Shown in pieces: positions 1 through 64,000 of a DNA stretch of 64,000 nucleotides. A program made the translations under genes and the position numbers. The DNA comes from Moheibacter lacus. Its GTDB lineage: Bacteria > Bacteroidota > Bacteroidia > Flavobacteriales > Weeksellaceae. A model generated the notes under the pieces. That model saw nothing but the letters and a program-made list of their open reading frames with translations. It did not search any database and was not told the origin of the DNA. The DNA is taken from contig NZ_JACDZE010000001.1 in the NCBI RefSeq assembly GCF_014042165.1, positions 1,200,595-1,264,594 on the forward strand. The letters are read 5' to 3'. Each line of letters opens with the position of its first letter. The first letter of the stretch is position 1.

Positions 1-1
1 A

Positions 2-376
2 TCTTCAATTGGACAATACTTTTATTATGAGTTAGGAGCTAAGTATAATGGCGGATTAAGAAAAATTAAAGAAATATTTGCAGAGCAATATAAGTATTCT
101 TCTGAAACAAAAAATCAAGATGGATACATAAGAATCAGGTTTGTTGTGAATTGTGAAGGGCAAATCGGTCGCTTCAGTATAATGGAAACGGATGATAACT
201 ACCAACCATATTTATTTGACAGAGAGATTGTGAAGAATCTTTTTTTTATTATAACAAAATATCTAAAAGATTGGACTCCAGGTGTTGTTGACAAAGATAA
301 TTCAACTCAGTTTGATTACTATAAACACCTTACTTTTAAAATAAAGGAAGGTAAATTAATAGATATATTACCATAA
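2..376 (+). CDS. TonB C-terminal-like protein, 5' end outside window
   Basis: The reading frame is open from the first complete codon of the window to the stop at 374-376, so the gene begins upstream and the ATG at 146 is only an internal methionine. The visible 124 residues resemble the TonB C-terminal fold: a strand reading IRFVVNCEGQIGRFSI, a helix, DWTPG, and a last strand LTFKIKEGKLIDIL. It is a paralogue of the protein at 4133-4651, which has the same VNC-G-I, PG and final F-KI--G-IIDI positions. TonB normally passes energy to outer-membrane receptors; here the domain occurs in a small protein next to a peptide exporter, so its role is unknown. It converges on the HlyD gene with a gap of only 13 bases. 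AT-rich. Confidence 0.7.
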   Translation, partial: SSIGQYFYYELGAKYNGGLRKIKEIFAEQYKYSSETKNQDGYIRIRFVVNCEGQIGRFSIMETDDNYQPYLFDREIVKNLFFIITKYLKDWTPGVVDKDNSTQFDYYKHLTFKIKEGKLIDILP

Positions 377-389
377 TATAGGAATTATT

Positions 390-1694
390 TTAATTTTTAA
401 AATTCTTCGTCAATAGATGTAAAAACCTTTCTGTTAATCTTAAATCATCCGTAATTATTTCCGCTGTACCTATAAGATTTTTGGGTTCAATCTCTTTTTT
501 GTAAGTTGTTTTTAATCCATTAGGTAATGAGGCCTCTACAAAATAATAGTCTTCATTTACCACTTCTGAAATAGCTTTAACTTTCCCTTGTAATACGCCA
601 AATTCCTCGTAAGGATAGTTATTGAGTTTTATGTTAACTAATTGTCCCTCCTTTACTTTACCTGAGTTATTGGTCGGCATTTTTAGAGTGACTCTGTAGG
701 TATGCTTATCCTCACTTTCATTTATAATTGATAAAAGATTGGAGTCTATGTTTATAAATTTATTTTGATATATATCATCCAGATATTGAATCTTTCCATC
801 CCTTGACGCTCGCAAGGCATAGGTATTTGCCCAATCTTCAAAAGATTTAGTCATCTCTTTTATGCTATTTGCTATATCAATATCATAATCCTGATGCGTA
901 TCTTTATCTGTTTGTTTCAATGTTTGAAGATTACTTCGAATCAGTTCTATATCTTGTTGAATTTGAAAAATTTGATTATCATACTGCTGAACCTGCCTTT
1001 GATACTGTAAATACTGGCTTTGTGAAATTTCATAATCAGCTTTGGTTACAATTCCTTTTTCAAGCATTTTCTTTTGCCTGTCCAAATTCAATTTACTGAC
1101 TTGCATTTCTTCAAACGCAATTTCCTTTTGATTTCTCAAATTAGAAATTGAACTCATCAAATTACTTATCCTTGATTGATTTATGGAAGACTGATTACCA
1201 TAGTTATTGTCAGTTGAATAGCTTCTGTACTTTTTAATCAACCGAAGAAAATTATTATATGAAGGCTGTAATTCTCCAACGTCAAGATAATTGAAGTCTA
1301 CACTAAAGACTTTATCGACATCACTAATATTTTCGTTTAGATATTTTAGTTTTTTTTCCAGTTCGAGAATATCCGGAATTGATGCCTTCGTATTTATAAT
1401 TAATAACCAATCTCCCTTTTTGACCAAAGAATTATTTTTTAGAAAAATAGAATCAATTTTACCTGTTGTCCTGGAAACCAGCTTTATAGGAGGTGCTTCC
1501 GATGTGACTTCTGCTTCACACCTAACTACGTCCGGATACTTTATAAACCATGTTAAAAAGATCAGTAATAGTAAAAAGATCAGAAAAAAAGTATTTCCCC
1601 AGGACAGTATCCAGCTAGGGGTTTTATTCAGAATATCATTTACAAAATCACTTCTTTTCCTTATATCGTAAACTTTTGAAGATTCTTCCATCAT
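390..1694 (-). CDS. HlyD family periplasmic adaptor of a peptide exporter
   Basis: A 434-residue membrane fusion protein. It has a short cytoplasmic N terminus, one membrane segment at about residues 32-50 (FFLIFLLLLIFLTWFIKY), a biotinyl-lipoyl-like half (VSRTTGKIDSIFLKNNSLVKKGD), a long helical hairpin rich in Gln, Lys and Leu at about 165-270, and a C-terminal beta-barrel part. Such proteins bridge an inner-membrane ABC exporter to the outer membrane. Its start overlaps the stop of the C39 ABC transporter by one base, so the two are translationally coupled and are almost certainly partners. A second ATG one codon later is an alternative start. No TolC-like outer-membrane protein is visible in the window. 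Confidence 0.9.
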   Translation of the reverse strand: MMEESSKVYDIRKRSDFVNDILNKTPSWILSWGNTFFLIFLLLLIFLTWFIKYPDVVRCEAEVTSEAPPIKLVSRTTGKIDSIFLKNNSLVKKGDWLLIINTKASIPDILELEKKLKYLNENISDVDKVFSVDFNYLDVGELQPSYNNFLRLIKKYRSYSTDNNYGNQSSINQSRISNLMSSISNLRNQKEIAFEEMQVSKLNLDRQKKMLEKGIVTKADYEISQSQYLQYQRQVQQYDNQIFQIQQDIELIRSNLQTLKQTDKDTHQDYDIDIANSIKEMTKSFEDWANTYALRASRDGKIQYLDDIYQNKFINIDSNLLSIINESEDKHTYRVTLKMPTNNSGKVKEGQLVNIKLNNYPYEEFGVLQGKVKAISEVVNEDYYFVEASLPNGLKTTYKKEIEPKNLIGTAEIITDDLRLTERFLHLLTKNFKN

Positions 1695-3916
1695 TATCTA
1701 CTTATTTCAAGTTGATTTTTTACGAGTGTATAGTATTTCCCTTTCTGATCAATTAGGTCTTGGTGTTTTCCTATTTCGGCTACTTCTCCTCCGTCTAAGA
1801 CAACAATCTGGTCAGCGTCCCTAACTGTACTTAATCTGTGAGCAACTATAATAACTGTTTTATTCTCATAGAATGCCTTCAGATTCTGCATTATGGTCAT
1901 TTCATTATTCGCATCCAAAGCCGATGTTGCCTCATCTAGAAATATATATTTTGGATCTTTATATATGGCTCTCGCAAGCAATATTCTTTGAGCCTGCCCT
2001 CCACTTAAACTTCTGCCACTAGAACCCGGCGGACCAATTCTTGCATTATAACCGGAAGGATGTTCTTCGATAAAATCATAAATATTGGCAATTTTAACGG
2101 CCTGCAATATTCTTTCCTCATCGTAATCTCCGAATGTATTGGATTCAGTAATATTTCGAGCAACAGTATCTGAAAATATATACCCATCCTGCATTACATT
2201 TCCACATAATTGACGCCAGGAATGTGTGTCAATCAAATTCAAGTTTACATTATCAATATAAATTCCGCCCTCTGTTGGTAAATATAATTTTAGAAGTAAT
2301 TTTAATAAAGTAGTTTTACCTCCTCCGCTCATACCCACTATAGCCGTCACTTTACCTTTGGGGATAGTTAAACTAATGTTTTTTAGAATCATAGGACTCC
2401 TATTGCCTCCATAACGAAAGGATAAATTTTCTAATCGAATATCTTGTGGTTCACTCTTGGCTCTGATAAGATCTTTCTGATTCAAAATCTTCTCTTCGTC
2501 TGTTTGAAAATCAATGTCCGTAAATCTTTCGACGCTTAAGCGGGCATCCTGTAAATCCCTTAAAAACTGAATAAAAGAGTTTAACGGAACATTAATCTGA
2601 CCAACGATGTACTGAATGGCCAACATCATACCCAATGTAATATTCCCGTCAATTACACCTTTTGCTGCTAAAAATGTTATAAGAATATTCTTTGACTCAT
2701 TTATAGTATTACCACCTATTGTTTGAAATTGAGCTAATTTCAGATTTGAAATTGATGTTTTATAAAGCCTTATTCTTATTTCCTCCCAAGACCAAATTCT
2801 TCTTAACTCTGAATTATTGACTTTTACCTCTTGTATACCATTGACGATTTGCATAAGAGAGGTGTTAGTCCCTGCATTTTCTTCAAATCTTTTATAGTCA
2901 AGCTCCTCTCTTCTTTTCATAAAATATTGCACCCACACAATATACAGGATAATGCCTGCGAGAAATACTAAGAATATAGTTGTATCATAATACAAAAGGA
3001 TGAAAAGAAAAACTATGGCATTTAAATAGGAAAAAATCGTACTCGGAGCTGTTGATATTAGTCTTTCAATACGAGAAGAGTCATTAATTCTTTGAAGAAT
3101 ATCGCCCGAAGTCTTAGAATCAAAGAAAGACAATGATTTACTTAAAAGTTTACGTAAGTAGTCGGTTGCTATTAATATACTTGCTCTTGTACCAACAAAT
3201 AACAATAACCAGCTTTGAATTAAAGAAAATATTGTACTGCTCAGAAATAAAGTAATTTGAGCTATCAGAATAACAAGAATAAAACTTAAATCCTGATTAG
3301 CGATCCCTTTATCTACTACTGCCTGCGTTAAAAAAGGAAAAGCCAATTGAATAATCGTGCCCCCTAACAATCCTAACACAATTTGAAAAATATATCTCTT
3401 GTCTTTACTTACATAAGAGCTTAACATGCTTAAACCACCTTTCCCTTTTTTATCTCCTTCTTGGTGATAAAAATCGGGAGTTGGCTCAAGCAATATTATA
3501 ATCCCTTTTTGGTTAACATCATCATCTTTTCTATTTTGCCAACGACGAATATAATCTTCATGAGAATATCTTACAAGGCCATGTAGTGAGTCTGCTACAT
3601 ATACCCATTTATTTGTAATTCTATATACAATTAAAAAATGTCGATCTCGCCAATATGTAATGCATGGCAATGGTGCTTCATTCTTTAATGTCTCAAAATC
3701 TACAAGTGCAGGTAGTGCCTGAATTCCTATTGCTTCGGCTCCCTCAACAATTCCCCTTGCGGACACACCTTCCATCGTGATACTGCAAACGGTTCTTAGC
3801 CGCTCGATATCAAAAGTCTTCCCATAATATTTTGCGATCATTCTAAGGCAGGTTGGGCCACAATCATATTGATCATGTTGTCGGTAAAAAGGAAATGCTT
3901 TTCTTTTCTTAAGCAT
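1694..3916 (-). CDS. C39 peptidase-containing ABC transporter (leader-cleaving peptide exporter)
   Basis: A 740-residue fusion of peptidase, membrane and ATPase domains. The N-terminal C39 peptidase has Cys19 in QYDCGPTCLRMIAKYYG, the His in DRHFLIVYRI and the Asp in VADSLHG. Transmembrane helices fill roughly residues 170-460. The ATPase has Walker A GMSGGGKTT, signature SLSGGQAQR and Walker B YIFLDEATSALD, so all catalytic parts look intact. The family cleaves double-glycine leaders from small peptides while exporting them. The frame stays open upstream to 4039, but the start at 3916 (MLKKRKAFPF) places the peptidase at the usual N-terminal position and lies downstream of a TACTTTTG box. 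No leader-peptide gene is visible nearby. Confidence 0.9.
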   Translation of the reverse strand: MLKKRKAFPFYRQHDQYDCGPTCLRMIAKYYGKTFDIERLRTVCSITMEGVSARGIVEGAEAIGIQALPALVDFETLKNEAPLPCITYWRDRHFLIVYRITNKWVYVADSLHGLVRYSHEDYIRRWQNRKDDDVNQKGIIILLEPTPDFYHQEGDKKGKGGLSMLSSYVSKDKRYIFQIVLGLLGGTIIQLAFPFLTQAVVDKGIANQDLSFILVILIAQITLFLSSTIFSLIQSWLLLFVGTRASILIATDYLRKLLSKSLSFFDSKTSGDILQRINDSSRIERLISTAPSTIFSYLNAIVFLFILLYYDTTIFLVFLAGIILYIVWVQYFMKRREELDYKRFEENAGTNTSLMQIVNGIQEVKVNNSELRRIWSWEEIRIRLYKTSISNLKLAQFQTIGGNTINESKNILITFLAAKGVIDGNITLGMMLAIQYIVGQINVPLNSFIQFLRDLQDARLSVERFTDIDFQTDEEKILNQKDLIRAKSEPQDIRLENLSFRYGGNRSPMILKNISLTIPKGKVTAIVGMSGGGKTTLLKLLLKLYLPTEGGIYIDNVNLNLIDTHSWRQLCGNVMQDGYIFSDTVARNITESNTFGDYDEERILQAVKIANIYDFIEEHPSGYNARIGPPGSSGRSLSGGQAQRILLARAIYKDPKYIFLDEATSALDANNEMTIMQNLKAFYENKTVIIVAHRLSTVRDADQIVVLDGGEVAEIGKHQDLIDQKGKYYTLVKNQLEISR

Positions 3917-3946
3917 AAGTAAGTTTAAGATTTGATTATATTTAAA

Positions 3947-3954
3947 CAAAAGTA
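3947..3954 (-). promoter_or_regulatory. Possible -7 box for the exporter genes
   Basis: On the minus strand this reads TACTTTTG, which fits the Bacteroidota -7 consensus TAnnTTTG, about 30 bases upstream of the 3916 start. No TTG box lies at the ideal 19-base spacing, so the call rests on one box. It sits in the divergent region between the exporter and the gene at 4133. Confidence 0.3.
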
Positions 3955-4132
3955 TTAAAAATGATCCAAAATGTGAGCTACCCAAAATCAGGACTTGAAT
4001 CATATAGAAAATGGTTTTAGCAGGTATATTTAAAAACATGAGTTTTATTATGTAATAGAAAAATCATTAAATCTGCTATATATTAGATTCAAATTATAAA
4101 AGAGTTATTCTAACAACTTATCTTAATAAATT

Positions 4133-4651
4133 ATGAAAAAAATTAAATTACTCAACGCAGTTTTTCTAGTTAGTTTATTTTTAACAATTAGTGTTAGTAT
4201 TTGGCTTTATTTCCAACTTTCAAGAGAAATAGGTAATATTTCATTTCAGAAAGAACATAGTGACAGTCCTCATTTCAGATTATGCCCAGATAATAAGATA
4301 TATCAATATTATTCGGTAAATACCTCGTTTGTTGGAGGAAGAAACGCAATTAGAGAAGAAATATATAAATTTCTAAAAGTTTTAGATGATAAAGATCATT
4401 CTTTCTCTGGTTATGTAACCACAAGATTTATAGTTAATTGTAATGGTGAAATTGATAGAATTAGAATAAAAAGTGTTAATTCTCACTTTCAAGATTATTC
4501 AATTAATGCCGCCAGCAGTAATTTAATTATTCAAGCTATTAGAAGATTAAAAAATTTCATTCCCGGACAATCTTCAAATGGACAGTCAGTAAATTCTTAT
4601 TTTCAGCTTAATTTCAAAATTGAAGCAGGCGAAATAATTGATATATTCTAA
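4133..4651 (+). CDS. Membrane-anchored TonB C-terminal-like protein
   Basis: A 172-residue protein with a Lys-rich N terminus and a hydrophobic segment at about residues 7-27 (signal anchor or signal peptide). The second half looks like a TonB C-terminal domain: TTRFIVNCNGEIDRIRIKS, a helix IIQAIRRLKNFIPG, then SYFQLNFKIEAGEIIDIF. It is a paralogue of the truncated protein at 2-376; the pair flanks the exporter genes. It probably heads a plus-strand operon with the TPR protein (16-base gap) and the aldo/keto reductase. TonB proper has a Pro-rich spacer and interacts with ExbBD; no such spacer is seen here, so energy transduction is doubtful. A role linked to the exporter is inferred from position only. 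Confidence 0.7.
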   Translation: MKKIKLLNAVFLVSLFLTISVSIWLYFQLSREIGNISFQKEHSDSPHFRLCPDNKIYQYYSVNTSFVGGRNAIREEIYKFLKVLDDKDHSFSGYVTTRFIVNCNGEIDRIRIKSVNSHFQDYSINAASSNLIIQAIRRLKNFIPGQSSNGQSVNSYFQLNFKIEAGEIIDIF

Positions 4652-4667
4652 CCCCTAAAGTTTTTTT

Positions 4668-5477
4668 ATGAAGATTTTTTTCAAAATAATAAAATTATTA
4701 TTATCAACAGTATTTTTATTTTACACAATACTCATAGCTTATTTTTTATTTTTTTCTCCAAAAGAAAAACGATTTGAAATTGGAGAGACACTTCAAGGAA
4801 CTTATTTATCTCAAACTATATTTGATATATTAATATGGCAATATCCTAATTACTCAAATGCCTATATGGAAAAATCAGTAGCTTTTAATAAACGAGGCGA
4901 ATACTCTAAGGGATTTTCTCTTCTAAACAAAGCAGTAGACATAGACCCTTCCAATCATCTTGGATATAGAGGATGGCTTCGCTTGGTGAAATTAAAGGAT
5001 TACAAAGGTGCAATTGGTGATTTAGAAAGATTAGACTCTCTTACTCCAAATTTTGAAGATTATCCTTGGGGTGAAAATATTCATTATTTATTAGGAATTT
5101 GTTATAATGGACTTGGGGATTTTAAGCGAGCAAAATATGAATATAATATCTATTTTAACTCTGAAAAGGACTCAACGTATTTGAATTCAATGGCATTTGT
5201 TTATTATGGGAATATTTTATTGGAACAAGATAGTTTAAATAAGGCTAACGATTTATTTAATATTGCAATCAAGATTGATAAATATAGAACCGAAGCCTAT
5301 TACCTCAAAGGAATATATTATAAAAAAATCAACGAATTAGATTCTTCCAATATTAATTTAAAAAAAGCATTAAAACTTTATGATGATGGTTATAAGAATC
5401 AAGATTCCTATAATGAGGTTTTTCAAGAAATTTACAGAAACGATATAGAAATTGAAATTTTAAATTTATCGGAATAA
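4668..5477 (+). CDS. Tetratricopeptide repeat protein with N-terminal membrane anchor
   Basis: A 269-residue protein with a hydrophobic N-terminal segment (about residues 8-28), then at least four TPR-like helical pairs: around NAYMEKSVAFNKRGEYSKGF, the following HLGYRGWLRLVKLKDYKGAI, HYLLGICYNGLGDFKRAKYE, and TEAYYLKGIYYKKINELDSS. TPRs are protein-protein interaction scaffolds. It lies 16 bases after the TonB-C-like gene and 41 bases before the aldo/keto reductase, on the same strand. DNA is very AT-rich: the selected line 4681-4740 has 10 G+C of 60. Its binding partner is unknown. Confidence 0.75.
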   Translation: MKIFFKIIKLLLSTVFLFYTILIAYFLFFSPKEKRFEIGETLQGTYLSQTIFDILIWQYPNYSNAYMEKSVAFNKRGEYSKGFSLLNKAVDIDPSNHLGYRGWLRLVKLKDYKGAIGDLERLDSLTPNFEDYPWGENIHYLLGICYNGLGDFKRAKYEYNIYFNSEKDSTYLNSMAFVYYGNILLEQDSLNKANDLFNIAIKIDKYRTEAYYLKGIYYKKINELDSSNINLKKALKLYDDGYKNQDSYNEVFQEIYRNDIEIEILNLSE

Positions 5478-5518
5478 CTACTATATATGGATTCAGAATT
5501 AATTTAATAAACTAACAC

Positions 5519-6733
5519 ATGATAAATTTAGAAAATCTCTCTAAGATTGGGATTGGGACTTACAGAATGTCAATTGAGAATAATAATCACAGAGAAGCTT
5601 TAGAGTACGCTATAGATAATGGAATAAATTTAATCGACACAGCTTCAAACTATCAAAATGGGAATTCAGAAAAACTTATCGGAAAACTTATTGATAGCTC
5701 CCTTCGTGAAAATGTCTTTATTATTACAAAGGCAGGATATATTCAAGGCGATGATATTAATAAACTATCATCAATAAATAAAAACAAAATAGTTCACATT
5801 AATGAACGATTTTATTATTCGATAGACAAATCATTTATAGAGCTTCAAATCAAGCAGTCTTTGGAAAGAATAAATACGGAGTATATTGATTGCTTCTTAA
5901 TTCATAATCCTGAACATTATTTTGATGTGCCCAATGAGATTCAAAAGGATATTGATCAGCATATCATTGAGACTTTTCAATATTTAGAAGGATTGGTTAA
6001 TACCGGAATAATTAGGTATTATGGGATTAGTTCAAATCATTTACCTGATCCTTCTTTAAAGAATTTTGGATTTGAAAACCTATTGAAACTGAGAAACCAA
6101 TTTCCTCATTTTAAGATCGTTCAGTTCCCGTTTAATCTTGTTGAGTCAAATGCCTCATTAAAATTGTATAACTCAAATTCGTTAATTGATGTTTGCAAAC
6201 AGTATGATATAAAATGTATCTCAAATCGTCCGTTTAATACAATTTATGAAGGAAAAACTTTACAATTGATAGATCATTCCTTTGAGCTTAACAATATTAA
6301 TGAAGAGAAGGAAATCGAACTCTTCCATAAAATGCTTAATCTTGTGCAAAATAGATTACATGAAATAGGGGAAAATACTCCTATTGAAGAATTTACCCCT
6401 ATTAAATATTTGATTAAAAATAGAAAATTAATAGCAAATGAAGCTGCATTAAATGAAGTTATTAGAAGGTATTTATTTCCTTTTCTGAACCAAATTGAAT
6501 TGGCAGATGAGAATACTTTTAAAATAATTTCTCTATTGCAGAATGAATGGAGATTATTCATCAAACAGAACAACAAATTAAGGCTAACAAGCCTAAAAGA
6601 AAAAATGGGTATAAATGAAAACGAAGATTTAATGAAATATTTATATGACCTATACTTAACTCAAGGAGTTGATCATGTACTTATGGGATTGAGAAATAAA
6701 AAATATGTTGATAATATACTTCACTTATTATAA
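5519..6733 (+). CDS. Aldo/keto reductase, long form (404 aa)
   Basis: The N-terminal 270 residues form an aldo/keto reductase barrel with the catalytic tetrad in place: Asp40 and Tyr45 (LIDTASNYQNG), Lys71 (FIITKAGY) and His129 (CFLIHNPEHY). These enzymes reduce carbonyls with NADPH. The family is usually about 300-340 residues; here an extra helical stretch of about 100 residues (roughly 265-370) precedes the C-terminal GVDHVLMGLRNKKYVDNIL, the usual cofactor-side end of the barrel. It is the last gene of the plus-strand group beside a peptide exporter, so a tailoring role on the exported peptide is possible but unproven. A stand-alone metabolic enzyme is the alternative. Confidence 0.8.
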   Translation: MINLENLSKIGIGTYRMSIENNNHREALEYAIDNGINLIDTASNYQNGNSEKLIGKLIDSSLRENVFIITKAGYIQGDDINKLSSINKNKIVHINERFYYSIDKSFIELQIKQSLERINTEYIDCFLIHNPEHYFDVPNEIQKDIDQHIIETFQYLEGLVNTGIIRYYGISSNHLPDPSLKNFGFENLLKLRNQFPHFKIVQFPFNLVESNASLKLYNSNSLIDVCKQYDIKCISNRPFNTIYEGKTLQLIDHSFELNNINEEKEIELFHKMLNLVQNRLHEIGENTPIEEFTPIKYLIKNRKLIANEAALNEVIRRYLFPFLNQIELADENTFKIISLLQNEWRLFIKQNNKLRLTSLKEKMGINENEDLMKYLYDLYLTQGVDHVLMGLRNKKYVDNILHLL

Positions 6734-6777
6734 GTGATTAAGTATATTTAACCACCCATTTAGCCACCTATAAAAAT

Positions 6778-6814
6778 AAAAACTCTCTATCAATCGAAAT
6801 CGTAGAGAGTTTTA
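6778..6814. terminator. Bidirectional hairpin terminator
   Basis: Arms AAAACTCTCTA (6779-6789) and TAGAGAGTTTT (6803-6813) form an 11-bp stem with a T-run on either strand. It lies between the end of the aldo/keto reductase on the plus strand and the 3' end of the tRNA-Leu on the minus strand, so it can serve both. Confidence 0.7.
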
Positions 6815-6816
6815 TG

Positions 6817-6900
6817 TACCCGAGGCCGGAATCGAACCGGCACGTCCTTGCGAACACAGGATTTTGAATCCAGCGCGTCTACCAGTTCCGCCACTCGGGC
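6817..6900 (-). tRNA. tRNA-Leu (anticodon CAA)
   Basis: On the minus strand the sequence folds as a class II tRNA: acceptor GCCCGAG pairing with CTCGGGT, D-arm containing GGTAGACGC, anticodon loop TTCAAAA (anticodon CAA), long variable arm GTTC-GCAA-GGAC, T-arm CCGGTTCGATTCCGG, discriminator A. CCA is not encoded. The first acceptor pair is G-U and the second pair of the anticodon stem (CTGGA/TCCTG) appears to be a T-T mismatch. The 3' end faces the AT-rich accessory block, with only the terminator between. Confidence 0.95.
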
Positions 6901-6947
6901 TGGTAATTGGACGGCAAATATAGGATGTTTTTTTCCATACTACCAAA

Positions 6948-7718
6948 TTAAATTTCAATTTCTAATCCATCAAATGCTAAAAATCGATTTTTCGGCAATT
7001 CATCTTGTATATCTTCATGAAAGCCAAGCGTTAAGCTGATGTGCGTGAAATAAGCACTTTTTGCCTCAACTTGATTTGAAATCTCTAGCGCTTGTTCCAA
7101 AGTGAAATGAGAATGGTGTATTTCCGTTTTTCGCAAAGCATTTAGCACCAAAATTTCAACGTTTTTAATTTTTTTTAAGGTCGTTTCAGGTAAAAAACTG
7201 GCATCCGTAATGTAAGCGAATTTTTGATCGATTAAAAAACCGATTATGGGTAAATTCCCATGTTCAACCGCCAACGGCTCTATTTTATATCCTGCAACTT
7301 CAAAAGCAGTATTTCCTAAATAATTTAAATTTAAATTCGGAGCGCCTGGATATTTTTCTTCGGCAAATGCATAGGGAAACCGATTTTTTATTTCATCGAG
7401 TGTTCTTTCTAACCCATAAATTTCCATAGGCTTTCCAGCAAAATGACTTAAAGATCGCGTATCATCAATCCCCAAAACATGGTCATTGTGCTCATGGGTA
7501 AATAAAATAGCTTCCAGTGTACGGGCATTGGCACGCAGCATTTGTTGCCGGAAGTCCGGTCCGCAATCGATGAGGATGTTTTGACCGTTTTTGGTCAATA
7601 AAACAGAGGAGCGAAGCCGTTTGTCTTTTGGGTCGGTGGAAAAGTTAACCGGATGGTCGCTGCCGATCACCGGAATGCCTTGAGATGTTCCCGTTCCCAA
7701 AAACTGAATTTTAAGCAT
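6948..7718 (-). CDS. MBL-fold metallo-hydrolase, PhnP-like
   Basis: A 256-residue beta-lactamase-fold hydrolase. The metal site is complete: H75, H77, D79 and H80 in FTHEHNDHVLG, then later AVEHGN, the Asp in YITDAS, and the His in YFTHISLTLG. It begins with the typical MLKIQFLGTGTSQGIP. The closest recognisable group is PhnP/YcbJ-like phosphodiesterases acting on small cyclic or diester phosphates; the actual substrate is not readable. The frame continues upstream to 7832, but the family N terminus and the divergent gene at 7771 support the start at 7718. Confidence 0.85.
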   Translation of the reverse strand: MLKIQFLGTGTSQGIPVIGSDHPVNFSTDPKDKRLRSSVLLTKNGQNILIDCGPDFRQQMLRANARTLEAILFTHEHNDHVLGIDDTRSLSHFAGKPMEIYGLERTLDEIKNRFPYAFAEEKYPGAPNLNLNYLGNTAFEVAGYKIEPLAVEHGNLPIIGFLIDQKFAYITDASFLPETTLKKIKNVEILVLNALRKTEIHHSHFTLEQALEISNQVEAKSAYFTHISLTLGFHEDIQDELPKNRFLAFDGLEIEI

Positions 7719-7770
7719 TGAATTCGGTTTAATTGTGGTAAATTTACGCCATAAAAATAAAAATGAAAAT

Positions 7771-9204
7771 ATGAGCTTTGACCAGGTTTTATCGGCCAAA
7801 CAAAAAGCGTTGGAAATCAATTTAGATCCCAATATTTATGGAACTTTTGCAGAAATCGGAGCAGGGCAGGAAACGGTTCGGTTTTTTTATAGAGCGGGTG
7901 GTGCTTCAGGAACATTGGCAAAAGCCATGAGTGCTTACGATAAAGATTTCTCAGATGCTATTTATGGAAAGGAAGAAGACGGTCGATATGTGACGGAAGA
8001 ACGTTTGAAAAAGATGTTGGATCATGAAATGGAATTGATTGAACAAAGATTGAATAATGAAACCCATAAGGAAAAACTCTTTTTTACTTATGCCAATACC
8101 GTAACGACCATCGATTTTACGAAGACCTACAAAGGTCATGGCTGGGTCGGTATACGATTTCGAAATGATCCCAATCAAGTAGAATATAACGAGATCATAT
8201 TTCATGTAAGATTTAAAGAAACAAGCGCCCAACTTCAACAGGAAACGCTGGGTGTGATGGGTGTTAACTTGATTTATGGTGCGTATTTTTATAATGACAA
8301 CCCACGTAGACTATTGCGTTCACTTTATGACGGACTAGATAAAGACCAAGTGGAGATTGATATGGTTAATTTCAGTGGGCCAAGGTTTGCTTATGTGGAC
8401 AATCGTTTGATGAGTTTGCAATTGGTGAAAAACGGCATGACTGATGCAGTAATTTTTGGGCCAAATGGGAAGAATTTTTTACCCGCAGCACTATTGTATA
8501 AAAAGAACATCTTTGCGATGCGTGGAAGTTTTCGTCCGGTAACGCATGTGAATTTAGACATGCTGCAGTCGAGTTTGGATTTGTTTATGAACGAAGAGGA
8601 AGTAGGCAAAGAAGATACTGAAATTCTTTTTGAAATTACTTTGAGTAACCTTTCATCTGATGGTGAAATAGACGAACGCGATTTTCTGGACCGAGCGGAT
8701 ATCATCGGGAGTTTGGGGTACAATGTGATCATTTCCAATTTTTCTGAATATTATAAACTCGTGCATTATTTTACCGAATTTACACGAAATACGACCCAGA
8801 TAGGACTTGGGATGGGTGTGAACAATTTATTGGAAGTCTTTAATCCAAATTATTATGAAAATCTTCCGGGTGGTATCATGGAAGCTTTTGGGAAATTGTT
8901 CAAGAAAAATGTCATGGTTTATCTCTATCCATATCTAAATAAAGAAACCAATCAGTTATTAAATTCAGACAATTTGAAGGTAAATGAAAACCTGAAAGAA
9001 TTGTACAAATTCTTTAAATTTAACCAAAGAATCAAGGATATAGAAGACTATAACCCAGCTTATTTGGATATTTATTCGCGAAAAATATTGGAGCAAATAG
9101 GCAAAGGAGAAGAAGGTTGGGAAAATCATGTTCCGGTAGGTGTTGCAGAATTGATCAAAGAAAGAGGGATGTTTGGTTACACCAACACTTATGCCTTGAA
9201 TTGA
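7771..9204 (+). CDS. Conserved Bacteroidota protein of unknown function (477 aa)
   Basis: I recognise this as a long conserved protein found widely in Bacteroidota, beginning MSFDQVLSAKQKALEINL, but its biochemical function is not established to my knowledge; database labels such as nicotinate-nucleotide adenylyltransferase are not supported by motifs I can see. It has no signal peptide or membrane segment and seems cytoplasmic. Conserved-looking patches are YGTFAEIGAGQETVRFFY and AGGASGTLAKAMSAYDK near the N terminus. It is divergent from the MBL hydrolase with 52 bases between the starts. The start at 7771 is chosen over 7735 because the upstream residues are low-complexity Lys/Asn and lie in the promoter space. 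Confidence 0.75.
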   Translation: MSFDQVLSAKQKALEINLDPNIYGTFAEIGAGQETVRFFYRAGGASGTLAKAMSAYDKDFSDAIYGKEEDGRYVTEERLKKMLDHEMELIEQRLNNETHKEKLFFTYANTVTTIDFTKTYKGHGWVGIRFRNDPNQVEYNEIIFHVRFKETSAQLQQETLGVMGVNLIYGAYFYNDNPRRLLRSLYDGLDKDQVEIDMVNFSGPRFAYVDNRLMSLQLVKNGMTDAVIFGPNGKNFLPAALLYKKNIFAMRGSFRPVTHVNLDMLQSSLDLFMNEEEVGKEDTEILFEITLSNLSSDGEIDERDFLDRADIIGSLGYNVIISNFSEYYKLVHYFTEFTRNTTQIGLGMGVNNLLEVFNPNYYENLPGGIMEAFGKLFKKNVMVYLYPYLNKETNQLLNSDNLKVNENLKELYKFFKFNQRIKDIEDYNPAYLDIYSRKILEQIGKGEEGWENHVPVGVAELIKERGMFGYTNTYALN

Positions 9205-9372
9205 CTGACAGAAGAAATGATGATTTAAAATTGAAAATTCTTTCCACTCGGGAGGAGTTTTTTATGATATAGAGGCTGGCTTTTCGTGAAAGTTCTGAAA
9301 AGATTTAGATATATAGCTAAATCAACATAAAATAACATGAATCTTTAGCGTAAAAAACCGAATTTCTTCGTT

Positions 9373-9410
9373 AAAAACACTCGCCGTAACTAGGCTATGT
9401 CTGCGTTTTT
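9373..9410. repeat. Imperfect inverted repeat in the 287-base gap before terC
   Basis: The intergenic region 9205-9491 contains AAAAACACTCGCC (9373-9385) and GGCTATGTCTGCGTTTTT (9393-9410). The ends pair (AAAAAC-C...GCC with GGC...G-GTTTTT) around a short loop. The block is richer in G+C than its surroundings and looks like a dispersed intergenic repeat or a weak terminator. No gene is seen in the gap. Confidence 0.35.
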
Positions 9411-9469
9411 TGCCTTAAACTTCAATTTTTTATTTCAAAATATTCTATGCCATTCTTTATCGACTTAGC

Positions 9470-9477
9470 TATATTTG
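9470..9477 (+). promoter_or_regulatory. Possible -7 box for terC
   Basis: TATATTTG matches TAnnTTTG and lies 14 bases before the terC start at 9492. No clear TTG box at the matching spacing is present. The box favours the ATG at 9492 over the in-frame ATG at 9447. Confidence 0.35.
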
Positions 9478-9491
9478 CAAAAAATTTAAAA

Positions 9492-10445
9492 ATGGTTTGG
9501 GAGATATTCATTGGGGTTGTCATCATTTTATTGGCATTGGATTTAGGCGTTTTTAATCGCAAAGCCCACATTATTTCTCATAAAGAAGCGGCCAAATGGA
9601 CGACATTTTGGGTAGGATTGGCACTTCTTTTTTCCGGATGTATATATTGGTTTTATGCAGACGGACTGGTAGCCAATCATTTGAATTATTCGCCCAGAAC
9701 AGCAGTTTCAAAATATTTACAAGGTTATTTGTTGGAATTATCGCTATCGGTTGACAATATTTTTGTGATAGCCGTTATCTTCCGTTCATTCAGCATTCCG
9801 CAGAAATACCAGCATAGAGTATTGTTTTGGGGGATAATCGGAGCAATTGTATTCCGTGCATTGATGATTTTCTTTGGGATTTGGTTGATCAATAAGATAG
9901 ACTGGATTACGTATGTGTTTGGCGCATTTTTAATTTATACTGCCTATAATATGGTTTTCTCTAGTGAAGAAGCAGAGTTTAATCCTAAACAAAGCCGGGT
10001 TTTCAAAATGGTTAGGAAAATCATGCCGGTTACCAAAGGAATCCAAGGGCAAAAATTATTTGTTAAAAAAATGGGTATTTGGGCGGCAACTCCTTTGTTT
10101 TTGGCATTGGTAATCATAGAGTTTACGGACATCCTTTTTGCTTTGGACAGCATCCCGGCTATTTTGGCAATTACGGAAGATCCTTTTATCGTTTTTTCTT
10201 CTAACATCATGGCGATTTTAGGACTTAGATCCATGTATTTCTTTTTGGCCAATATCATTGACAAGTTTTCTTATCTAAAATTCAGTTTAGCTGTAATTTT
10301 AATTTATGTCGGTATAAAAATGATATTGCACCATTATTTAAAAGCCAATGGCTTAGAAATTCCTGAATGGCTCTCTCTTACAGTCATTGTGGTATCCCTC
10401 GGTGGAGGTATTTTGTACTCTTTGTACAAGAATCGTCAAGAATAA
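9492..10445 (+). CDS. TerC family integral membrane protein
   Basis: A 317-residue membrane protein with about eight or nine hydrophobic helices. TerC hallmarks are the acidic motifs LSVDNIFVIAVIF and EFTDILFALDSIPAI, plus VFGAFLIYTA. TerC/Alx proteins act in metal (Mn) homeostasis or support of membrane protein metalation, and some members in tellurite resistance; the exact role here is not known. The gene stands alone. The start at 9492 gives MVWEIFIGVVIILLALDLGVF, the usual beginning; the ATG at 9447 would add 15 untypical residues and place a promoter-like box inside the coding region. Confidence 0.9.
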   Translation: MVWEIFIGVVIILLALDLGVFNRKAHIISHKEAAKWTTFWVGLALLFSGCIYWFYADGLVANHLNYSPRTAVSKYLQGYLLELSLSVDNIFVIAVIFRSFSIPQKYQHRVLFWGIIGAIVFRALMIFFGIWLINKIDWITYVFGAFLIYTAYNMVFSSEEAEFNPKQSRVFKMVRKIMPVTKGIQGQKLFVKKMGIWAATPLFLALVIIEFTDILFALDSIPAILAITEDPFIVFSSNIMAILGLRSMYFFLANIIDKFSYLKFSLAVILIYVGIKMILHHYLKANGLEIPEWLSLTVIVVSLGGGILYSLYKNRQE

Positions 10446-10562
10446 TTTGTTAAAAACCATCTTTTCTAAAAATCTTGTTGGATTAATGTGAATTTTTCGT
10501 TAAAATTGAATTACTTTTAAAAAAACAAATTAACACAGGTTTTTAAAATAATTATTTTACGT

Positions 10563-13500
10563 ATGAGAAAAACTTTACTCGTAATTTTTTTTCTTCAATT
10601 TTTAGTTTTGAGTAATGCGCAAAGTATCGTTGTAAATGGCGCAACGGATGCTGAAACTAATTATGGAGCAGAACAATTACTTACCGACGTGTTGTTAGAC
10701 GGAGGGCTATGTTCGTCTACTTCTAATTTCCAACTTAGAGAAAACACAGAATTCCCATTTCCAAATGCAAACAGAAGTTGGGGTTTTTTTAAAAAAGGAA
10801 GCTCAACTTTTCCGTTTGAAAGAGGAATTGTCCTCACTTCCGGATATGCAAAAGATGCAGAAGGTCCGGATTCTGGTACGATGAGTATGGGTACTAGTGC
10901 ATGGACTGGAGATTCTGATGCAGATGTATTGGCCGGAATATCTACTAGAAATGCTACTGTTTTTGAGTTTGATTTTGTTCCTCAAGGAAATGAAATCTCT
11001 TTCAACTATATTTTTGCATCAGAGGAATATCCGGAATGGGCTTGTTCAGACTACAATGATGTTTTTGGATTTATCATCAGTGGTCCAGGGATTACAAATG
11101 ACCCAGGATTAAGTGGTAAAAACATTGCATTATTGCCCAACGGAGATCCGGTAACCATAAACAATGTAAACAATCAAAATTGTGGAGACGATACTTATTA
11201 TGTTCATGGGCCTTTTACGACCATTGAGTACGGAGGGAGAACCACACCTTTGACTGCTTATTCTGAAGTGACTCCGGGTGAAACTTACCATATCCGTCTT
11301 TTGATCGCTGATGCAAGTGATACCAATTTCGATTCCGCTGTATTTCTGGAAGCAGGATCTTTTAACTTAGGATCAACCATTGTTGATGATGGTGGGGTAG
11401 ATATAGGTGACGATTTGATGGTTTGTGGTCAGGACGAATATACACTTTATGTAAACGTTGACGACCCTGCTGTAGACTTACAATGGTATAAAAATGGTGA
11501 AATCATCGATGGAGCGACGACGAATTCTTTGGTGATCAATGAATCTGCAATTTATAGTATCGAAGTGACCAGTGGAGATTGTTCTGCAACAGATGAAGTC
11601 AACGTCGTATTTGGTGATTTGCAAACAAATGGTACCAATTTTTATTTAGAATTAACAGACGATAATAATGATGGATCTGAAATATTTAACCTAACTTTGG
11701 TTGAACCTCAAATTGTAGACACACCTGCTGATTATACTTTTGGATATTTCTTAACCCAAAATGAAGCAGATAACAATACCAACCCAATTGACAATCCAAA
11801 TGCCCATCCGGGACAACATGGCGATGTCGTTTATGTTAGAGTAGAAAATGCAGATGGTTGCTACGCCGTAGTCAATCTTAATTTAAGACTAGAGGCCAAT
11901 GATAATCCATGTGATTTCATTCCGATTTGTTCAAATGAAGACATCTTTGATGAACCAGAGCCTCATGATCCGATCCAATTAATTTCAAGCTGTGTTGATT
12001 TTACTGCTGATGAAACACTTTGGTATTATCTCGTGATAGAAGAAGGATCGACGTTTACATTTACCATTTCGCCTGATACAGCAAATGATTATGATTTTAT
12101 GTTATGGCAAAATGTAGAAGATTGTAACCTCATACCGCAAATCAGCGGTGTTCAGCCCGGTATTGAGGCAACTAGAGCTTCTTATGATGCACCGGGTGCT
12201 GGTGAATATGACACTGGATTGATGATGGATGAAACAGATTTATGTGAAGGAGCGGTTCCAGCAGGAGGTTCGGTTGATGGATTTGTACGCCATTTAGATG
12301 TTCAACCTGGTGACCAGATCATTATCGCAATTTATAAATTTAGTTCAGGTGGTGGATTTACACTTTCATTTGGTGGAGATGCTGTGCTGGATTGTACCAT
12401 AGTTGGAGAACTAGATTATGCCGAGTGTGACAATGATGGAGATGGACAAGTCCAATTTGATTTAGCAGAAATTGCAGAAGAAATAACAAATGGTGATACA
12501 TTTTTGAACGTTACTTATTATGCAACGGAAGAAGATGCAACAAACGACACAGGATTAAACACTATCCCAACTGAACCTTATACGGTTACGACAGCAACTT
12601 CGCCAGATGTGATCTATGCGCAAGTGAAAAATGACGCAGGTGAAGTAGAAGAAATTTTAACGCTTACACTTTCAATTAGCGAAGGAGTTACAGGTGCTCA
12701 AAACGCTTCTTATTTTGCATGTGATTTAGGTGAAGACGGTACTGAGATAATTGATTTAACAGAAATTGAAGTCATTTCCAATCCTGAAAATTATACCATA
12801 CGTTATTATGAGGAAGAACAAGATGCCATAGATGGAAATGCAACGTTTATTTCCAATCCATCTGCGTATGAAGCTTCAACTTCGACGATTTATGTGAGAA
12901 TTGAAAACGAAAACGGATGTTTTGTCATCGTTGAAATCAGTTTGGACATCAGTAGTTTGGCAGTAGATTTAGGAGAAGGATTCTCGATGTGTGAAGGCGA
13001 ATTTGATTTGACCGCCAACGGTGATTTCTCCGGATTTACAAATGTTACTTTCACTTGGACTTTAAACGGAAATGTCATCGAGGGTGCGACTACCCAAACC
13101 ATTACCATTTCAGAGCCAGGAACTTATGGTGTAACCGTTGATACAGACGAAGGTTGTTCTGGGTCAGATACGGTGACCGTAACACCGGGTGAATCTCCTA
13201 CCATTACCAATGTAACTGTTGGGCCGGATTATGTAATCGTTGAAGCAACAGGTGGAGTAACGCCTTATCAATATTCGATCACCGGATATGTTTGGCAAGA
13301 CAGCAACCAATTCAACTATTTACAGCCGGGAATTCATACGGTATATGTAAGATCTGCAGAAGGATGTATCGTTTCTCAAGAATTCGCAGTATTCTTCATC
13401 CCTACGATGTTTACACCAAATGGTGACGGAATTAATGACACTTGGAACATTCCGGGACTAGAAATCTATCCGGGATCAAATGTCACGATTTACGATAGAA

Positions 13501-13670
13501 ATGGAAGATTGGTACACCAAGCCAATTTAGAGTCCAATGTTATTTGGAACGGATTCTTTGTAAATGGTCAAAAAGCGCCTACGCAAGACTATTGGTACGT
13601 AATCAACGTTTCAGACGGACGCCAATTTACCGGTCATATCACTGTGAAAAGTAGAGGTGAGAAACAATAA
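10563..13670 (+). CDS. T9SS type B cargo with choice-of-anchor L domain
   Basis: A 1035-residue secreted protein. Residues 1-20 are a signal peptide. An N-terminal choice-of-anchor L region follows (ERGIVLTSGYAKDAEGPD, FNYIFASEEYPEWACSDYND, VFGFIISGPGI). The middle contains Ig-like or PKD-like beta modules (for example WYKNGEIIDGATTNSLVI) and acidic repeats. The C terminus from about residue 947 (PTMFTPNGDGINDTWNI...) is a type B T9SS sorting domain of the gliding-motility-associated kind. Such domains send the protein through SprA and keep it at the surface or release it. A PorP/SprF gene follows after 8 bases, the typical partner for type B cargo. The ligand is unknown; an adhesin is likely. 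Confidence 0.9.
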   Translation: MRKTLLVIFFLQFLVLSNAQSIVVNGATDAETNYGAEQLLTDVLLDGGLCSSTSNFQLRENTEFPFPNANRSWGFFKKGSSTFPFERGIVLTSGYAKDAEGPDSGTMSMGTSAWTGDSDADVLAGISTRNATVFEFDFVPQGNEISFNYIFASEEYPEWACSDYNDVFGFIISGPGITNDPGLSGKNIALLPNGDPVTINNVNNQNCGDDTYYVHGPFTTIEYGGRTTPLTAYSEVTPGETYHIRLLIADASDTNFDSAVFLEAGSFNLGSTIVDDGGVDIGDDLMVCGQDEYTLYVNVDDPAVDLQWYKNGEIIDGATTNSLVINESAIYSIEVTSGDCSATDEVNVVFGDLQTNGTNFYLELTDDNNDGSEIFNLTLVEPQIVDTPADYTFGYFLTQNEADNNTNPIDNPNAHPGQHGDVVYVRVENADGCYAVVNLNLRLEANDNPCDFIPICSNEDIFDEPEPHDPIQLISSCVDFTADETLWYYLVIEEGSTFTFTISPDTANDYDFMLWQNVEDCNLIPQISGVQPGIEATRASYDAPGAGEYDTGLMMDETDLCEGAVPAGGSVDGFVRHLDVQPGDQIIIAIYKFSSGGGFTLSFGGDAVLDCTIVGELDYAECDNDGDGQVQFDLAEIAEEITNGDTFLNVTYYATEEDATNDTGLNTIPTEPYTVTTATSPDVIYAQVKNDAGEVEEILTLTLSISEGVTGAQNASYFACDLGEDGTEIIDLTEIEVISNPENYTIRYYEEEQDAIDGNATFISNPSAYEASTSTIYVRIENENGCFVIVEISLDISSLAVDLGEGFSMCEGEFDLTANGDFSGFTNVTFTWTLNGNVIEGATTQTITISEPGTYGVTVDTDEGCSGSDTVTVTPGESPTITNVTVGPDYVIVEATGGVTPYQYSITGYVWQDSNQFNYLQPGIHTVYVRSAEGCIVSQEFAVFFIPTMFTPNGDGINDTWNIPGLEIYPGSNVTIYDRNGRLVHQANLESNVIWNGFFVNGQKAPTQDYWYVINVSDGRQFTGHITVKSRGEKQ

Positions 13671-13678
13671 AAAAAGAA

Positions 13679-14641
13679 ATGATGAAAAAACAAAATATAA
13701 TTTTAACATTGGCAATTGGACTCATTTCCTTTTGCGGCTTCGCCCAGTCAAGTTTACCTTTTGATGAACAATATTTCATAATGGATAAATTTCTTGTCAA
13801 TCCTTCCTTTACCGGAGCTACTGATGATATCGTTTTTAGAGCTTCCCATAGAAGACAATGGGACAATATGCCTAACGGGCCTGTAACGACGATTGCCAGT
13901 GCGCATGCAAACATCGTAGACAGAGTAGGTCTTGGAGTTTATTTCATGAATGACCATAACGGAAATACCAAAACCAATAGTTTTAACCTTTCTGCCGGAT
14001 ACCATATCCCGATTGGAGATGGGAATAAAAAACATCCGGAACAGAAAAACCAATTCTCTTTTGGTACCTCCCTAAGCTTTGCAGGAATGCACTTTAGTGG
14101 AATTACGGAAAATCCAAATGACCCGATTTATAACGATTTGGAGACGAGAGTTTATGTTCCCTATATCAATTTTGGGGCTTCTGCAACCTATCAAGGTTGG
14201 ATGCTAGGTTTGTCCGTTTTGGATATCCCATTGAGTTACAATGATCCGATTGTGAATCAATATGAACCAAGTCCGATTTTTTATTATGGAATGTTAGGGA
14301 AAACGATCAATGCTTCTTCTCAAATCGAAATCGAACCCATGGTTGCTTACCGTTCCAATTTTGATGAAGACAGTCGATTGGACGTCAACTTACGGGCAAA
14401 AGCCAAATTTGAAGACAATGCAGTTTGGTTAGGAGCAAATTATCGTATGGATTTCTTCAACGGAGAAAGCCAGTCTTTGAGCGTCTCTCCTATGCTGGGA
14501 GCAGAAATAGGAAGACTAAACCTTGGTTTTTCTTATAACATCGGATTGAGCGATATCGCATTTGATGGAAGCAACGGATTTACAGCAGTTTTGGGTTATG
14601 ATATCGAAAACTTTTTCAAACCGGCTCCCGAAGTAGATTAA
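13679..14641 (+). CDS. PorP/SprF family outer-membrane protein
   Basis: A 320-residue beta-barrel protein with a signal peptide ending near GFAQS and the family opening QYFIMDKFLVNPSFTGATDD. PorP/SprF proteins are needed for secretion or surface attachment of type B T9SS cargo. It lies 8 bases after the large type B cargo and is followed by a terminator, so the two form a transcription unit and probably work as a dedicated pair. ATGATG at the start gives two equivalent start codons. Confidence 0.9.
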   Translation: MMKKQNIILTLAIGLISFCGFAQSSLPFDEQYFIMDKFLVNPSFTGATDDIVFRASHRRQWDNMPNGPVTTIASAHANIVDRVGLGVYFMNDHNGNTKTNSFNLSAGYHIPIGDGNKKHPEQKNQFSFGTSLSFAGMHFSGITENPNDPIYNDLETRVYVPYINFGASATYQGWMLGLSVLDIPLSYNDPIVNQYEPSPIFYYGMLGKTINASSQIEIEPMVAYRSNFDEDSRLDVNLRAKAKFEDNAVWLGANYRMDFFNGESQSLSVSPMLGAEIGRLNLGFSYNIGLSDIAFDGSNGFTAVLGYDIENFFKPAPEVD

Positions 14642-14661
14642 ATGATTAATCTCCTCATCAT

Positions 14662-14691
14662 AAAAAGGACAGTTTTTGCTGTCCTTTTTTT
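14662..14691 (+). terminator. Rho-independent terminator after porP/sprF-like gene
   Basis: AAAAAGGACAG (14662-14672) pairs with CTGTCCTTTTT (14679-14689) around a six-base loop and runs into T's. It separates the T9SS pair from recF. Confidence 0.9.
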
Positions 14692-14726
14692 ATGCTTTTC
14701 ATTTCCGTTTACTCATCCTAAAATTG

Positions 14727-14734
14727 TAATTTTG
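14727..14734 (+). promoter_or_regulatory. Possible -7 box directly before recF
   Basis: TAATTTTG matches TAnnTTTG only four bases before the recF ATG at 14739. If used, transcription would begin at or near the start codon. No strong TTG box is visible at the expected distance. Confidence 0.35.
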
Positions 14735-14738
14735 GAGG

Positions 14739-15818
14739 ATGTTTCTCCAATCCATTCAACTTAGTAATTTTAAAAATTTCAATGAAATTCAATTTGAACT
14801 TTCTCCAAAAATCAATGCATTTGTTGGAAGAAACGGTGTAGGGAAAACCAATGTGCTGGATGCCGTTCACTATTTGGCATTGACCAAAAGTTATTTAAAC
14901 TTTTCTGATGTTCAAAACATTAACTTTGAGGAAGATTATTTTTCAATCGAAGGAAATTTCATGAAAAATGAACTGGAGGAAATCGTTTTTTGTGGTGTCC
15001 AAAAAGAAAAAGCAAAGGTTTTTAAACGAAATGCCAAACAATATGAGAGAATTTCTGATCATATCGGTCTTTTTCCCGTCGTCATGATTTCTCCTTATGA
15101 TTTGGATTTGATTAAAGAAGGAAGTGATGTGCGTAGAAAGTTTATGGACAATATCATTTCCCAATCCAATAAAGAATATTTACAAAATTTAATTCGGTAC
15201 AATCGTGTTTTGAATCAACGAAATTCCTTGTTGAAATTTTTTTTCCAGAACCAAACATTTGATAAAATTTCTCTTGAAATCTATGACGATGAAATGGCTG
15301 AATTGGGGAAATTCATTTTTCAACAACGCAAAGAATTCATCGAAGCATTTTTACCCATATTTAGCCATTATTATCAAATTCTTTCTCAAGGAAATGAATC
15401 TGTACAAATCCGTTATGAGTCAGATTTGGAAGAAATTCCTATGGATATTTTGTTGAAAGAAAGTTTACCAAAAGATAAGGTTGCACAGTTTACGACCAAG
15501 GGCATTCATAAAGATGATTTGAAATTTACATTGATGAATTATCCGGTTAAGAAATTTGGATCTCAGGGTCAACAGAAATCTTATTTGATCGCTTTGAAAT
15601 TGGCTCAATTTGAATTGATGAAAAACTATCTGAAGATTACTCCGCTTTTGTTGTTGGATGATATTTTTGATAAATTGGACGAAGTCAGGGTGGAACAATT
15701 GATCAATTTGGTCAATGAAGAAAAATTTGGACAAATTTTTATTTCGGATACCCATCCGGAACGAACAGAAAATGTGGTCCAGCAAATCAATTCAGAAAGT
15801 AAGATATTTCGATTATGA
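14739..15818 (+). CDS. recF: DNA replication and repair protein RecF
   Basis: A 359-residue SMC-like ATPase that loads RecA at single-strand gaps together with RecO and RecR. Walker A is GRNGVGKT (residues 30-37), the signature is in FGSQGQQKSYLIALKLA, and Walker B is PLLLLDDIFDKLD followed by FISDTHPER. The start MFLQSIQLSNFKNF is the usual one. The end overlaps the DUF721 gene by four bases (ATGA), and the YheT-like gene overlaps that by one base, so the three are probably cotranscribed. GGAGG abuts the start codon, too close for a normal Shine-Dalgarno site. Confidence 0.95.
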   Translation: MFLQSIQLSNFKNFNEIQFELSPKINAFVGRNGVGKTNVLDAVHYLALTKSYLNFSDVQNINFEEDYFSIEGNFMKNELEEIVFCGVQKEKAKVFKRNAKQYERISDHIGLFPVVMISPYDLDLIKEGSDVRRKFMDNIISQSNKEYLQNLIRYNRVLNQRNSLLKFFFQNQTFDKISLEIYDDEMAELGKFIFQQRKEFIEAFLPIFSHYYQILSQGNESVQIRYESDLEEIPMDILLKESLPKDKVAQFTTKGIHKDDLKFTLMNYPVKKFGSQGQQKSYLIALKLAQFELMKNYLKITPLLLLDDIFDKLDEVRVEQLINLVNEEKFGQIFISDTHPERTENVVQQINSESKIFRL

Positions 15819-16108
15819 GGAGGAAAGACAATAAACAAACACTTGGAGAAGCGATCAGTGGTTTGATTTCAGATTTTGGGATGAAAGAAAAGTTAGACTC
15901 CATTCAGGTTGAGGAACTTTTTGCAGAAATGATGAAAGGCGTAATCATGAAATATGTGGAAAAGACACAGGTTAGGAATAGAGTTTTATATGTGAAAATG
16001 AATTCTCCAGAACTGAAAAATGAATTGCAGTATGGAAAAGGAAAAATCATCAGCCATATCAATGAAGAAATGGGTTCAGACTATCTCAAAGACGTAAAAT
16101 TTATATAA
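15815..16108 (+). CDS. DUF721 (DciA-like) protein
   Basis: A 97-residue protein of the DUF721 family, with the pattern NKQTLGEAISGLI at the N terminus and VRNRVLYVKMNSPELKNELQ near the end. In other phyla DUF721 proteins include DciA, which helps load the replicative helicase; the association with recF here suits a replication or repair role, but the Bacteroidota member has not been assigned from this sequence. Overlaps recF by four bases and the next gene by one base. Confidence 0.8.
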   Translation: MRRKDNKQTLGEAISGLISDFGMKEKLDSIQVEELFAEMMKGVIMKYVEKTQVRNRVLYVKMNSPELKNELQYGKGKIISHINEEMGSDYLKDVKFI

Positions 16109-17076
16109 TGCCTATCATAAAAAACTCTGCTTATGAAGTTCCTTGGTTAATTTATAAAAATCCGCATATTTCTACCATACACATCGGTCGTTTTAAAAAG
16201 ACCTATCCTCCTGAATATGAGCGTGAAAGATTGGAGTTGTGCGATGGTGATTTTTTGGATATAGATTTTTCCCTGCAAAACAAAGATAGAGCCGTGGTGC
16301 TTTGTCATGGGCTGGAAGGTGGCTCAACTCGAACCTATAATAATACGAGTGCAAAGTATTTCTTGGAAAATGATTTTTCTGTTTTTGCATGGAACAATCG
16401 GAGTTGTAGCGGAGAAATGAATCGACTTCCCAAATTGTACCATCACGGTGTGATCGATGATTTTGATGAAATGATCAATTTTGTTTTGGGCAAGGGATTG
16501 AAGGAAATCTATTTGTTGGGATTTTCCATGGGTGGAGCTCAAATCATGAATTATTTAGGTTCAAAAAAACGGGATGATAGGATAAAAGCTGCAGTTGTTG
16601 TTTCTACACCTATTCAATTAAAATCAAGTGCGGAAACTTTAAAAAATGGATTTAACCGGGTTTATCTTAAAAATTTCACCTATAAAATTGCTAAAAAACT
16701 GAGAGCGAAATCCGTTCAATTTCCTGAGGCTTTGGATTGGTCTCGTTTGAATTCGATTAAAACTTTTGATGAAATAGATGAATATTTCACTGCGCCATTG
16801 CATGGATTCAAAGACAAAGAAGATTATTATAAAAAGGCTTCACCTGGGTTTGTAATGGAGAATATTAAGGTGCCGACCCTGATTCTCAATTCACTAGATG
16901 ATCCCTTTTTGGGAAAAGAATGTTATCCGATTTCCTTTGCAGAAAATCATGAGTTTGTGTATTTGGAAATACCTAAACATGGTGGACATTGTGCTTTTCC
17001 CATGAAAAATTCCAATTATTCATTTTCAGAAATTCGTGCTTTGGAGTTTTATTTGGAACAAAAAAGCCATAGGTAA
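16108..17076 (+). CDS. Alpha/beta hydrolase, YheT-like
   Basis: A 322-residue hydrolase. The nucleophile Ser140 is in LLGFSMGGAQ, the oxyanion region is LCHGLEGGS, the likely Asp is in LNSLDDPFLG and the His in KHGGHCAF. It belongs to the YheT/ABHD1-3 group, whose members are esterases acting on lipids or small esters; the substrate is unknown. It starts on the last base of the DUF721 stop codon, so it probably shares the recF transcript. Confidence 0.85.
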   Translation: MPIIKNSAYEVPWLIYKNPHISTIHIGRFKKTYPPEYERERLELCDGDFLDIDFSLQNKDRAVVLCHGLEGGSTRTYNNTSAKYFLENDFSVFAWNNRSCSGEMNRLPKLYHHGVIDDFDEMINFVLGKGLKEIYLLGFSMGGAQIMNYLGSKKRDDRIKAAVVVSTPIQLKSSAETLKNGFNRVYLKNFTYKIAKKLRAKSVQFPEALDWSRLNSIKTFDEIDEYFTAPLHGFKDKEDYYKKASPGFVMENIKVPTLILNSLDDPFLGKECYPISFAENHEFVYLEIPKHGGHCAFPMKNSNYSFSEIRALEFYLEQKSHR

Positions 17077-17118
17077 ATAAATACTACTATGGCTCCAGTT
17101 GGGTCAATTATAGAAAGG

Positions 17119-17760
17119 TTAATTTATTGCTCCATCAGGTGCTGGGGTTGTTCCGGTAGCACTTCCACTCATATCGACCATTCTTGTTGAATTGGTTTTG
17201 GTTAAGAATGCATTATAGTAAACAGAAACATTTAAATAGATATCGACATTGTGTTCAAACTGTCGGTTGTTATTCAAATCAAATTTTAAATGCCAAGTTC
17301 CGTTCTGCACAAAGGCTCGAGCAGAATATAAAGGAAATTGACTTGCACTTCCATCTACAAATATTGAAGTTCCCCCACTATCGGTTAAAACGAAAAAACC
17401 ACCAATCGTTAGATAAAAATTAGTCGCACTAATTCCGGTGTCATAGTCATGCAAACCATGTGGGCTCACATTGTCAAAATGGTAAGGAACAAAAGTTATC
17501 GCTGAAAAAGGCATAACTTCTGGGTCAAATTTATTTAAAGTATTGGTAGTTAGGTTTTTTACCATTAGTAAAGAATTTCCAGAAGTTCCGGTATATGCAC
17601 CTATGTTTTCAAAGTACAATTCGTTATCTGGATGAAGTTGGAATGTTCCGTTGACTTCAAGGGATTCCGTTGGTGTATAGTTTGTAGGGAGTCCAATACC
17701 GACTTGGGAGAAGAGGATACCTCCTATTATGCTAAAAACAGCAAATAATAAATTTTTCAT
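17119..17760 (-). CDS. Secreted protein, member 3 of a tandem family
   Basis: A 213-residue protein of unknown function with a signal peptide (about residues 1-18). After it comes SQVGIGLPTN...SLEVNGTF, a short motif also seen at the start of many exported Bacteroidota proteins. Shared with its two upstream neighbours are a central GTWHLKFDLNNN patch and a C-terminal Gly/Ser/Thr-rich tail SGSATGTTPAP. It is the last gene of a three-gene minus-strand operon with 24-25-base gaps. No sorting domain of the known T9SS A or B type is visible. Probably periplasmic, or surface exposed by an unrecognised route. Confidence 0.75.
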   Translation of the reverse strand: MKNLLFAVFSIIGGILFSQVGIGLPTNYTPTESLEVNGTFQLHPDNELYFENIGAYTGTSGNSLLMVKNLTTNTLNKFDPEVMPFSAITFVPYHFDNVSPHGLHDYDTGISATNFYLTIGGFFVLTDSGGTSIFVDGSASQFPLYSARAFVQNGTWHLKFDLNNNRQFEHNVDIYLNVSVYYNAFLTKTNSTRMVDMSGSATGTTPAPDGAIN

Positions 17761-17784
17761 AAGAATAGGGTTTAGATAGGTTTT

Positions 17785-18450
17785 TTATATTCCAGTCGGT
17801 GCTGATGGGGCAGCTCCGGTATTGGAACCATTTAAGTTATAAGGGATTGTGCCTAGGTTTCTAAAGAATCTTTTTGGAAAAAGTACGACGTCAAAATTGT
17901 ACTGATATGAACCGGTTTGAGGATTGGCGTCTCTGGCTCTGATTTCTACGTGCCAGGTGCCACTATTTTCAAAAGTTCTGATGACAAAATTATCGTATAC
18001 ATAATTTCCTCCACTTGCGCTTTTTCTATAGATTCCTTGCGCTCCTCCAACAGGTATAGCTTCAAAATTGGAAAGGGAAATAACATATTTTGAAGTAGAA
18101 ATATTGAGGTTGAGATCGGTCAGGTTATCAGCATCTAAATTGCTTACATTATAAGCCTGAATGATAATCGGCATGATTTCTTGGTTGCCGACGAATTCCA
18201 TCAGGCGACCGTCAACTGGCGAGCCATTAGCATGGCTGTCAGCGTCTACTGCAACAATTCTGAAACTGCCCGGGCCTAGTGTGTGACCGTCATATGCAGG
18301 AAGGTTGTCTACATAAAATTTGTCTGTGATATAAACATCGCCATTGTCAACTTCCAACATATTGGAAGGGCTAGATACACCTATTCCAACCTGTCCATAA
18401 ACAGATATATAGCCGACAAAGAATAAGCTAAAAATTAAATTTGCTTTCAT
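17785..18450 (-). CDS. Secreted protein, member 2 of a tandem family
   Basis: A 221-residue protein with a signal peptide ending near ISVYG, then QVGIGVSSPSNMLEVDNGD. Like its neighbours it has a GTWHVEIRARDAN patch about 60 residues from the end and a tail NGSNTGAAPSAPTG. The middle part carries little visible identity to members 1 and 3, so the family is held together by ends and pattern. Second gene of the probable operon; 25 bases after member 1 and 24 bases before member 3. Function unknown. Confidence 0.75.
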   Translation of the reverse strand: MKANLIFSLFFVGYISVYGQVGIGVSSPSNMLEVDNGDVYITDKFYVDNLPAYDGHTLGPGSFRIVAVDADSHANGSPVDGRLMEFVGNQEIMPIIIQAYNVSNLDADNLTDLNLNISTSKYVISLSNFEAIPVGGAQGIYRKSASGGNYVYDNFVIRTFENSGTWHVEIRARDANPQTGSYQYNFDVVLFPKRFFRNLGTIPYNLNGSNTGAAPSAPTGI

Positions 18451-18475
18451 AATGAGTTAGGTTAATTATGGGTAA

Positions 18476-19075
18476 TTAGTAGGTGATAATCGGTGTGCCA
18501 ACCGCAGTAGTTCCTCCTTGCATGTTTACAACTTGTAAGGGGTAAATTTTCGCATAAGTTTTTGGATAGACCACGCATGTGATATTCCAAGTTCCATTAT
18601 TGTCGGAAGCGACTGCTGAATAGTCTGCCTCTAAATGCCAAGTACCGCCAATTTCTTTTGTTCTAGCAACAGGAGGAGCCGGATTGTCTCCCTCCAAATC
18701 CTCGTTGAACCAGGCAGAAAGAATGACTAGTGCATAATTGGTCGAGTTTATTTTGGTGTCAAAATCCAAAACCCAATCACCATTTACATTTTGTAGTTGA
18801 TAGGTTAAAATGGAAGAAATTCCTCCTGTTCCGGATGCTGATAAGTCCAAAAGCTCAATAGCGTCAGTGTTTTGATCCTGAACCAGATATACAAAAGACT
18901 CTCGTTCCGTAATGGAAACTGCTGGTAGATTGGCAGGTAGTAGTACATTGGTAGATTTCATCGATCCGTTAATGTCAATAGCAGATCCTGCCCTTGGTGA
19001 GTCGGTGTTTATCCCAACTTGAGCAAATAATGAAATAGCCGAAAATAGTGAAAGTAGGGTTAATAGACCTTTCAT
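18476..19075 (-). CDS. Secreted protein, member 1 of a tandem family
   Basis: A 199-residue protein with a signal peptide ending near SLFA, then QVGINTDSPRAGSAIDINGS. It carries the shared GTWHLEADYS patch and the tail NMQGGTTAVGTP. It is the first gene of the three-gene operon and has a good promoter (TTG-19-TAATTTCG) upstream. The QVGI-T-xP--x-LEVNG opening is common in Bacteroidota exported proteins, including putative adhesins. Function unknown. Confidence 0.75.
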   Translation of the reverse strand: MKGLLTLLSLFSAISLFAQVGINTDSPRAGSAIDINGSMKSTNVLLPANLPAVSITERESFVYLVQDQNTDAIELLDLSASGTGGISSILTYQLQNVNGDWVLDFDTKINSTNYALVILSAWFNEDLEGDNPAPPVARTKEIGGTWHLEADYSAVASDNNGTWNITCVVYPKTYAKIYPLQVVNMQGGTTAVGTPIITY

Positions 19076-19100
19076 AGTGAGTTTAGTTTAGTAGTTGGGA

Positions 19101-19130
19101 CGAAATTACAAACATTTGGTTGATTACCAA
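19101..19130 (-). promoter_or_regulatory. Promoter of the three-gene secreted family
   Basis: On the minus strand TTG (19130-19128) is followed after exactly 19 bases by TAATTTCG (19108-19101), one mismatch from TAnnTTTG. It lies 25 bases upstream of the first gene of the family. Confidence 0.5.
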
Positions 19131-19190
19131 AATTATTTAGAAAATCCGTTAAATTTATCTATAAAATAGGATCTATTGAAGAAAGGATTT

Positions 19191-19838
19191 TTAGTTCTTC
19201 ATCATTTCTCGGATGACATCCAACGGATTTGCTGCGCTAAACACAGCATTGCCTGCTACCAGTACATCTGCACCCAATTGAGAAAGTTGCGCTGCATTTC
19301 CCGGCCCAACTCCACCATCTACTTCAATTAAAACTTCAGCATTTTTTTTGTCGATTAGTTCTGCAGCTTGAACGATCTTTTCATAAGTATGTTGGATAAA
19401 TTTTTGTCCTCCAAAACCAGGATTGACACTCATGATTAATAGCAAGTCTATTTCTTTGATGATGTCTTCTAGTACATGAACTGGTGTGTGTGGATTTAAA
19501 GCTACCCCAGCTTTCATTCCTTCATTTTTGATCGCTTGAATTGTTCTATGGAGATGGGTTGAAGCTTCGTAGTGTACCGTTAAAACATCTGCTCCAACTT
19601 CTTTGAAGGTAGAAATATACCTTTCAGGTTGTACGATCATCAAATGAACATCCAAAACCTTTTCGGTTAAATCATCAATGGTTTTAATGATAGGCATTCC
19701 ATAAGAAATATTCGGAACGAAAACACCATCCATCACATCGAGATGTATCCATTCTGCTGCACTTTCATTGAGCATTTCGATATCTCTTTGAAGGTTTCCA
19801 AAGTCTGCTGCAAGAACGGATGGTGCGATGATTGGCAT
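19191..19838 (-). CDS. rpe: Ribulose-phosphate 3-epimerase
   Basis: A 215-residue TIM-barrel enzyme that interconverts ribulose 5-phosphate and xylulose 5-phosphate in the pentose phosphate pathway. Visible family motifs are APSVLAADFGNL, WIHLDVMDGVFVPNIS (metal His and Asp), DVHLMI, LIMSVNPGFGGQKFI and EVDGGVGPGNA. Length is normal. It lies downstream of rpoD on the same strand but a terminator separates the two. Confidence 0.97.
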   Translation of the reverse strand: MPIIAPSVLAADFGNLQRDIEMLNESAAEWIHLDVMDGVFVPNISYGMPIIKTIDDLTEKVLDVHLMIVQPERYISTFKEVGADVLTVHYEASTHLHRTIQAIKNEGMKAGVALNPHTPVHVLEDIIKEIDLLLIMSVNPGFGGQKFIQHTYEKIVQAAELIDKKNAEVLIEVDGGVGPGNAAQLSQLGADVLVAGNAVFSAANPLDVIREMMKN

Positions 19839-19904
19839 GATGTAGAATTTTCAAATTATCGGTAAAGATACTATTCTCGTAAAAGAAAATAGATCTTTCA
19901 AACA

Positions 19905-19930
19905 TAAAAAAAGCCCGAATTTTCGGGCTT
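19905..19930 (-). terminator. Rho-independent terminator of rpoD
   Basis: AAGCCCGAA (19911-19919) pairs with TTCGGGCTT (19922-19930). On the minus strand the stem is followed by a T-run (A's at 19906-19912 on the plus strand), just downstream of the rpoD stop. Confidence 0.9.
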
Positions 19931-19948
19931 CCTATATTTTTTTATGAT

Positions 19949-20815
19949 TTATCGTCCTATGTAGGATTTTAATATTTTACTTCTCGAAGTATGTTTTAAT
20001 CTTCTGATCGCCTTTTCTTTGATTTGTCGCACGCGTTCACGTGTTAAATCAAAAGTCTCACCGATTTCTTCTAGCGTCATCGGGTGCGCACCATTTAAAC
20101 CGAAATACAATCGGATCAAATCCGCTTCTCTTGGCGTCAAAGTTTGTAAAGCGCGTTCGATTTCAATTCGCAAAGATTCGGTCATTAAACTTCCATCAGG
20201 ACTTGGAGATTCTCCAGTGTTCAATACATCATATAAATTGGAATCTTCACCTTCAACCAACGGTGCATCCATCGATACATGACGACCTGAATTTTTCATC
20301 GATTCTTTTACGTCGCTTTCTGACATGTCCAATAACTCCGAAATTTCTTCTGCCGAAGGAGCTCTTTCGTGTTCTTGTTCAAGGGTAGCGTAAGCTTTGT
20401 TGATTTTATTGATCGAACCGATTTTGTTCAAAGGCAAGCGTACGATCCTTGATTGTTCAGCCAACGCCTGCAAAATAGATTGTCTGATCCACCAAACCGC
20501 ATAAGAAATGAATTTAAAACCACGCGTTTCATCAAATCTTTGTGCAGCTTTAATCAGTCCTAAATTTCCTTCATTGATCAAATCCGGTAAACTCAACCCT
20601 TGATTTTGATACTGTTTAGCAACTGAAACCACAAAACGAAGATTGGCTTTGGTTAATTTTTCCAAAGCAACTCGATCTCCGGCCTTGATTCTTTGTGCTA
20701 ATTCCACCTCCTCGTCTGCAGTGATGAGGTCTACTTTCCCGATTTCTTGTAAATATTTGTCAAGTGACGCAGTTTCCCGATTGGTTACCTGCTTGGTAAT
20801 TTTCAGCTGTCGCAT
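19949..20815 (-). CDS. rpoD: Primary RNA polymerase sigma factor
   Basis: A 288-residue sigma-70 of the short Bacteroidota type that lacks the long region 1.1 and the non-conserved insert. Region 1.2 is at [12 protein letters not shown], region 2 at [30 protein letters not shown] and [19 protein letters not shown], region 3 at [11 protein letters not shown], and region 4 at [15 protein letters not shown] and [27 protein letters not shown]. It should recognise the TTG/TAnnTTTG promoters found across this window. It is transcribed alone and ends at a clear terminator. Confidence 0.95.
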
Positions 20816-20950
20816 TCTCTTTCTCTGTTCTTTTTAATTGAATAATGTGTGGTTGTTTTAAGTATACGTAAATTTGTTGTAAAAGGTTACAGTTTCTAAA
20901 ATGAATTATTGTAATTTGTTCTGATTTAATCAATTGAGAAAAAAGAATTT

Positions 20951-21304
20951 ATGGATATTGAAGCATTTAGGACTTATTGTTTAGGGAAGAATGAAGTAAC
21001 AGAAGAATTTCCATTTGGTCCGGAAACATTGGTATTTAAGGTAGCAGGAAAAATGTTTGCGCTTACAGGTCTTGATCGTCCTGAGTTTTCAGTTAATTTA
21101 AAATGCGATCCCAATTATGCGATGGAACTTCGCGAAAACTTTGTGGAAGTTCAACCCGGGTACCACATGAATAAAATCCACTGGAATACCGTCCATTTCG
21201 AAGGAAGTTTACCAGAAAATCTTTTAATTGAGTTGATAGATCATTCCTATCATCTTGTGGTAGATTCATTTTCTAAATCAAAAAGAAAAGAATTGGGCAT
21301 TTAA
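20951..21304 (+). CDS. MmcQ/YjbR family protein
   Basis: A 117-residue protein of the MmcQ/YjbR family: MDIEAFRTYCLGKNEVTEEFPFGPETLVFKV, KMFALTGLDRPEFSVNLKCDP, PGYHMNKIHWNTV, ELIDHSYHLV. Members have a fold resembling the DNA-binding part of CyaY-like or transcription factors, but a cellular role is not known. A stand-alone gene divergent from rpoD. Confidence 0.85.
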   Translation: MDIEAFRTYCLGKNEVTEEFPFGPETLVFKVAGKMFALTGLDRPEFSVNLKCDPNYAMELRENFVEVQPGYHMNKIHWNTVHFEGSLPENLLIELIDHSYHLVVDSFSKSKRKELGI

Positions 21305-21351
21305 TTAATAAGAATTCCTCGATGTATCCACTGAAATTGTCATTCCTGAAC

Positions 21352-21750
21352 TTAATTCGATTCCAATTTGAATTTCAATAAAACATTGTCTTTTAAAACC
21401 TGAATCGTATCGCTTTCAGCATGTTTCCAAATTAAATACGGTTTTTCTAAATCTTTTAAGGAGGCAATTTCTACTATATTTAAATTCGAGTCCAATAAAG
21501 TAGAATCCTGTGATTCTGCTATCAATTCCAAATCGGTATTTAAAAAATAAGGCTCATTGATGCGAAGTGATCCATCTCTTTCCAAACCCCATTCGACCAG
21601 CATTGGATAGATTTCAATTTCATTGTCGACAAAAACTTTGGAACTGTTCAATACGAAACGCACCATAAAAACCAATGCCACAAAGATGGAAATTACCATG
21701 AACCAATAATAGTATTTCCACCTTGATTTGTATTTTTTCTTCTTTGCCAA
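21352..21750 (-). CDS. Hypothetical single-pass membrane protein
   Basis: A 132-residue protein with a very basic N terminus (AKKKKYKSRWKYYY), one membrane helix at about residues 14-33 and an acidic extracytoplasmic part with no family I recognise. The basic residues before the helix predict an inner-membrane protein with its C-terminal domain outside the cytoplasm. No operon partner; it diverges from leuS. Confidence 0.6.
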   Translation of the reverse strand: MAKKKKYKSRWKYYYWFMVISIFVALVFMVRFVLNSSKVFVDNEIEIYPMLVEWGLERDGSLRINEPYFLNTDLELIAESQDSTLLDSNLNIVEIASLKDLEKPYLIWKHAESDTIQVLKDNVLLKFKLESN

Positions 21751-21868
21751 TTTAGTTTTTCATTAGGTTGATAAAGCAAAAATAAAGAATTTAATTTTTT
21801 CAATTTCAATGGTTTTTTGAATTTGAAATTCTAAAATCATTTAAAAGCGCAATTCCTTTAAAATTGGC

Positions 21869-21876
21869 TAAATTTG
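21869..21876 (+). promoter_or_regulatory. Possible -7 box for leuS
   Basis: TAAATTTG fits TAnnTTTG and lies 20 bases before the leuS ATG. It sits inside the frame that could be extended to a TTG at 21864, which argues for the ATG at 21897 as the real start. No clear TTG box is at the ideal spacing. Confidence 0.4.
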
Positions 21877-21896
21877 CAGCTTCAAAATCGAATCAA

Positions 21897-24800
21897 ATGC
21901 AATACCACCACAAAGAAATTGAACAAAAATGGCAAAAATTTTGGGCTGAAAACAAAACCTTTAAAGCTGAAAATCACTCTTCGAAACCAAAATTTTATGT
22001 GCTGGACATGTTTCCCTATCCTTCTGGAGCGGGTTTGCATGTGGGACATCCACTCGGATACATTGCATCTGATATTTTTTCGCGATACAAACGCTTAAAA
22101 GGATTTAATGTCTTGCATCCCATGGGCTATGATTCCTTTGGGCTTCCGGCGGAGCAATATGCCATTCAAACCGGACAACATCCGGCGATTACAACCAAAG
22201 TGAACATAGAAGGTGGCGTGGACAAACAAGGAAACGAAATCGAAGGTTATCGAAAACAATTGGACAGAATTGGTTTTTCCTATGATTGGGACAGAGAAGT
22301 TCGGACTTCAAATCCCGATTATTACAAATGGACCCAATGGATTTTTATCCAATTGTTCAATTCTTATTACGATAAAGATGCGGACAAAGCCTTACCGATT
22401 GCTGATTTGATTCAAGAATTTGAAAAAGATGGAAATCTGAAAGCCAATGCAGTTTGCGATGAGGATACCCCGAAATTTACAGCAGAAAACTGGAATCAAT
22501 TCTCTGAAAAACAACAACAAGAAATTTTGTTGAAATACAGATTGACCTATTTGGCTGAAGCCGAAGTCAATTGGTGTCCTGCGCTGGGAACCGTTTTGGC
22601 AAACGATGAAGTCGTAAATGGCGTTTCTGAGCGAGGAGGTCATCCGGTCATCCGTAAAAAAATGACCCAATGGATGATGCGCATCACAGCTTATGCAGAA
22701 AGATTGTTAAACGATTTGGAAAAAATCGATTGGCCACAGCCGATCAAAGACGCCCAAACCTATTGGATAGGAAAAAGCAATGGTGCTTCTGTGAAATTCG
22801 AAGTAAAAAATCACGACCTACCGATTGAAGTTTTTACCACCCGACCCGATACGATTTTTGGGGTTTCCTATGTGACACTTGCGCCTGAACATCCTTATGT
22901 TTTGAAAATCGTAACGGAAGATAGAAAACAAGCGGTTACCGACTATATCGAAAAAACGTCCAAACGTTCAGAACGTGAGCGGATGGCTGACGTTACGACG
23001 ATTTCAGGTGAATTTACCGGTGCTTATGCCATTCATCCTTTGACCGGAAAAGAATTGCCGATTTGGATAGGGGATTATGTGCTTTCCGGATATGGAACAG
23101 GCGCTGTGATGGCAGTTCCGGCGGGAGATGAACGCGATCATAAATTTGCCAAACATTTCAACTTACCAATTATAGACATATTTAAAGACATTGATGTAAC
23201 GGAAAATGCATTTGTGGAAAAAGAAGGATTTGTTTTCCAGAATTCTGAAATGCTCGATGGTTTAAATTATAAAGAAGCTACTCAAAAAATCATACAAATT
23301 CTCGAAGAAAACCATTTCGGAAAAGGAAAAGTCAATTATCGTTTGCGCGATGCTGTATTTTCCAGACAAAGGTATTGGGGTGAACCTGTCCCTGCGTATT
23401 ATAAAGATGATGTTCCTTATATGATCGATGAAAAACATCTGCCGTTGGTTTTGCCCGAAGTGGACGAATATCTTCCCACCGAAACCGGCGAACCACCTTT
23501 GGGAAGAGCCAAAGAATGGGCTTGGGATATTTCCAAAAATGAAATTGTAAATGTGGATCAAATCGACGAACAAACCGTTTTCCCATTGGAATTGAATACG
23601 ATGCCGGGCTGGGCGGGAAGTTCCTGGTATTTTTTGCGGTATATGGATGCAAAAAACGAGGAAGAATTTGCCTCAAAAGAAGCGATGGATTACTGGAAAG
23701 AAGTGGATTTGTACATGGGCGGAAGCGAACATGCGACCGGGCATTTGTTGTATGCACGTTTCTGGCAGAAATTCTTGTTTGATTTGAATTTAGTTCCAAC
23801 CGATGAATTTGCTAAAAAACTCATCAACCAAGGGATGATTTTGGGGATGAGTGCGTTTGTTTATAGGATTGATTTTGATTTTCATTGGTCAACTTCGACT
23901 AGAAATTTTCCACAACCTAAATTAGCTAATGATTATTTTATAAGTTATGGATTGTTTAAACAACTAAACAATTTACAAAATAAAATTTTAAACTCGGATA
24001 AACTTTCTCTTGAGGAAAAAAATACATTCGTTAATGGAAATGGATTTGGAAAAAGACTTTCAATAGTAGGGGAAGGTTCTGAGTTTTGGAAAATTTTATC
24101 AGATAATGATAAAATACTAATTTCAAACTACAAAGAAATAGAGAGAAGAATCATTAGTGACTTGAAAGAAGGGAATTTTGGAATTATTGTAGAGGCTTTG
24201 AAATTTAATCCCATCCACGTCGACGTAAACCTACTTAAAGACGGCGACGAATTAGACATTGAAAAATTCAAAGCTTGGCGAGAAGAATATGCTGATGCTG
24301 AATTTATATATGAATCTGATGGAAATTTCTTGACTTCCCGCGAAGTAGAAAAAATGTCCAAATCCAAATACAATGTCATCAATCCCGATGATATTTGTAA
24401 GCAATACGGAGCGGACACACTTCGACTTTATGAAATGTTTTTGGGTCCGATTGAACAAGCCAAACCTTGGAATACACAAGGATTAAGCGGCGTTTATTCG
24501 TTTTTGAAGAAATTCTGGCGTTTGTACCATTCGGGAGAAAATGAGGCTTTCTTTGTTTCAGATGAAGAGCCGACCAAAGCGGAAATGAAGGCTTTGCATC
24601 AAACGATCAAAAAAGTGGATGAAGACGTAAACAATTTCTCGTTTAACACATCGGTTTCCAATTTTATGATTGCCGTAAATGAATTGACCAAGATGAATTC
24701 CAACAAACGTGCGGTTTTGGAGCCGTTGGCGGTTTTGATTTCGCCGTATGCGCCGCATATTGCAGAAGAAATTTGGGAGAAATTGGGACACAAAGAAAGT

Positions 24801-25037
24801 ATCACATTTGCCGAATTCCCTGAATTTGATGCGAAATGGTTGGTGGAAGATGCAAAGGAATATCCGGTTTCGTTTAATGGAAAGATGCGTTTCAAATTGG
24901 AATTGCCGATGGATTTGAGCAAAGACCAAATCCAAGAAGCGGTGATGGCAGACGAAAGAACCATTAAACAATTGGAAGGAAGAACGCCAAAAAACATCAT
25001 TATTGTTCCGGGGAAAATCATCAATATCGTGGGATAG
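21897..25037 (+). CDS. leuS: Leucyl-tRNA synthetase with extra insertion
   Basis: A 1046-residue class I synthetase that charges tRNA-Leu. HIGH motif as HVGH at residues 48-51 within FPYPSGAGLHVGHPLGY, editing domain with FTTRPDTIFG, AVPAGDERD, and KMSKS at residue 819. The C-terminal anticodon-binding part ends in NIIIVPGKIINIVG. Between LGMSAFVYRID (about residue 658) and PIHVDVNLLKDGDELDIE (about 771) lies an extra 110 or so residues with very low G+C DNA (64 of 240 bases in 23941-24180), where related enzymes have, as I recall, only a short leucine-specific loop. The frame stays intact through the insertion and all catalytic motifs are present. Flanking coding DNA is far richer in G+C (30 of 60 at 23701-23760). 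Confidence 0.95.
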   Translation: MQYHHKEIEQKWQKFWAENKTFKAENHSSKPKFYVLDMFPYPSGAGLHVGHPLGYIASDIFSRYKRLKGFNVLHPMGYDSFGLPAEQYAIQTGQHPAITTKVNIEGGVDKQGNEIEGYRKQLDRIGFSYDWDREVRTSNPDYYKWTQWIFIQLFNSYYDKDADKALPIADLIQEFEKDGNLKANAVCDEDTPKFTAENWNQFSEKQQQEILLKYRLTYLAEAEVNWCPALGTVLANDEVVNGVSERGGHPVIRKKMTQWMMRITAYAERLLNDLEKIDWPQPIKDAQTYWIGKSNGASVKFEVKNHDLPIEVFTTRPDTIFGVSYVTLAPEHPYVLKIVTEDRKQAVTDYIEKTSKRSERERMADVTTISGEFTGAYAIHPLTGKELPIWIGDYVLSGYGTGAVMAVPAGDERDHKFAKHFNLPIIDIFKDIDVTENAFVEKEGFVFQNSEMLDGLNYKEATQKIIQILEENHFGKGKVNYRLRDAVFSRQRYWGEPVPAYYKDDVPYMIDEKHLPLVLPEVDEYLPTETGEPPLGRAKEWAWDISKNEIVNVDQIDEQTVFPLELNTMPGWAGSSWYFLRYMDAKNEEEFASKEAMDYWKEVDLYMGGSEHATGHLLYARFWQKFLFDLNLVPTDEFAKKLINQGMILGMSAFVYRIDFDFHWSTSTRNFPQPKLANDYFISYGLFKQLNNLQNKILNSDKLSLEEKNTFVNGNGFGKRLSIVGEGSEFWKILSDNDKILISNYKEIERRIISDLKEGNFGIIVEALKFNPIHVDVNLLKDGDELDIEKFKAWREEYADAEFIYESDGNFLTSREVEKMSKSKYNVINPDDICKQYGADTLRLYEMFLGPIEQAKPWNTQGLSGVYSFLKKFWRLYHSGENEAFFVSDEEPTKAEMKALHQTIKKVDEDVNNFSFNTSVSNFMIAVNELTKMNSNKRAVLEPLAVLISPYAPHIAEEIWEKLGHKESITFAEFPEFDAKWLVEDAKEYPVSFNGKMRFKLELPMDLSKDQIQEAVMADERTIKQLEGRTPKNIIIVPGKIINIVG
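23870..24210 (+). other. AT-rich in-frame insertion inside leuS
   Basis: This stretch encodes about 110 residues (DFDFHWSTSTRNFPQP to GIIVEALKFN) between the catalytic core and the KMSKS loop. Base composition drops sharply at both ends. The protein has no intein splice motifs and no recognised domain. It sits at the place of the leucine-specific domain of bacterial LeuRS. Confidence 0.6.
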
Positions 25038-25125
25038 AGCAGTTTAAGTTGGGAAGAAAATAATTTTTGAATTCTCTTTTAAGTTGGATTAAAATTTGCT
25101 TAAATTTAGACTAATAAAGGTAGTT

Positions 25126-25392
25126 ATGGAAACAGCAGAATTAATCGAAAAAGAAGAAGTAATCAATTATCACTTCGTTCCGGTGGATCAAAAAGAGTCT
25201 AATATCACCCAAGCAAAATTGGAAAGAGCATTGCGTTTGGGAAATGAATATAAATCAAAGACTTATATCACTTTCCTGACTGATCAGGGACCTAAAAAAA
25301 TTGAAACAACGGTTTGGTCTTGGACAGAAGATTACATCCAAATCAAAGGAAGTGTTTCAATTCCATTGAAATCCTTGATTGACATCGCATAA
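25126..25392 (+). CDS. Small conserved hypothetical protein (88 aa)
   Basis: An 88-residue soluble protein, METAELIEKEEVINYHF at the start and WTEDYIQIKGSVSIPLKSLIDIA at the end. The mixed beta pattern is regular and looks real. I do not recognise a named family with certainty. The start at 25126 is chosen over 25096 because the upstream residues lie in an AT-rich promoter-like stretch. It converges on the DUF4168 gene with 12 bases between stops. Confidence 0.6.
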   Translation: METAELIEKEEVINYHFVPVDQKESNITQAKLERALRLGNEYKSKTYITFLTDQGPKKIETTVWSWTEDYIQIKGSVSIPLKSLIDIA

Positions 25393-25404
25393 AGAGGATC
25401 GATT

Positions 25405-25836
25405 TTAGATTTGAGATAAGATTTTTTCCAATTTGATTTGAAGCAATTGATCTTGTTTGACGCGCTCGGCAATGGCTTTGTAATCTTGTTTGCTCAAATC
25501 ATGTTTGGAGTAAGCCTTTTCAACTTCTTGCTCCAATTTGTTTTGAACCTTTTCAATTTCAGGTTGAATTTCTTCGTATTTGGTAAATTCAGATTTCGGA
25601 ACATCAGGCTCATAATCAGAATTTTTGCTTTCATTGATGGCATGGTAAACTTCTAAATCCATTCCTTCTTTTGAAATAATTTGCGCCATTTCTTTTTGTG
25701 CTTTATTGTTCAATTGAAGCATTTCTTTATAAGCCCGAGCGAAATTCTGTAAATCATAATCGGTTACTTCCTGCGCATTGATTTGGGAAAATGCAAAAAT
25801 TCCCAACAGCACTACCAAACTTTTTATTGTCTTCAT
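25405..25836 (-). CDS. DUF4168-type secreted protein
   Basis: A 143-residue protein with a signal peptide ending in SQINA. The mature part is almost entirely helical and charged, with the DUF4168-like pattern VTDYDLQNFARAYKEMLQLNN and KHDLSKQDYKAIAERVKQDQ. Members are small periplasmic proteins of unknown function. Stand-alone gene. Confidence 0.75.
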   Translation of the reverse strand: MKTIKSLVVLLGIFAFSQINAQEVTDYDLQNFARAYKEMLQLNNKAQKEMAQIISKEGMDLEVYHAINESKNSDYEPDVPKSEFTKYEEIQPEIEKVQNKLEQEVEKAYSKHDLSKQDYKAIAERVKQDQLLQIKLEKILSQI

Positions 25837-25987
25837 TATGATTGATTTTAATTCAAACGTAAGCTTTTCAAATATATTGCCAAAATAAATTTCTTAAATC
25901 CTATCTAAACAACTGAAAAGCAGACTTTAAAGAATTTGGCACAATTGTTTCATAAATTCTGACGTTAATTATTTAAAAAATCAGTTT

Positions 25988-26374
25988 ATGAAAGTTAAAG
26001 GAAAAATGTTAGGGTTATTGTTTGCGATGTTGTTTGCATCTTCATGGATGATTTCATGTAGTGATGATGATAGTCCGGCCGACAGTGATGTTTTTGTAGG
26101 AAGGTATGAAGGTTTTGTTTCCTATTCAAATGGTGAGAGCAATACAACGGACGAAAATGGATATGTTCAAGTTGTAAAAGTAGGTGAGCATTATAATTTT
26201 TTATTTTCCAATGGGATTCCGGATTTAACGGGTGTTCAATTTGAGTCAGATGGAGAAGTTTTGATTAACATCGGTGCGACTGAAACTCAGTTGATCCGTG
26301 TTACCGCCAATTCTCTTCAGATTGCCTATGCAGAAAATGGGAATGATGTTTGGACAGCCAATTGTACGAGATAG
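25988..26374 (+). CDS. Putative surface lipoprotein
   Basis: A 128-residue protein with a lipoprotein signal: hydrophobic MLGLLFAMLFASS and lipobox MISC, cleaved before Cys24. The residues after the Cys (SDDDSPADSD) are acidic, resembling the surface-export signal of Bacteroidota lipoproteins, so it is probably on the outside of the outer membrane. The rest is a small beta-rich domain I cannot assign. A terminator follows directly. Confidence 0.75.
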   Translation: MKVKGKMLGLLFAMLFASSWMISCSDDDSPADSDVFVGRYEGFVSYSNGESNTTDENGYVQVVKVGEHYNFLFSNGIPDLTGVQFESDGEVLINIGATETQLIRVTANSLQIAYAENGNDVWTANCTR

Positions 26375-26394
26375 AAATTCCACAATTAATAACG

Positions 26395-26435
26395 AAAAGC
26401 ACCCGATGAATTGTTCAAAGGGTGCTTTTTTTTTG
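26395..26435 (+). terminator. Rho-independent terminator after lipoprotein gene
   Basis: AAAAGCACCC (26395-26404) pairs with GGGTGCTTTT (26420-26429), followed by a T-run. Confidence 0.9.
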
Positions 26436-26444
26436 TCTAATTTA

Positions 26445-26639
26445 AGAGCCTGTTTAAATTTTAACGGAATTAAATTCATATAGTAATACTATATTTCCCT
26501 TAAATATCTTTTTATGCTCTTTTTACCGTATTTTATCCTTTTTAATTTTGTTTTAGCCCGCTAAAACTACAATCAAAAAGAACAAAATTCATCTAAAAAC
26601 TGCTATAAAAATAATTATTTATAAAATTTAACAGGCTCT
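26445..26639. mobile_element. MITE-like element, about 195 bp
   Basis: The ends are terminal inverted repeats: left AGAGCCTGTTTAAATTTTA, right end reading inward AGAGCCTGTTAAATTTTA, which differ by one base deletion. They are bordered on both sides by TA (26443-26444 and 26640-26641), as expected for a TA target duplication. The interior is AT-rich and has no gene. It lies between the lipoprotein terminator and the nuoN stop codon. The long arms could also fold as a hairpin and act as the nuo terminator. The parent transposon family is not determined. Confidence 0.6.
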
Positions 26640-26644
26640 TAATT

Positions 26645-28039
26645 TTATTTCGAAACTAAGCAATTGAAAAGCATTTTCAATAAATCCGGATAAACACCTA
26701 GAGCAAAAGTCAAAAGCGTTCCTAAAATCAAAAGGATTTGAGTTGTCAAAGACAGCTTGATTTTCTTTTTAGACGAATTTCGGAAATACATCGCGATCAC
26801 AACTTTGATGTAATAATAAATACTCAAAACCGCCAGAACCAAAGCAGCGATCACCAAAATCAAATTGGAAGGCTCTTTCATTGCGGAACTCAATATGAAG
26901 AATTTCGCTAGAAATCCGGACGTAAATGGAATTCCCGATAGGGATAACAAAGCTACAGTCGAGACAAATGCCAAAAGTGGTGATCTTTTTGAAAGTCCGT
27001 TAAATCCTTTGTAAGAAACATTTTTTACCTGAGTCAAAGTATAGAATAGGACGATACTCGCCAAACCATAACTCACGGTATAAAACAACAAAGCATATTT
27101 TGATTCTTCGTTAATTTCAAAAAACGCAAACATCATAAATCCGGCTTGAACAACAGACGAATAAGCCAACATCCGTTTGACACTACTCTGTTTTAAAGCT
27201 GAAAAATTACCCAAAATCAATGTTAGAATGATGATGAAACTGAGTAAATACTGATAATTCTGCGCAACGATTTCAGAAGTGATTTTAAATGCAGACATCA
27301 CCGTTATGAAGGTCATGAATCCTGCTCCTTTTACGATGGTTATCATAAAGGAAGAGAAAACCGTCGGTGTCCCATCGTATACATCCGGCGCCCAAAAATG
27401 CATAGGCGCAACTGATACTTTGAAACAAAAAGATAAAACCAATAATACCCAACCTGAATAATAAATGGACTGGAAATCAAAAGCATAAGCCACGATGTTT
27501 TTCATCATAAACGTTCCGGTAGCACCATAAATTAACGTAATCCCAAGCAACATAATTCCAGTAGAAAAAGCGCCCATCAAAAAATATTTTACTGCAGCTT
27601 CTGTACTTTTCATCTTATGTTTGGCAGAGCCGGCAAGTGCATACAGTGGAATTGAAAGAATTTCGATTCCTAGAAACATTAGCAAAAGGTTGTTGAACGT
27701 AGCCAAGACCGCAATTCCTACAAACGATATGAAGATTAAGGCAAAATAATCTGAAACCTGACTTCCCGGTTTGGTGAAATTATATCGATTGACTAATGTG
27801 TAGTAAAGTCCGATCAAACACAACAAAATGAAAAATGAAATCCGATAAGGATCGGTCTCAATCATATTGGAATACTTTCCTTGAAAAACCTCAAAACCTT
27901 GTAATTGAATAACCCCGGAAACGATCATCACAATAAACAATAGAACCGCCAAAATGTTGAGTTGGCGTTTGTCTTTTAAAACAAAACCACTGAACATAAA
28001 TAAGATTCCTGAAAGTGCCGATGTCAATATAATATTCAT
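26645..28039 (-). CDS. nuoN: NADH-quinone oxidoreductase subunit N
   Basis: A 464-residue antiporter-like membrane subunit of complex I with about 14 helices. Recognisable segments are ALAGSAKHKMKSTEAAVKYF, the HFWAPDVYDGTP motif and SVKRMLAYSSVVQAGFM. It helps pump protons in the membrane arm. It is the last gene of the nuo operon, 12 bases after nuoM. The stop codon lies only five bases from the MITE-like element. Confidence 0.95.
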   Translation of the reverse strand: MNIILTSALSGILFMFSGFVLKDKRQLNILAVLLFIVMIVSGVIQLQGFEVFQGKYSNMIETDPYRISFFILLCLIGLYYTLVNRYNFTKPGSQVSDYFALIFISFVGIAVLATFNNLLLMFLGIEILSIPLYALAGSAKHKMKSTEAAVKYFLMGAFSTGIMLLGITLIYGATGTFMMKNIVAYAFDFQSIYYSGWVLLVLSFCFKVSVAPMHFWAPDVYDGTPTVFSSFMITIVKGAGFMTFITVMSAFKITSEIVAQNYQYLLSFIIILTLILGNFSALKQSSVKRMLAYSSVVQAGFMMFAFFEINEESKYALLFYTVSYGLASIVLFYTLTQVKNVSYKGFNGLSKRSPLLAFVSTVALLSLSGIPFTSGFLAKFFILSSAMKEPSNLILVIAALVLAVLSIYYYIKVVIAMYFRNSSKKKIKLSLTTQILLILGTLLTFALGVYPDLLKMLFNCLVSK

Positions 28040-28051
28040 GAATGCGCTTGT

Positions 28052-29464
28052 TTAATTTTGAAAAAGATTAAATAAAACAGTTGGATATACACCTAAAACC
28101 AATATGATGATGGAAATCAAACCAAATAATATCCATAGTGTTTTAGGGAATTTTTGTCTCTTTTCCGGTATATTTTCTGGCTCGCCAAATAACAAAGCAG
28201 TTGATAATCTCAATGTATAGGCCGCAGAAAGAATGACACCTGTACAACCGATGATACAAAGAATCGGATTATATGTATACAATGCGTTTAACATCATAAA
28301 TTCACCGATGAAACTACTAGTAAGCGGCAAGGCGACGTTTGCCAAACCAAAGAAAGTAAAGAAAATCGCAATCCATGGATCTATTTGTGCCAATCCACCG
28401 ATGGATTTGATGGTTTTGATTTTATATTTTCTTTGCATATAATCTACACTTAACCATAGTCCCAAAACCACAATTCCATGACTGAACATTTGAAAATAAG
28501 CACCTTTGATTCCGATTTCGGATTGAGAAAATAAACTCATGAAAATAAGTGCCAAATGCGCTATAGACGAAAAAGCAATGATTTTCTTGACATTATTTGT
28601 CGTCAAGGCTATGAGCGAAGCATAGATCAATCCAAATCCGATGACGTACAGTAAATTATCATAGACTTCGCAAGAAAAAGGAAACATATTGATGTACCAA
28701 TTTACTACTGCAAAAAGTCCCATCTTCGCCATCAAAGCACTCAAAACAACGGTTACCGGAGTAGGAGAAGTCTTATAAACCGCCGGTTGCCAACTATGTA
28801 ACGGAAACAAAGGAATTTTTATAGCAAATGCGATCAAAAACAACCAAGCCAGCGTCTGTAGATTTCCAAATTCTGCTGTTACTTTCATCACGTCTTCCAG
28901 CAAGAAACTGTCTGGACGCAAATGAAATCCGATGTAAATGATGCCTGCCAACATCAAAAATGACCCTAAAATTGTATAGATAAAAAAGGTTGTATTGGCC
29001 GAAATCCTCGTGTTTTTTGCACCCCAAATTCCTATCAAGAAATAAATCGGAATCAAAACGATTTCCCAAAAGAAATAGAATAACAATAGATCTTGTGCTA
29101 AGAACACTCCGTTTAGCCCGGCAAATGCAATCAATAATAAGCCATAAAAAGAGTTAGAATAATTCTTTTTAATCGTATAGAAATACAAAAATAAAACAGT
29201 GTAGACCAGCGTGGTCAATAAAACCATGGCTGCGCCTAGTCCTGTCAAACTTAGTGCAATATTGGCTTGAACATCCGCCAATTTGAACCATGGAAAAATC
29301 ACGGTCAAATCTACAGCTGTGTTAGAAAACAATAAAAATAAAGTGTAGACAAAACAGTAAATGCTGACAGCCGTTCCAACAAATCCCAGTGGTCTGTTGT
29401 GTTTGATAACCGTTAAAATCAGTCCGGCAATAAGTGGCAATAAAATCAGTAACGATAATAACAT
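28052..29464 (-). CDS. nuoM: NADH-quinone oxidoreductase subunit M
   Basis: A 470-residue antiporter-like membrane subunit of complex I. Family motifs are LLFYFFWEIVLIPIYFLIG, the HSWQPAVYKTSPTPVTVVLS motif with the pumping Lys and the Lys-rich NNVKKIIAFSSIAHLALIF. Together with nuoL and nuoN it forms the proton channels. Gaps: 107 bases from nuoL, 12 bases to nuoN. Confidence 0.95.
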   Translation of the reverse strand: MLLSLLILLPLIAGLILTVIKHNRPLGFVGTAVSIYCFVYTLFLLFSNTAVDLTVIFPWFKLADVQANIALSLTGLGAAMVLLTTLVYTVLFLYFYTIKKNYSNSFYGLLLIAFAGLNGVFLAQDLLLFYFFWEIVLIPIYFLIGIWGAKNTRISANTTFFIYTILGSFLMLAGIIYIGFHLRPDSFLLEDVMKVTAEFGNLQTLAWLFLIAFAIKIPLFPLHSWQPAVYKTSPTPVTVVLSALMAKMGLFAVVNWYINMFPFSCEVYDNLLYVIGFGLIYASLIALTTNNVKKIIAFSSIAHLALIFMSLFSQSEIGIKGAYFQMFSHGIVVLGLWLSVDYMQRKYKIKTIKSIGGLAQIDPWIAIFFTFFGLANVALPLTSSFIGEFMMLNALYTYNPILCIIGCTGVILSAAYTLRLSTALLFGEPENIPEKRQKFPKTLWILFGLISIIILVLGVYPTVLFNLFQN

Positions 29465-29571
29465 TCCTTCTATATGTTTTTAAGTATCAGGTGATTGAAT
29501 TCAATTGACCTAAACTTTTTTAATTTTTAATTCTAATTCTAAATTTCTCCGAAAATTAATTGATCACTCAA

Positions 29572-31452
29572 TCAAATTATTCCAAAAAAGAAAATCCCCA
29601 ATCCGGCAACAATTCCGATGACCATCAATAAAATGTACATGCCTATGTTTCCGGTTTGAACCGTTTTTATATTTTTTGAAATGACATAAGATAAATCTCC
29701 CGTACCATCGACTAAGCGAACAATTCCAGATTTTTCTACGTATTTTTTAAAGAAATTTCCTAATCCAATCAATGGCGAAACAATGGCTGCTTGATAGATT
29801 TCGTCTATGTACCATTTGTTTTCCAATACTTTTGCCAAACCTGTCGCTTCCTTGTCCACTTTTCCGTTGTACCATTTGTTGGCAAGTAATATAGCCACCG
29901 CAACACAACTCAGCAAAGCGCCGATCAACATCCATTCGGTTGCATGTGAAATATGGTGAGGTTCTCCATGAGGAATTACAACTCCGGAAAGGAATTCGTT
30001 CAAACGATGTGCATTTTTCATGAACAATTCAGGAATTCCAACCCAACCACCTACGATGGAAAGAACCGCTAAAATGATCAAAGGAATCGTCATCGCTTTT
30101 GGACTTTCATGTGGATGAACACTTTCATCTCTTAATTTTCCACTGAATGTCATAAAATACAGTCGGAACATATAAAACGAAGTCAATACCGAAACGATAA
30201 ATCCAATGGCGTAAATCGCTTTGTTACCTAGAAACATGCTCAAAAGCATTTCATCTTTGGAGAAAAATCCACTTAGTGGCGGAATTCCGGCAATCGCGAT
30301 ACATCCAATTAACATCGTGATATGTGTCGTGGGCATGTATTTTTTCAGACCGCCCATTTTGGTCATGTCTTGTTCGTGGTGCATTCCATGGATCACAGAA
30401 CCAGCTCCGAGGAATAACAAAGCTTTAAAGAAAGCATGTGTCATCACATGGAAAACCGCAGCGACATAAGCACCCATTCCCAAAGCGGCAAACATTAAAC
30501 CCAACTGTGATACAGTCGAATAAGCCAATACTTTTTTGATATCGTTCTGTCTCATCGCAATGGTTGCGGTAGTCAAGGATGTGATGATTCCGATCCAAGC
30601 GATGATTTCTTTTGTGTAAGGTGCCAATTCAAATAATTCATTGCAACGCGTGATCAAGAAAATACCTGCCGTTACCATCGTTGCAGCGTGAATCAACGCC
30701 GAGACAGGAGTTGGTCCGGCCATCGCATCAGGCAACCAAGTAAACAAAGGTACTTGAGCTGACTTCCCGGTTGCTGCAAGGAATAGTAATAAGGTGATTC
30801 CTCCGATTGCAAAAGTTGAAATATGGGTGGTAGAAAGCAATCCAAATACTTCTGTGTATTGTAGCGTTCCAAATTCTCTGTATATCCAAAACATCGCCAA
30901 TAAAAAGCCTACGTCACCAATTCGGTTCATGATAAAAGCTTTTTTGGCTGCGCCAACGAAATCTCTGTTTTTGAACCAAAATCCGATGAGCAAGAAGGAA
31001 CAAAGTCCAACGCCTTCCCATCCGATGAACATCATGAAGAAATTACTTCCCATGACCAGGATTAGCATAAAGAAAATAAACAAATTCAGGTAAGCAAAGA
31101 ACTTCCCAAATCCTTCATCGTCATGCATATATGCTGAACTGTATACATGAATCAAAAACCCAATTCCTGTAATGACTAATAAAAACAAACTCGTCAAGGC
31201 ATCGATTTGGAATGAAAAAGGAATTTGAATTGACTTAAAATTGATAATATCAAATGCATGAAAAATCATCGGTTGCGCTCCCGCTCCAGATGGTACATTC
31301 ATGAATACCAATACCGACAAAATAAAACTAACGAAAACCAATCCTGAACCGATCGTACCGATCATCGATTTGGAAAATGTGTTTCTTCCTAAACCATTGA
31401 TGAAAAACCCTAAAAGTGGCAACAAAGGAATGAACCAAATATACTTCTCCAT
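29572..31452 (-). CDS. nuoL: NADH-quinone oxidoreductase subunit L
   Basis: A 626-residue antiporter-like subunit with about 15 helices and the C-terminal lateral helix region (KVLENKWYIDEIYQAAIV). Motifs are FFMMFIGWEGVGLCSFLLIG, LPDAMAGPTPVSALIHAATMV and DIKKVLAYSTVSQLGLMF. It is the distal proton pump of the membrane arm. Four bases downstream of nuoK. A 107-base gap without visible genes separates it from nuoM. Confidence 0.97.
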   Translation of the reverse strand: MEKYIWFIPLLPLLGFFINGLGRNTFSKSMIGTIGSGLVFVSFILSVLVFMNVPSGAGAQPMIFHAFDIINFKSIQIPFSFQIDALTSLFLLVITGIGFLIHVYSSAYMHDDEGFGKFFAYLNLFIFFMLILVMGSNFFMMFIGWEGVGLCSFLLIGFWFKNRDFVGAAKKAFIMNRIGDVGFLLAMFWIYREFGTLQYTEVFGLLSTTHISTFAIGGITLLLFLAATGKSAQVPLFTWLPDAMAGPTPVSALIHAATMVTAGIFLITRCNELFELAPYTKEIIAWIGIITSLTTATIAMRQNDIKKVLAYSTVSQLGLMFAALGMGAYVAAVFHVMTHAFFKALLFLGAGSVIHGMHHEQDMTKMGGLKKYMPTTHITMLIGCIAIAGIPPLSGFFSKDEMLLSMFLGNKAIYAIGFIVSVLTSFYMFRLYFMTFSGKLRDESVHPHESPKAMTIPLIILAVLSIVGGWVGIPELFMKNAHRLNEFLSGVVIPHGEPHHISHATEWMLIGALLSCVAVAILLANKWYNGKVDKEATGLAKVLENKWYIDEIYQAAIVSPLIGLGNFFKKYVEKSGIVRLVDGTGDLSYVISKNIKTVQTGNIGMYILLMVIGIVAGLGIFFFGII

Positions 31453-31456
31453 AAAT

Positions 31457-31783
31457 TTAGTGTTTTAATCGGTTTAGGGATTTCACATCTACGTTGTACG
31501 CTTTTCTATAAAATAAAATCATGATGGATAGACCGACTGCAACTTCTGCTGCGGCTACAACCATGATAAAAAGAACGAGCATTTGGCCGTCAATTCCGGC
31601 TTCTGTTCCTATGTTTTTGGCTTGATGCATTTTTGAAAACGCAACCAACAACAAGTTGACAGAATTTAACATCAATTCCACACACATCAACACGATGATG
31701 ATATTTCTACGCGTCATCACACCGATCATCCCGATGGAGAACAGCGTAAGCGATAGAAATAAATAGTAACTTATCGGTATCAT
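31457..31783 (-). CDS. nuoK: NADH-quinone oxidoreductase subunit K
   Basis: A 108-residue, three-helix membrane subunit of complex I. The buried acidic residues are in VLMCVELMLNSVNLLLVAF and in VVAAAEVAVGLSIMILFY. It belongs to the proton path next to NuoJ and NuoN. Four bases upstream of nuoL and 92 bases after nuoJ. Confidence 0.96.
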   Translation of the reverse strand: MIPISYYLFLSLTLFSIGMIGVMTRRNIIIVLMCVELMLNSVNLLLVAFSKMHQAKNIGTEAGIDGQMLVLFIMVVAAAEVAVGLSIMILFYRKAYNVDVKSLNRLKH

Positions 31784-31875
31784 TCTTTTATTTTATTTAT
31801 AGAAAGTTGAATGTAAAAAGTAAAGTCTATATTTTCAAATTCTAATTTCAAATCTTCAATTATTTTATTTTCAAA

Positions 31876-32400
31876 TTAATCTTTCACATGTAAATCTTCC
31901 GTTCTTTTGGATAGTAAAACCGCACCGATCATCGCACCCATAAACAGGATACTCGCCAATTCAAATGGAATGACGTAATCTGAATACAAAGCAGTTCCTA
32001 TACTTTCTGTTAGACCTATATCGCTTTTTGCCAATAAAGTTTGGTTGTTTTCTTTTATGTCCGATTTCAAGAAAATGCCCACTGTGAGTGCAAAAAACAA
32101 GATAGAAACGATCGTTCCGGATAAGATGATAAACGGTTTGCTAAAGTTTTTGTCTTCTTTGTTCAAATTCATCAACATCACGACAAATAAAAATAAAACC
32201 ATGATGGCACCTGCATAAACGATGATGTTGACTACCGCTAGAAATTGAGCATTGAGCAAAACATAATGTCCGCTGATGCTGAAAAATGTGATGATCAGAT
32301 ACAAAATCGAATAAACAGGATTTTTGGTCGTAACCGTCAAAAGTCCACTTAAAATGGTCAAACTCGCCAAAACAAAAAATAAAATCTCCGCTGTTTCCAT
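31876..32400 (-). CDS. nuoJ: NADH-quinone oxidoreductase subunit J
   Basis: A 174-residue, five-helix membrane subunit of complex I. The conserved helix is VNIIVYAGAIMVLFLFVVMLMN. It starts directly after the nuoI stop with no gap, so translation is likely coupled. A 92-base gap to nuoK holds no visible gene. Confidence 0.95.
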   Translation of the reverse strand: METAEILFFVLASLTILSGLLTVTTKNPVYSILYLIITFFSISGHYVLLNAQFLAVVNIIVYAGAIMVLFLFVVMLMNLNKEDKNFSKPFIILSGTIVSILFFALTVGIFLKSDIKENNQTLLAKSDIGLTESIGTALYSDYVIPFELASILFMGAMIGAVLLSKRTEDLHVKD

Positions 32401-32907
32401 TTAGTCGTTGGTGTTTTTTGGATAAGGAATCAATAAATCTTCTTTTCCGTAAATGAAATTTTTACGTTTATAACTTGCCGGAGGAACTGTTTGCGAAAGA
32501 TAAACAGCATCTTTTGGGCAGGCTTCTTCACAAAATCCGCAGAAAATACATCGCAACATATTGATTTCGTATTTCGCTGCATATTTTTCTTCACGGTACA
32601 AATGTTCTTCACCCGGTAATCGTTCCGCAGCTTCCATCGTGATGGCTTCCGCAGGACAAGCCAGCGCACAAAGCCCACAAGCTGTACAATTTTCTCGTCC
32701 TTCTTCATCACGGTTTAACACATGCAATCCACGGAAAACTTGACTGAAAGGACGTGTTTTCTCAGGATAATTGATGGTCGCTTTTTTCATGAAGAAATGT
32801 TTCAGCGTGATCCACATTCCTTGAAAAATTGAAATCAAATAGAGTTTCTCCCAGAAATTCATCGGGCGTCTGTCTACTTGTTTTGCTCTGTTTGTTAGAA
32901 GTTCCAT
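32401..32907 (-). CDS. nuoI: NADH-quinone oxidoreductase subunit I
   Basis: A 168-residue iron-sulfur subunit with two 4Fe-4S cluster motifs, CTACGLCALACPAEAI and CIFCGFCEEACPKDAV (clusters N6a and N6b). It passes electrons from the peripheral arm to NuoB. The N terminus carries the amphipathic helix that sits on the membrane. It lies 15 bases after nuoH and directly abuts nuoJ. Confidence 0.97.
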   Translation of the reverse strand: MELLTNRAKQVDRRPMNFWEKLYLISIFQGMWITLKHFFMKKATINYPEKTRPFSQVFRGLHVLNRDEEGRENCTACGLCALACPAEAITMEAAERLPGEEHLYREEKYAAKYEINMLRCIFCGFCEEACPKDAVYLSQTVPPASYKRKNFIYGKEDLLIPYPKNTND

Positions 32908-32922
32908 TCTTCTATTTTATTA

Positions 32923-33975
32923 TTAATTGTTAAAAAAATACAACATTACAAATCCGGTGATCAGCATATTGGCCAATGCCAACGGCAACAGTCTTTTCCA
33001 TCCCAAATCCATTAATTGGTCATAACGGAAACGCGGTATGGTCCATCTCACCCACATAAAAACAAAGATGAAAAAACATGCTTTTAAGAACAAACTCAAA
33101 AAGTGTAAAACCGCCATCGTATTCATCCCCAAACTTTCCGTCAACTCCGCATCGTTCACAAACGGAATATCATATCCTCCGAAATATAATGTCGATAAGA
33201 TTACTGAACTGATGAAAATGTTGATGTATTCGGCAAATAAGAAAAATCCTAATTTCATGGACGAATATTCAGAATGGTATCCACCGATCAACTCGTTTTC
33301 CGCTTCCGGTAAATCAAACGGTGTTCGGTTGGTTTCTGCAAAAGAACAAACCAAAAAGATGATAAACCCGATGGGTTGTAATATGATGTTCCAATAACCG
33401 TCCATTTGTTGTTCCACAATTCCTCCGAGTCGTAGCGTTCCGCTGATCATCAAAATCGTTATCAATGCGATACCCATTGGCAATTCGTAGGAAATGATTT
33501 GCGAAGCAGCACGAAGTCCTCCCATCAACGACCATTTGTTATTGGACGCCCAAGACCCCAACATGATTCCGTAAACACCCAAACTCAAAACACCCAAAAT
33601 GTAAAGAAATCCAACGTTGATGTCTGCGATTTGTGGAACGATGATACTGTCGCCAATTTCTATCGGCGTAGACCATGGAATCACGGCTCCGGTCATACAA
33701 GCGAGAATCATCGCAATCGTCGGTCCTAAAACGAATAGGAATTTTTCTGCATGACGAGGTGTGATTTCTTCTTTAAAAAATAATTTTCCACCGTCTGCAA
33801 GTGGTTGTAGTAATCCTCCCCAACCGGCACGGTTTGGTCCGCGACGGTCTTGTATATAAGCCGCCACTTTTCGTTCCGCCCAAGTCGAATACATCGCAAC
33901 TACCAACGAGAATCCTATCATGATTCCTGCCAGCGTTGCTTTTTCACCAATTAAACTCCAAAATTCCGGGTTCAT
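32923..33975 (-). CDS. nuoH: NADH-quinone oxidoreductase subunit H
   Basis: A 350-residue membrane subunit of complex I that forms the quinone entry site with NuoB and NuoD. Motifs are WAERKVAAYIQDRRGPNRAG, the acidic loop FAETNRTPFDLPEAENELIG and GYHSEYSSMKLGFFLFAEY. Length is normal. An 81-base gap to nuoG upstream carries a G+C-rich palindrome. Confidence 0.97.
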   Translation of the reverse strand: MNPEFWSLIGEKATLAGIMIGFSLVVAMYSTWAERKVAAYIQDRRGPNRAGWGGLLQPLADGGKLFFKEEITPRHAEKFLFVLGPTIAMILACMTGAVIPWSTPIEIGDSIIVPQIADINVGFLYILGVLSLGVYGIMLGSWASNNKWSLMGGLRAASQIISYELPMGIALITILMISGTLRLGGIVEQQMDGYWNIILQPIGFIIFLVCSFAETNRTPFDLPEAENELIGGYHSEYSSMKLGFFLFAEYINIFISSVILSTLYFGGYDIPFVNDAELTESLGMNTMAVLHFLSLFLKACFFIFVFMWVRWTIPRFRYDQLMDLGWKRLLPLALANMLITGFVMLYFFNN

Positions 33976-34025
33976 ATTTTTCTTTCTATATTAAATTTTG
34001 ATTTGGAAATTAATTTCCATTTTCA

Positions 34026-34039
34026 TCCGCCGCGGCGGA
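34026..34039. repeat. Perfect 14-bp G+C-rich palindrome between nuoG and nuoH
   Basis: TCCGCCGCGGCGGA is a perfect palindrome in an otherwise AT-rich 81-base gap. It is not followed by a T-run, so it is a poor terminator. It could be a dispersed repeat, an RNA stability hairpin, or a protein site. Confidence 0.6.
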
Positions 34040-34056
34040 CAAATTCACAAATTAAT

Positions 34057-35154
34057 TTACTCCTTAAAATCTTTACTCGTTGCTGGGCCGTCAATTTTGC
34101 TTAAATCTCGTTCCGGTTCATTGACTTCACTTACATCGTGGATGTTCAACAATAATTTCGGATCACGACCTTTCATCACTCGTTTAAACGTTTCATGCGG
34201 TTTAACCATTCCCACTTTTCCGGCATAATGTCCTTGACGAATTACCGAGTCTTTTGCTACTACACTCGGTTGCTCAATGACCCAATCCTGGGTTTCTTTT
34301 TTATCAAATCGGCAAGTATTGCAAATCCAGTCTTCCACTTCGTTCCATTCGTTTTTACGAGCGGTTACACGGAAAACTTCGTCACCTCTGTACCACAACT
34401 GAACTTTTCCGGAACAAGTCGGGCAGTCTCTATGCGCATCCACCGGATTTAAAAACCAAACACGATTTTTGAATCGGAAAGTTTTATCGGTCAACGCACC
34501 AACCGGACAAACATCGATGATGTTTCCGATGAATTCGTTGTCCAATGATTTCTCCAAATAAGTTGAAATCTCCGCATGATCTCCTCTGAACATCACGCCA
34601 TGCTCACGACATCCAGTAATTTGGTCGGCCGTTTTTACACAACGGTAACACAGGATGCAACGGTTCATGTGCAATTGGATTTTGTCTCCTAAATCCTCAG
34701 TTTCAAATGTTCTGCGTTTGAATTCGTATCTTGTTTCTTCTTTACCGTGCTCGTAACTCAAATCTTGCAATTTACATTCGCCAGCTTGGTCACAAACCGG
34801 ACAATCCAAAGGATGGTTGATCAATAAAAATTCGACCACACCTTCTCTTGCAGTTACAGCACGTTCAGATGATTTGTTACCGACAACCATTCCGTCCATC
34901 ACAGTCGTTCTACAAGAAGCTACCAATTTTGGCATCGGTCGGGGATCGGCTTCACTTCCTTTGGTCACTTCGACCATACAAGTTCTACAGTTTCCTCCTG
35001 TATTTTCCAATTTTCCGTAATAACACATCGCCGGTGGAGCCACTTCTTTCCCTATCATTCTGGCTGCTTGAAGAATCGTCGTTCCAGCAGGCACTTGAAT
35101 GGTTTGCCCATCAATGGTTACGGTAAATAAGGGTGTTTCTTTTATTTCTGACAT
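34057..35154 (-). CDS. nuoG: NADH-quinone oxidoreductase subunit G, short form
   Basis: A 365-residue protein with an N-terminal 2Fe-2S ferredoxin domain (YYGKLENTGGNCRTCMVEV), the His-Cys cluster motif NHPLDCPVCDQAGEC, a 4Fe-4S motif NRCILCYRCVK...IDVCPVGAL, and a later Cys pair group RDCPTCSGKV...WICNTCRFDKK. The large molybdopterin-like C-terminal region of proteobacterial NuoG is absent, which as far as I know is normal for this group. The start at 35154 (MSEIKETPLF) is preferred to 35205, which would overlap nuoF; it lies one base after the nuoF stop. Confidence 0.9.
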   Translation of the reverse strand: MSEIKETPLFTVTIDGQTIQVPAGTTILQAARMIGKEVAPPAMCYYGKLENTGGNCRTCMVEVTKGSEADPRPMPKLVASCRTTVMDGMVVGNKSSERAVTAREGVVEFLLINHPLDCPVCDQAGECKLQDLSYEHGKEETRYEFKRRTFETEDLGDKIQLHMNRCILCYRCVKTADQITGCREHGVMFRGDHAEISTYLEKSLDNEFIGNIIDVCPVGALTDKTFRFKNRVWFLNPVDAHRDCPTCSGKVQLWYRGDEVFRVTARKNEWNEVEDWICNTCRFDKKETQDWVIEQPSVVAKDSVIRQGHYAGKVGMVKPHETFKRVMKGRDPKLLLNIHDVSEVNEPERDLSKIDGPATSKDFKE

Positions 35155-35155
35155 T

Positions 35156-36514
35156 TTAAGCCTGTTCTTTAATTTCCAATGGATCTGCATAGTGCGCCAA
35201 TCCATAATTTCTCGTCAGGCATTCTTCCGGATTTAGGACATGCCATTCAAACTCATCTCTGAAATGTCGAATGGCTGCTGCAACTGGCCAAGCCGCCGCA
35301 TCACCCAAAGGACAAATCGTGTTTCCTTCTATTTTTCGTTGGATGTCCCACAGCAAATCGATGTCGGACATTTTTCCTTGTCCTTCGTCAATTCGTTTCA
35401 GAATTTTTTCCATCCAACCCGTTCCTTCACGACAAGGTGAACATTGTCCACAACTTTCATGTCGGTAAAATCTTGCCAATGTATACGTATGATAAACGAT
35501 ATCTTGATCTTCATCCAGAACGATAAATCCGCCCGAACCCATCATGGTTCCGGTTGCAAATCCACCGTCAGCCAAACTTTCATAATTCATCAAACGCGGC
35601 TGTCCGGTTGCGGTGGTTAACAATAAATTCGCCGGTAAAATCGGAACGGAACTTCCGCCCGGAATACAAGCTTTCAATCGTTTTCCGTTGGATATACCAC
35701 CACAAAATTCGTCTGAAAATATAAATTCTTCCACCGTTTGGGTCATGTCGATTTCATAAACGCCCGGTTTGTTGATGTTTCCGCATGCGGAAATTAATTT
35801 GGTTCCGGTGGAACGACCGACTCCGATTTTGGCATATTCGGCACCCGTCATCATGATGATCGGAACGACTGCCGCAATGGATTCAACATTATTTACCACC
35901 GTTGGTCTTCCCCAAGCTCCTTTTACAGCGGGGAATGGTGGTTTGATTCGAGGGTTTCCTCTTTTTCCTTCTAAAGATTCTAACAAAGCGGTTTCTTCCC
36001 CACAGATATATGCTCCACCACCTCGTTGTACATATATTTCTAAATCAAATCCGCTTCCTTTTATGTCTTTTCCGAGCCAGCCGTTGGCTTTGGCTTCGGC
36101 AATGGCTTCTTCTAGAATTTCTGCTATCCAAGCATATTCTCCACGGATGTAAATGTAAGAAGCATTGGCTCCCAAACAAAAAGACGAAACGATCATTCCT
36201 TCGATCAATAAATGCGGAATGAATTCCATCAAATACCGGTCTTTGAAGGTTCCGGGTTCGGATTCGTCTGCATTCACTACCAAATGTCTTGGAACGCCTT
36301 CCGGTTTCGCCAAAAAGCTCCACTTCATACCCGTTGGAAAACCCGCTCCACCACGTCCACGTAGCCCGGAAGTTTTTACTTCTTCCAGGATTTGTTCAGG
36401 GGTCATCGTAAATGCTTTTTCTACCGATTTATAGCCGTCATGTTCGCGGTAAGCGTCATAATGACGAATCCCGGGAACTTCAGCGTGTTTCAATAATAAT
36501 CTTGTTTCTCCCAT
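35156..36514 (-). CDS. nuoF: NADH-quinone oxidoreductase subunit F
   Basis: A 452-residue subunit that binds NADH, FMN and a 4Fe-4S cluster. The NADH/FMN loop is SGLRGRGGAGFPTGMKW, followed by VVNADESEPGTFKDR; cluster ligands are in ESCGQCSPCREGTGW and NTICPLGDAAAWP. It pairs with NuoE and NuoG to form the NADH-oxidising head. Three bases separate it from the SecD-like gene, where nuoE would be expected as the direct neighbour. Confidence 0.97.
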   Translation of the reverse strand: MGETRLLLKHAEVPGIRHYDAYREHDGYKSVEKAFTMTPEQILEEVKTSGLRGRGGAGFPTGMKWSFLAKPEGVPRHLVVNADESEPGTFKDRYLMEFIPHLLIEGMIVSSFCLGANASYIYIRGEYAWIAEILEEAIAEAKANGWLGKDIKGSGFDLEIYVQRGGGAYICGEETALLESLEGKRGNPRIKPPFPAVKGAWGRPTVVNNVESIAAVVPIIMMTGAEYAKIGVGRSTGTKLISACGNINKPGVYEIDMTQTVEEFIFSDEFCGGISNGKRLKACIPGGSSVPILPANLLLTTATGQPRLMNYESLADGGFATGTMMGSGGFIVLDEDQDIVYHTYTLARFYRHESCGQCSPCREGTGWMEKILKRIDEGQGKMSDIDLLWDIQRKIEGNTICPLGDAAAWPVAAAIRHFRDEFEWHVLNPEECLTRNYGLAHYADPLEIKEQA

Positions 36515-36517
36515 TTC

Positions 36518-36982
36518 CTACTTGATTTCGGATTTATTGGTTAATTCATTTTTTATCTTTTCAGCTTCTGAAATTGTGAAATTACCTGAAATATTTAATT
36601 TTCCTCCGGTAATTTTTTCATTAACAAAAGGGGCTGAAATAATTTTTCCATTACTTAAAATGGCTAATTTTTTTCCTATGCTTTTTTCAGTCGCTTCACT
36701 AAATTTATTAGTACCCTCTTGGGTTAATTCTATATAAATTGTAACGTGATTTTTTGAATAACCCGAAATATCAACATTTATCTTTTTAAAATCTTTTTGT
36801 TCACAAACAGCAACAGTATCTATATTTAGAATAGAAATTAAATTGTTATAGTCTTTATACTCTAACTGAACAGTTGAAGATTCACGACTATCTTTCACAT
36901 AATAAATTCCTGTTTCCAATTTCTTTTCGGGAACAAAAAGAATGGAAGTAGAAAAAAATGTTATGAATAGCAATTTTATCAT
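36518..36982 (-). CDS. SecD P1-head-like exported protein inserted in the nuo operon
   Basis: A 154-residue protein with an N-terminal hydrophobic segment (about residues 1-16, signal peptide or anchor). Its C-terminal half resembles the P1 head of SecD: VTIYIELTQEGTNKFSEATE, GKKLAILSNGKIISAPFVNE, and LNISGNFTISEAEKIKNEL. The multi-helix SecD/SecF membrane domain is absent. It sits precisely between nuoE (0 bases) and nuoF (3 bases) on the same strand, so it is cotranscribed with complex I. DNA is poorer in G+C than the neighbours: 64 G+C of 240 at 36601-36840, against 29 of 60 in nuoF at 35641-35700. The function is unknown and is not expected from complex I biology. Confidence 0.8.
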   Translation of the reverse strand: MIKLLFITFFSTSILFVPEKKLETGIYYVKDSRESSTVQLEYKDYNNLISILNIDTVAVCEQKDFKKINVDISGYSKNHVTIYIELTQEGTNKFSEATEKSIGKKLAILSNGKIISAPFVNEKITGGKLNISGNFTISEAEKIKNELTNKSEIK

Positions 36983-37489
36983 TTACGCCAACTTTCTTAA
37001 TTCTTCCAACAATTCATCGACCTTTTCTATGGTCAAATTCTCTCTGTACGTTTTTCCCAATTGCATCATCGGGGCATATCCGCAAGCGCCCAAACATTCA
37101 GCAGGTTTCAATGTAAACAATCCGTCTGGAGTCGTTTCACCTGCTTTGATGTTCAATTTTTCTTTGATATGGTTGATGATTTTATCCGAACCGCTCAACA
37201 TACATGGCCCTGTTTGGCATACTTCCAAAACATATTTCCCAACCGGATTCAAATTGAACATCGAATAAAAAGAAGCAACTTCATACACTTCCACCGGTAA
37301 AATACCCAAGGTTTCCGCTACATGATCCATCACCGGAACATCCAACCATCCGTTGGATTCGGCTTGGGCAATATGCAAAACAGGAATCAAGGCGCTTTTT
37401 TGTTTTCCTTCCGGATAATGCGTCATGATTTCCTTTATCTTATTATAGGTTTCTTCTGAAAATTTTACTGCTGTTTCCATATTATGCAT
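36983..37489 (-). CDS. nuoE: NADH-quinone oxidoreductase subunit E
   Basis: A 168-residue thioredoxin-like 2Fe-2S subunit of complex I. Cluster ligands are in EVCQTGPCMLSGS and PAECLGACGYAPMM. Two starts are possible: 37489, with an AGGAG-like site at 37496-37500 and an overlap of eight bases with nuoD, or 37480 (METAVKFSEE) one base after the nuoD stop. The ribosome site favours 37489. The stop codon directly abuts the SecD-like gene. Confidence 0.93.
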   Translation of the reverse strand: MHNMETAVKFSEETYNKIKEIMTHYPEGKQKSALIPVLHIAQAESNGWLDVPVMDHVAETLGILPVEVYEVASFYSMFNLNPVGKYVLEVCQTGPCMLSGSDKIINHIKEKLNIKAGETTPDGLFTLKPAECLGACGYAPMMQLGKTYRENLTIEKVDELLEELRKLA

Positions 37490-38711
37490 CTAATTCTCCT
37501 GCAATTAAATTTAAGCTACTCATCGTCAAAATCGCATCACTTAACATCGACCCTTCTACCAATTCCGGAAATGCTTGATAATAAATAAAGCAAGGTCTTC
37601 TGAAATGCAAACGATAAGCGGAACGACCTCCATCACTGATGAAATAATAGCCTAATTCTCCATTGGCGCCTTCTACTGCGTTGTACAATTCACCTGCTGG
37701 AATATCGACTTCACCCATGATGATTTTAAAATGGTAAATCAAAGCTTCCATTTTGGTGTACACATCTTTTTTCAACGGTAAATAAAAATCTGGAGCGTCT
37801 GCATGGTATTTGGTTGCTTCTTCTCCTTCCAAATTATTTATTTTTTCAATGGCTTGTTTGATCAAACTGATCGATTGCCACATTTCTTCATTTCGAACCA
37901 AATAGCGGTCGTAACAATCTCCAGTTGTTCCTACCGGAACTTTAAAGTCAAATTCTTCGTATCGACAATATGGTTTTTGAATCCGAACATCATAGTCGAC
38001 TCCGGCAGCTCTTAAATTTGGACCTGTAAATCCATACGCCAAAGCTCTTTCAGCACTGATTCCACCTACGCCTTGTGTGCGTTCCATGAAAATTCGGTTT
38101 CGATTGAATAAATCTTCAAATTCTTTTAAAACTTTTGGGTATTCATCTAAAAATTTATGGATTTTCTCCCAAGCGGTTTCTGTAAAATCGCGTTCAAATC
38201 CTCCAATTCGACCGATGTTGGTCGTTAAACGGCTTCCGCAGATTTCTTCATAAATTTCATAAATCAATTCGCGGTATTTGAAAACGTATAAAAATCCGGT
38301 AAATGCTCCGGAGTCAACGCCTAGAATTGAATTACAGATCAAATGGTCTGCAATTCGAGCCAATTCCATGATGATCACACGCAAATATTGTGCTCTAGCC
38401 GGAACTTCAATCCCGACAAATTTTTCAACCGTTAAATGCCAGCCGATGTTATTAATCGGAGCTGAACAATAGTTCAATCTGTCTGTCAACGGAGTGATTT
38501 GGTACAAAGGTTTCCGCTCCGCAATTTTTTCAAATGCTCTGTGGATATACCCTACAGTAGGTGTGGCCTGGATAATTCGTTCACCATCGATTTCCAAAAT
38601 ATTTTGGAAAACACCATGAGTTGCAGGGTGCGTAGGGCCAAGGTTAATCGTTTGGGTTGTTTTTTCAAGCGATTCCTTGGGTAATTTTATGTTTTGTTTT
38701 ACTTCAGCCAT
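37482..38711 (-). CDS. nuoD: NADH-quinone oxidoreductase subunit D
   Basis: A 409-residue subunit that forms the quinone pocket with NuoB. Motifs are NLGPTHPATHGVFQNILEIDG, the Tyr/His region YIHRAFEKIAERKPLYQITP, and the C-terminal DIVMGEVDR-like region, here HFKIIMGEVDIPAGE with EGANGELGYYFISDG. NuoC and NuoD are separate proteins, unlike in E. coli. 12 bases downstream of nuoC. Confidence 0.97.
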   Translation of the reverse strand: MAEVKQNIKLPKESLEKTTQTINLGPTHPATHGVFQNILEIDGERIIQATPTVGYIHRAFEKIAERKPLYQITPLTDRLNYCSAPINNIGWHLTVEKFVGIEVPARAQYLRVIIMELARIADHLICNSILGVDSGAFTGFLYVFKYRELIYEIYEEICGSRLTTNIGRIGGFERDFTETAWEKIHKFLDEYPKVLKEFEDLFNRNRIFMERTQGVGGISAERALAYGFTGPNLRAAGVDYDVRIQKPYCRYEEFDFKVPVGTTGDCYDRYLVRNEEMWQSISLIKQAIEKINNLEGEEATKYHADAPDFYLPLKKDVYTKMEALIYHFKIIMGEVDIPAGELYNAVEGANGELGYYFISDGGRSAYRLHFRRPCFIYYQAFPELVEGSMLSDAILTMSSLNLIAGELDA

Positions 38712-38723
38712 TTTCCAAATTCT

Positions 38724-39257
38724 TTAAACGGAAAAATTTCCATAATTAAAATGTCCACCGCGTCCAAACATCTCGTCATCTTTATCGGTTCGGGTTTGGT
38801 CTTCCAGCGGGAATTCTTTACGCATCGGGAAATAGTCCATTTCGTCTACGTTCATCACACGGATTAAATTGGGATGACCTATGAAATTCACACCAAAGAA
38901 ATCATAGCATTCTCTTTCCAGCCAATTGGCTGTTGCATGAAGTTTTGAAGCGGTATAAATGTTGGGCTCATTGATGTCCAAAGTAAATTTCAAACGGATA
39001 TGAAAATTTTTAGGCATATTGTAAAGCAAATAAGTAACCACCAATTCTTCTCCAACATTATTTGGATAATGGATGGCGGTTAAATCGGTCATGAATCGAA
39101 AGCCTAATTCTTCTTCATCGTATAAAAATTGAAGAATTTTTAAGTTCAATTCTTTATCGGCATAAATTGCCATCATATCAAACTGTTCTTCATAACCAAA
39201 GACAGCTTCCCCAAATTTCTCGATTAGTTTGTCTAAAACAAATTTGCTGTTCAACAT
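38724..39257 (-). CDS. nuoC: NADH-quinone oxidoreductase subunit C
   Basis: A 177-residue peripheral-arm subunit of complex I without cofactor. The family segment is AHATANWLERECYDFFGVNFIGHPNLIRVM, with HPNL and a C-terminal DYFPMRKEFPLEDQTR. It lies 9 bases after nuoB and 12 before nuoD. Confidence 0.95.
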   Translation of the reverse strand: MLNSKFVLDKLIEKFGEAVFGYEEQFDMMAIYADKELNLKILQFLYDEEELGFRFMTDLTAIHYPNNVGEELVVTYLLYNMPKNFHIRLKFTLDINEPNIYTASKLHATANWLERECYDFFGVNFIGHPNLIRVMNVDEMDYFPMRKEFPLEDQTRTDKDDEMFGRGGHFNYGNFSV

Positions 39258-39266
39258 AATTTTCGC

Positions 39267-39839
39267 TTATGAAATCCCGTAACTTTTTAATAATTCTACA
39301 TATTCTGGGCTGGATCTTCTACGCAAACTTTCATTTTCTACCAAATCCTGAATGCGCATTACACCGTCTATGATGGCTTCGGGTCTTGGAGGACAGCCGG
39401 GTACGTAAACGTCTACCGGGATGACTTGATCGATTCCTTGTAAAACCGAATACGTATCAAATATTCCACCGCTACTCGCACAAGCTCCAACCGCAACTAC
39501 CCAACGCGGTTCAGCCATTTGAATGTAAACTTGTCTTAAAACCGGTGCCATTTTTTTTGAAATGGTTCCCATCACCATTAACAAATCACATTGACGCGGT
39601 GTAAAGGCCAGTCGCTCACTCCCAAATCTTGAAAGATCGTAGGTGGAGCCCATGGTCGCCATGAATTCAATTCCGCAACAACTCGTTGCAAATGGCAATG
39701 GCCAAATGGAATTTTTGCGCGCCAAACCAATCACTTTGGATAGTTGCATGGCCATGAATCCTTCTCCCTGATATCCTTCCGGCATGTCCACAATTTTCAC
39801 GTTCGTGTTGTGGGTTACCGGTCTTTTATTGTGAATCAT
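39267..39839 (-). CDS. nuoB: NADH-quinone oxidoreductase subunit B
   Basis: A 190-residue subunit that carries the last 4Fe-4S cluster (N2). Ligands are the double Cys in FATSCCGIEFMA and the later VVAVGACASSGG and YVPGCPPRPEAII. It delivers electrons to quinone at the NuoD interface. 34 bases after nuoA. Confidence 0.97.
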   Translation of the reverse strand: MIHNKRPVTHNTNVKIVDMPEGYQGEGFMAMQLSKVIGLARKNSIWPLPFATSCCGIEFMATMGSTYDLSRFGSERLAFTPRQCDLLMVMGTISKKMAPVLRQVYIQMAEPRWVVAVGACASSGGIFDTYSVLQGIDQVIPVDVYVPGCPPRPEAIIDGVMRIQDLVENESLRRRSSPEYVELLKSYGIS

Positions 39840-39873
39840 TTTTTTTTCTTTTTAATTTCCAACATTCAGCACT

Positions 39874-40239
39874 TTATTTCTCCCAATTTAAAGCGCCTTT
39901 TTTCCTAACATAAAGATACATGATTAAAAATAAACCGATAAATGTGCTAACCGCCGCAAATCCTTCCCATCCCAATTCTTTAAAATTAACGGCATAAGGA
40001 TAGAAAAAGATGACTTCTACATCAAATAACACAAATAATATCGCTACCAAATAATATTTGATGGAGAATGGTTTTCTTGCATTTCCTACCTGCTCAATTC
40101 CACTTTCAAAATTGTCCAGCTTTTCATCAGTTTCGCGCTTCGGTCCTAGAAAATGCGTCATGATGATGGTCGATACGACAAAACCCGCAGCCAGTAAGAA
40201 AAGCACTAAAATCGGTATATAATCAAAAGTTGTATCCAT
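39874..40239 (-). CDS. nuoA: NADH-quinone oxidoreductase subunit A
   Basis: A 121-residue three-helix membrane subunit of complex I. The conserved loop is FESGIEQVGNARKPFSIKYYLVAILFVLFDVEVIFFYPY. In the usual family the loop has a Cys that is replaced here by Ile-Glu residues; this is also seen in other Bacteroidota. It is the first gene of the operon and follows a good Shine-Dalgarno-like AGGAG. Confidence 0.95.
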   Translation of the reverse strand: MDTTFDYIPILVLFLLAAGFVVSTIIMTHFLGPKRETDEKLDNFESGIEQVGNARKPFSIKYYLVAILFVLFDVEVIFFYPYAVNFKELGWEGFAAVSTFIGLFLIMYLYVRKKGALNWEK

Positions 40240-40562
40240 TTCTTTCTCCTAAAAAATCAGCGGGTAAAAATACGAACTAATAACTGCAAGCAAAAATTAG
40301 AAAAATTTAATTTCTCAAAATCCATTGAAATTGCGTAATTTATACTGATTATAAATAGAGAGAATTCTTAGATAAAGATTAATAAATAACGCTAAGCTTT
40401 GAATAAAATTTAATCTTTTCCCATTATTAATTGTGAGATTCGCAACGGAATGGAATTGGGGAATTCGATGAAATTGGTTGATTGGATTGACTTTTCCATT
40501 CATAGGTTCTCATTGGAAATCAATACATTTGAGGGTATGGTTTAATCAAAAAATGAAATAGT
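40240..40562. other. 323-base divergent intergenic region
   Basis: This region separates nuoA (minus) from the T9SS cargo (plus). It holds the nuo promoter near 40265-40293 and a TACATTTG box at 40524-40531 upstream of the cargo gene. No small gene or structured RNA was seen; the only long open frame (40315-40503, minus) has the composition of random AT-rich sequence. Confidence 0.5.
40265..40293 (-). promoter_or_regulatory. nuoA: Promoter of the nuo operon
   Basis: On the minus strand TTG (40293-40291) is followed after 18 bases by TATTTTTA (40272-40265), one mismatch from TAnnTTTG. It lies about 26 bases upstream of the nuoA start. Confidence 0.45.
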
Positions 40563-42134
40563 ATGAAAAGAAGTTTATTTTTAATGGTTTCACTTGGTGT
40601 TATCAGATTTGCTTCAGGGCAGTTAATAGAAGGAATCCAAACAGATGAAAATGGGAAAATTTATTTTCAAAAGAACATTGTTTCCCATCCTTTGCTCAAC
40701 CATAGTTTATTTGGCTCCAATGAGCTGAACTTGGATTGGAGTCATCCTGATTTTAATTTGTCTGATAATCCGGGTGAAGATTCTTGGGATGTGCGTTTGG
40801 CAACTGAAGGCAATGATGTTTATGTTGTTTACAATGACAACCACACCAATGGTCTTCAGAAAATCATGTACCGAAAAAAAATCAATGATGACGAGTGGTC
40901 AGAGGCTATTTTTGTAGATGCTGGTGGTGAAATCGGCGCTAGAAACAATCATTTTCCTGCCATTGATGCAGCGCCAAATGGAGATCTTCATGTGGCTTAT
41001 AACGTTTGGGCTTTTGAAAATACACGAAACTATATCGGTTATTCTCATTACGACGCTGGAACGGATACTTGGGCAGATGGTGTGAAAATATCCGATTTGG
41101 GTGGAACGGTGGATCATTTTAATTCCTATAAAGATGTGTATGTAACTGACGATAACCTTCCGGTGGTAGTTTGGGGATATGATTTTAGAGAAAATCAGAC
41201 GAATGAAGAAATTTACATGACGTATTTTGATGGAAGCAATTGGTCAGCAGATATTGCAGTTTCTGACGTTACCGATGGTCAAAACGCAGGAGTGCCTTTT
41301 ATGAGAGGAATAGGGAATGGAAAGGCGATGATCGTTTATTCGGAATACAATTCCGGTGGGACGATGGATTTGAAATACAGGATTTATGATGAAGCAACTC
41401 ATGTTCTAAGTGATCCTGAAATCATAGTTAATGAGGCTGTTATGAATTCAAATTATGCCATAACTTCTAAAAACGGCCAAACCAAAGTCATGCATTATTT
41501 TAAAATGACAAGTCCTGATAGAGACGCCGTTAATTTGTATGAATATGATGCTGAAAACGATGTTTTCAGTATTTCGCCAAATACATTTGAAATTGCGGCT
41601 AATGCTGGTGGCTTGTTAAAAAGAATGGATATGGACTGTACGGTGGATGGAGATTGTGGAGTGGTTTTTACTGACTTTTTGGCTCAGACCATTTCTTTTT
41701 TGGAATATGATGCTTCGGTCGGATTTGGGACTCCACATGTCATTTGTGAAGAAGATCCGCAGTTGGATTTTCCTTCTGTGAAATTTGATGTTTCTGGGAA
41801 TTTTCATGTTGCTTGGTCAGATATGCGCAATGATCCCGGGACTGGTTGGTCAACGCGCGAGACCATTTATAAAATGGGTAGGAATGAAAATATGGGTACA
41901 GCAGAAATTCTGCAGGAAGAAATTACGATTTATCCCAATCCTTCCAATGGTCGATTTACAATTCATACAAAAGACAGTTATAAAGTAGAAATTTTCAATG
42001 TTGCAGGAAAGTTGGTTTACACAAGGATGGTTTCAGGTGTGACGCTATTTCAAAAATCATTTCCGGCTGGTGTTTATTTCGTGAAATTTTCCAATGAAAA
42101 AGGAACAATTATCAAGAAATTGATCATTCGATAA
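40563..42134 (+). CDS. T9SS type A cargo with repeated beta (sialidase-like) domain
   Basis: A 523-residue secreted protein. Signal peptide: about residues 1-19, ending in FASG. The middle contains repeated modules of the form NHFPAIDAAPNGDLHVAYN, FPSVKFDVSGNFHVAWSD and similar lines that resemble the blades of a sialidase-like beta-propeller. The C-terminal 75 residues (ITIYPNPSNGRFTIHTK...AGVYFVKFSNEKGTIIKKLII) are a type A T9SS sorting domain, so the protein crosses the outer membrane via SprA and is probably anchored to the surface. No catalytic residues can be named. It stands alone and is divergent from nuo. Confidence 0.85.
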   Translation: MKRSLFLMVSLGVIRFASGQLIEGIQTDENGKIYFQKNIVSHPLLNHSLFGSNELNLDWSHPDFNLSDNPGEDSWDVRLATEGNDVYVVYNDNHTNGLQKIMYRKKINDDEWSEAIFVDAGGEIGARNNHFPAIDAAPNGDLHVAYNVWAFENTRNYIGYSHYDAGTDTWADGVKISDLGGTVDHFNSYKDVYVTDDNLPVVVWGYDFRENQTNEEIYMTYFDGSNWSADIAVSDVTDGQNAGVPFMRGIGNGKAMIVYSEYNSGGTMDLKYRIYDEATHVLSDPEIIVNEAVMNSNYAITSKNGQTKVMHYFKMTSPDRDAVNLYEYDAENDVFSISPNTFEIAANAGGLLKRMDMDCTVDGDCGVVFTDFLAQTISFLEYDASVGFGTPHVICEEDPQLDFPSVKFDVSGNFHVAWSDMRNDPGTGWSTRETIYKMGRNENMGTAEILQEEITIYPNPSNGRFTIHTKDSYKVEIFNVAGKLVYTRMVSGVTLFQKSFPAGVYFVKFSNEKGTIIKKLIIR

Positions 42135-42220
42135 AGGCGGAGAAAAGGTTTATGAAAATTTATGAGCTAAATTATTCAAATGCAATAAAATAAGTTAGCA
42201 TAAATAATTAAAGGAAAGAG

Positions 42221-42250
42221 TTGGAAGTAAAAGAATAATTCCTATATTTG
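42221..42250 (+). promoter_or_regulatory. rplU: Promoter of rplU-rpmA
   Basis: TTG (42221-42223) is followed after exactly 19 bases by TATATTTG (42243-42250), a perfect match to the Bacteroidota consensus. It lies 32 bases before the rplU start. Confidence 0.75.
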
Positions 42251-42282
42251 CCGTCCGAAAAATTATTTAAAAAGTATAACTA

Positions 42283-42921
42283 ATGTATGCAATTGTAGAA
42301 ATAGCAGGGCTTCAGTACAAAGTTGAGCAAGACCAGCAGTTGTATGTTAACCGTTTGCAAGGCGATGCGGGAGTTGAAGTTTCTTTCGACCGCGTATTGT
42401 TGACTGACAACGGTTCCGTACAAGTTGGCGCCCCGGTTATAGACGGAGTTTCCGTTGTAGCAAAAATCGTAGAACACGTAAAGGGTGACAAAGTAATCGT
42501 CTTCAAAAAGAAAAGAAGAAAAGGTTACAAAAAGAAAAACGGTCACCGTCAGCAATTCACAAAAATCGAAATTGTTTCAATTGGAGGTGGTAAAGCAAAA
42601 GCTGCCAAAAAAGAAACTAAAGTAGAAGAGAAAGCTGAAAAAGCACCAGTGAAAAAAGCCGCTAAAAAAACTGATGACCTTACGTTAATCGAAGGAATCG
42701 GTCCAAAAGCAGCCGAAACTTTGGTAGCAGCAAAAATTGATACTTTCGCAAAATTGTCCAAAAAATCAGTTGAGGATATCAAAGCTGTTTTGGAAGCGGG
42801 AGAGAATTTAGCGCATTTGGATCCAGAAACTTGGGCTAAACAAGCAGCGCTTGCAGCCGAAGGAAAATTTGACGAATTGAAAGCTTGGCAGGACGAACTT
42901 GACGGAGGGAAAACTGCATAA
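42283..42921 (+). CDS. rplU: 50S ribosomal protein L21 fused to a helix-hairpin-helix domain
   Basis: Residues 1-102 are a normal L21 (YAIVEIAGLQYKVEQDQ, KKKRRKGYKKKNGHRQQFT, KIEIVSIG). Usual L21 proteins are about 100 residues; here a Lys/Ala/Glu linker (about 103-130) leads into a second domain DDLTLIEGIGPKAAETLVAA, which is a helix-hairpin-helix of the kind seen in DNA- and RNA-binding proteins, followed by NLAHLDPETWAKQAALAAEG. The function of the extension is unknown. Some other Bacteroidota L21 proteins are also long. Cotranscribed with rpmA, 25 bases downstream. Confidence 0.95.
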   Translation: MYAIVEIAGLQYKVEQDQQLYVNRLQGDAGVEVSFDRVLLTDNGSVQVGAPVIDGVSVVAKIVEHVKGDKVIVFKKKRRKGYKKKNGHRQQFTKIEIVSIGGGKAKAAKKETKVEEKAEKAPVKKAAKKTDDLTLIEGIGPKAAETLVAAKIDTFAKLSKKSVEDIKAVLEAGENLAHLDPETWAKQAALAAEGKFDELKAWQDELDGGKTA

Positions 42922-42946
42922 TCATAATCTGAAAAAATAAACTAAA

Positions 42947-43207
42947 ATGGCACATAAGAAAGGAGTTGGTAGTTCCAAAAACGGTCGTGAGTCGCATTCC
43001 AAAAGATTGGGTGTGAAGATCTTCGGTGGACAGTCTGCAATCGCAGGAAACATCATCGTTCGCCAAAGAGGTACAAAACATCATCCGGGTGACGGAGTGG
43101 GAATCGGTAAAGATCACACTTTGTTTGCACTAGTTGACGGGACAGTTGTTTTCCGTAAAAAGAGAGACAACAGATCTTACGTTTCTATCGATCCGGTAGT
43201 AGAGTAA
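42947..43207 (+). CDS. rpmA: 50S ribosomal protein L27
   Basis: An 86-residue ribosomal protein next to the peptidyl transferase centre. Typical features: [43 protein letters not shown]. No leader peptide before the mature N terminus is needed, in contrast to Firmicutes. It ends at a strong terminator. Confidence 0.98.
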
Positions 43208-43230
43208 AATCCTCTTTAGTTGAAAAAATC

Positions 43231-43264
43231 AAACAGCTTCCAGTTTCTGGAGGCTGTTTTTATA
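43231..43264 (+). terminator. Terminator of rplU-rpmA
   Basis: AAACAGCTTCCAG (43231-43243) pairs with CTGGAGGCTGTTT (43247-43259) with a single G-U pair, and a T-run follows. Confidence 0.9.
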
Positions 43265-43321
43265 TGTTTATACAATGAAGAATCAAAAAAGCTTTATTCA
43301 AATATTAGAAAGTTGGTTTAG

Positions 43322-43852
43322 ATGAAGTCATATTTTAAATTATTAACCTTATTAGGAATTTTCATTTTGTTTCTAAGTATTGGTTTTATTGTCTTTTTTG
43401 TTTCAGTTGCTGTGAAAAAACAAAATAAAATAGATGCTTATTATCAAAACTCTCAAGTTTATTTTAGTGGAGAAGTGATAGATTATGAGCAAATTAGAAC
43501 CGTAGAATATGCAATTATTATTAGGTATGACTCTATTCAATTTGACTCAAAATTGAAAAACCAAAATGAAATTTATTTAGGGGTAGTAGATACCGCAAAC
43601 AAAAAAATTGCTTTTATTGCTTTCGTACGTCCCCCCCCCTATGAATTTAATTCACATAAAGAAATTAGCCCTTCAAAGTTTCCTGACTATGTAAGTTATG
43701 ATGGGAAAAATAAGAGGTTAAAATACTATAAAGAGACTAAAATATACAATACTACAAATGAGATATCAACATTAGGTAGCTATGCTCATAGTGAAAATAA
43801 ATTTAAGGAATTTTGTTCAAAGAATAATATTGAAGAAAATATGAAGTTATGA
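43322..43852 (+). CDS. Hypothetical membrane-anchored protein with a poly-C run
   Basis: A 176-residue protein with one hydrophobic helix at about residues 8-31 and a soluble basic part of unknown fold. No family recognised. The DNA is AT-rich and contains nine C's in a row (43631-43639) that read Pro-Pro-Pro (VRPPPYEF). A change of one C would put the gene out of frame, so it could be phase variable or the site of a sequencing error. The gene is alone between the rpmA terminator and another terminator at 43947. The role is unknown. Confidence 0.6.
   Translation: MKSYFKLLTLLGIFILFLSIGFIVFFVSVAVKKQNKIDAYYQNSQVYFSGEVIDYEQIRTVEYAIIIRYDSIQFDSKLKNQNEIYLGVVDTANKKIAFIAFVRPPPYEFNSHKEISPSKFPDYVSYDGKNKRLKYYKETKIYNTTNEISTLGSYAHSENKFKEFCSKNNIEENMKL
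43631..43639. repeat. Nine-cytosine homopolymer inside a coding region
   Basis: Nine consecutive C's in an AT-rich gene. This is the longest G or C run I noticed in the window. Such runs are slippage-prone and are the usual basis of contingency switching. Confidence 0.8.
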
Positions 43853-43946
43853 TAAAGCAAAAGTGGTAGTGTATCAAAGTTAGTGATAGCGTAATTTCAA
43901 AACCTCAACTATCTGATAATAAGAATTCTTTACTTGAAAAAATATA

Positions 43947-43984
43947 AATAAGAAGAGCTAGGTTTTCCTGCTCTTCTTATTTTT
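43947..43984. terminator. Hairpin terminator between hypothetical gene and TA pair
   Basis: AATAAGAAGAGC (43947-43958) pairs with GCTCTTCTTATT (43970-43981), with an AGG/CCT inner pairing and T's on the plus side. It lies about 95 bases after the poly-C gene and can end transcription from either side. Confidence 0.8.
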
Positions 43985-44076
43985 GACACATACTGGCACT
44001 AGTTTGAGCAATCGCGGAAACGAGCGTCAAGATTAGCAATGCGTTTGATGCGCAAATTCAACTCCAATTATTTTAT

Positions 44077-44394
44077 TTATTCCAATTTATATTTGGAAGG
44101 ATCTTGCCTTACATCAAACACCATTAAAATTCTAATCGTTTTATTATCAGAAATTCTATAAATAACTTTGTAATGGCGAACAACAATTCTTCGATAAGGC
44201 TCGCCTAAAATTTCATCTTTTTGCCATTGCTTTAAAAAGACGATATTCCCTACAACTTCATAAATTTCTATGTTTATTTTTTGAGCAAATTCATTCGAAA
44301 ATTTCGATTTATTAAATTCAAAAATTAACCTTAAATCTTCTTTGGCAGAATGATCCCAAATGATATCATAAGATGGATTATTGCCTTCAATCAT
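44077..44394 (-). CDS. ParE/RelE-type toxin
   Basis: A 105-residue protein of the ParE/RelE fold: YDIIWDHSAKEDLRLIFEFN, FLKQWQKDEILGEPYRRIVVRHYKVIYRI, and the final RILMVFDVRQDPSKY. Members inhibit gyrase (ParE) or cleave mRNA (RelE); the exact target cannot be assigned. The start overlaps the stop of the antitoxin by one base (TAATG), the usual antitoxin-first order. Confidence 0.85.
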   Translation of the reverse strand: MIEGNNPSYDIIWDHSAKEDLRLIFEFNKSKFSNEFAQKINIEIYEVVGNIVFLKQWQKDEILGEPYRRIVVRHYKVIYRISDNKTIRILMVFDVRQDPSKYKLE

Positions 44395-44648
44395 TACCAG
44401 TTTTTCATTTCTTCTAACAATTCTTCGTGTGAAGTAAATCTACCCTCATCAATATCTTTTTCAGCTTTTTTTATTCGTTTAACCAATAAAGATTTTGTAA
44501 GCGGTCTTCCATCTGCAGTATGTCCAATGATTGCTTCATCTTCAACTCTCTGATAGCTTTCAAAAATACTTTTAATGATATTCAATAATTTGTCATCAGC
44601 ATTTTCTATGTAAGTATGTATCAGATTTTTAAGCTCTAATGATTGCAT
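44394..44648 (-). CDS. Antitoxin of the ParE-type pair
   Basis: An 84-residue acidic/basic helical protein without a signal peptide. The C terminus DIDEGRFTSHEELLEEMKNW is the kind of toxin-wrapping tail seen in antitoxins, and the middle GHTADGRPLTKSLLVKRIKKAEKD is a conserved-looking segment in this group. No DNA-binding ribbon-helix-helix is obvious at the N terminus, so autoregulation is uncertain. The start MQSLELKNLI at 44648 is chosen; the frame continues to 44669 but those residues are poorly supported. Confidence 0.8.
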   Translation of the reverse strand: MQSLELKNLIHTYIENADDKLLNIIKSIFESYQRVEDEAIIGHTADGRPLTKSLLVKRIKKAEKDIDEGRFTSHEELLEEMKNW

Positions 44649-44833
44649 AAGTAATATATTATATAACAAATGTAGGAAATAATTGGTTTATATTATTTAG
44701 TCAATGAAAATGATTTGATTATGCGGAAAGTCAATCTGTTTTATAAATTAAGCCATTTGAAAATTTTCACTACCCATTTGAAAATTTCCAAACTATTTTT
44801 ATATTCGCTGAACGTTAAGATTTTTATACTCCA

Positions 44834-45328
44834 ATGAAAACGATCCAATTCTTCCATCCGGAAGAAACTTTTACCTACCACATCGAAAAATGTTTCTGCA
44901 AAGTGGTGTACTCAGGGAATCAACATCAGCTATTAATTGAAATTTATTCGACGGATGGTCTCGATCACGTGGAGGATGATTCACTTCAAAATGATTTTGC
45001 CCAAGTCATCCTATCCGTAGATGATTTTCCCGTAAATGTCATTTCGCCGGACGAATTAGCCGGAAAGAACTTCGAGATTCCTGAATGTTACATGGAAATA
45101 GAAGATGAAGAAGGCGAAATCGAAGAAATCTATTATACCAACGTCAATTTTTCCGATGAGAATTTCGAAGCCGATGAAAACCAGCTTTCTTTTTTCAAGG
45201 ACAATTCCGGAACGTTATGTTTAAAATGGAAAGGAAAAGTGCAGGATTTTACCGAAGAATCTGACGAATTGATTCCATTTAAACTGGAATGCGCCTTCAG
45301 TCCTGCTTCTTTTGAAGATCGAGATTAA
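44834..45328 (+). CDS. Acidic hypothetical protein (164 aa)
   Basis: A 164-residue strongly acidic soluble protein without a signal peptide or membrane segment. Mixed beta pattern, for example FTYHIEKCFCKVVYSGNQHQ and CLKWKGKVQDFTEES. I do not recognise the family. It lies before maeB with a 78-base gap that holds a TAGTTTTG box, so it is probably separately transcribed. Normal G+C and codon use suggest a real, resident gene. Confidence 0.6.
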   Translation: MKTIQFFHPEETFTYHIEKCFCKVVYSGNQHQLLIEIYSTDGLDHVEDDSLQNDFAQVILSVDDFPVNVISPDELAGKNFEIPECYMEIEDEEGEIEEIYYTNVNFSDENFEADENQLSFFKDNSGTLCLKWKGKVQDFTEESDELIPFKLECAFSPASFEDRD

Positions 45329-45406
45329 TTCCAAAAATCTTTAGATTTCTGTTGTTGATTTCCGTAGTTTTGTGCTCTTGTCTAATTTAGAATTAAGCCA
45401 AAAAAG

Positions 45407-47683
45407 ATGAAAACGGAAAAAGATGACAAACTAAGGATTGATGCTTTACGTTACCATGAGTCTGGTCGCAAAGGGAAGATAGAAGTCGTTCCCACAAAAC
45501 CACATGATACCCAGAGAGATTTGGCTTTGGCTTATTCGCCAGGCGTAGCAGAGCCTTGTTTAGAGATAGAAAAAACGCCACAAGACGTTTATAAATATAC
45601 CGCCAAAGGAAATTTGGTGGCAGTCATTTCAAATGGAACTGCAGTTTTGGGACTAGGTGACATCGGTCCACTTGCGTCCAAACCCGTGATGGAAGGAAAA
45701 GGACTTTTGTTCAAAATATTTGCAGACATCGATGTGTTTGACATTGAAATCAACGAAAAAGATCCTGAAAAATTCATCGAAACCGTCAAAGCGATTTCTC
45801 CGACTTTTGGCGGAATCAATTTGGAAGACATCAAAGCGCCTGAAGCTTTTGAAATAGAGCGAAGGTTAAAAGAAGAATTGGACATCCCAGTGATGCACGA
45901 TGACCAACATGGGACAGCGATTATTTCTGCTGCTGCGCTTTTAAATGCGTTAGAATTGGCCGATAAAAAAATTGAAGAAGTTTCTTTTGTCGTCAATGGA
46001 GCAGGGGCTGCTGCGATTGCTTGCACCAAATTATATGTCGCTTTGGGAGCAGATCCTGATAAAATCTTCATGTGCGATAGCAAAGGTGTGATCAACCAAA
46101 GACGTACTGATTTGAACGAAGAAAAATTACCATTTGTACGAAATACAAATTTCGATACTCTGAAAGAAGCAATGGTCGGTTCTGATGTATTTATCGGTCT
46201 TTCAAAAGCTGATGTGGTTTCACCAGAAATGTTGTTGTCGATGAATGAGAATCCGATTGTATTTGCGATGGCCAATCCGGTTCCTGAAATCAATTATGAT
46301 TTGGCAGTAGAAACCCGATCAGATGTGATCATGGCAACTGGACGTTCAGATTATCCCAATCAAGTGAATAACGTTTTGGGATTCCCATTTATTTTCCGTG
46401 GCGCTCTGGATACACAAGCTTCCAAAATCAACGAAGAAATGAAATTGGCGGCGGTTCATGCCTTAGCTGATTTGGCCAAAGAACCTGTGCCTGAAATGGT
46501 TCAGATGGCTTATAAAAGTGGAAATTTGAGTTTCGGTAGAGATTATATCATCCCGAAACCATTTGATAATCGATTGATTACCAACGTTTCTATGGCGGTT
46601 GCAAAAGCAGCGATGGAATCTGGTGTGGCAAGAAAGCAAATCAACAATTGGGCGGTTTATGAAGAAGAATTGCTCAATCGTATGGACAGCGATCAGAAAT
46701 TAATCCGAATGCTTCAGAATCGTGCGAAACAGAATCCGAAAACGATTGTGTTTAGTAATGCTGCTGAATACAATGTTTTGAAAGCTGCGCAGATTGTTCA
46801 TGACGAAGGTATAGCCAAACCGATTTTATTGGGGAACAAAGAAAAAGTAGAAGAAATCAAAAAAGAATTCGATATCGAATTGGATGTTCCGATCATTGAT
46901 CCCAAATCAAAGGAAGCAGAAGAACAAGTCAACCGACTAGCTGAAATGCTTTGGAAAAAGCGTCAGAGAAAGGGAATGACTTTGTACAATGCCAAACGTT
47001 TTGTGACCAATCGGGATTATTTTGGCTCCATGATGGTTGAGGCAGGAGAAGCAGATGCTTTTTTAACCGGTTCTACGAGAAGCTATGCGAGTTCGTTGAA
47101 GCCTGTTTTGGAGGTGATTGGTCCTGCAAAAGGTGTTTCAAAAGTAGCCGGATTGATGATGATTTTGTCCAAAAAAGGCCCCTTGTTTTTTGCCGATACG
47201 ACGATCAATGATAATCCAACCGCAAAAGAATTGGTGAAAATCGCTCGAATGACGGAATATGTAGTTCGGGGAATTGGAATCAGACCACGTACGGCGATGC
47301 TTTCTTTTGAGAATTTTTCTGCGCGAACGGAAACTTCCAAAAAAGTGAGTGAGGCCGTTTCTATTTTACATCGATTGTATCCGGACATGGTCGTGGATGG
47401 TGAAATCCAACCGGATTTTGCTTTGGATGAGGAATTGATTTCCAAAACATTTCCGTTCTCAAAATTGAATGGAAAACGCGCCAATGTGCTGATTTTCCCC
47501 AATTTAGCTGCAGGAAATTTATCCTATAAAATTTTAAGAGGAATTGAAAATTCGCAAGTAATCGGACCTATTTTGATGGGATTGAACAAACCGGTTCATA
47601 TTTTACAAATGCGTTCGACGATCGACGAAATTGTCAATCTAGCCACCATTGCCGTTCTCGACGCTCAACAACGACAAAAATGA
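45407..47683 (+). CDS. maeB: NADP-dependent malic enzyme with phosphotransacetylase-like domain
   Basis: A 758-residue two-domain protein. Residues 1-430: malic enzyme, with the start region LAYSPGVAEPCLEI, catalytic DQHGTAIISAAALLNAL and the NAD(P) fold SFVVNGAGAAAIACTKLYVA. Residues 430-758: phosphate acetyltransferase-like (EYNVLKAAQIVHDEGIAKPI, AGEADAFLTGSTRSY, FADTTINDNPTAKELVKIA), a regulatory module that senses acetyl-CoA in the MaeB family. It converts malate to pyruvate and CO2 with NADP. The stop overlaps the ruvA start by four bases. Confidence 0.95.
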   Translation: MKTEKDDKLRIDALRYHESGRKGKIEVVPTKPHDTQRDLALAYSPGVAEPCLEIEKTPQDVYKYTAKGNLVAVISNGTAVLGLGDIGPLASKPVMEGKGLLFKIFADIDVFDIEINEKDPEKFIETVKAISPTFGGINLEDIKAPEAFEIERRLKEELDIPVMHDDQHGTAIISAAALLNALELADKKIEEVSFVVNGAGAAAIACTKLYVALGADPDKIFMCDSKGVINQRRTDLNEEKLPFVRNTNFDTLKEAMVGSDVFIGLSKADVVSPEMLLSMNENPIVFAMANPVPEINYDLAVETRSDVIMATGRSDYPNQVNNVLGFPFIFRGALDTQASKINEEMKLAAVHALADLAKEPVPEMVQMAYKSGNLSFGRDYIIPKPFDNRLITNVSMAVAKAAMESGVARKQINNWAVYEEELLNRMDSDQKLIRMLQNRAKQNPKTIVFSNAAEYNVLKAAQIVHDEGIAKPILLGNKEKVEEIKKEFDIELDVPIIDPKSKEAEEQVNRLAEMLWKKRQRKGMTLYNAKRFVTNRDYFGSMMVEAGEADAFLTGSTRSYASSLKPVLEVIGPAKGVSKVAGLMMILSKKGPLFFADTTINDNPTAKELVKIARMTEYVVRGIGIRPRTAMLSFENFSARTETSKKVSEAVSILHRLYPDMVVDGEIQPDFALDEELISKTFPFSKLNGKRANVLIFPNLAAGNLSYKILRGIENSQVIGPILMGLNKPVHILQMRSTIDEIVNLATIAVLDAQQRQK

Positions 47684-48264
47684 TTGCACATTTAAATGGG
47701 AAACTTACTGAAATTTATCCGACGCATCTCGTTTTGGAATGTCACGGCGTGGGATATCATGTGATCATCAGTTTGAATTCTTATTCGAAATTTGGAAAAG
47801 AAGAAAACCTGAAAATCTTTACACATTTGATCGTAAGAGAAGATGCTCAGATTTTGTATGGATTTCATTCGGAGCAAGAAAGAGAAGTGTTTTTAAAGTT
47901 GATTTCGGTCAATGGCGTAGGGCCTTCGTCAGCTATGATGATGCTTTCTTCATTGGAAATTGACGAAATCAGAATGGCGATCGAGTCGGCCGACGTAAAA
48001 ACGCTTCAAAGTGTTAAAGGAATCGGTGCGAAAACGGCACAAAGAATCATTATCGATTTGAAAGACAAATTGGAAGGAGATATATTTAATTTTAACATTA
48101 ATTCCGATAATTCTAAAAATAAATCTAAATTTGAAGCGTTATCAGCATTAGGTGTCCTTGGTATACCAACTAAAACCGCAGAAAAAGTATTGGAAATTGT
48201 TTCAAAAGACTTTCCAGACGCGGAAGCAGACGTTTTGGTGAAAGAGGTACTTAAAAGAATTTAG
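47680..48264 (+). CDS. ruvA: Holliday junction branch migration protein RuvA
   Basis: A 194-residue protein. N-terminal OB fold (MIAHLNGKLTEIYPTHLVLE), two helix-hairpin-helix motifs (LISVNGVGPSSAMMML and LQSVKGIGAKTAQRIIIDLK), and the flexible C-terminal domain that regulates RuvB. It forms the tetramer that holds the four-way junction. Overlaps maeB by four bases and is followed after 26 bases by sprA, a gene order known in Flavobacteriia. Confidence 0.95.
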   Translation: MIAHLNGKLTEIYPTHLVLECHGVGYHVIISLNSYSKFGKEENLKIFTHLIVREDAQILYGFHSEQEREVFLKLISVNGVGPSSAMMMLSSLEIDEIRMAIESADVKTLQSVKGIGAKTAQRIIIDLKDKLEGDIFNFNINSDNSKNKSKFEALSALGVLGIPTKTAEKVLEIVSKDFPDAEADVLVKEVLKRI

Positions 48265-48290
48265 TTTATTTGAAACAGCTTTATTTACAC

Positions 48291-51200
48291 ATGAGGAGGA
48301 TGAAAAGCTTGTTTCCGATAATTTTTTTATTATTAATTGTCGGGATAGCAAATGGTCAGGAGCCTGAAGAATCAGATACGTTAAAATACCCTTTTAATAA
48401 TCAGGAAGGAGGATTGTATTTAGATGATCAAATTACGTATGATATCGTCTACGACCCAGTTCGTGATATGTATGTGCTTTGGCCAAAGATTGGGGAACTT
48501 CAAGTAGGACAGCCTATTTATTTGTCTAGCCAAGACTATTTGGATATCATACTCAATAGAGATATCGATTCTTATTACCGAGATAAATCCCGTGCTTACG
48601 ATGAAATGTACAGAACCAATGCTTTTGGGGATGAAGAAGGCGAGTCCGGAAATATACTTCCCAGTTTAAAAATCAAATCAAGAGCATTTGAAACCATATT
48701 TGGAGGAAATGAAATCCAGTTGATTCCACAAGGATCGGCGCAATTGGATTTGGGTGTTTTCATTCAAAAAATTGACAATCCACAATTATTACCACAAAAC
48801 CGAAATACGTTAACCGTTGATTTACAGCAACGTATCCAAATGAGCGTGCTCGGTAAAGTAGGCGAAAATCTACAATTAAAAGCCAATTATGATACCCAAG
48901 CAGGGTTTGGATTTGAAAACCAAATGAAGCTCCAATGGAAAAACATGAAAGAAGGCGGCGAGGATGACATCGTCCAAAACATAGAAGTCGGAAACATTTC
49001 GATGCCTTTGAACACTTCTTTGATTACAGGAGCGCAATCTTTATTTGGGGTTCGAACAGATCTGCGGTTCGGAAATACAGATGTTTCCATGGTGTTCTCA
49101 GAACAACGTTCCGAAACAAAAAATATTACGGTTCAAGGTGGTGGTGTCTTGACCGATTATCGCATTTATGCCGAGGACTATGACTACAACCGTCACTTCT
49201 TTTTAGGACAATTCTTTAGAAATGAATATGACGATGCACTTGTCAATTATCCGCAAATTTCAAGTGATATCGTCATCACGCGATTGGAAGTTTGGCGAAT
49301 CGATAACGGTGGAGCCAATCAAGAACAGAGAAGAACGATTTTGGCACTTCGGGATTTAGCGGACAATGGCAACAACGCACCAACTAACGAAGGAACGCAA
49401 TCTCCATATAATGCTGTTTTAAGTTTATTGGGAGGTAACCGACAGCCTAGCTTTGTTCGTTCAACCATGAATGGTCAATTGATTGGAGGTCAAACTTATC
49501 AAGAAGGCGAACATTATTTGGTCAATGAAAACGTTCGGAAATTAGATGCTTCTGAATATACCTTCTATCCATCTCTTGGTTATTTCTCGTTAAATCAACC
49601 ACTCGTAGATGGTGAAGATTTATTGGCCGTTTCCTTTCAATATACCCGAAACAGTACGCCGGGTGTTTTGTACAAAGTCGGGGAAATGTCGGACGAGCAA
49701 AACGAACTCTTAATCGGAAAATTAATCAAACCCAACACAACGGTAAACACGGCTTCACCTATGTGGGATTTGATGATGAAAAATATTTATTCGCTAAATG
49801 CATTGACGATTTCATCGGAAGATTTTATCATGAATGTCGAATTCAAAGACAACAGTGCCAATTCTTCTGGAGTGATCAATTATTTACCAAACACATCGGT
49901 TCAAGACCAAACTTTATTACAAGTCATGAACATGGACCGTTTGAATCTGAATGGAAATCTTCAGATGAGTGGAAATGGAAATTATGGAGATGGAATATTT
50001 GACTTTGTCAATGGTGTAACCGTCAATCCAAATCAAGGAACGATCATCTTTACAACTGTTGAGCCATTTGGTGAACATCTGGCAGGCGTTCTCGGTGATC
50101 CGAACTCTCAATTTGTATTCAACGAATTGTACAACCAATTGCCTAACACTTTGGACGCCGAGCGATTGGCGCAACGATATAGTTTAGCAGGTCGATACAA
50201 AGGTGAAGTTGGCGGTGGAATTCCGTTGGGTGCATTCAATGTTCCGGAAGGATCTGTTACCGTTACAGCAAATGGAATGGAATTGGTAGAAGGTGTAGAT
50301 TATACCGTTGATTATCAATTAGGACAAGTGACCATCATCAATGATCAATTGAAAAATTCAGGTGTTCCGATCAACATCAGTTTGGAAAACCAATCCACTT
50401 TCAACATGCAGAAAAAACGATTCATGGGATTGAACGTGGACCATCACTTTTCCGATAATTTCTTAGTTGGTGGTACAATTGTGAATTACCAAGAAAGACC
50501 ATTGACCCAAAAAGTACAGTTCGGAGCAGAACCGGTGAGCAATACCATTTTTGGATTGCATACAGAATATACAGGAGAATCTGAATGGTTAACCCGTTTG
50601 ACCAACAAAATTCCGGGAATCAAAACCGATCAAATTTCCCAAATCAACTTCAGTGCAGAAGGCGCATATTTGATGCCAGGGCAGAACAAAGCTGCTGGTG
50701 GAGATTCTTATATCGACGATTTTGAAGATGCACAAAATAGAATCAGTTTATTGGATGCCGCTTCATGGCGCATGGCAAGTGTACCTGGAAGCCCTGCCGG
50801 ATTAACCGGAAATACCCACCCATTCTTTCCAAATGGAGCCAATAACGATGACCTTTCCTATGGAAACGGACGAAAGTTGATGTCATGGTACAGCATTGAC
50901 CCGAGATTCTACGGAATCGGTGGAAATGCACCAACCGGCATCAGTGATGCGGAACTTTCCCAACACAGAGTACGTAGAGTTGAGCTTCGCGAATTATTTG
51001 ATCAACGCGATGTCATGGCGGGAACAGCTTCCTATATCAATACTTTTGACATGACGTTCTATCCGGGAATCAACGGACCTTATAACGTCAATCCAAATGC
51101 TGTCGATACAGAAGGTTGGGGTGGTACGATGCGTCCGATTTCAGTTACGAATTTTATCGATTCAAACGTCGAATATTTAGAGTTCTGGATGATGGACCCT

Positions 51201-54200
51201 TATGCCGATGGTGTCGGTGGAAATGGTGATTTATTGATCCAATTGGGTAACGTTTCAGAAGATATTTTGAAAGACGGTCAAATGTTGTATGAAAACGGAA
51301 TGCCACATTCTGGGAACGGAGAAGCTACTTCCACTTCACTTTGGGGTAAACAACCGGAGAATTATCCGATCATTTATGCCTATGATACAGAAGGCGCCGC
51401 TCGAAAAGAACAAGATTTAGGGTACAATGGATTGAATGACGCAGAAGAAATTGCTGCTTATCCAAATGCAACTGGAAATATCAATCCGATTACAGGTGAA
51501 AATGACCCTGCAGCAGATAACTATGTTTTCTATCTGGATGATAGATGGGGACAATCCAACGATGCAGGTTCGATTACCGGCCGATATAAATATTTCCAAG
51601 GACCACAAGGAAATAACTCTACCGATGATTTGCTAGATGCATATAGCATGCAACCTGACGCAGAGGATATTAATTTGGATTATAATTTGGATCAAACCGA
51701 AATGTACAACCAGTACACGGTGAAAATTAGTCCTTCCGATTTACAAAATAATACCAACAACTTTATCGTAGCCACAAAAGATGCCGAAGTAACCCTTCCA
51801 AATGGTCAAACCGAAAGCGTTACTTGGTACCAAATGAGAATTCCGGTGGACAATTTTGATACCGATATCGATGGAGATGGTGTGCCGGATTTGGTGACAG
51901 ATGAGCAATTGTCTTCAGCAAAAAGTGTATTGACTTCCGCTCGTTTCATGCGGGTTTTGATGCGCGGATTTAACGAAGAAACCACTTTGCGTTTTGCAAC
52001 CATGGATTTGGTACGAAGCAATTGGAGAAGATACCCAAAAACTTTATTCCCGATTCCAGGTCAATCAGGACCGGAAGAAGGAGTGGAACAAGATGAATTC
52101 TTATCCAATTTGGAAATCGGTCAAGTAACGCTTGAAGAGAACTCTACAAACGTTCCGCCTTATGTATTGCCTCCGGGAATTCAACGAGAAGAAATGCAAG
52201 GAACGACAGGTTACCAAAGCCAAAATGAAGCTTCCATGTTGTTAAAAGCGAAATTAAGCGCCAATAGTCCGACCAAAGCCGTATTTAAAAATACCAATTT
52301 GGACTTGAGACGATACAAACGATTGGAAATGTTTGTCCATGCAGAAAACCTTTTGGATGTCACCAGTCAAGCTGTGGACGAAACGACCAAATTGTTCATC
52401 CGTTTGGGTAGTGATTATTCGGACAACTATTACGAATATGAAATTCCGCTAAAATATACCGCCAAAACACCGGATACCAATCCATCTAGAATTTGGCCAG
52501 ACGAAAACATGATCGACATTTTAACCGATTATTTCGTAGATGCAAAAAAAGCCAGAGATTTGGATGGAGCAATTACCACATTGGAGCGATATGCTTTCGT
52601 TCCCGATGAGGAAAATCCGCTGAAAACCATTTATGTAAAAGGTCGTCCATCATTAGGAGGTGTAACTTCTGTGATGGTCGGTTTGCGATCTACCAATACA
52701 CAAGACAAAGAAGTACTCGTTTGGATAAATGAATTGCGCTTAAGCGAAATCGACAATGAAAGCGGTTATGCAGCGATGGGAAGTTTAGGATTTACATTGG
52801 GTGATTTTGCACAAGTTCAGGTTTCAGGAAGTGTAAGTTCTGCCGGATTTGGCGCAATTGATCAAGGTCCAAGCCAGCGTAGCCAAGAAGATACAAGAGA
52901 CTACGCCTTAAATGCACAAGTGAAATTGGACAAATTCATGCCGAAAGAATGGGGAATGGAAATTCCGTTTAACGTCTCCTTAAGCGAACAATTTGCAGAT
53001 CCGAAATACAATCCGCTTGACAATGATGTCCTTTTTGATGAAGATCCGAGAAAAGAAGAATTGAAAGATGTTGTAAGAACTTATTCGCAACAAAAATCAT
53101 TTACTTTCAGCAACATCAGAAAAATAAAAACCAACAACAAACCGGCGAGGTTCTATGATGTTTCCAATTTTGCTTTGTCCTTTATGTATGCTGATATGTA
53201 CAACCGAGATGTGTACACAGCTTATAATTTGACCAAAAATGTAAAAGCATCCTTGAATTATAATTATGGATTCCCGGTAAAAAGCATCAGACCATTAAAA
53301 GATTGGAGAGCCGTTCAAGACACAGCGAAATCAGCCAAATATTTAAAATTCTTAAAAGAATTCAATGTCAATCCATTGCCAACCAGATTGTCCTTCAGAA
53401 CCGACATCGATCGTGTGTATACCGAAAGACAATACCGTGATTTGAACCAATTCTTTGGAGGAACTTCTTCTTATCTATTCCCGGTTGCTTTTAGTAATAA
53501 TTTCTTGTTCTCATGGCAATATAACGTCGGATTTGATTTGACCAAATCTTTGCGACTAGATTATACTTCCGCTACGCGAACTCTTAACGACGGAGCAGCT
53601 TTTGAATATGCAGACAAAGCTTTGATTTGGAATAATTTATTCAAAATCGGTCGTCCGGTGAATTATGATCATCAGATCCAGTTGAATTGGAAAACGCCAA
53701 TCCATATGTTCCCATACATGAGTTGGGCCAATTTAGAATTGGGAGTGACCAATAGTTACAACTGGCAAGCTAGATCAACCGTATTTTTAAATGCACCAAA
53801 TACGGACGGACAAGGTCTTGGTAACATCGCCCAAAACGCAAGTAACTTTACGATGATTGGTGATTTTGACATGACCAAATTGTATCCGGAATTCAGAGGG
53901 TATACAAAGATGGATTCGGTCAAACGTGGAAGAAAGAGAGAATTGGATTCCTTAAATAGAGCCTACGAAGGCATGACCTTTAAAGCGCTTCGCAAAATCA
54001 AAAAACCATACAAATTCAAATCCAAATTCCGTGGTCAGGATTATATGTGGATGGTCGTTTCCAGTATCAAACGTTTCCAGTTCAACTACAACCAAACCAA
54101 CGGCGCTGTGATTCCGGGGATTTTAGCTGAACCTAATTTCTTTGGGTTTGGGAAAGATGGCGGTCCCAATGCCGGATTTATTTACGGAACCGAATTTGAC

Positions 54201-55373
54201 ATCAAACGAAAATTCATCGAGTCCGGAAATGATTGGGTGACGCGAAGTGATCAATTGCTCGAACCTTATATCATCACCCGCGGAACAAACTTTACAGCCA
54301 GTTCCATGGTAGAGCCGTTCCCGGAATTGAGAATTGACTTAAATGCCAAACGTTCTTCTTCTTTTAGAAGTTCTGAAAATGCATACAATTTGAGGACGTA
54401 TGAAAATCCAAATATCAATACTTATGTGGATAGACAACAGACTTTAAATAGCAGTAATATAGCCATTTCAACAGCATTTATGGATCCGGATGAAATGTAC
54501 CAAACATTTCTCGATAATACACAGGTGATTTCAGAGCGTCTAGGTATGGCCAATGGTATGGCGCCACTCGGAGATGGATATTATGATGGTTATGGTTTGG
54601 CCAATTATGATGTATTGGTACCCGCATTTGTGTCGGCAGTGGAAGGTAGAAATGCAAAGAAAACTTCACTTGGATACAACCGTAAAGTGCCACTTCCAAA
54701 CTGGTCGATCACCTATACCGGAATGAAAAATATTCCATTGATCAAACGTTATTTCGAAGTATTTGAATTGTCACATGCCTATTTATCTTCCTACACCGTA
54801 AATGGAATTCAGTCCAATCCGAATTTCTTTGTCAATCCAGATACCAGAGATTTGAACAATAATTTCTATTCGGAAAACATCTATGGAACCGTCAATATGA
54901 TTGAATCTTTCTCTCCGCTGATCGGAGTAGACATGACTTTCAGAAACAGTTTCCAGTTCAGAGCCCAGTACAACCGTGACCGTTTGATGACCATGAGTTT
55001 GAGCAATTATACATTGACAGAAGATTATGGAACTGAATATGTCTTTGGGATGGGATATGTGATCAAAGATTTGAAATTTAAAATGCGCTATCAGGGAAGA
55101 AATAAAACTTTTAAAGGAGACATGAATTTCCGTGCAGATATTCGCATGAGAGATAGTGAAACCAGAATCAGAAGGATTTTGGATGGAGATTCACAAGTTA
55201 CGGGCGGACAGAAATTGACTTCTATCCAATTTTCAGCAGACTATGATTTCAGCAAAAACTTTAATTTGCGTTTCTTCTGGGATCAAATGTTGACCGAATA
55301 TAAAATCTCAACGGCTTATCCGATCTCGACCATCAGAGCCGGATTGAGTTTAACCTTGTCCTTTGGAAATTAA
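48291..55373 (+). CDS. sprA: T9SS outer-membrane translocon protein SprA
   Basis: A 2360-residue outer-membrane protein of the SprA (Sov) family, the 36-strand barrel through which T9SS cargo leaves the cell and which is required for gliding in other species. Signal peptide ends near IANGQ. Family segments are LDLGVFIQKIDNPQLLPQNR, WRIDNGGANQEQRRTIL, LNVDHHFSDNFLVGGTI, ATSTSLWGKQPENYPI and a C terminus ending in LTLSFGN, the aromatic end of a barrel. The start is uncertain: TTG 48270, ATG 48291 or ATG 48300 (MKSLFPIIFLL). 48291 is used. The genes at 10563 and 40563 are cargo of this machine. Confidence 0.95.
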   Translation: MRRMKSLFPIIFLLLIVGIANGQEPEESDTLKYPFNNQEGGLYLDDQITYDIVYDPVRDMYVLWPKIGELQVGQPIYLSSQDYLDIILNRDIDSYYRDKSRAYDEMYRTNAFGDEEGESGNILPSLKIKSRAFETIFGGNEIQLIPQGSAQLDLGVFIQKIDNPQLLPQNRNTLTVDLQQRIQMSVLGKVGENLQLKANYDTQAGFGFENQMKLQWKNMKEGGEDDIVQNIEVGNISMPLNTSLITGAQSLFGVRTDLRFGNTDVSMVFSEQRSETKNITVQGGGVLTDYRIYAEDYDYNRHFFLGQFFRNEYDDALVNYPQISSDIVITRLEVWRIDNGGANQEQRRTILALRDLADNGNNAPTNEGTQSPYNAVLSLLGGNRQPSFVRSTMNGQLIGGQTYQEGEHYLVNENVRKLDASEYTFYPSLGYFSLNQPLVDGEDLLAVSFQYTRNSTPGVLYKVGEMSDEQNELLIGKLIKPNTTVNTASPMWDLMMKNIYSLNALTISSEDFIMNVEFKDNSANSSGVINYLPNTSVQDQTLLQVMNMDRLNLNGNLQMSGNGNYGDGIFDFVNGVTVNPNQGTIIFTTVEPFGEHLAGVLGDPNSQFVFNELYNQLPNTLDAERLAQRYSLAGRYKGEVGGGIPLGAFNVPEGSVTVTANGMELVEGVDYTVDYQLGQVTIINDQLKNSGVPINISLENQSTFNMQKKRFMGLNVDHHFSDNFLVGGTIVNYQERPLTQKVQFGAEPVSNTIFGLHTEYTGESEWLTRLTNKIPGIKTDQISQINFSAEGAYLMPGQNKAAGGDSYIDDFEDAQNRISLLDAASWRMASVPGSPAGLTGNTHPFFPNGANNDDLSYGNGRKLMSWYSIDPRFYGIGGNAPTGISDAELSQHRVRRVELRELFDQRDVMAGTASYINTFDMTFYPGINGPYNVNPNAVDTEGWGGTMRPISVTNFIDSNVEYLEFWMMDPYADGVGGNGDLLIQLGNVSEDILKDGQMLYENGMPHSGNGEATSTSLWGKQPENYPIIYAYDTEGAARKEQDLGYNGLNDAEEIAAYPNATGNINPITGENDPAADNYVFYLDDRWGQSNDAGSITGRYKYFQGPQGNNSTDDLLDAYSMQPDAEDINLDYNLDQTEMYNQYTVKISPSDLQNNTNNFIVATKDAEVTLPNGQTESVTWYQMRIPVDNFDTDIDGDGVPDLVTDEQLSSAKSVLTSARFMRVLMRGFNEETTLRFATMDLVRSNWRRYPKTLFPIPGQSGPEEGVEQDEFLSNLEIGQVTLEENSTNVPPYVLPPGIQREEMQGTTGYQSQNEASMLLKAKLSANSPTKAVFKNTNLDLRRYKRLEMFVHAENLLDVTSQAVDETTKLFIRLGSDYSDNYYEYEIPLKYTAKTPDTNPSRIWPDENMIDILTDYFVDAKKARDLDGAITTLERYAFVPDEENPLKTIYVKGRPSLGGVTSVMVGLRSTNTQDKEVLVWINELRLSEIDNESGYAAMGSLGFTLGDFAQVQVSGSVSSAGFGAIDQGPSQRSQEDTRDYALNAQVKLDKFMPKEWGMEIPFNVSLSEQFADPKYNPLDNDVLFDEDPRKEELKDVVRTYSQQKSFTFSNIRKIKTNNKPARFYDVSNFALSFMYADMYNRDVYTAYNLTKNVKASLNYNYGFPVKSIRPLKDWRAVQDTAKSAKYLKFLKEFNVNPLPTRLSFRTDIDRVYTERQYRDLNQFFGGTSSYLFPVAFSNNFLFSWQYNVGFDLTKSLRLDYTSATRTLNDGAAFEYADKALIWNNLFKIGRPVNYDHQIQLNWKTPIHMFPYMSWANLELGVTNSYNWQARSTVFLNAPNTDGQGLGNIAQNASNFTMIGDFDMTKLYPEFRGYTKMDSVKRGRKRELDSLNRAYEGMTFKALRKIKKPYKFKSKFRGQDYMWMVVSSIKRFQFNYNQTNGAVIPGILAEPNFFGFGKDGGPNAGFIYGTEFDIKRKFIESGNDWVTRSDQLLEPYIITRGTNFTASSMVEPFPELRIDLNAKRSSSFRSSENAYNLRTYENPNINTYVDRQQTLNSSNIAISTAFMDPDEMYQTFLDNTQVISERLGMANGMAPLGDGYYDGYGLANYDVLVPAFVSAVEGRNAKKTSLGYNRKVPLPNWSITYTGMKNIPLIKRYFEVFELSHAYLSSYTVNGIQSNPNFFVNPDTRDLNNNFYSENIYGTVNMIESFSPLIGVDMTFRNSFQFRAQYNRDRLMTMSLSNYTLTEDYGTEYVFGMGYVIKDLKFKMRYQGRNKTFKGDMNFRADIRMRDSETRIRRILDGDSQVTGGQKLTSIQFSADYDFSKNFNLRFFWDQMLTEYKISTAYPISTIRAGLSLTLSFGN

Positions 55374-55397
55374 TTAAAATTTGATAAATAAAAAGCT

Positions 55398-55778
55398 ATG
55401 AACGTTCCACAAGAATTAAAGTACAGCCAGGATCACGAGTGGATCAGAGTTGAAGGAAATACCGCTTACATCGGTATTACGGAATATGCTCAAGACCAAT
55501 TGGGTGATATTGTTTATGTCGATATTGCAGCTCAAGAAGGTGATGAAGTGGCTTCAGGTGAAGCATTTGGTTCTGTTGAAGCTGTAAAAACGGTTTCCGA
55601 TTTGTTAATGCCGGTTTCAGGCAAATTATTGGAATTCAACGAAGATTTAAATTCAGAACCTGAAAAAATCAATTCTGACCCTTATGGCGCAGGATGGATC
55701 ATCAAAATCGAACTAAGCGATGCTTCTGAATTAGATGCTTTATTAGATGCAGCAGCTTATCAGGAAATTACAGGATAA
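55398..55778 (+). CDS. gcvH: Glycine cleavage system H protein
   Basis: A 126-residue lipoyl carrier. The lipoylated Lys64 is in [16 protein letters not shown]. It shuttles the aminomethyl group between GcvP, GcvT and the lipoamide dehydrogenase. It starts 24 bases after sprA, and its 3' end overlaps the VanZ-like gene by 32 bases in another frame. The other gcv genes are not in the window. Confidence 0.97.
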
Positions 55779-56157
55779 TTTCGGAAAACCACCTAGCCGA
55801 TTCCTCTTTGGGATATATACGCTGATTTTATTGGCCATGACTTTGTTGCCGATGAGCGTCATTCCTTCTGATGGAGAAAGCTGGTTATCACAATTGAAAA
55901 TAGAAAATGGAGACAAAGCGGTACATTTCGCTTTGTTCTTCATTTTTACTTTTTTGGGTTTTGCTGCCAAATTTTTCTCTAAAAATCTTCAAATCCTTTG
56001 GGTTCCCATTCTTTTTGGACTCATCATCGAAATCCTCCAACATTTCATCGGTTGGGGAAGATCTTTTGACCTTTGGGATTTATTGGCCAATTCTTTGGGT
56101 ATTTTAACGGCTTATTTCATGATTCAAAGGATATTTCAACCCAATTATTTGAATTAG
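55747..56157 (+). CDS. VanZ family membrane protein
   Basis: A 136-residue protein with four probable helices. VanZ-like motifs are [61 protein letters not shown]. Family members confer low teicoplanin resistance in enterococci but the role in Bacteroidota is unknown. The first 32 bases overlap gcvH; a shorter start is not excluded. Follows the conserved order sprA-gcvH-vanZ. Confidence 0.85.
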
Positions 56158-56275
56158 AATTTTGGAAATTTGCATCTTTGTTTTCTAATTTCGATTTGAG
56201 AAATACGCCCTACCAATTGAATTGGTTTTTTTTGCTGGCGAATTTCGAATTTCGATAGACCAAATTCGATATAAA

Positions 56276-57643
56276 ATGGCAATCCAAAAACCGTCTATCC
56301 CAAAGGGAACCAGAGATTTTTCACCTGAAGAAGTAAGCAAACGACAATTCATTTTTGACACCATCCGTCATCAATTCCAATTGTTTGGTTATGCACCAAT
56401 CGAAACGCCTTCTTTTGAAAATCTATCTACCCTGACCGGAAAATACGGTGAAGAAGGTGATCGCTTGATTTTTAAAATTCTGAATTCAGGGGATTATTTG
56501 GCGAAAGCCGATGATGCAATTTTGCAAGAAAAAAACAGCCAGAAACTCATTTCGACCATTTCCGAAAAAGCATTGCGCTACGATTTGACCGTTCCTTTTG
56601 CACGTTACGTCGTTCAACACCAAAACGAAATTACCTTTCCGTTCAAACGCTATCAGATGCAACCCGTTTGGCGTGCAGATCGTCCGCAGAAAGGACGTTT
56701 CCGCGAATTTTATCAATGCGATGCTGATGTAGTGGGAAGCGATTCACTTTTACAAGAAGTGGATTTGATTTCATTATACGACGCTGTATTTACGGATTTA
56801 AATGTTCCGGTAGAAATTCATTTTAACAACCGGAAAGTACTCAGCGGATTGGCTGAAGTGGCCGATATTTCTGATAAATTGATTGACTTTACTGTTGCGC
56901 TTGACAAATTGGACAAAATCGGCGAAGAAAAGGTCAAAGAAGAAATGCGTGAAAAAGGAATTCCGCAAACTTCGATTGATATACTGTCTCCATTGTTTTC
57001 GATGAAAGGTGATTTCCGATCACAGTTGGCTTCCTTAAAAGCTATTTTGAATACTTCAGAAATTGGATTAAAAGGAATTGAAGAGTTGGAATTTGTCTTT
57101 GCCAAAATCGAAAAATTAGGATTGAAATCGGCGGATTTGGTGTTGAATCTGACACTAGCTCGTGGTCTCGATTATTATACAGGCGCCATTTTTGAAGTCA
57201 AAGCCAAAGGCGTTCAAATGGGCTCAATAGGCGGCGGAGGCCGATACGATGATTTAACCGGAATCTTTGGACTAAATGGGATTTCAGGTGTGGGAATATC
57301 GTTTGGTTTAGATCGTATTTATTTGGTTTTGGACGAATTGAATTTATTTCCCGATTCGGTTGACCATTCACTCGAAGTATTGTTTATCAATTTCGGGGAA
57401 GCCGAAGCTGAAAAAGCCATGGATCTCGCAAAAGAATTACGAGACAATGGAGTCCGCTGTGAAGTCTACCCGGAATCTGCCAAAATGAAAAAACAAATGC
57501 AATATGCCGACAAAAAAGCGGTGAAATTTGTGGCCATTATAGGCGAGGAGGAATTGAAAACAGGAAATCTTACGCTGAAAAATATGCTAACTGGCGAGCA
57601 GAAATCAATTGCTTTTGACGAATTAAAAAATGCCATCCCTTAA
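56276..57643 (+). CDS. hisS: Histidyl-tRNA synthetase
   Basis: A 455-residue class II synthetase. Motif 1 region [20 protein letters not shown], motif 2 [13 protein letters not shown]-like ([15 protein letters not shown]), the histidine loop [14 protein letters not shown], and motif 3 [13 protein letters not shown] with [18 protein letters not shown]-terminal anticodon-binding domain follows. The start at 56276 ([11 protein letters not shown]) is chosen; the frame upstream to 56222 encodes only a hydrophobic non-family stretch. Length is normal. Confidence 0.96.
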
Positions 57644-57667
57644 GCCTGGGTTTTCAGTGAATCGCCT

Positions 57668-57733
57668 CGTATTTTTCAAAGTTGAGTTTCGTATTTTTCA
57701 AAGTTAGGTTTCATATTTTTCAAAATGGAGATT
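57668..57733 (+). repeat. Three tandem copies of a 22-bp repeat
   Basis: Units begin at 57668, 57690 and 57712. All carry the core TATTTTTCAAA and are followed by GTT or ATG and a TTT-like end. The block lies between hisS and the S9 peptidase. It is bordered by GTGAATC (57657-57663) and GATTCAC (57730-57736), which are inverted relative to each other. Possible repeated operator upstream of the peptide locus. Confidence 0.75.
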
Positions 57734-57777
57734 CACCGCCATACGTTAAATAAAACCTAAACTTTCCCAAATTTTTC

Positions 57778-57785
57778 TATCTTTG
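57778..57785 (+). promoter_or_regulatory. Possible -7 box for the S9 peptidase operon
   Basis: TATCTTTG matches TAnnTTTG, 28 bases upstream of the peptidase start. No clear TTG box lies at the ideal spacing. Confidence 0.35.
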
Positions 57786-57813
57786 AGTTTACTCAGAAAG
57801 CGAAACACAGAGG

Positions 57814-59973
57814 ATGAGAAAACTAATTTTATTGATTTGCGCAGTTAATGTGCTCATTGTCAATGCGCAACAAATTACACTTGAAAACATTTGGGGAGGG
57901 AAATACTATGCACCCGGACTTTGGGGCATCAATCCCATGAACGACGGTAAACACTATTCCATCAACGAACAAACGGGTATTTACCAATATTCGTACGAAT
58001 CTTTTCTCAACAAATCCAATTCCCAATCCTTGATTCTTTCGGGAAGTTTTGATGATTATGCTTTCAGTTCTGACGAAAAATATATGCTCGTTGCTACAGG
58101 ATCCCAACCGATTTATCGGCATTCTTTTACCGCCAAATGGCAGGTTTACGATCTAAATGCGAAATCTTTCAAATCTATTTTTGACGGAAAACCCGTTCAG
58201 GAACCCACTTTCTCGCCAGATGCGACAAAAGTCGGATTTGTGTTTGAAAACAATTTGTATTACCAGGATTTGACCAATGGAAAAGTTACACAAATCACAA
58301 ACGACGGAAAGAAAAACGAAATCATCAACGGAATTTGCGATTGGGTATATGAAGAAGAATTCGGATTTGTGCGGCATTTTGATTGGAATGCAGACGGTTC
58401 GGCTTTGGCTTTTGTGAAATTTGACGAAAGCAAAGTGCGCGAATTTTATATTCCGGTTTATGAAAACAACCTTTATCCCTACGAAATGCGGTTCAAATAT
58501 CCGAAAGCGGGTGAAGACAATTCAAAAGTGAGTTTGCATATTTTTGAATTGAAATCAGGAAAAACTGCTGATGTGAATTTGAATTCTGTGGAGAATTATT
58601 ATATCCCGAAAATCAAATTTACAAACGATAAAAATACATTGGCGGTTCTAACTTCCAACCGTCATCAAAACAAAGTCGATGTGAATTTTTTAGAGATTCA
58701 TTCACAGAAAGTATCCAAATTATTTTCAGAAACCGATGCAAAATGGATTGATACCGATAATTTTACGATGGAATTTTTAGCGAACAATGGATTTCTTTGG
58801 ACTTCAGAACGCGATGGAAATCGTCATATTTACCATTATGACAAATCGGGAAAATTGGTCAACCAAATTACCAAAGGCGATTGGGAAGTAACGGATTTTT
58901 ATGGATTCAACTCAAAAGACAATTCGATTTATTTTCAATCCAATTCAAAAGACGGAAAAAGAAATTCGATTGAAACACAGGTTCAGAAAGTGAGTTTGGA
59001 CGGAAAAAACATGACTTATTTGACCGATAAAAACGGTACAAATTCAGCCGAGTTTAGCAAAACATTTGAATATTTTATCAATTCGTATTCGTCTAATTCA
59101 CAGCCGACTACTTATTATTTGCGAGATGGAAATGAAGAAAAAGAATTGGCAGTGATCAAAGAAAATTCGGCCATGACTTCCAAACTTTCAGCAGATGGAA
59201 TCGGTACCAAAGAATTTTTCACGATGAAAGTAAACGGCGCCGAATTGAATGCGTATATCATCAAACCAAAAGATTTTGACAAAAAGAAAAAATATCCGGT
59301 TTTGATGTACCAATATTCAGGTCCCGGTTCACAAACGGTTTCCAATTCTTGGTACAATTCAAATGATTATTGGCATTTCATGCTCGCACAAAATGGCTAT
59401 TTGGTAGTTTGTGTAGATGGTCGGGGAACAGGTGGCAAAGGTGCAGCTTTCAAAAAACAAACTTATATGGATTTGGGTAAAATGGAAGTAGAAGACCAAA
59501 TCGAAGCGGCAAGAATCATTTCTAAATATGAATTTGTAGATGCTTCGCGAATCGGGATTTGGGGATGGAGTTATGGCGGTTATATGTCAAGCAATTGTAT
59601 TTTCAGAGGAGGTGATGTTTTCAAAATGGCGATAGCGGTGGCTCCGGTGACCAATTGGCGGTATTACGATACGGTTTATACCGAACGATTCATGCGGACT
59701 CCACAGGAAAATCCGAATGGATACGATAAAAATTCACCGATTACGTATGCCAATCAGTTCAACGATAAAGAAGATAAATTTTTGTTGATTCATGGAACAG
59801 CAGACGACAACGTTCATGTGCAAAATGCAATGGATTTGGCGACGGCTTTGATTTCGAACAATAAACAATTTGATATGATGATGTATCCCGACAAAAACCA
59901 CGGGATTTATGGAGGGAAAACGAGAATTCAATTGTATACTTTAATGACCAACTATATCTTGCAAAACTTATAA
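57814..59973 (+). CDS. Secreted S9 family dipeptidyl peptidase (DPP IV-like)
   Basis: A 719-residue prolyl oligopeptidase-family enzyme. Signal peptide ends in VNAQ. The N-terminal eight-bladed propeller is followed by a C-terminal hydrolase with Ser586 (GIWGWSYGGYM), Asp664 or 665 (HGTADDNVH) and His696 (DKNHGIYG). The DPP IV glutamate pair is EEEFGFVRHFDW at about residue 190. DPP IV removes X-Pro dipeptides from peptide N termini, and acts in the periplasm or on the surface. Two POT dipeptide transporters follow after 11 and 26 bases, making a capture-and-uptake operon. Confidence 0.9.
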   Translation: MRKLILLICAVNVLIVNAQQITLENIWGGKYYAPGLWGINPMNDGKHYSINEQTGIYQYSYESFLNKSNSQSLILSGSFDDYAFSSDEKYMLVATGSQPIYRHSFTAKWQVYDLNAKSFKSIFDGKPVQEPTFSPDATKVGFVFENNLYYQDLTNGKVTQITNDGKKNEIINGICDWVYEEEFGFVRHFDWNADGSALAFVKFDESKVREFYIPVYENNLYPYEMRFKYPKAGEDNSKVSLHIFELKSGKTADVNLNSVENYYIPKIKFTNDKNTLAVLTSNRHQNKVDVNFLEIHSQKVSKLFSETDAKWIDTDNFTMEFLANNGFLWTSERDGNRHIYHYDKSGKLVNQITKGDWEVTDFYGFNSKDNSIYFQSNSKDGKRNSIETQVQKVSLDGKNMTYLTDKNGTNSAEFSKTFEYFINSYSSNSQPTTYYLRDGNEEKELAVIKENSAMTSKLSADGIGTKEFFTMKVNGAELNAYIIKPKDFDKKKKYPVLMYQYSGPGSQTVSNSWYNSNDYWHFMLAQNGYLVVCVDGRGTGGKGAAFKKQTYMDLGKMEVEDQIEAARIISKYEFVDASRIGIWGWSYGGYMSSNCIFRGGDVFKMAIAVAPVTNWRYYDTVYTERFMRTPQENPNGYDKNSPITYANQFNDKEDKFLLIHGTADDNVHVQNAMDLATALISNNKQFDMMMYPDKNHGIYGGKTRIQLYTLMTNYILQNL

Positions 59974-59984
59974 ACTCAAAACCT

Positions 59985-61643
59985 ATGTGGAACAAACATC
60001 CGAAAGCACTACCTTATCTTTTTCTCTCCGAAATGTGGGAAAGATTTGGATACTATTTGATGATCGGGATTTTTACATTGTATCTCAAAGACGTCGAAAC
60101 CGGATTTGCGATGACCGAAAAACAAGCTTCGGATTTATACGGAACTTTTATTGCATTGGTTTTCTTGACGCCTTTCATCGGTGGATTGGTAGCGGACCGT
60201 TATTGGGGTTACCGGAAATCGATTATCATCGGTGGTGTTTTGATGGGAATTGGTTACATGATGATGGGGATTCACAACATTACGGCACTTTATGTTGCGA
60301 TGACATTGGTAATTCTCGGAAATGGATTCTTTAAACCCAATATTTCAACTTTATTGGGTAATTTTTATTCGGAAGAAAAATTCAAAGACAAAAAAGACGA
60401 AGGTTACAATATTTTCTACATGGGAATCAATATCGGCGCCTTTATCTGTAACTTTTTTGGCGCTGCGCTTCAAATTCTTTTGGGTTGGCAATGGGCATTT
60501 ATGGCTGCCGGCGTCGGAATGTTCATCGGTGTGATCATCTTTTTCATGGGAACAAAATTCTACAAAGGACATGACCATAAAAAAGGAGTACAACCGGGCG
60601 ATATGCCATTTTGGAAAATCGTGATGTTCATTTTGGTGCCATCAGCGGTTTTTGGGGTTATCGGATGGTTGCTAAAAGGAGTCGAATCGGCTTCCAATGC
60701 CAACAGCGCCATATTTGGTTCGGACAGTACAGATGCTTTTATTTTTGCTTGTATTCCGGTGGTTTTCTTTTATGGGAATTTGTATTTCCGAGCGAAAAAA
60801 GATGACAAAAGACCGATCGGCGCATTGTTAGCGATTTTCATGGTGGTGATTTTGTTTTGGGCGGTTTTCAAATTAAACGGTTCGGCATTGAATACTTGGG
60901 CGGATCGCTATACGGATAGAGAAGTTACAGGAGTCACCGGAGAAATATTCGGTACACTAAAATTGGCACAAGAAGTTGAATTCAAAAAAGATTCGGTAGC
61001 ACTTTATGATGACGCATTTCGCATCCAAAAAGAAGGCGACATTGTTTTAAAAGAAGTCAATTATCCGGTGTATTTCCGAAACGATAATCCGGACGAATTT
61101 AGGGCTGAAGGCTCAAAAGTTTCGCTCTGGGCAACCAATTTAAGCCAATCCATAAACCCGGGTTGGGTAATCATCCTCACACCGTTAATCGTAGCCTTTT
61201 TTACTTGGCTTCGCCAACGAAACAAAGAACCGACGACACCGACCAAAATTGCGTTTGGATTGTTGATTTCGGCGCTTTCCGTACTCGTGATGGTCGCAGC
61301 GGTAAAAGCCGGAGCAAACGGAACGGAAAAAGTAAGTGTCTGGTGGTTAGTTGCCAATTATGGCATCATTACCATCGGTGAATTATTCCTCAGTCCCATG
61401 GGACTTTCCGTTGTTTCCAAACTCAGTCCGACTAACATTACCTCACTCATGATGGGCGGATGGTTTTTATCGACCTCCATCGGGAACAAAATGTCCGGAG
61501 TTTTGGCGAGTTTATGGGATACTTATGATGACAAAGCCAATTTCTTCTGGATCAATTTCGGACTGTTGATGTTTGCAACTTTGTTGATGTTTGCTTTGCT
61601 GAAACAATTGAACAAGGTGATGAAAGAAAAAAATATTCATTAA
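59985..61643 (+). CDS. POT family proton-coupled peptide transporter, copy 1
   Basis: A 552-residue transporter with about 14 helices. The proton-coupling motif is complete: SEMWERFGYYLM (ExxERFxYY, Glu16, Glu19, Arg20). The PTR2 signature is FYMGINIGAFI. A long hydrophilic loop (about 300-375, TDREVTGVTGEIFGTLKLAQ and following) is longer than in short bacterial members. Substrates are di- and tripeptides. It begins 11 bases after the peptidase and is followed by a paralogue after 26 bases. Confidence 0.92.
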   Translation: MWNKHPKALPYLFLSEMWERFGYYLMIGIFTLYLKDVETGFAMTEKQASDLYGTFIALVFLTPFIGGLVADRYWGYRKSIIIGGVLMGIGYMMMGIHNITALYVAMTLVILGNGFFKPNISTLLGNFYSEEKFKDKKDEGYNIFYMGINIGAFICNFFGAALQILLGWQWAFMAAGVGMFIGVIIFFMGTKFYKGHDHKKGVQPGDMPFWKIVMFILVPSAVFGVIGWLLKGVESASNANSAIFGSDSTDAFIFACIPVVFFYGNLYFRAKKDDKRPIGALLAIFMVVILFWAVFKLNGSALNTWADRYTDREVTGVTGEIFGTLKLAQEVEFKKDSVALYDDAFRIQKEGDIVLKEVNYPVYFRNDNPDEFRAEGSKVSLWATNLSQSINPGWVIILTPLIVAFFTWLRQRNKEPTTPTKIAFGLLISALSVLVMVAAVKAGANGTEKVSVWWLVANYGIITIGELFLSPMGLSVVSKLSPTNITSLMMGGWFLSTSIGNKMSGVLASLWDTYDDKANFFWINFGLLMFATLLMFALLKQLNKVMKEKNIH

Positions 61644-61669
61644 TTATATACTAATTTTAACTATTACAC

Positions 61670-63406
61670 ATGACGACGAATGCAGATATTAGTGTAGATC
61701 AACCACAGAATTCCAGACATCCAAAAGGGCTTTGGGTGTTGTTTGGGACTGAAATGTGGGAGCGATTCAATTTTTATGGAATGCGCGCCTTGCTGACCTT
61801 ATTTATGGTCAATGCTTTGATGATGAAGGAAGCTGATGCTTCGATTATTTACGGAGGTTTTTTGGCGCTTTGTTATTTGACACCTCTTTTAGGAGGTTTT
61901 GTAGCTGACCGATTTTTAGGTAACCGCTATTGTATCATTTTGGGGGGAGTTTTAATGGCTTTAGGGCAAATCCTTCTCTTTTTCAGCGCATCTATTTTTA
62001 GCGAGAATTTAGGAATGTCCAATACTTTGTTGTGGATTGGATTAGGGGTTATCATATTTGGAAATGGTTTTTTTAAGCCAAACATATCTTCCATGGTGGG
62101 AAGTTTGTATCCGAAACAAGAAAAAAGCAAATTGGATTCGGCATTTACCATTTTCTATATGGGAATCAACATCGGGGCATTTTTAGGTCAATTCATCTGT
62201 CCGTTTTTGGGGGATGTAAAAGTAGATGGTGTTCGAGATATATTTGCTTTTAAATGGGGATTCTTGGCAGCATCTATTGCCATGGTCATCGGAACTTTGA
62301 CTTTTGTTTTATTGAAAAATAGATATGTTGTAACACCGGAAGGAAGAGCAATTGGTGGTTTGCCTAAAAACAATACAAAAGATGATTTCGAAGAAGGAGA
62401 AGCTACTTCTGCCAAATTTACTGCTAAATCTTTAGGGATTGTTGTCGCGCTATTTGTAGGGTTATTTTTTATTTTCCAATATTTATTGGTTGACAAAATC
62501 GGATTTACCGGAATGGATGCAGCCGGGATGATCAAAGGTGTGATTTATCCGATTATTTATGCGTCGGGGATTTCATTGGCAGTGTTGATAGTTTCTGATT
62601 CGGCTTTGACCAAAATAGAACGCGACCGAATTTTCGTTATTTATATCATTTCCTTTTTCGTCATCTTTTTCTGGGCCGCTTTTGAACAAGCAGGATCGTC
62701 CTTGACCTTCATTGCAGACAACCAAACCGACCGAAATATTTTTGGTTGGGAAATGCCACCGTCCATGGTGCAAATTTTTAATGGAATGTTTGTCGTGCTT
62801 TTGGCAGTTCCATTCAGTATGTTGTGGGACAAATTGAGAGCAAAAGGAAAAGAACCGGTTTCACCATTCAAACAAGCCATCGGTTTGGCAGTGATGGCAT
62901 TGAGTTATTTTATCATTGCGTATAACGTAAAAGATTTAGGAAGCTCGGGCATGTTGGCGATAAAATGGTTGATTTTATTGTATTTCATCCAAACTTGTGG
63001 AGAATTATGTTTGTCTCCGATTGGATTATCCTTGGTAGGAAAACTTTCTCCGAAACGTTTTTCGTCTTTGTTGTATGGCGTGTTCTTTATTTCAAATGCA
63101 GCCGGATATGCATTGGCAGGAACATTGGGAGCATTATTACCGGCGACGGGAGATAAATTCCAAAAGGCAAGCGAATTGGGAATTAATTTACAAGGGGTTT
63201 TGGACAAATCAGTTGCTTTGACACCTCAAATGGAAAAGGTTTTGACCGATAATCAGTTGCCGACACATAATCCGGTTTTCGCCGGATTTGAAATCGGGAA
63301 TTTATTTGAATTCTTTATGGTTTTTGTGGTTTTATGTGGAATCGCGGCGGTAATCCTTGCTGCCATCACCCCATTTTTGAAAAAAATGATGCACGGAGTG
63401 AGATAA
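61670..63406 (+). CDS. POT family proton-coupled peptide transporter, copy 2
   Basis: A 578-residue transporter, a diverged relative of copy 1. ExxERFxxY is TEMWERFNFYGMR; PTR2 signature FYMGINIGAFLGQFICPFLG. The second aromatic of the motif is Phe, so it is not the full YY form. The long hydrophilic loop of copy 1 is absent; instead there is an extended linker around residue 230 and a periplasmic loop near residue 505. The two copies probably differ in peptide preference. A terminator follows. Confidence 0.92.
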   Translation: MTTNADISVDQPQNSRHPKGLWVLFGTEMWERFNFYGMRALLTLFMVNALMMKEADASIIYGGFLALCYLTPLLGGFVADRFLGNRYCIILGGVLMALGQILLFFSASIFSENLGMSNTLLWIGLGVIIFGNGFFKPNISSMVGSLYPKQEKSKLDSAFTIFYMGINIGAFLGQFICPFLGDVKVDGVRDIFAFKWGFLAASIAMVIGTLTFVLLKNRYVVTPEGRAIGGLPKNNTKDDFEEGEATSAKFTAKSLGIVVALFVGLFFIFQYLLVDKIGFTGMDAAGMIKGVIYPIIYASGISLAVLIVSDSALTKIERDRIFVIYIISFFVIFFWAAFEQAGSSLTFIADNQTDRNIFGWEMPPSMVQIFNGMFVVLLAVPFSMLWDKLRAKGKEPVSPFKQAIGLAVMALSYFIIAYNVKDLGSSGMLAIKWLILLYFIQTCGELCLSPIGLSLVGKLSPKRFSSLLYGVFFISNAAGYALAGTLGALLPATGDKFQKASELGINLQGVLDKSVALTPQMEKVLTDNQLPTHNPVFAGFEIGNLFEFFMVFVVLCGIAAVILAAITPFLKKMMHGVR

Positions 63407-63440
63407 TTCTTGTCAAAGACCAATTAATTTATAATTTAGC

Positions 63441-63470
63441 GAGGATGTTTTGAAAAAGGCATCCTCTTTT
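63441..63470 (+). terminator. Likely terminator after POT copy 2
   Basis: GAGGATG (63441-63447) pairs with CATCCTC (63460-63466), followed by T's. The seven-base stem has a larger loop of about 12 bases, so it is moderate. It separates copy 2 from the third transporter. Confidence 0.6.
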
Positions 63471-63480
63471 ATATTTATAC

Positions 63481-64000
63481 ATGAACACACTTGAACAAAT
63501 CCAGAATTTTAAGGGTAAATACCCTAAACAAATCTGGTCTTTATTTTTCTCCGAAATGTGGGAACGCTTCTGTTTTTACGGAATGCGCGGGATGTTGGTT
63601 TTCTTTATGATCGACCAATTAAATTTTGAAGAAACAGCAGCAAATCTTCAATACGGAGCAACGCAAGCCTTTGTTTATGCCTTTACTTTTGTAGGCGGAC
63701 TTTTTGCCGATAAAATCCTCGGATTCCGGAAATCGCTCTTCTGGGGCGGAATTTTGATGATCGTAGGAAGTTTGATTCTGGCCACAGATCCTCATCAGTT
63801 TTTCTTTTTGGGAATCGCATTTACCGTCGTTGGTACTGGATTTTTCAAACCGAATATTTCCACCATGGTCGGAAAATTATACAAATCGGACGATTCTCGT
63901 CGAGACGCCGGATTTTCGCTTTTTTATGCCGGAATCAATTTAGGTGCGCTTTTGGGTGGATATCTTTGTATTGCCATAGGGAAAGGTGAAATGCTCTCAT
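63481..64000 (+). CDS. POT family peptide transporter, copy 3, cut by window end
   Basis: The first 173 codons of a third transporter run off the window edge. It begins with ATG at 63481 and carries SEMWERFCFYGMRGML (ExxERFxFY), GLFADKILGFRKS, GTGFFKPNISTMVGKLY and FYAGINLGALLGGYL, all typical of POT/PTR2 proteins. It has its own spacing of 74 bases and a terminator-like hairpin upstream, so it may be separately controlled. Confidence 0.9.
   Translation, partial: MNTLEQIQNFKGKYPKQIWSLFFSEMWERFCFYGMRGMLVFFMIDQLNFEETAANLQYGATQAFVYAFTFVGGLFADKILGFRKSLFWGGILMIVGSLILATDPHQFFFLGIAFTVVGTGFFKPNISTMVGKLYKSDDSRRDAGFSLFYAGINLGALLGGYLCIAIGKGEMLS

Follow-up and report, generated by a model that had tools for sequence, protein, structure and literature searches.

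Characterised aKG-HExxH proteins act on RiPP precursors, in which they hydroxylate residues of His, Asp, Phe, Gln or Pro (PMC13060819, PMC12636437). In CARNMT1, Asp316 holds the imidazole (PMC6400499). Here we analyse a locus in which proteins akin to these, the first by fold and the second by sequence, accompany a C39 exporter. The window is a 64,000-nucleotide stretch of the Moheibacter lacus contig NZ_JACDZE010000001.1 (positions 1,200,595 to 1,264,594). At its left end lies what is probably the exporting half of a biosynthetic cluster of RiPP type, on an integrated element of 22.7 kb. No description of the cluster was found in the open-licence literature, a scope that leaves most subscription journals outside; a literature search on SjiH gave nothing relevant, and the text of PMC10352776, on Bacteroidales RiPPs, mentions neither HExxH nor hydroxylase.

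Gene content and boundaries of the locus

The left end of the window contains the following features.

1 to 376, + strand: TonB-C-like protein 1, C-terminal part (359-aa gene, start 703 bases left of the window)
390 to 1694, - strand: HlyD-family adaptor, 434 aa (Pfam HlyD_3, 3.5e-10)
1694 to 4039, - strand: C39 peptidase-ABC exporter, up to 781 aa (Pfam Peptidase_C39, 1e-27; ABC_membrane; ABC_tran)
4133 to 4651, + strand: TonB-C-like protein 2, 172 aa, with a single long N-terminal helix (model and fold matches)
4668 to 5477, + strand: TPR protein (TPRa), partner of the TonB-C-like gene (Pfam TPR; pair seen in other genomes)
5519 to 6733, + strand: aldo/keto reductase (AKR), 404 aa, complete tetrad (Pfam Aldo_ket_red, 9.1e-35)
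6816 to 6830, no strand: attR core GTACCCGAGGCCGGA, right end of the 22.7-kb element (exact repeat beside the integrase)
6816 to 6900, - strand: tRNA-Leu(CAA), integration target (ARAGORN)

Every gene named by the first-pass annotation (C39, HlyD, a TonB-C-like pair, TPR and AKR) was recovered, all but the TonB-C-like genes with Pfam backing, and the HlyD and exporter genes do share one base, at 1694. Its limits of 2 to 6733 enclose the right genes but not the whole unit, which extends leftward of base 1 by ~16 kb and rightward to the tRNA-Leu. The neighbours left of the window are the precursor, a protein with an HQxxH motif, two methyltransferases (MT1 and MT2) and TolC.

The cluster sits on an island of 22.7 kb inserted in the tRNA-Leu and flanked by 15-bp att repeats. 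A tyrosine integrase adjoins attL, the att core lies in the 3' end of the tRNA, and the site at the same tRNA-Leu is empty in three congeneric genomes; integrase, repeats, and occupied and empty sites identify an integrative element. The GC content is 27-34% in the island at the left end of the window vs about 35-43% across the rest. A Toprim primase, VapE-like proteins and a sigma/Cas12f-like pair are also encoded on the island, whose 389-aa relaxase candidate had no Pfam match; no immunity gene was identified.

The exporter carries a C39 catalytic cysteine (Cys60, in DCGPTC), with candidate His and Asp residues in RDRHF and VADS respectively, and no other match in the genome covers the C39 domain. 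Together with its ABC membrane and ATPase domains and a double-glycine-leader substrate encoded nearby, it has the features of a PCAT.

A precursor family with an invariant Cys-His

The first-pass annotation had read the locus as one for peptide secretion and possibly modification, with a precursor left of the window. Such a gene turned up in a listing of intergenic ORFs: it lies roughly 2.9-3.1 kb beyond the left edge of the window, some 7 kb from where the C39 exporter starts, and has relatives in many genomes. It encodes 51 aa, with the double-glycine leader MKKLSLEEF...LEKLTGG and, after the predicted cut, ILGDCHDKMPRRIWDAKNQVWIYT. The export part of that reading is borne out, and the sequences suggest that the peptide is probably modified as well.

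Alignment of 49 precursors showed a conserved leader and a tail that is hypervariable in length and sequence. Only G26, G27, C32 and H33 are invariant, so numbered that the core Cys-His is Cys5-His6 after the GG cut, and the spacing GG-x4-CH is exact in 48 of the 49. Among the 6921 small ORFs in the fetched loci, with overlapping loci included in the count, 72 show this pattern; after shuffling, one does. Pfam and NCBIfam, searched with the precursors, gave no credible family and hold no model. Two hallmarks of a RiPP system are present: a small precursor gene with a conserved leader and a distinct core (49 precursors), and adjacent genes for peptide-modifying enzymes, recognised by homology only (HQxxH at all loci; MT2 in type A).

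The module recurs at 38 distinct loci, mostly in Bacteroidota. A precursor with GG leader and CH is present at 35 of them; the first-pass annotation would have taken the lack of a small leader-bearing gene within 10 kb in relatives as evidence against its reading. The HQxxH protein is found at all loci. Loci of type A, the type of the window, occur for instance in Croceitalea dokdonensis and Chryseobacterium sp. MYb7, and one of type B in Flavobacterium soyae. Within the order, 7 of 396 genomes have the HQxxH gene and 8 of 396 the precursor, all 7 falling within the 8. Carriage of the locus on a mobile island would explain this patchy spread (about 1-2% of the genomes sampled). The plasmids searched gave one weak relative, from Pantoea, annotated as a HEXXH motif-containing putative peptide modification protein.

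The sequence [IV][LM]G[ADT]CH is found in 21 of 22 precursors at methyltransferase-bearing loci vs 0 of 27 at other loci, a link that in part reflects shared ancestry. The CH itself is also kept at loci without MT2 and AKR, and methylation therefore cannot be the sole reason for it.

The HQxxH protein has an oxygenase fold

The family profile of the HQxxH protein gave only noise against PDB sequences; the fold search was decisive. The two leading matches were 22ob (Z 25.2 over 343 residues) and 8s5f (Z 22.6 over 278 residues, 3.0 Å; Foldseek E 2.6e-9), and the next had a Z of 6.3; absence from the list of matches was never counted as evidence. The M. lacus protein has the motif HQCGH and so lacks the literal HExxH of the aKG-HExxH peptide hydroxylases (TIGR04267). 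That model did not match it at E 0.1 and weakly matched 4 of 36 relatives (best 4.9e-6). Among homologues the second motif position is Gln in 33 of 39 and Glu in 6 of 39, and the family retains, besides both motif His residues, one more His, a Thr and an Arg. In the M. lacus protein the motif runs from His244 through Gln245 to His248, and the candidate site residues further include His287 and Arg320. As part of our preferred reading of the whole locus, the predicted fold makes this protein probably a non-haem iron, 2-oxoglutarate oxygenase.

The protein could instead use the same zincin-like fold as a peptidase, or as a scaffold without activity, to trim or escort the precursor, which we consider improbable. 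Zinc peptidases with the HExxH motif require its Glu as base, and this Glu is usually absent here. The retained His/His/His/Thr/Arg set argues for a working metal site of a non-protease kind, and zincin peptidases reached at most Z 6.3, vs Z 22-25 for 8s5f and 22ob. In favour of it stand the replacement of HExxH by HQxxH in most homologues (33/39) and PflC, an aKG-HExxH enzyme that shows proteolysis when no leader is present (PMC12636437).

No radical SAM or ATP-grasp maturases, which the first-pass annotation had proposed to look for, were seen among the island genes searched; the aKG-HExxH-fold protein and the two methyltransferases are the likely maturases. MT2 aligns with CARNMT1 and OvoM, of the histidine-methylating lineage, and combines this sequence relation with the imidazole-binding Asp316. 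In MT1 the equivalent of CmoA Arg199 is ambiguous, with a Thr aligned and an Arg one residue on. The tetrad of the AKR is complete, as first annotated (D40/Y45/K71/H129), and invariant in 11 of 11 homologues; its closest PDB entry is IolS (1pyf).

A proposed pathway and its alternatives

We suggest that the locus probably represents a new RiPP family: the Cys-His of the core would be oxidised and, in the window type, also methylated on histidine, before the C39 system cleaves and exports the peptide. The 51-aa precursor, whose gene is present, would be made first. The HQxxH protein, placed here by fold and co-occurrence, would read the leader and oxidise the core at or beside Cys5-His6. In loci of the window type, MT2 may then methylate the pi nitrogen of His6, like CARNMT1 and OvoM, and MT1 and AKR, by their association with the ILGACH sequence, may perform a further methyl transfer and a redox step around it. 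As is standard for the family, C39 would cleave behind the Gly-Gly, and export of the peptide would run through the ABC exporter, HlyD and TolC. In the predicted product a modified head, xxxxCH, stays constant while the tail varies, and the peptide is most likely used in competition with other bacteria or in signalling.

A more specific chemistry, in which the defining step of a RiPP class is the oxidative joining or alteration of the adjacent Cys and His by the HQxxH iron protein, MT2 N-pi-methylates and AKR adjusts the product, leaving a constant head and a free tail, is quite unlikely. One example of such joining is a thioether linking the Cys sulfur to the imidazole, which would amount to an ovothiol-like unit within the peptide.

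The peptide could also be a secreted metal binder whose modified Cys-His chelates copper, iron or zinc, with the TonB-C-like and TPR proteins acting in uptake or sensing; this we regard as unlikely. This reading concerns the use of the product and is compatible with the chemistry of our preferred pathway. An invariant thiol and imidazole lie side by side near the mature N terminus, TonB-CTD-like proteins are encoded within the cluster, and PMC12452194 offers a parallel in the Bufferins, RiPPs that another iron enzyme family modifies and that are reported there to chelate copper. However, a tail this variable in length and sequence is more readily explained by diversifying selection than by a role as metal carrier, we noticed no TonB-dependent receptor among the listed island genes, and the TonB-C/TPR pair is common elsewhere. 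Pfam gave no TonB match for the TonB-C-like proteins; the model of protein 2 (pLDDT 89.8) best matches TonB-CTDs, at a moderate Z of up to 7.2 and a Foldseek E of 0.07. Across the 396 genomes examined from the order, 59 have a TonB-C-like gene, vs only 7 with the HQxxH gene.

The first-pass annotation had also proposed to test whether the two TonB-C-like genes occur only beside C39 exporters. The TonB-C-like/TPR pair is a widespread module found mostly away from such exporters: 25 of 30 fetched TonB-C loci had no C39, HlyD or HQxxH gene within flanks of about 1.5 kb, which rules the TonB-C-like pair out as an exporter marker. The first-pass annotation had listed this outcome as one of two that would count against its reading, but the only consequence is that the pair is dropped as a marker.

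Finally, it is distinctly doubtful that the peptide is an essentially unmodified double-glycine bacteriocin, like bacteroidetocins or class II, with the HQxxH protein, methyltransferases and AKR serving elsewhere and CH serving recognition by C39 or a target: a peptide-oxygenase-fold protein lies beside nearly every precursor, C39 proteases recognise the leader, and we know of no need of theirs for a fixed CH just past the cut. Such bacteriocins also have GG leaders and a C39 exporter (the bacteroidetocin association is described in PMC10352776), and the persistence of CH where MT2 and AKR are missing would agree with this view.

Comparison with known systems

The locus adds a precursor family that has no Pfam or NCBIfam model. 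Because its signature is simple (double-glycine leader, GG-x4-CH, variable tail), further members in Bacteroidota should be easy to find. The oxygenase-fold protein with its motif Glu usually replaced by Gln, the histidine-methyltransferase-like enzyme and the reductase provide a defined position, Cys5-His6, at which peptide chemistry can be tested, and a constant head with a variable tail is attractive for engineering.

With the aKG-HExxH hydroxylases (the ChlB HExxH domain 8s5f, BpmH, PflC/PosC and PesO; TIGR04267/IPR026337) the HQxxH protein shares its fold (Z 22.6), the His-x-x-x-His motif and a neighbouring leader-bearing precursor. It differs in having mostly HQxxH, 12-13% identity and at most a weak match to the family model; its partners are C39 and HlyD, in type A also a histidine-methyltransferase-like protein and AKR. 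Neither a radical SAM protein nor an MNIO was seen, and the precursor family falls outside the libraries tested. The C39-ABC exporter, HlyD, TolC and GG leader are those of PCAT/C39 systems (colicin V type, bacteroidetocins), whereas tailoring enzymes around the exporter and a fixed GG-x4-CH core start set this locus apart. MT2 resembles CARNMT1 and OvoM in sequence and in the imidazole-holding Asp316; unlike them it belongs to a cluster, and its putative substrate is a peptide in which the target His follows Cys in a fixed dipeptide. The island has the tyrosine integrase by attL, att core, Toprim primase and VapE-like proteins of tRNA-targeting integrative (mobilisable) elements of Bacteroidota, and is distinguished from them by its cargo, a RiPP-type cluster and a sigma/Cas12f-like pair.

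Gene cluster and integrated element

All six genes described in the first-pass annotation (HlyD, C39, TonB-C-like, TPR and AKR genes) were found in the window with the properties given there: the HlyD and C39 exporter genes share one base, the aldo/keto reductase (AKR), closest to IolS-type enzymes, has a complete tetrad, and the cluster region has the lowest GC of the window. A small leader peptide gene had been predicted further left. With 40 kb left of the window taken into the analysis, this precursor was located between MT1, a methyltransferase gene, and the divergently oriented gene for a 388-aa HQxxH protein.

In the 2.77 Mb source genome (window at C1:1200595-1264594), an exact 15-bp word, GTACCCGAGGCCGGA, is common to tRNA-Leu(CAA) (window 6816-6900) and a site 22.7 kb leftward, where it directly adjoins a tyrosine integrase. 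Three congeneric genomes have the same tRNA-Leu and downstream genes but a different sequence at the tRNA 3' end. The cluster is therefore carried as cargo on an integrated element of ∼ 22.7 kb. Its genes for VapE-like proteins and a Toprim primase are consistent with an integrative mobilisable element, with a candidate relaxase.

Features to the left of the window (negative numbers count bases leftward from window base 1; strand)
-15898..-15884, attL core
-15711..-14488, +, integrase
between -13159 and -8997, +, HTH, DUF5906/VapE, Toprim primase, 389-aa protein
-8839..-7616, -, Cas12f/TnpB-like protein
-7743..-6928, -, sigma factor
-6261..-4969, -, TolC
-4953..-3958, -, second methyltransferase, MT2
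-3952..-3263, -, MT1
-3085..-2930, -, precursor
-2822..-1656, +, HQxxH protein
-1651..-827, +, TPR probable lipoprotein
-815..-657, +, degenerate HQxxH fragment
-703..376, +, TonB-C-like protein 1

Precursor family

The precursor ORF encodes MKKLSLEEFKNSFVDESSNELEKLTGG/ILGDCHDKMPRRIWDAKNQVWIYT, and a comparable gene is present in the relatives found with the 388-aa protein. When 84,980 species were scanned, 35 loci carrying organism names came up, including Chryseobacterium, Flavobacterium, Aquimarina, Croceitalea, Cellulophaga, Tenacibaculum, Saprospiraceae and Chitinophaga; two of them are metagenome bins labelled Gammaproteobacteria or Proteobacteria. After duplicate removal there were 38 loci, the window's own included; the fetched DNA contains a precursor in 35 and a C39 gene in 33, the remainder including truncated contigs.

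Only Gly-Gly and Cys-His (core residues 5 and 6) are invariant in 49 aligned precursors. Exactly four residues separate them in 48, and the sequence past Cys-His varies freely. Among 6921 small ORFs of the fetched loci, with overlapping loci counted, 72 show this GG-x4-CH signature, versus one after shuffling. No Pfam or NCBIfam model recognized the precursors. Searched against 396 genomes of the order, the precursor profile matched eight, including all seven with the 388-aa protein; the precursor in the eighth and a second copy in another genome are orphans, and the cluster in one of the seven is decayed. Orphan GG-x4-CH precursor genes lacking a nearby HQxxH partner, and one decayed cluster that retains fragments of HQxxH and HlyD, lie at L075 12321-12497, L077 9506-9736 and L076 9462-10824. 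L048 1419-4798 has two tandem precursor and HQxxH gene pairs, one precursor being GG-x5-CH, the sole spacing exception.

HQxxH protein

An AlphaFold2 model of the 388-aa protein, built from 36 relatives (pLDDT 89.5, pTM 0.90), gave as top fold matches SjiH (22ob, Z 25.2) and the HExxH domain (8s5f, Z 22.6) of the α-ketoglutarate-dependent oxygenase ChlB; the next scored Z 6.3. Among 39 homologues, His244 and His248 are invariant, and His287 (38/39) and Arg320 (37/39) nearly so. The three histidines are likely metal ligands, with Arg320 a candidate 2-oxoglutarate binder. His244 is followed by Gln in 33 homologues and by Glu in six. Sequence models hardly pick the protein up, TIGR04267 being matched by 4 of 36 relatives (best 4.9e-6). 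Because the window's protein fails both the literal HExxH motif and that family model, we file it outside TIGR04267, as a divergent relative with the same fold.

Two locus types

Twelve loci, the window's among them (type A), have MT1 and MT2, and most also the AKR; the remaining loci (type B) have no methyltransferases. The core start [IV][LM]G[ADT]CH is found in 21 of 22 type A precursors versus 0 of 27 of type B, a contrast whose Fisher value ignores shared descent. MT1 resembles CmoA. MT2 has carnosine N-methyltransferase and OvoM, both imidazole methylases, as relatives, and an aspartate kept in 12/12 MT2 homologues aligns with CARNMT1 Asp316, which holds the imidazole (PMC6400499). CARNMT1 also methylates protein histidines (PMC12275196). 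On these grounds we propose that MT2 may methylate core His6.

Another genome of the order carries a second type A cluster (L024 3097-18833), whose flanks carry a MobA relaxase, a Toprim primase and a tyrosine integrase different from the island's; this is separate evidence for mobilisable elements as carriers of the cluster. Beside a type B cluster in Flavobacterium soyae (L026 12122-19577, also L040) are apparent LanB genes and a further GG precursor, IIKGG/KAPGDDTIDGTGNKGGHSSGDC, suggesting that a class I lanthipeptide-like system lies next to it.

TonB-C-like and TPR genes

The best fold matches of the modelled 172-aa protein are TonB C-terminal domains (moderate Z). The suggested link of these genes to exporters did not hold: of 396 genomes of the order, 59 have a TonB-C-like match, and almost every gene fetched adjoins a TPR gene, mostly with no HQxxH or C39 gene within ∼ 1.5 kb. 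As a two-gene module the pair is widespread across Flavobacteriales (L113-L140), in some genomes adjoining an apparent miaB gene and a sigma-54 regulator. The island holds it twice, beside the degenerate second HQxxH fragment, suggesting a partial duplication of the cluster. A putative role of the pair in immunity or uptake is possible.

Sigma factor and Cas12f-like pair

The island also encodes a sigma factor whose gene overlaps that of a Cas12f/TnpB-like protein (8839 to 6928 bases left of window base 1, L003 11156-13067, - strand). By eye, the latter lacks the RuvC Asp/Glu residues and stops at the TNB domain. The pair looks like the RNA-guided sigma/dCas12f activators of Flavobacteria, on which no paper was found in the open-licence literature. 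A 12-13 nt word, (C)GGCGTGGGCTCT, lies just downstream of the Cas12f-like gene and recurs upstream of the sigma gene, its 12-mer form also at two chromosomal sites; it is a possible guide. Only three copies of an element of ∼ 110-140 nt (83-84% identity, no Rfam family) were found in the genome:
C1:846717-846850 (L147), -
C8:111282-111397 (L148), -
L003 13120-13300, -
One copy precedes the sigma gene of the island and the other two precede large SusC-like receptor genes, positions that raise the testable idea of autoregulation plus susC control by the pair.

Comparison with known pathways

Published aKG-HExxH members hydroxylate precursor His, Asp, Phe, Gln or Pro, and one also cuts the backbone (PMC13060819, PMC12636437). 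The genes, the precursor family with its strictly placed CH, the co-occurrence, the fold and the integration site are observed here. Inference covers the rest, including the peptide's biological role: the HQxxH protein would oxidize the core at Cys-His, MT2 would methylate the histidine, and C39 would cut at GG, with export of the peptide. The window's cluster would operate like an aKG-HExxH RiPP pathway that exports through C39.
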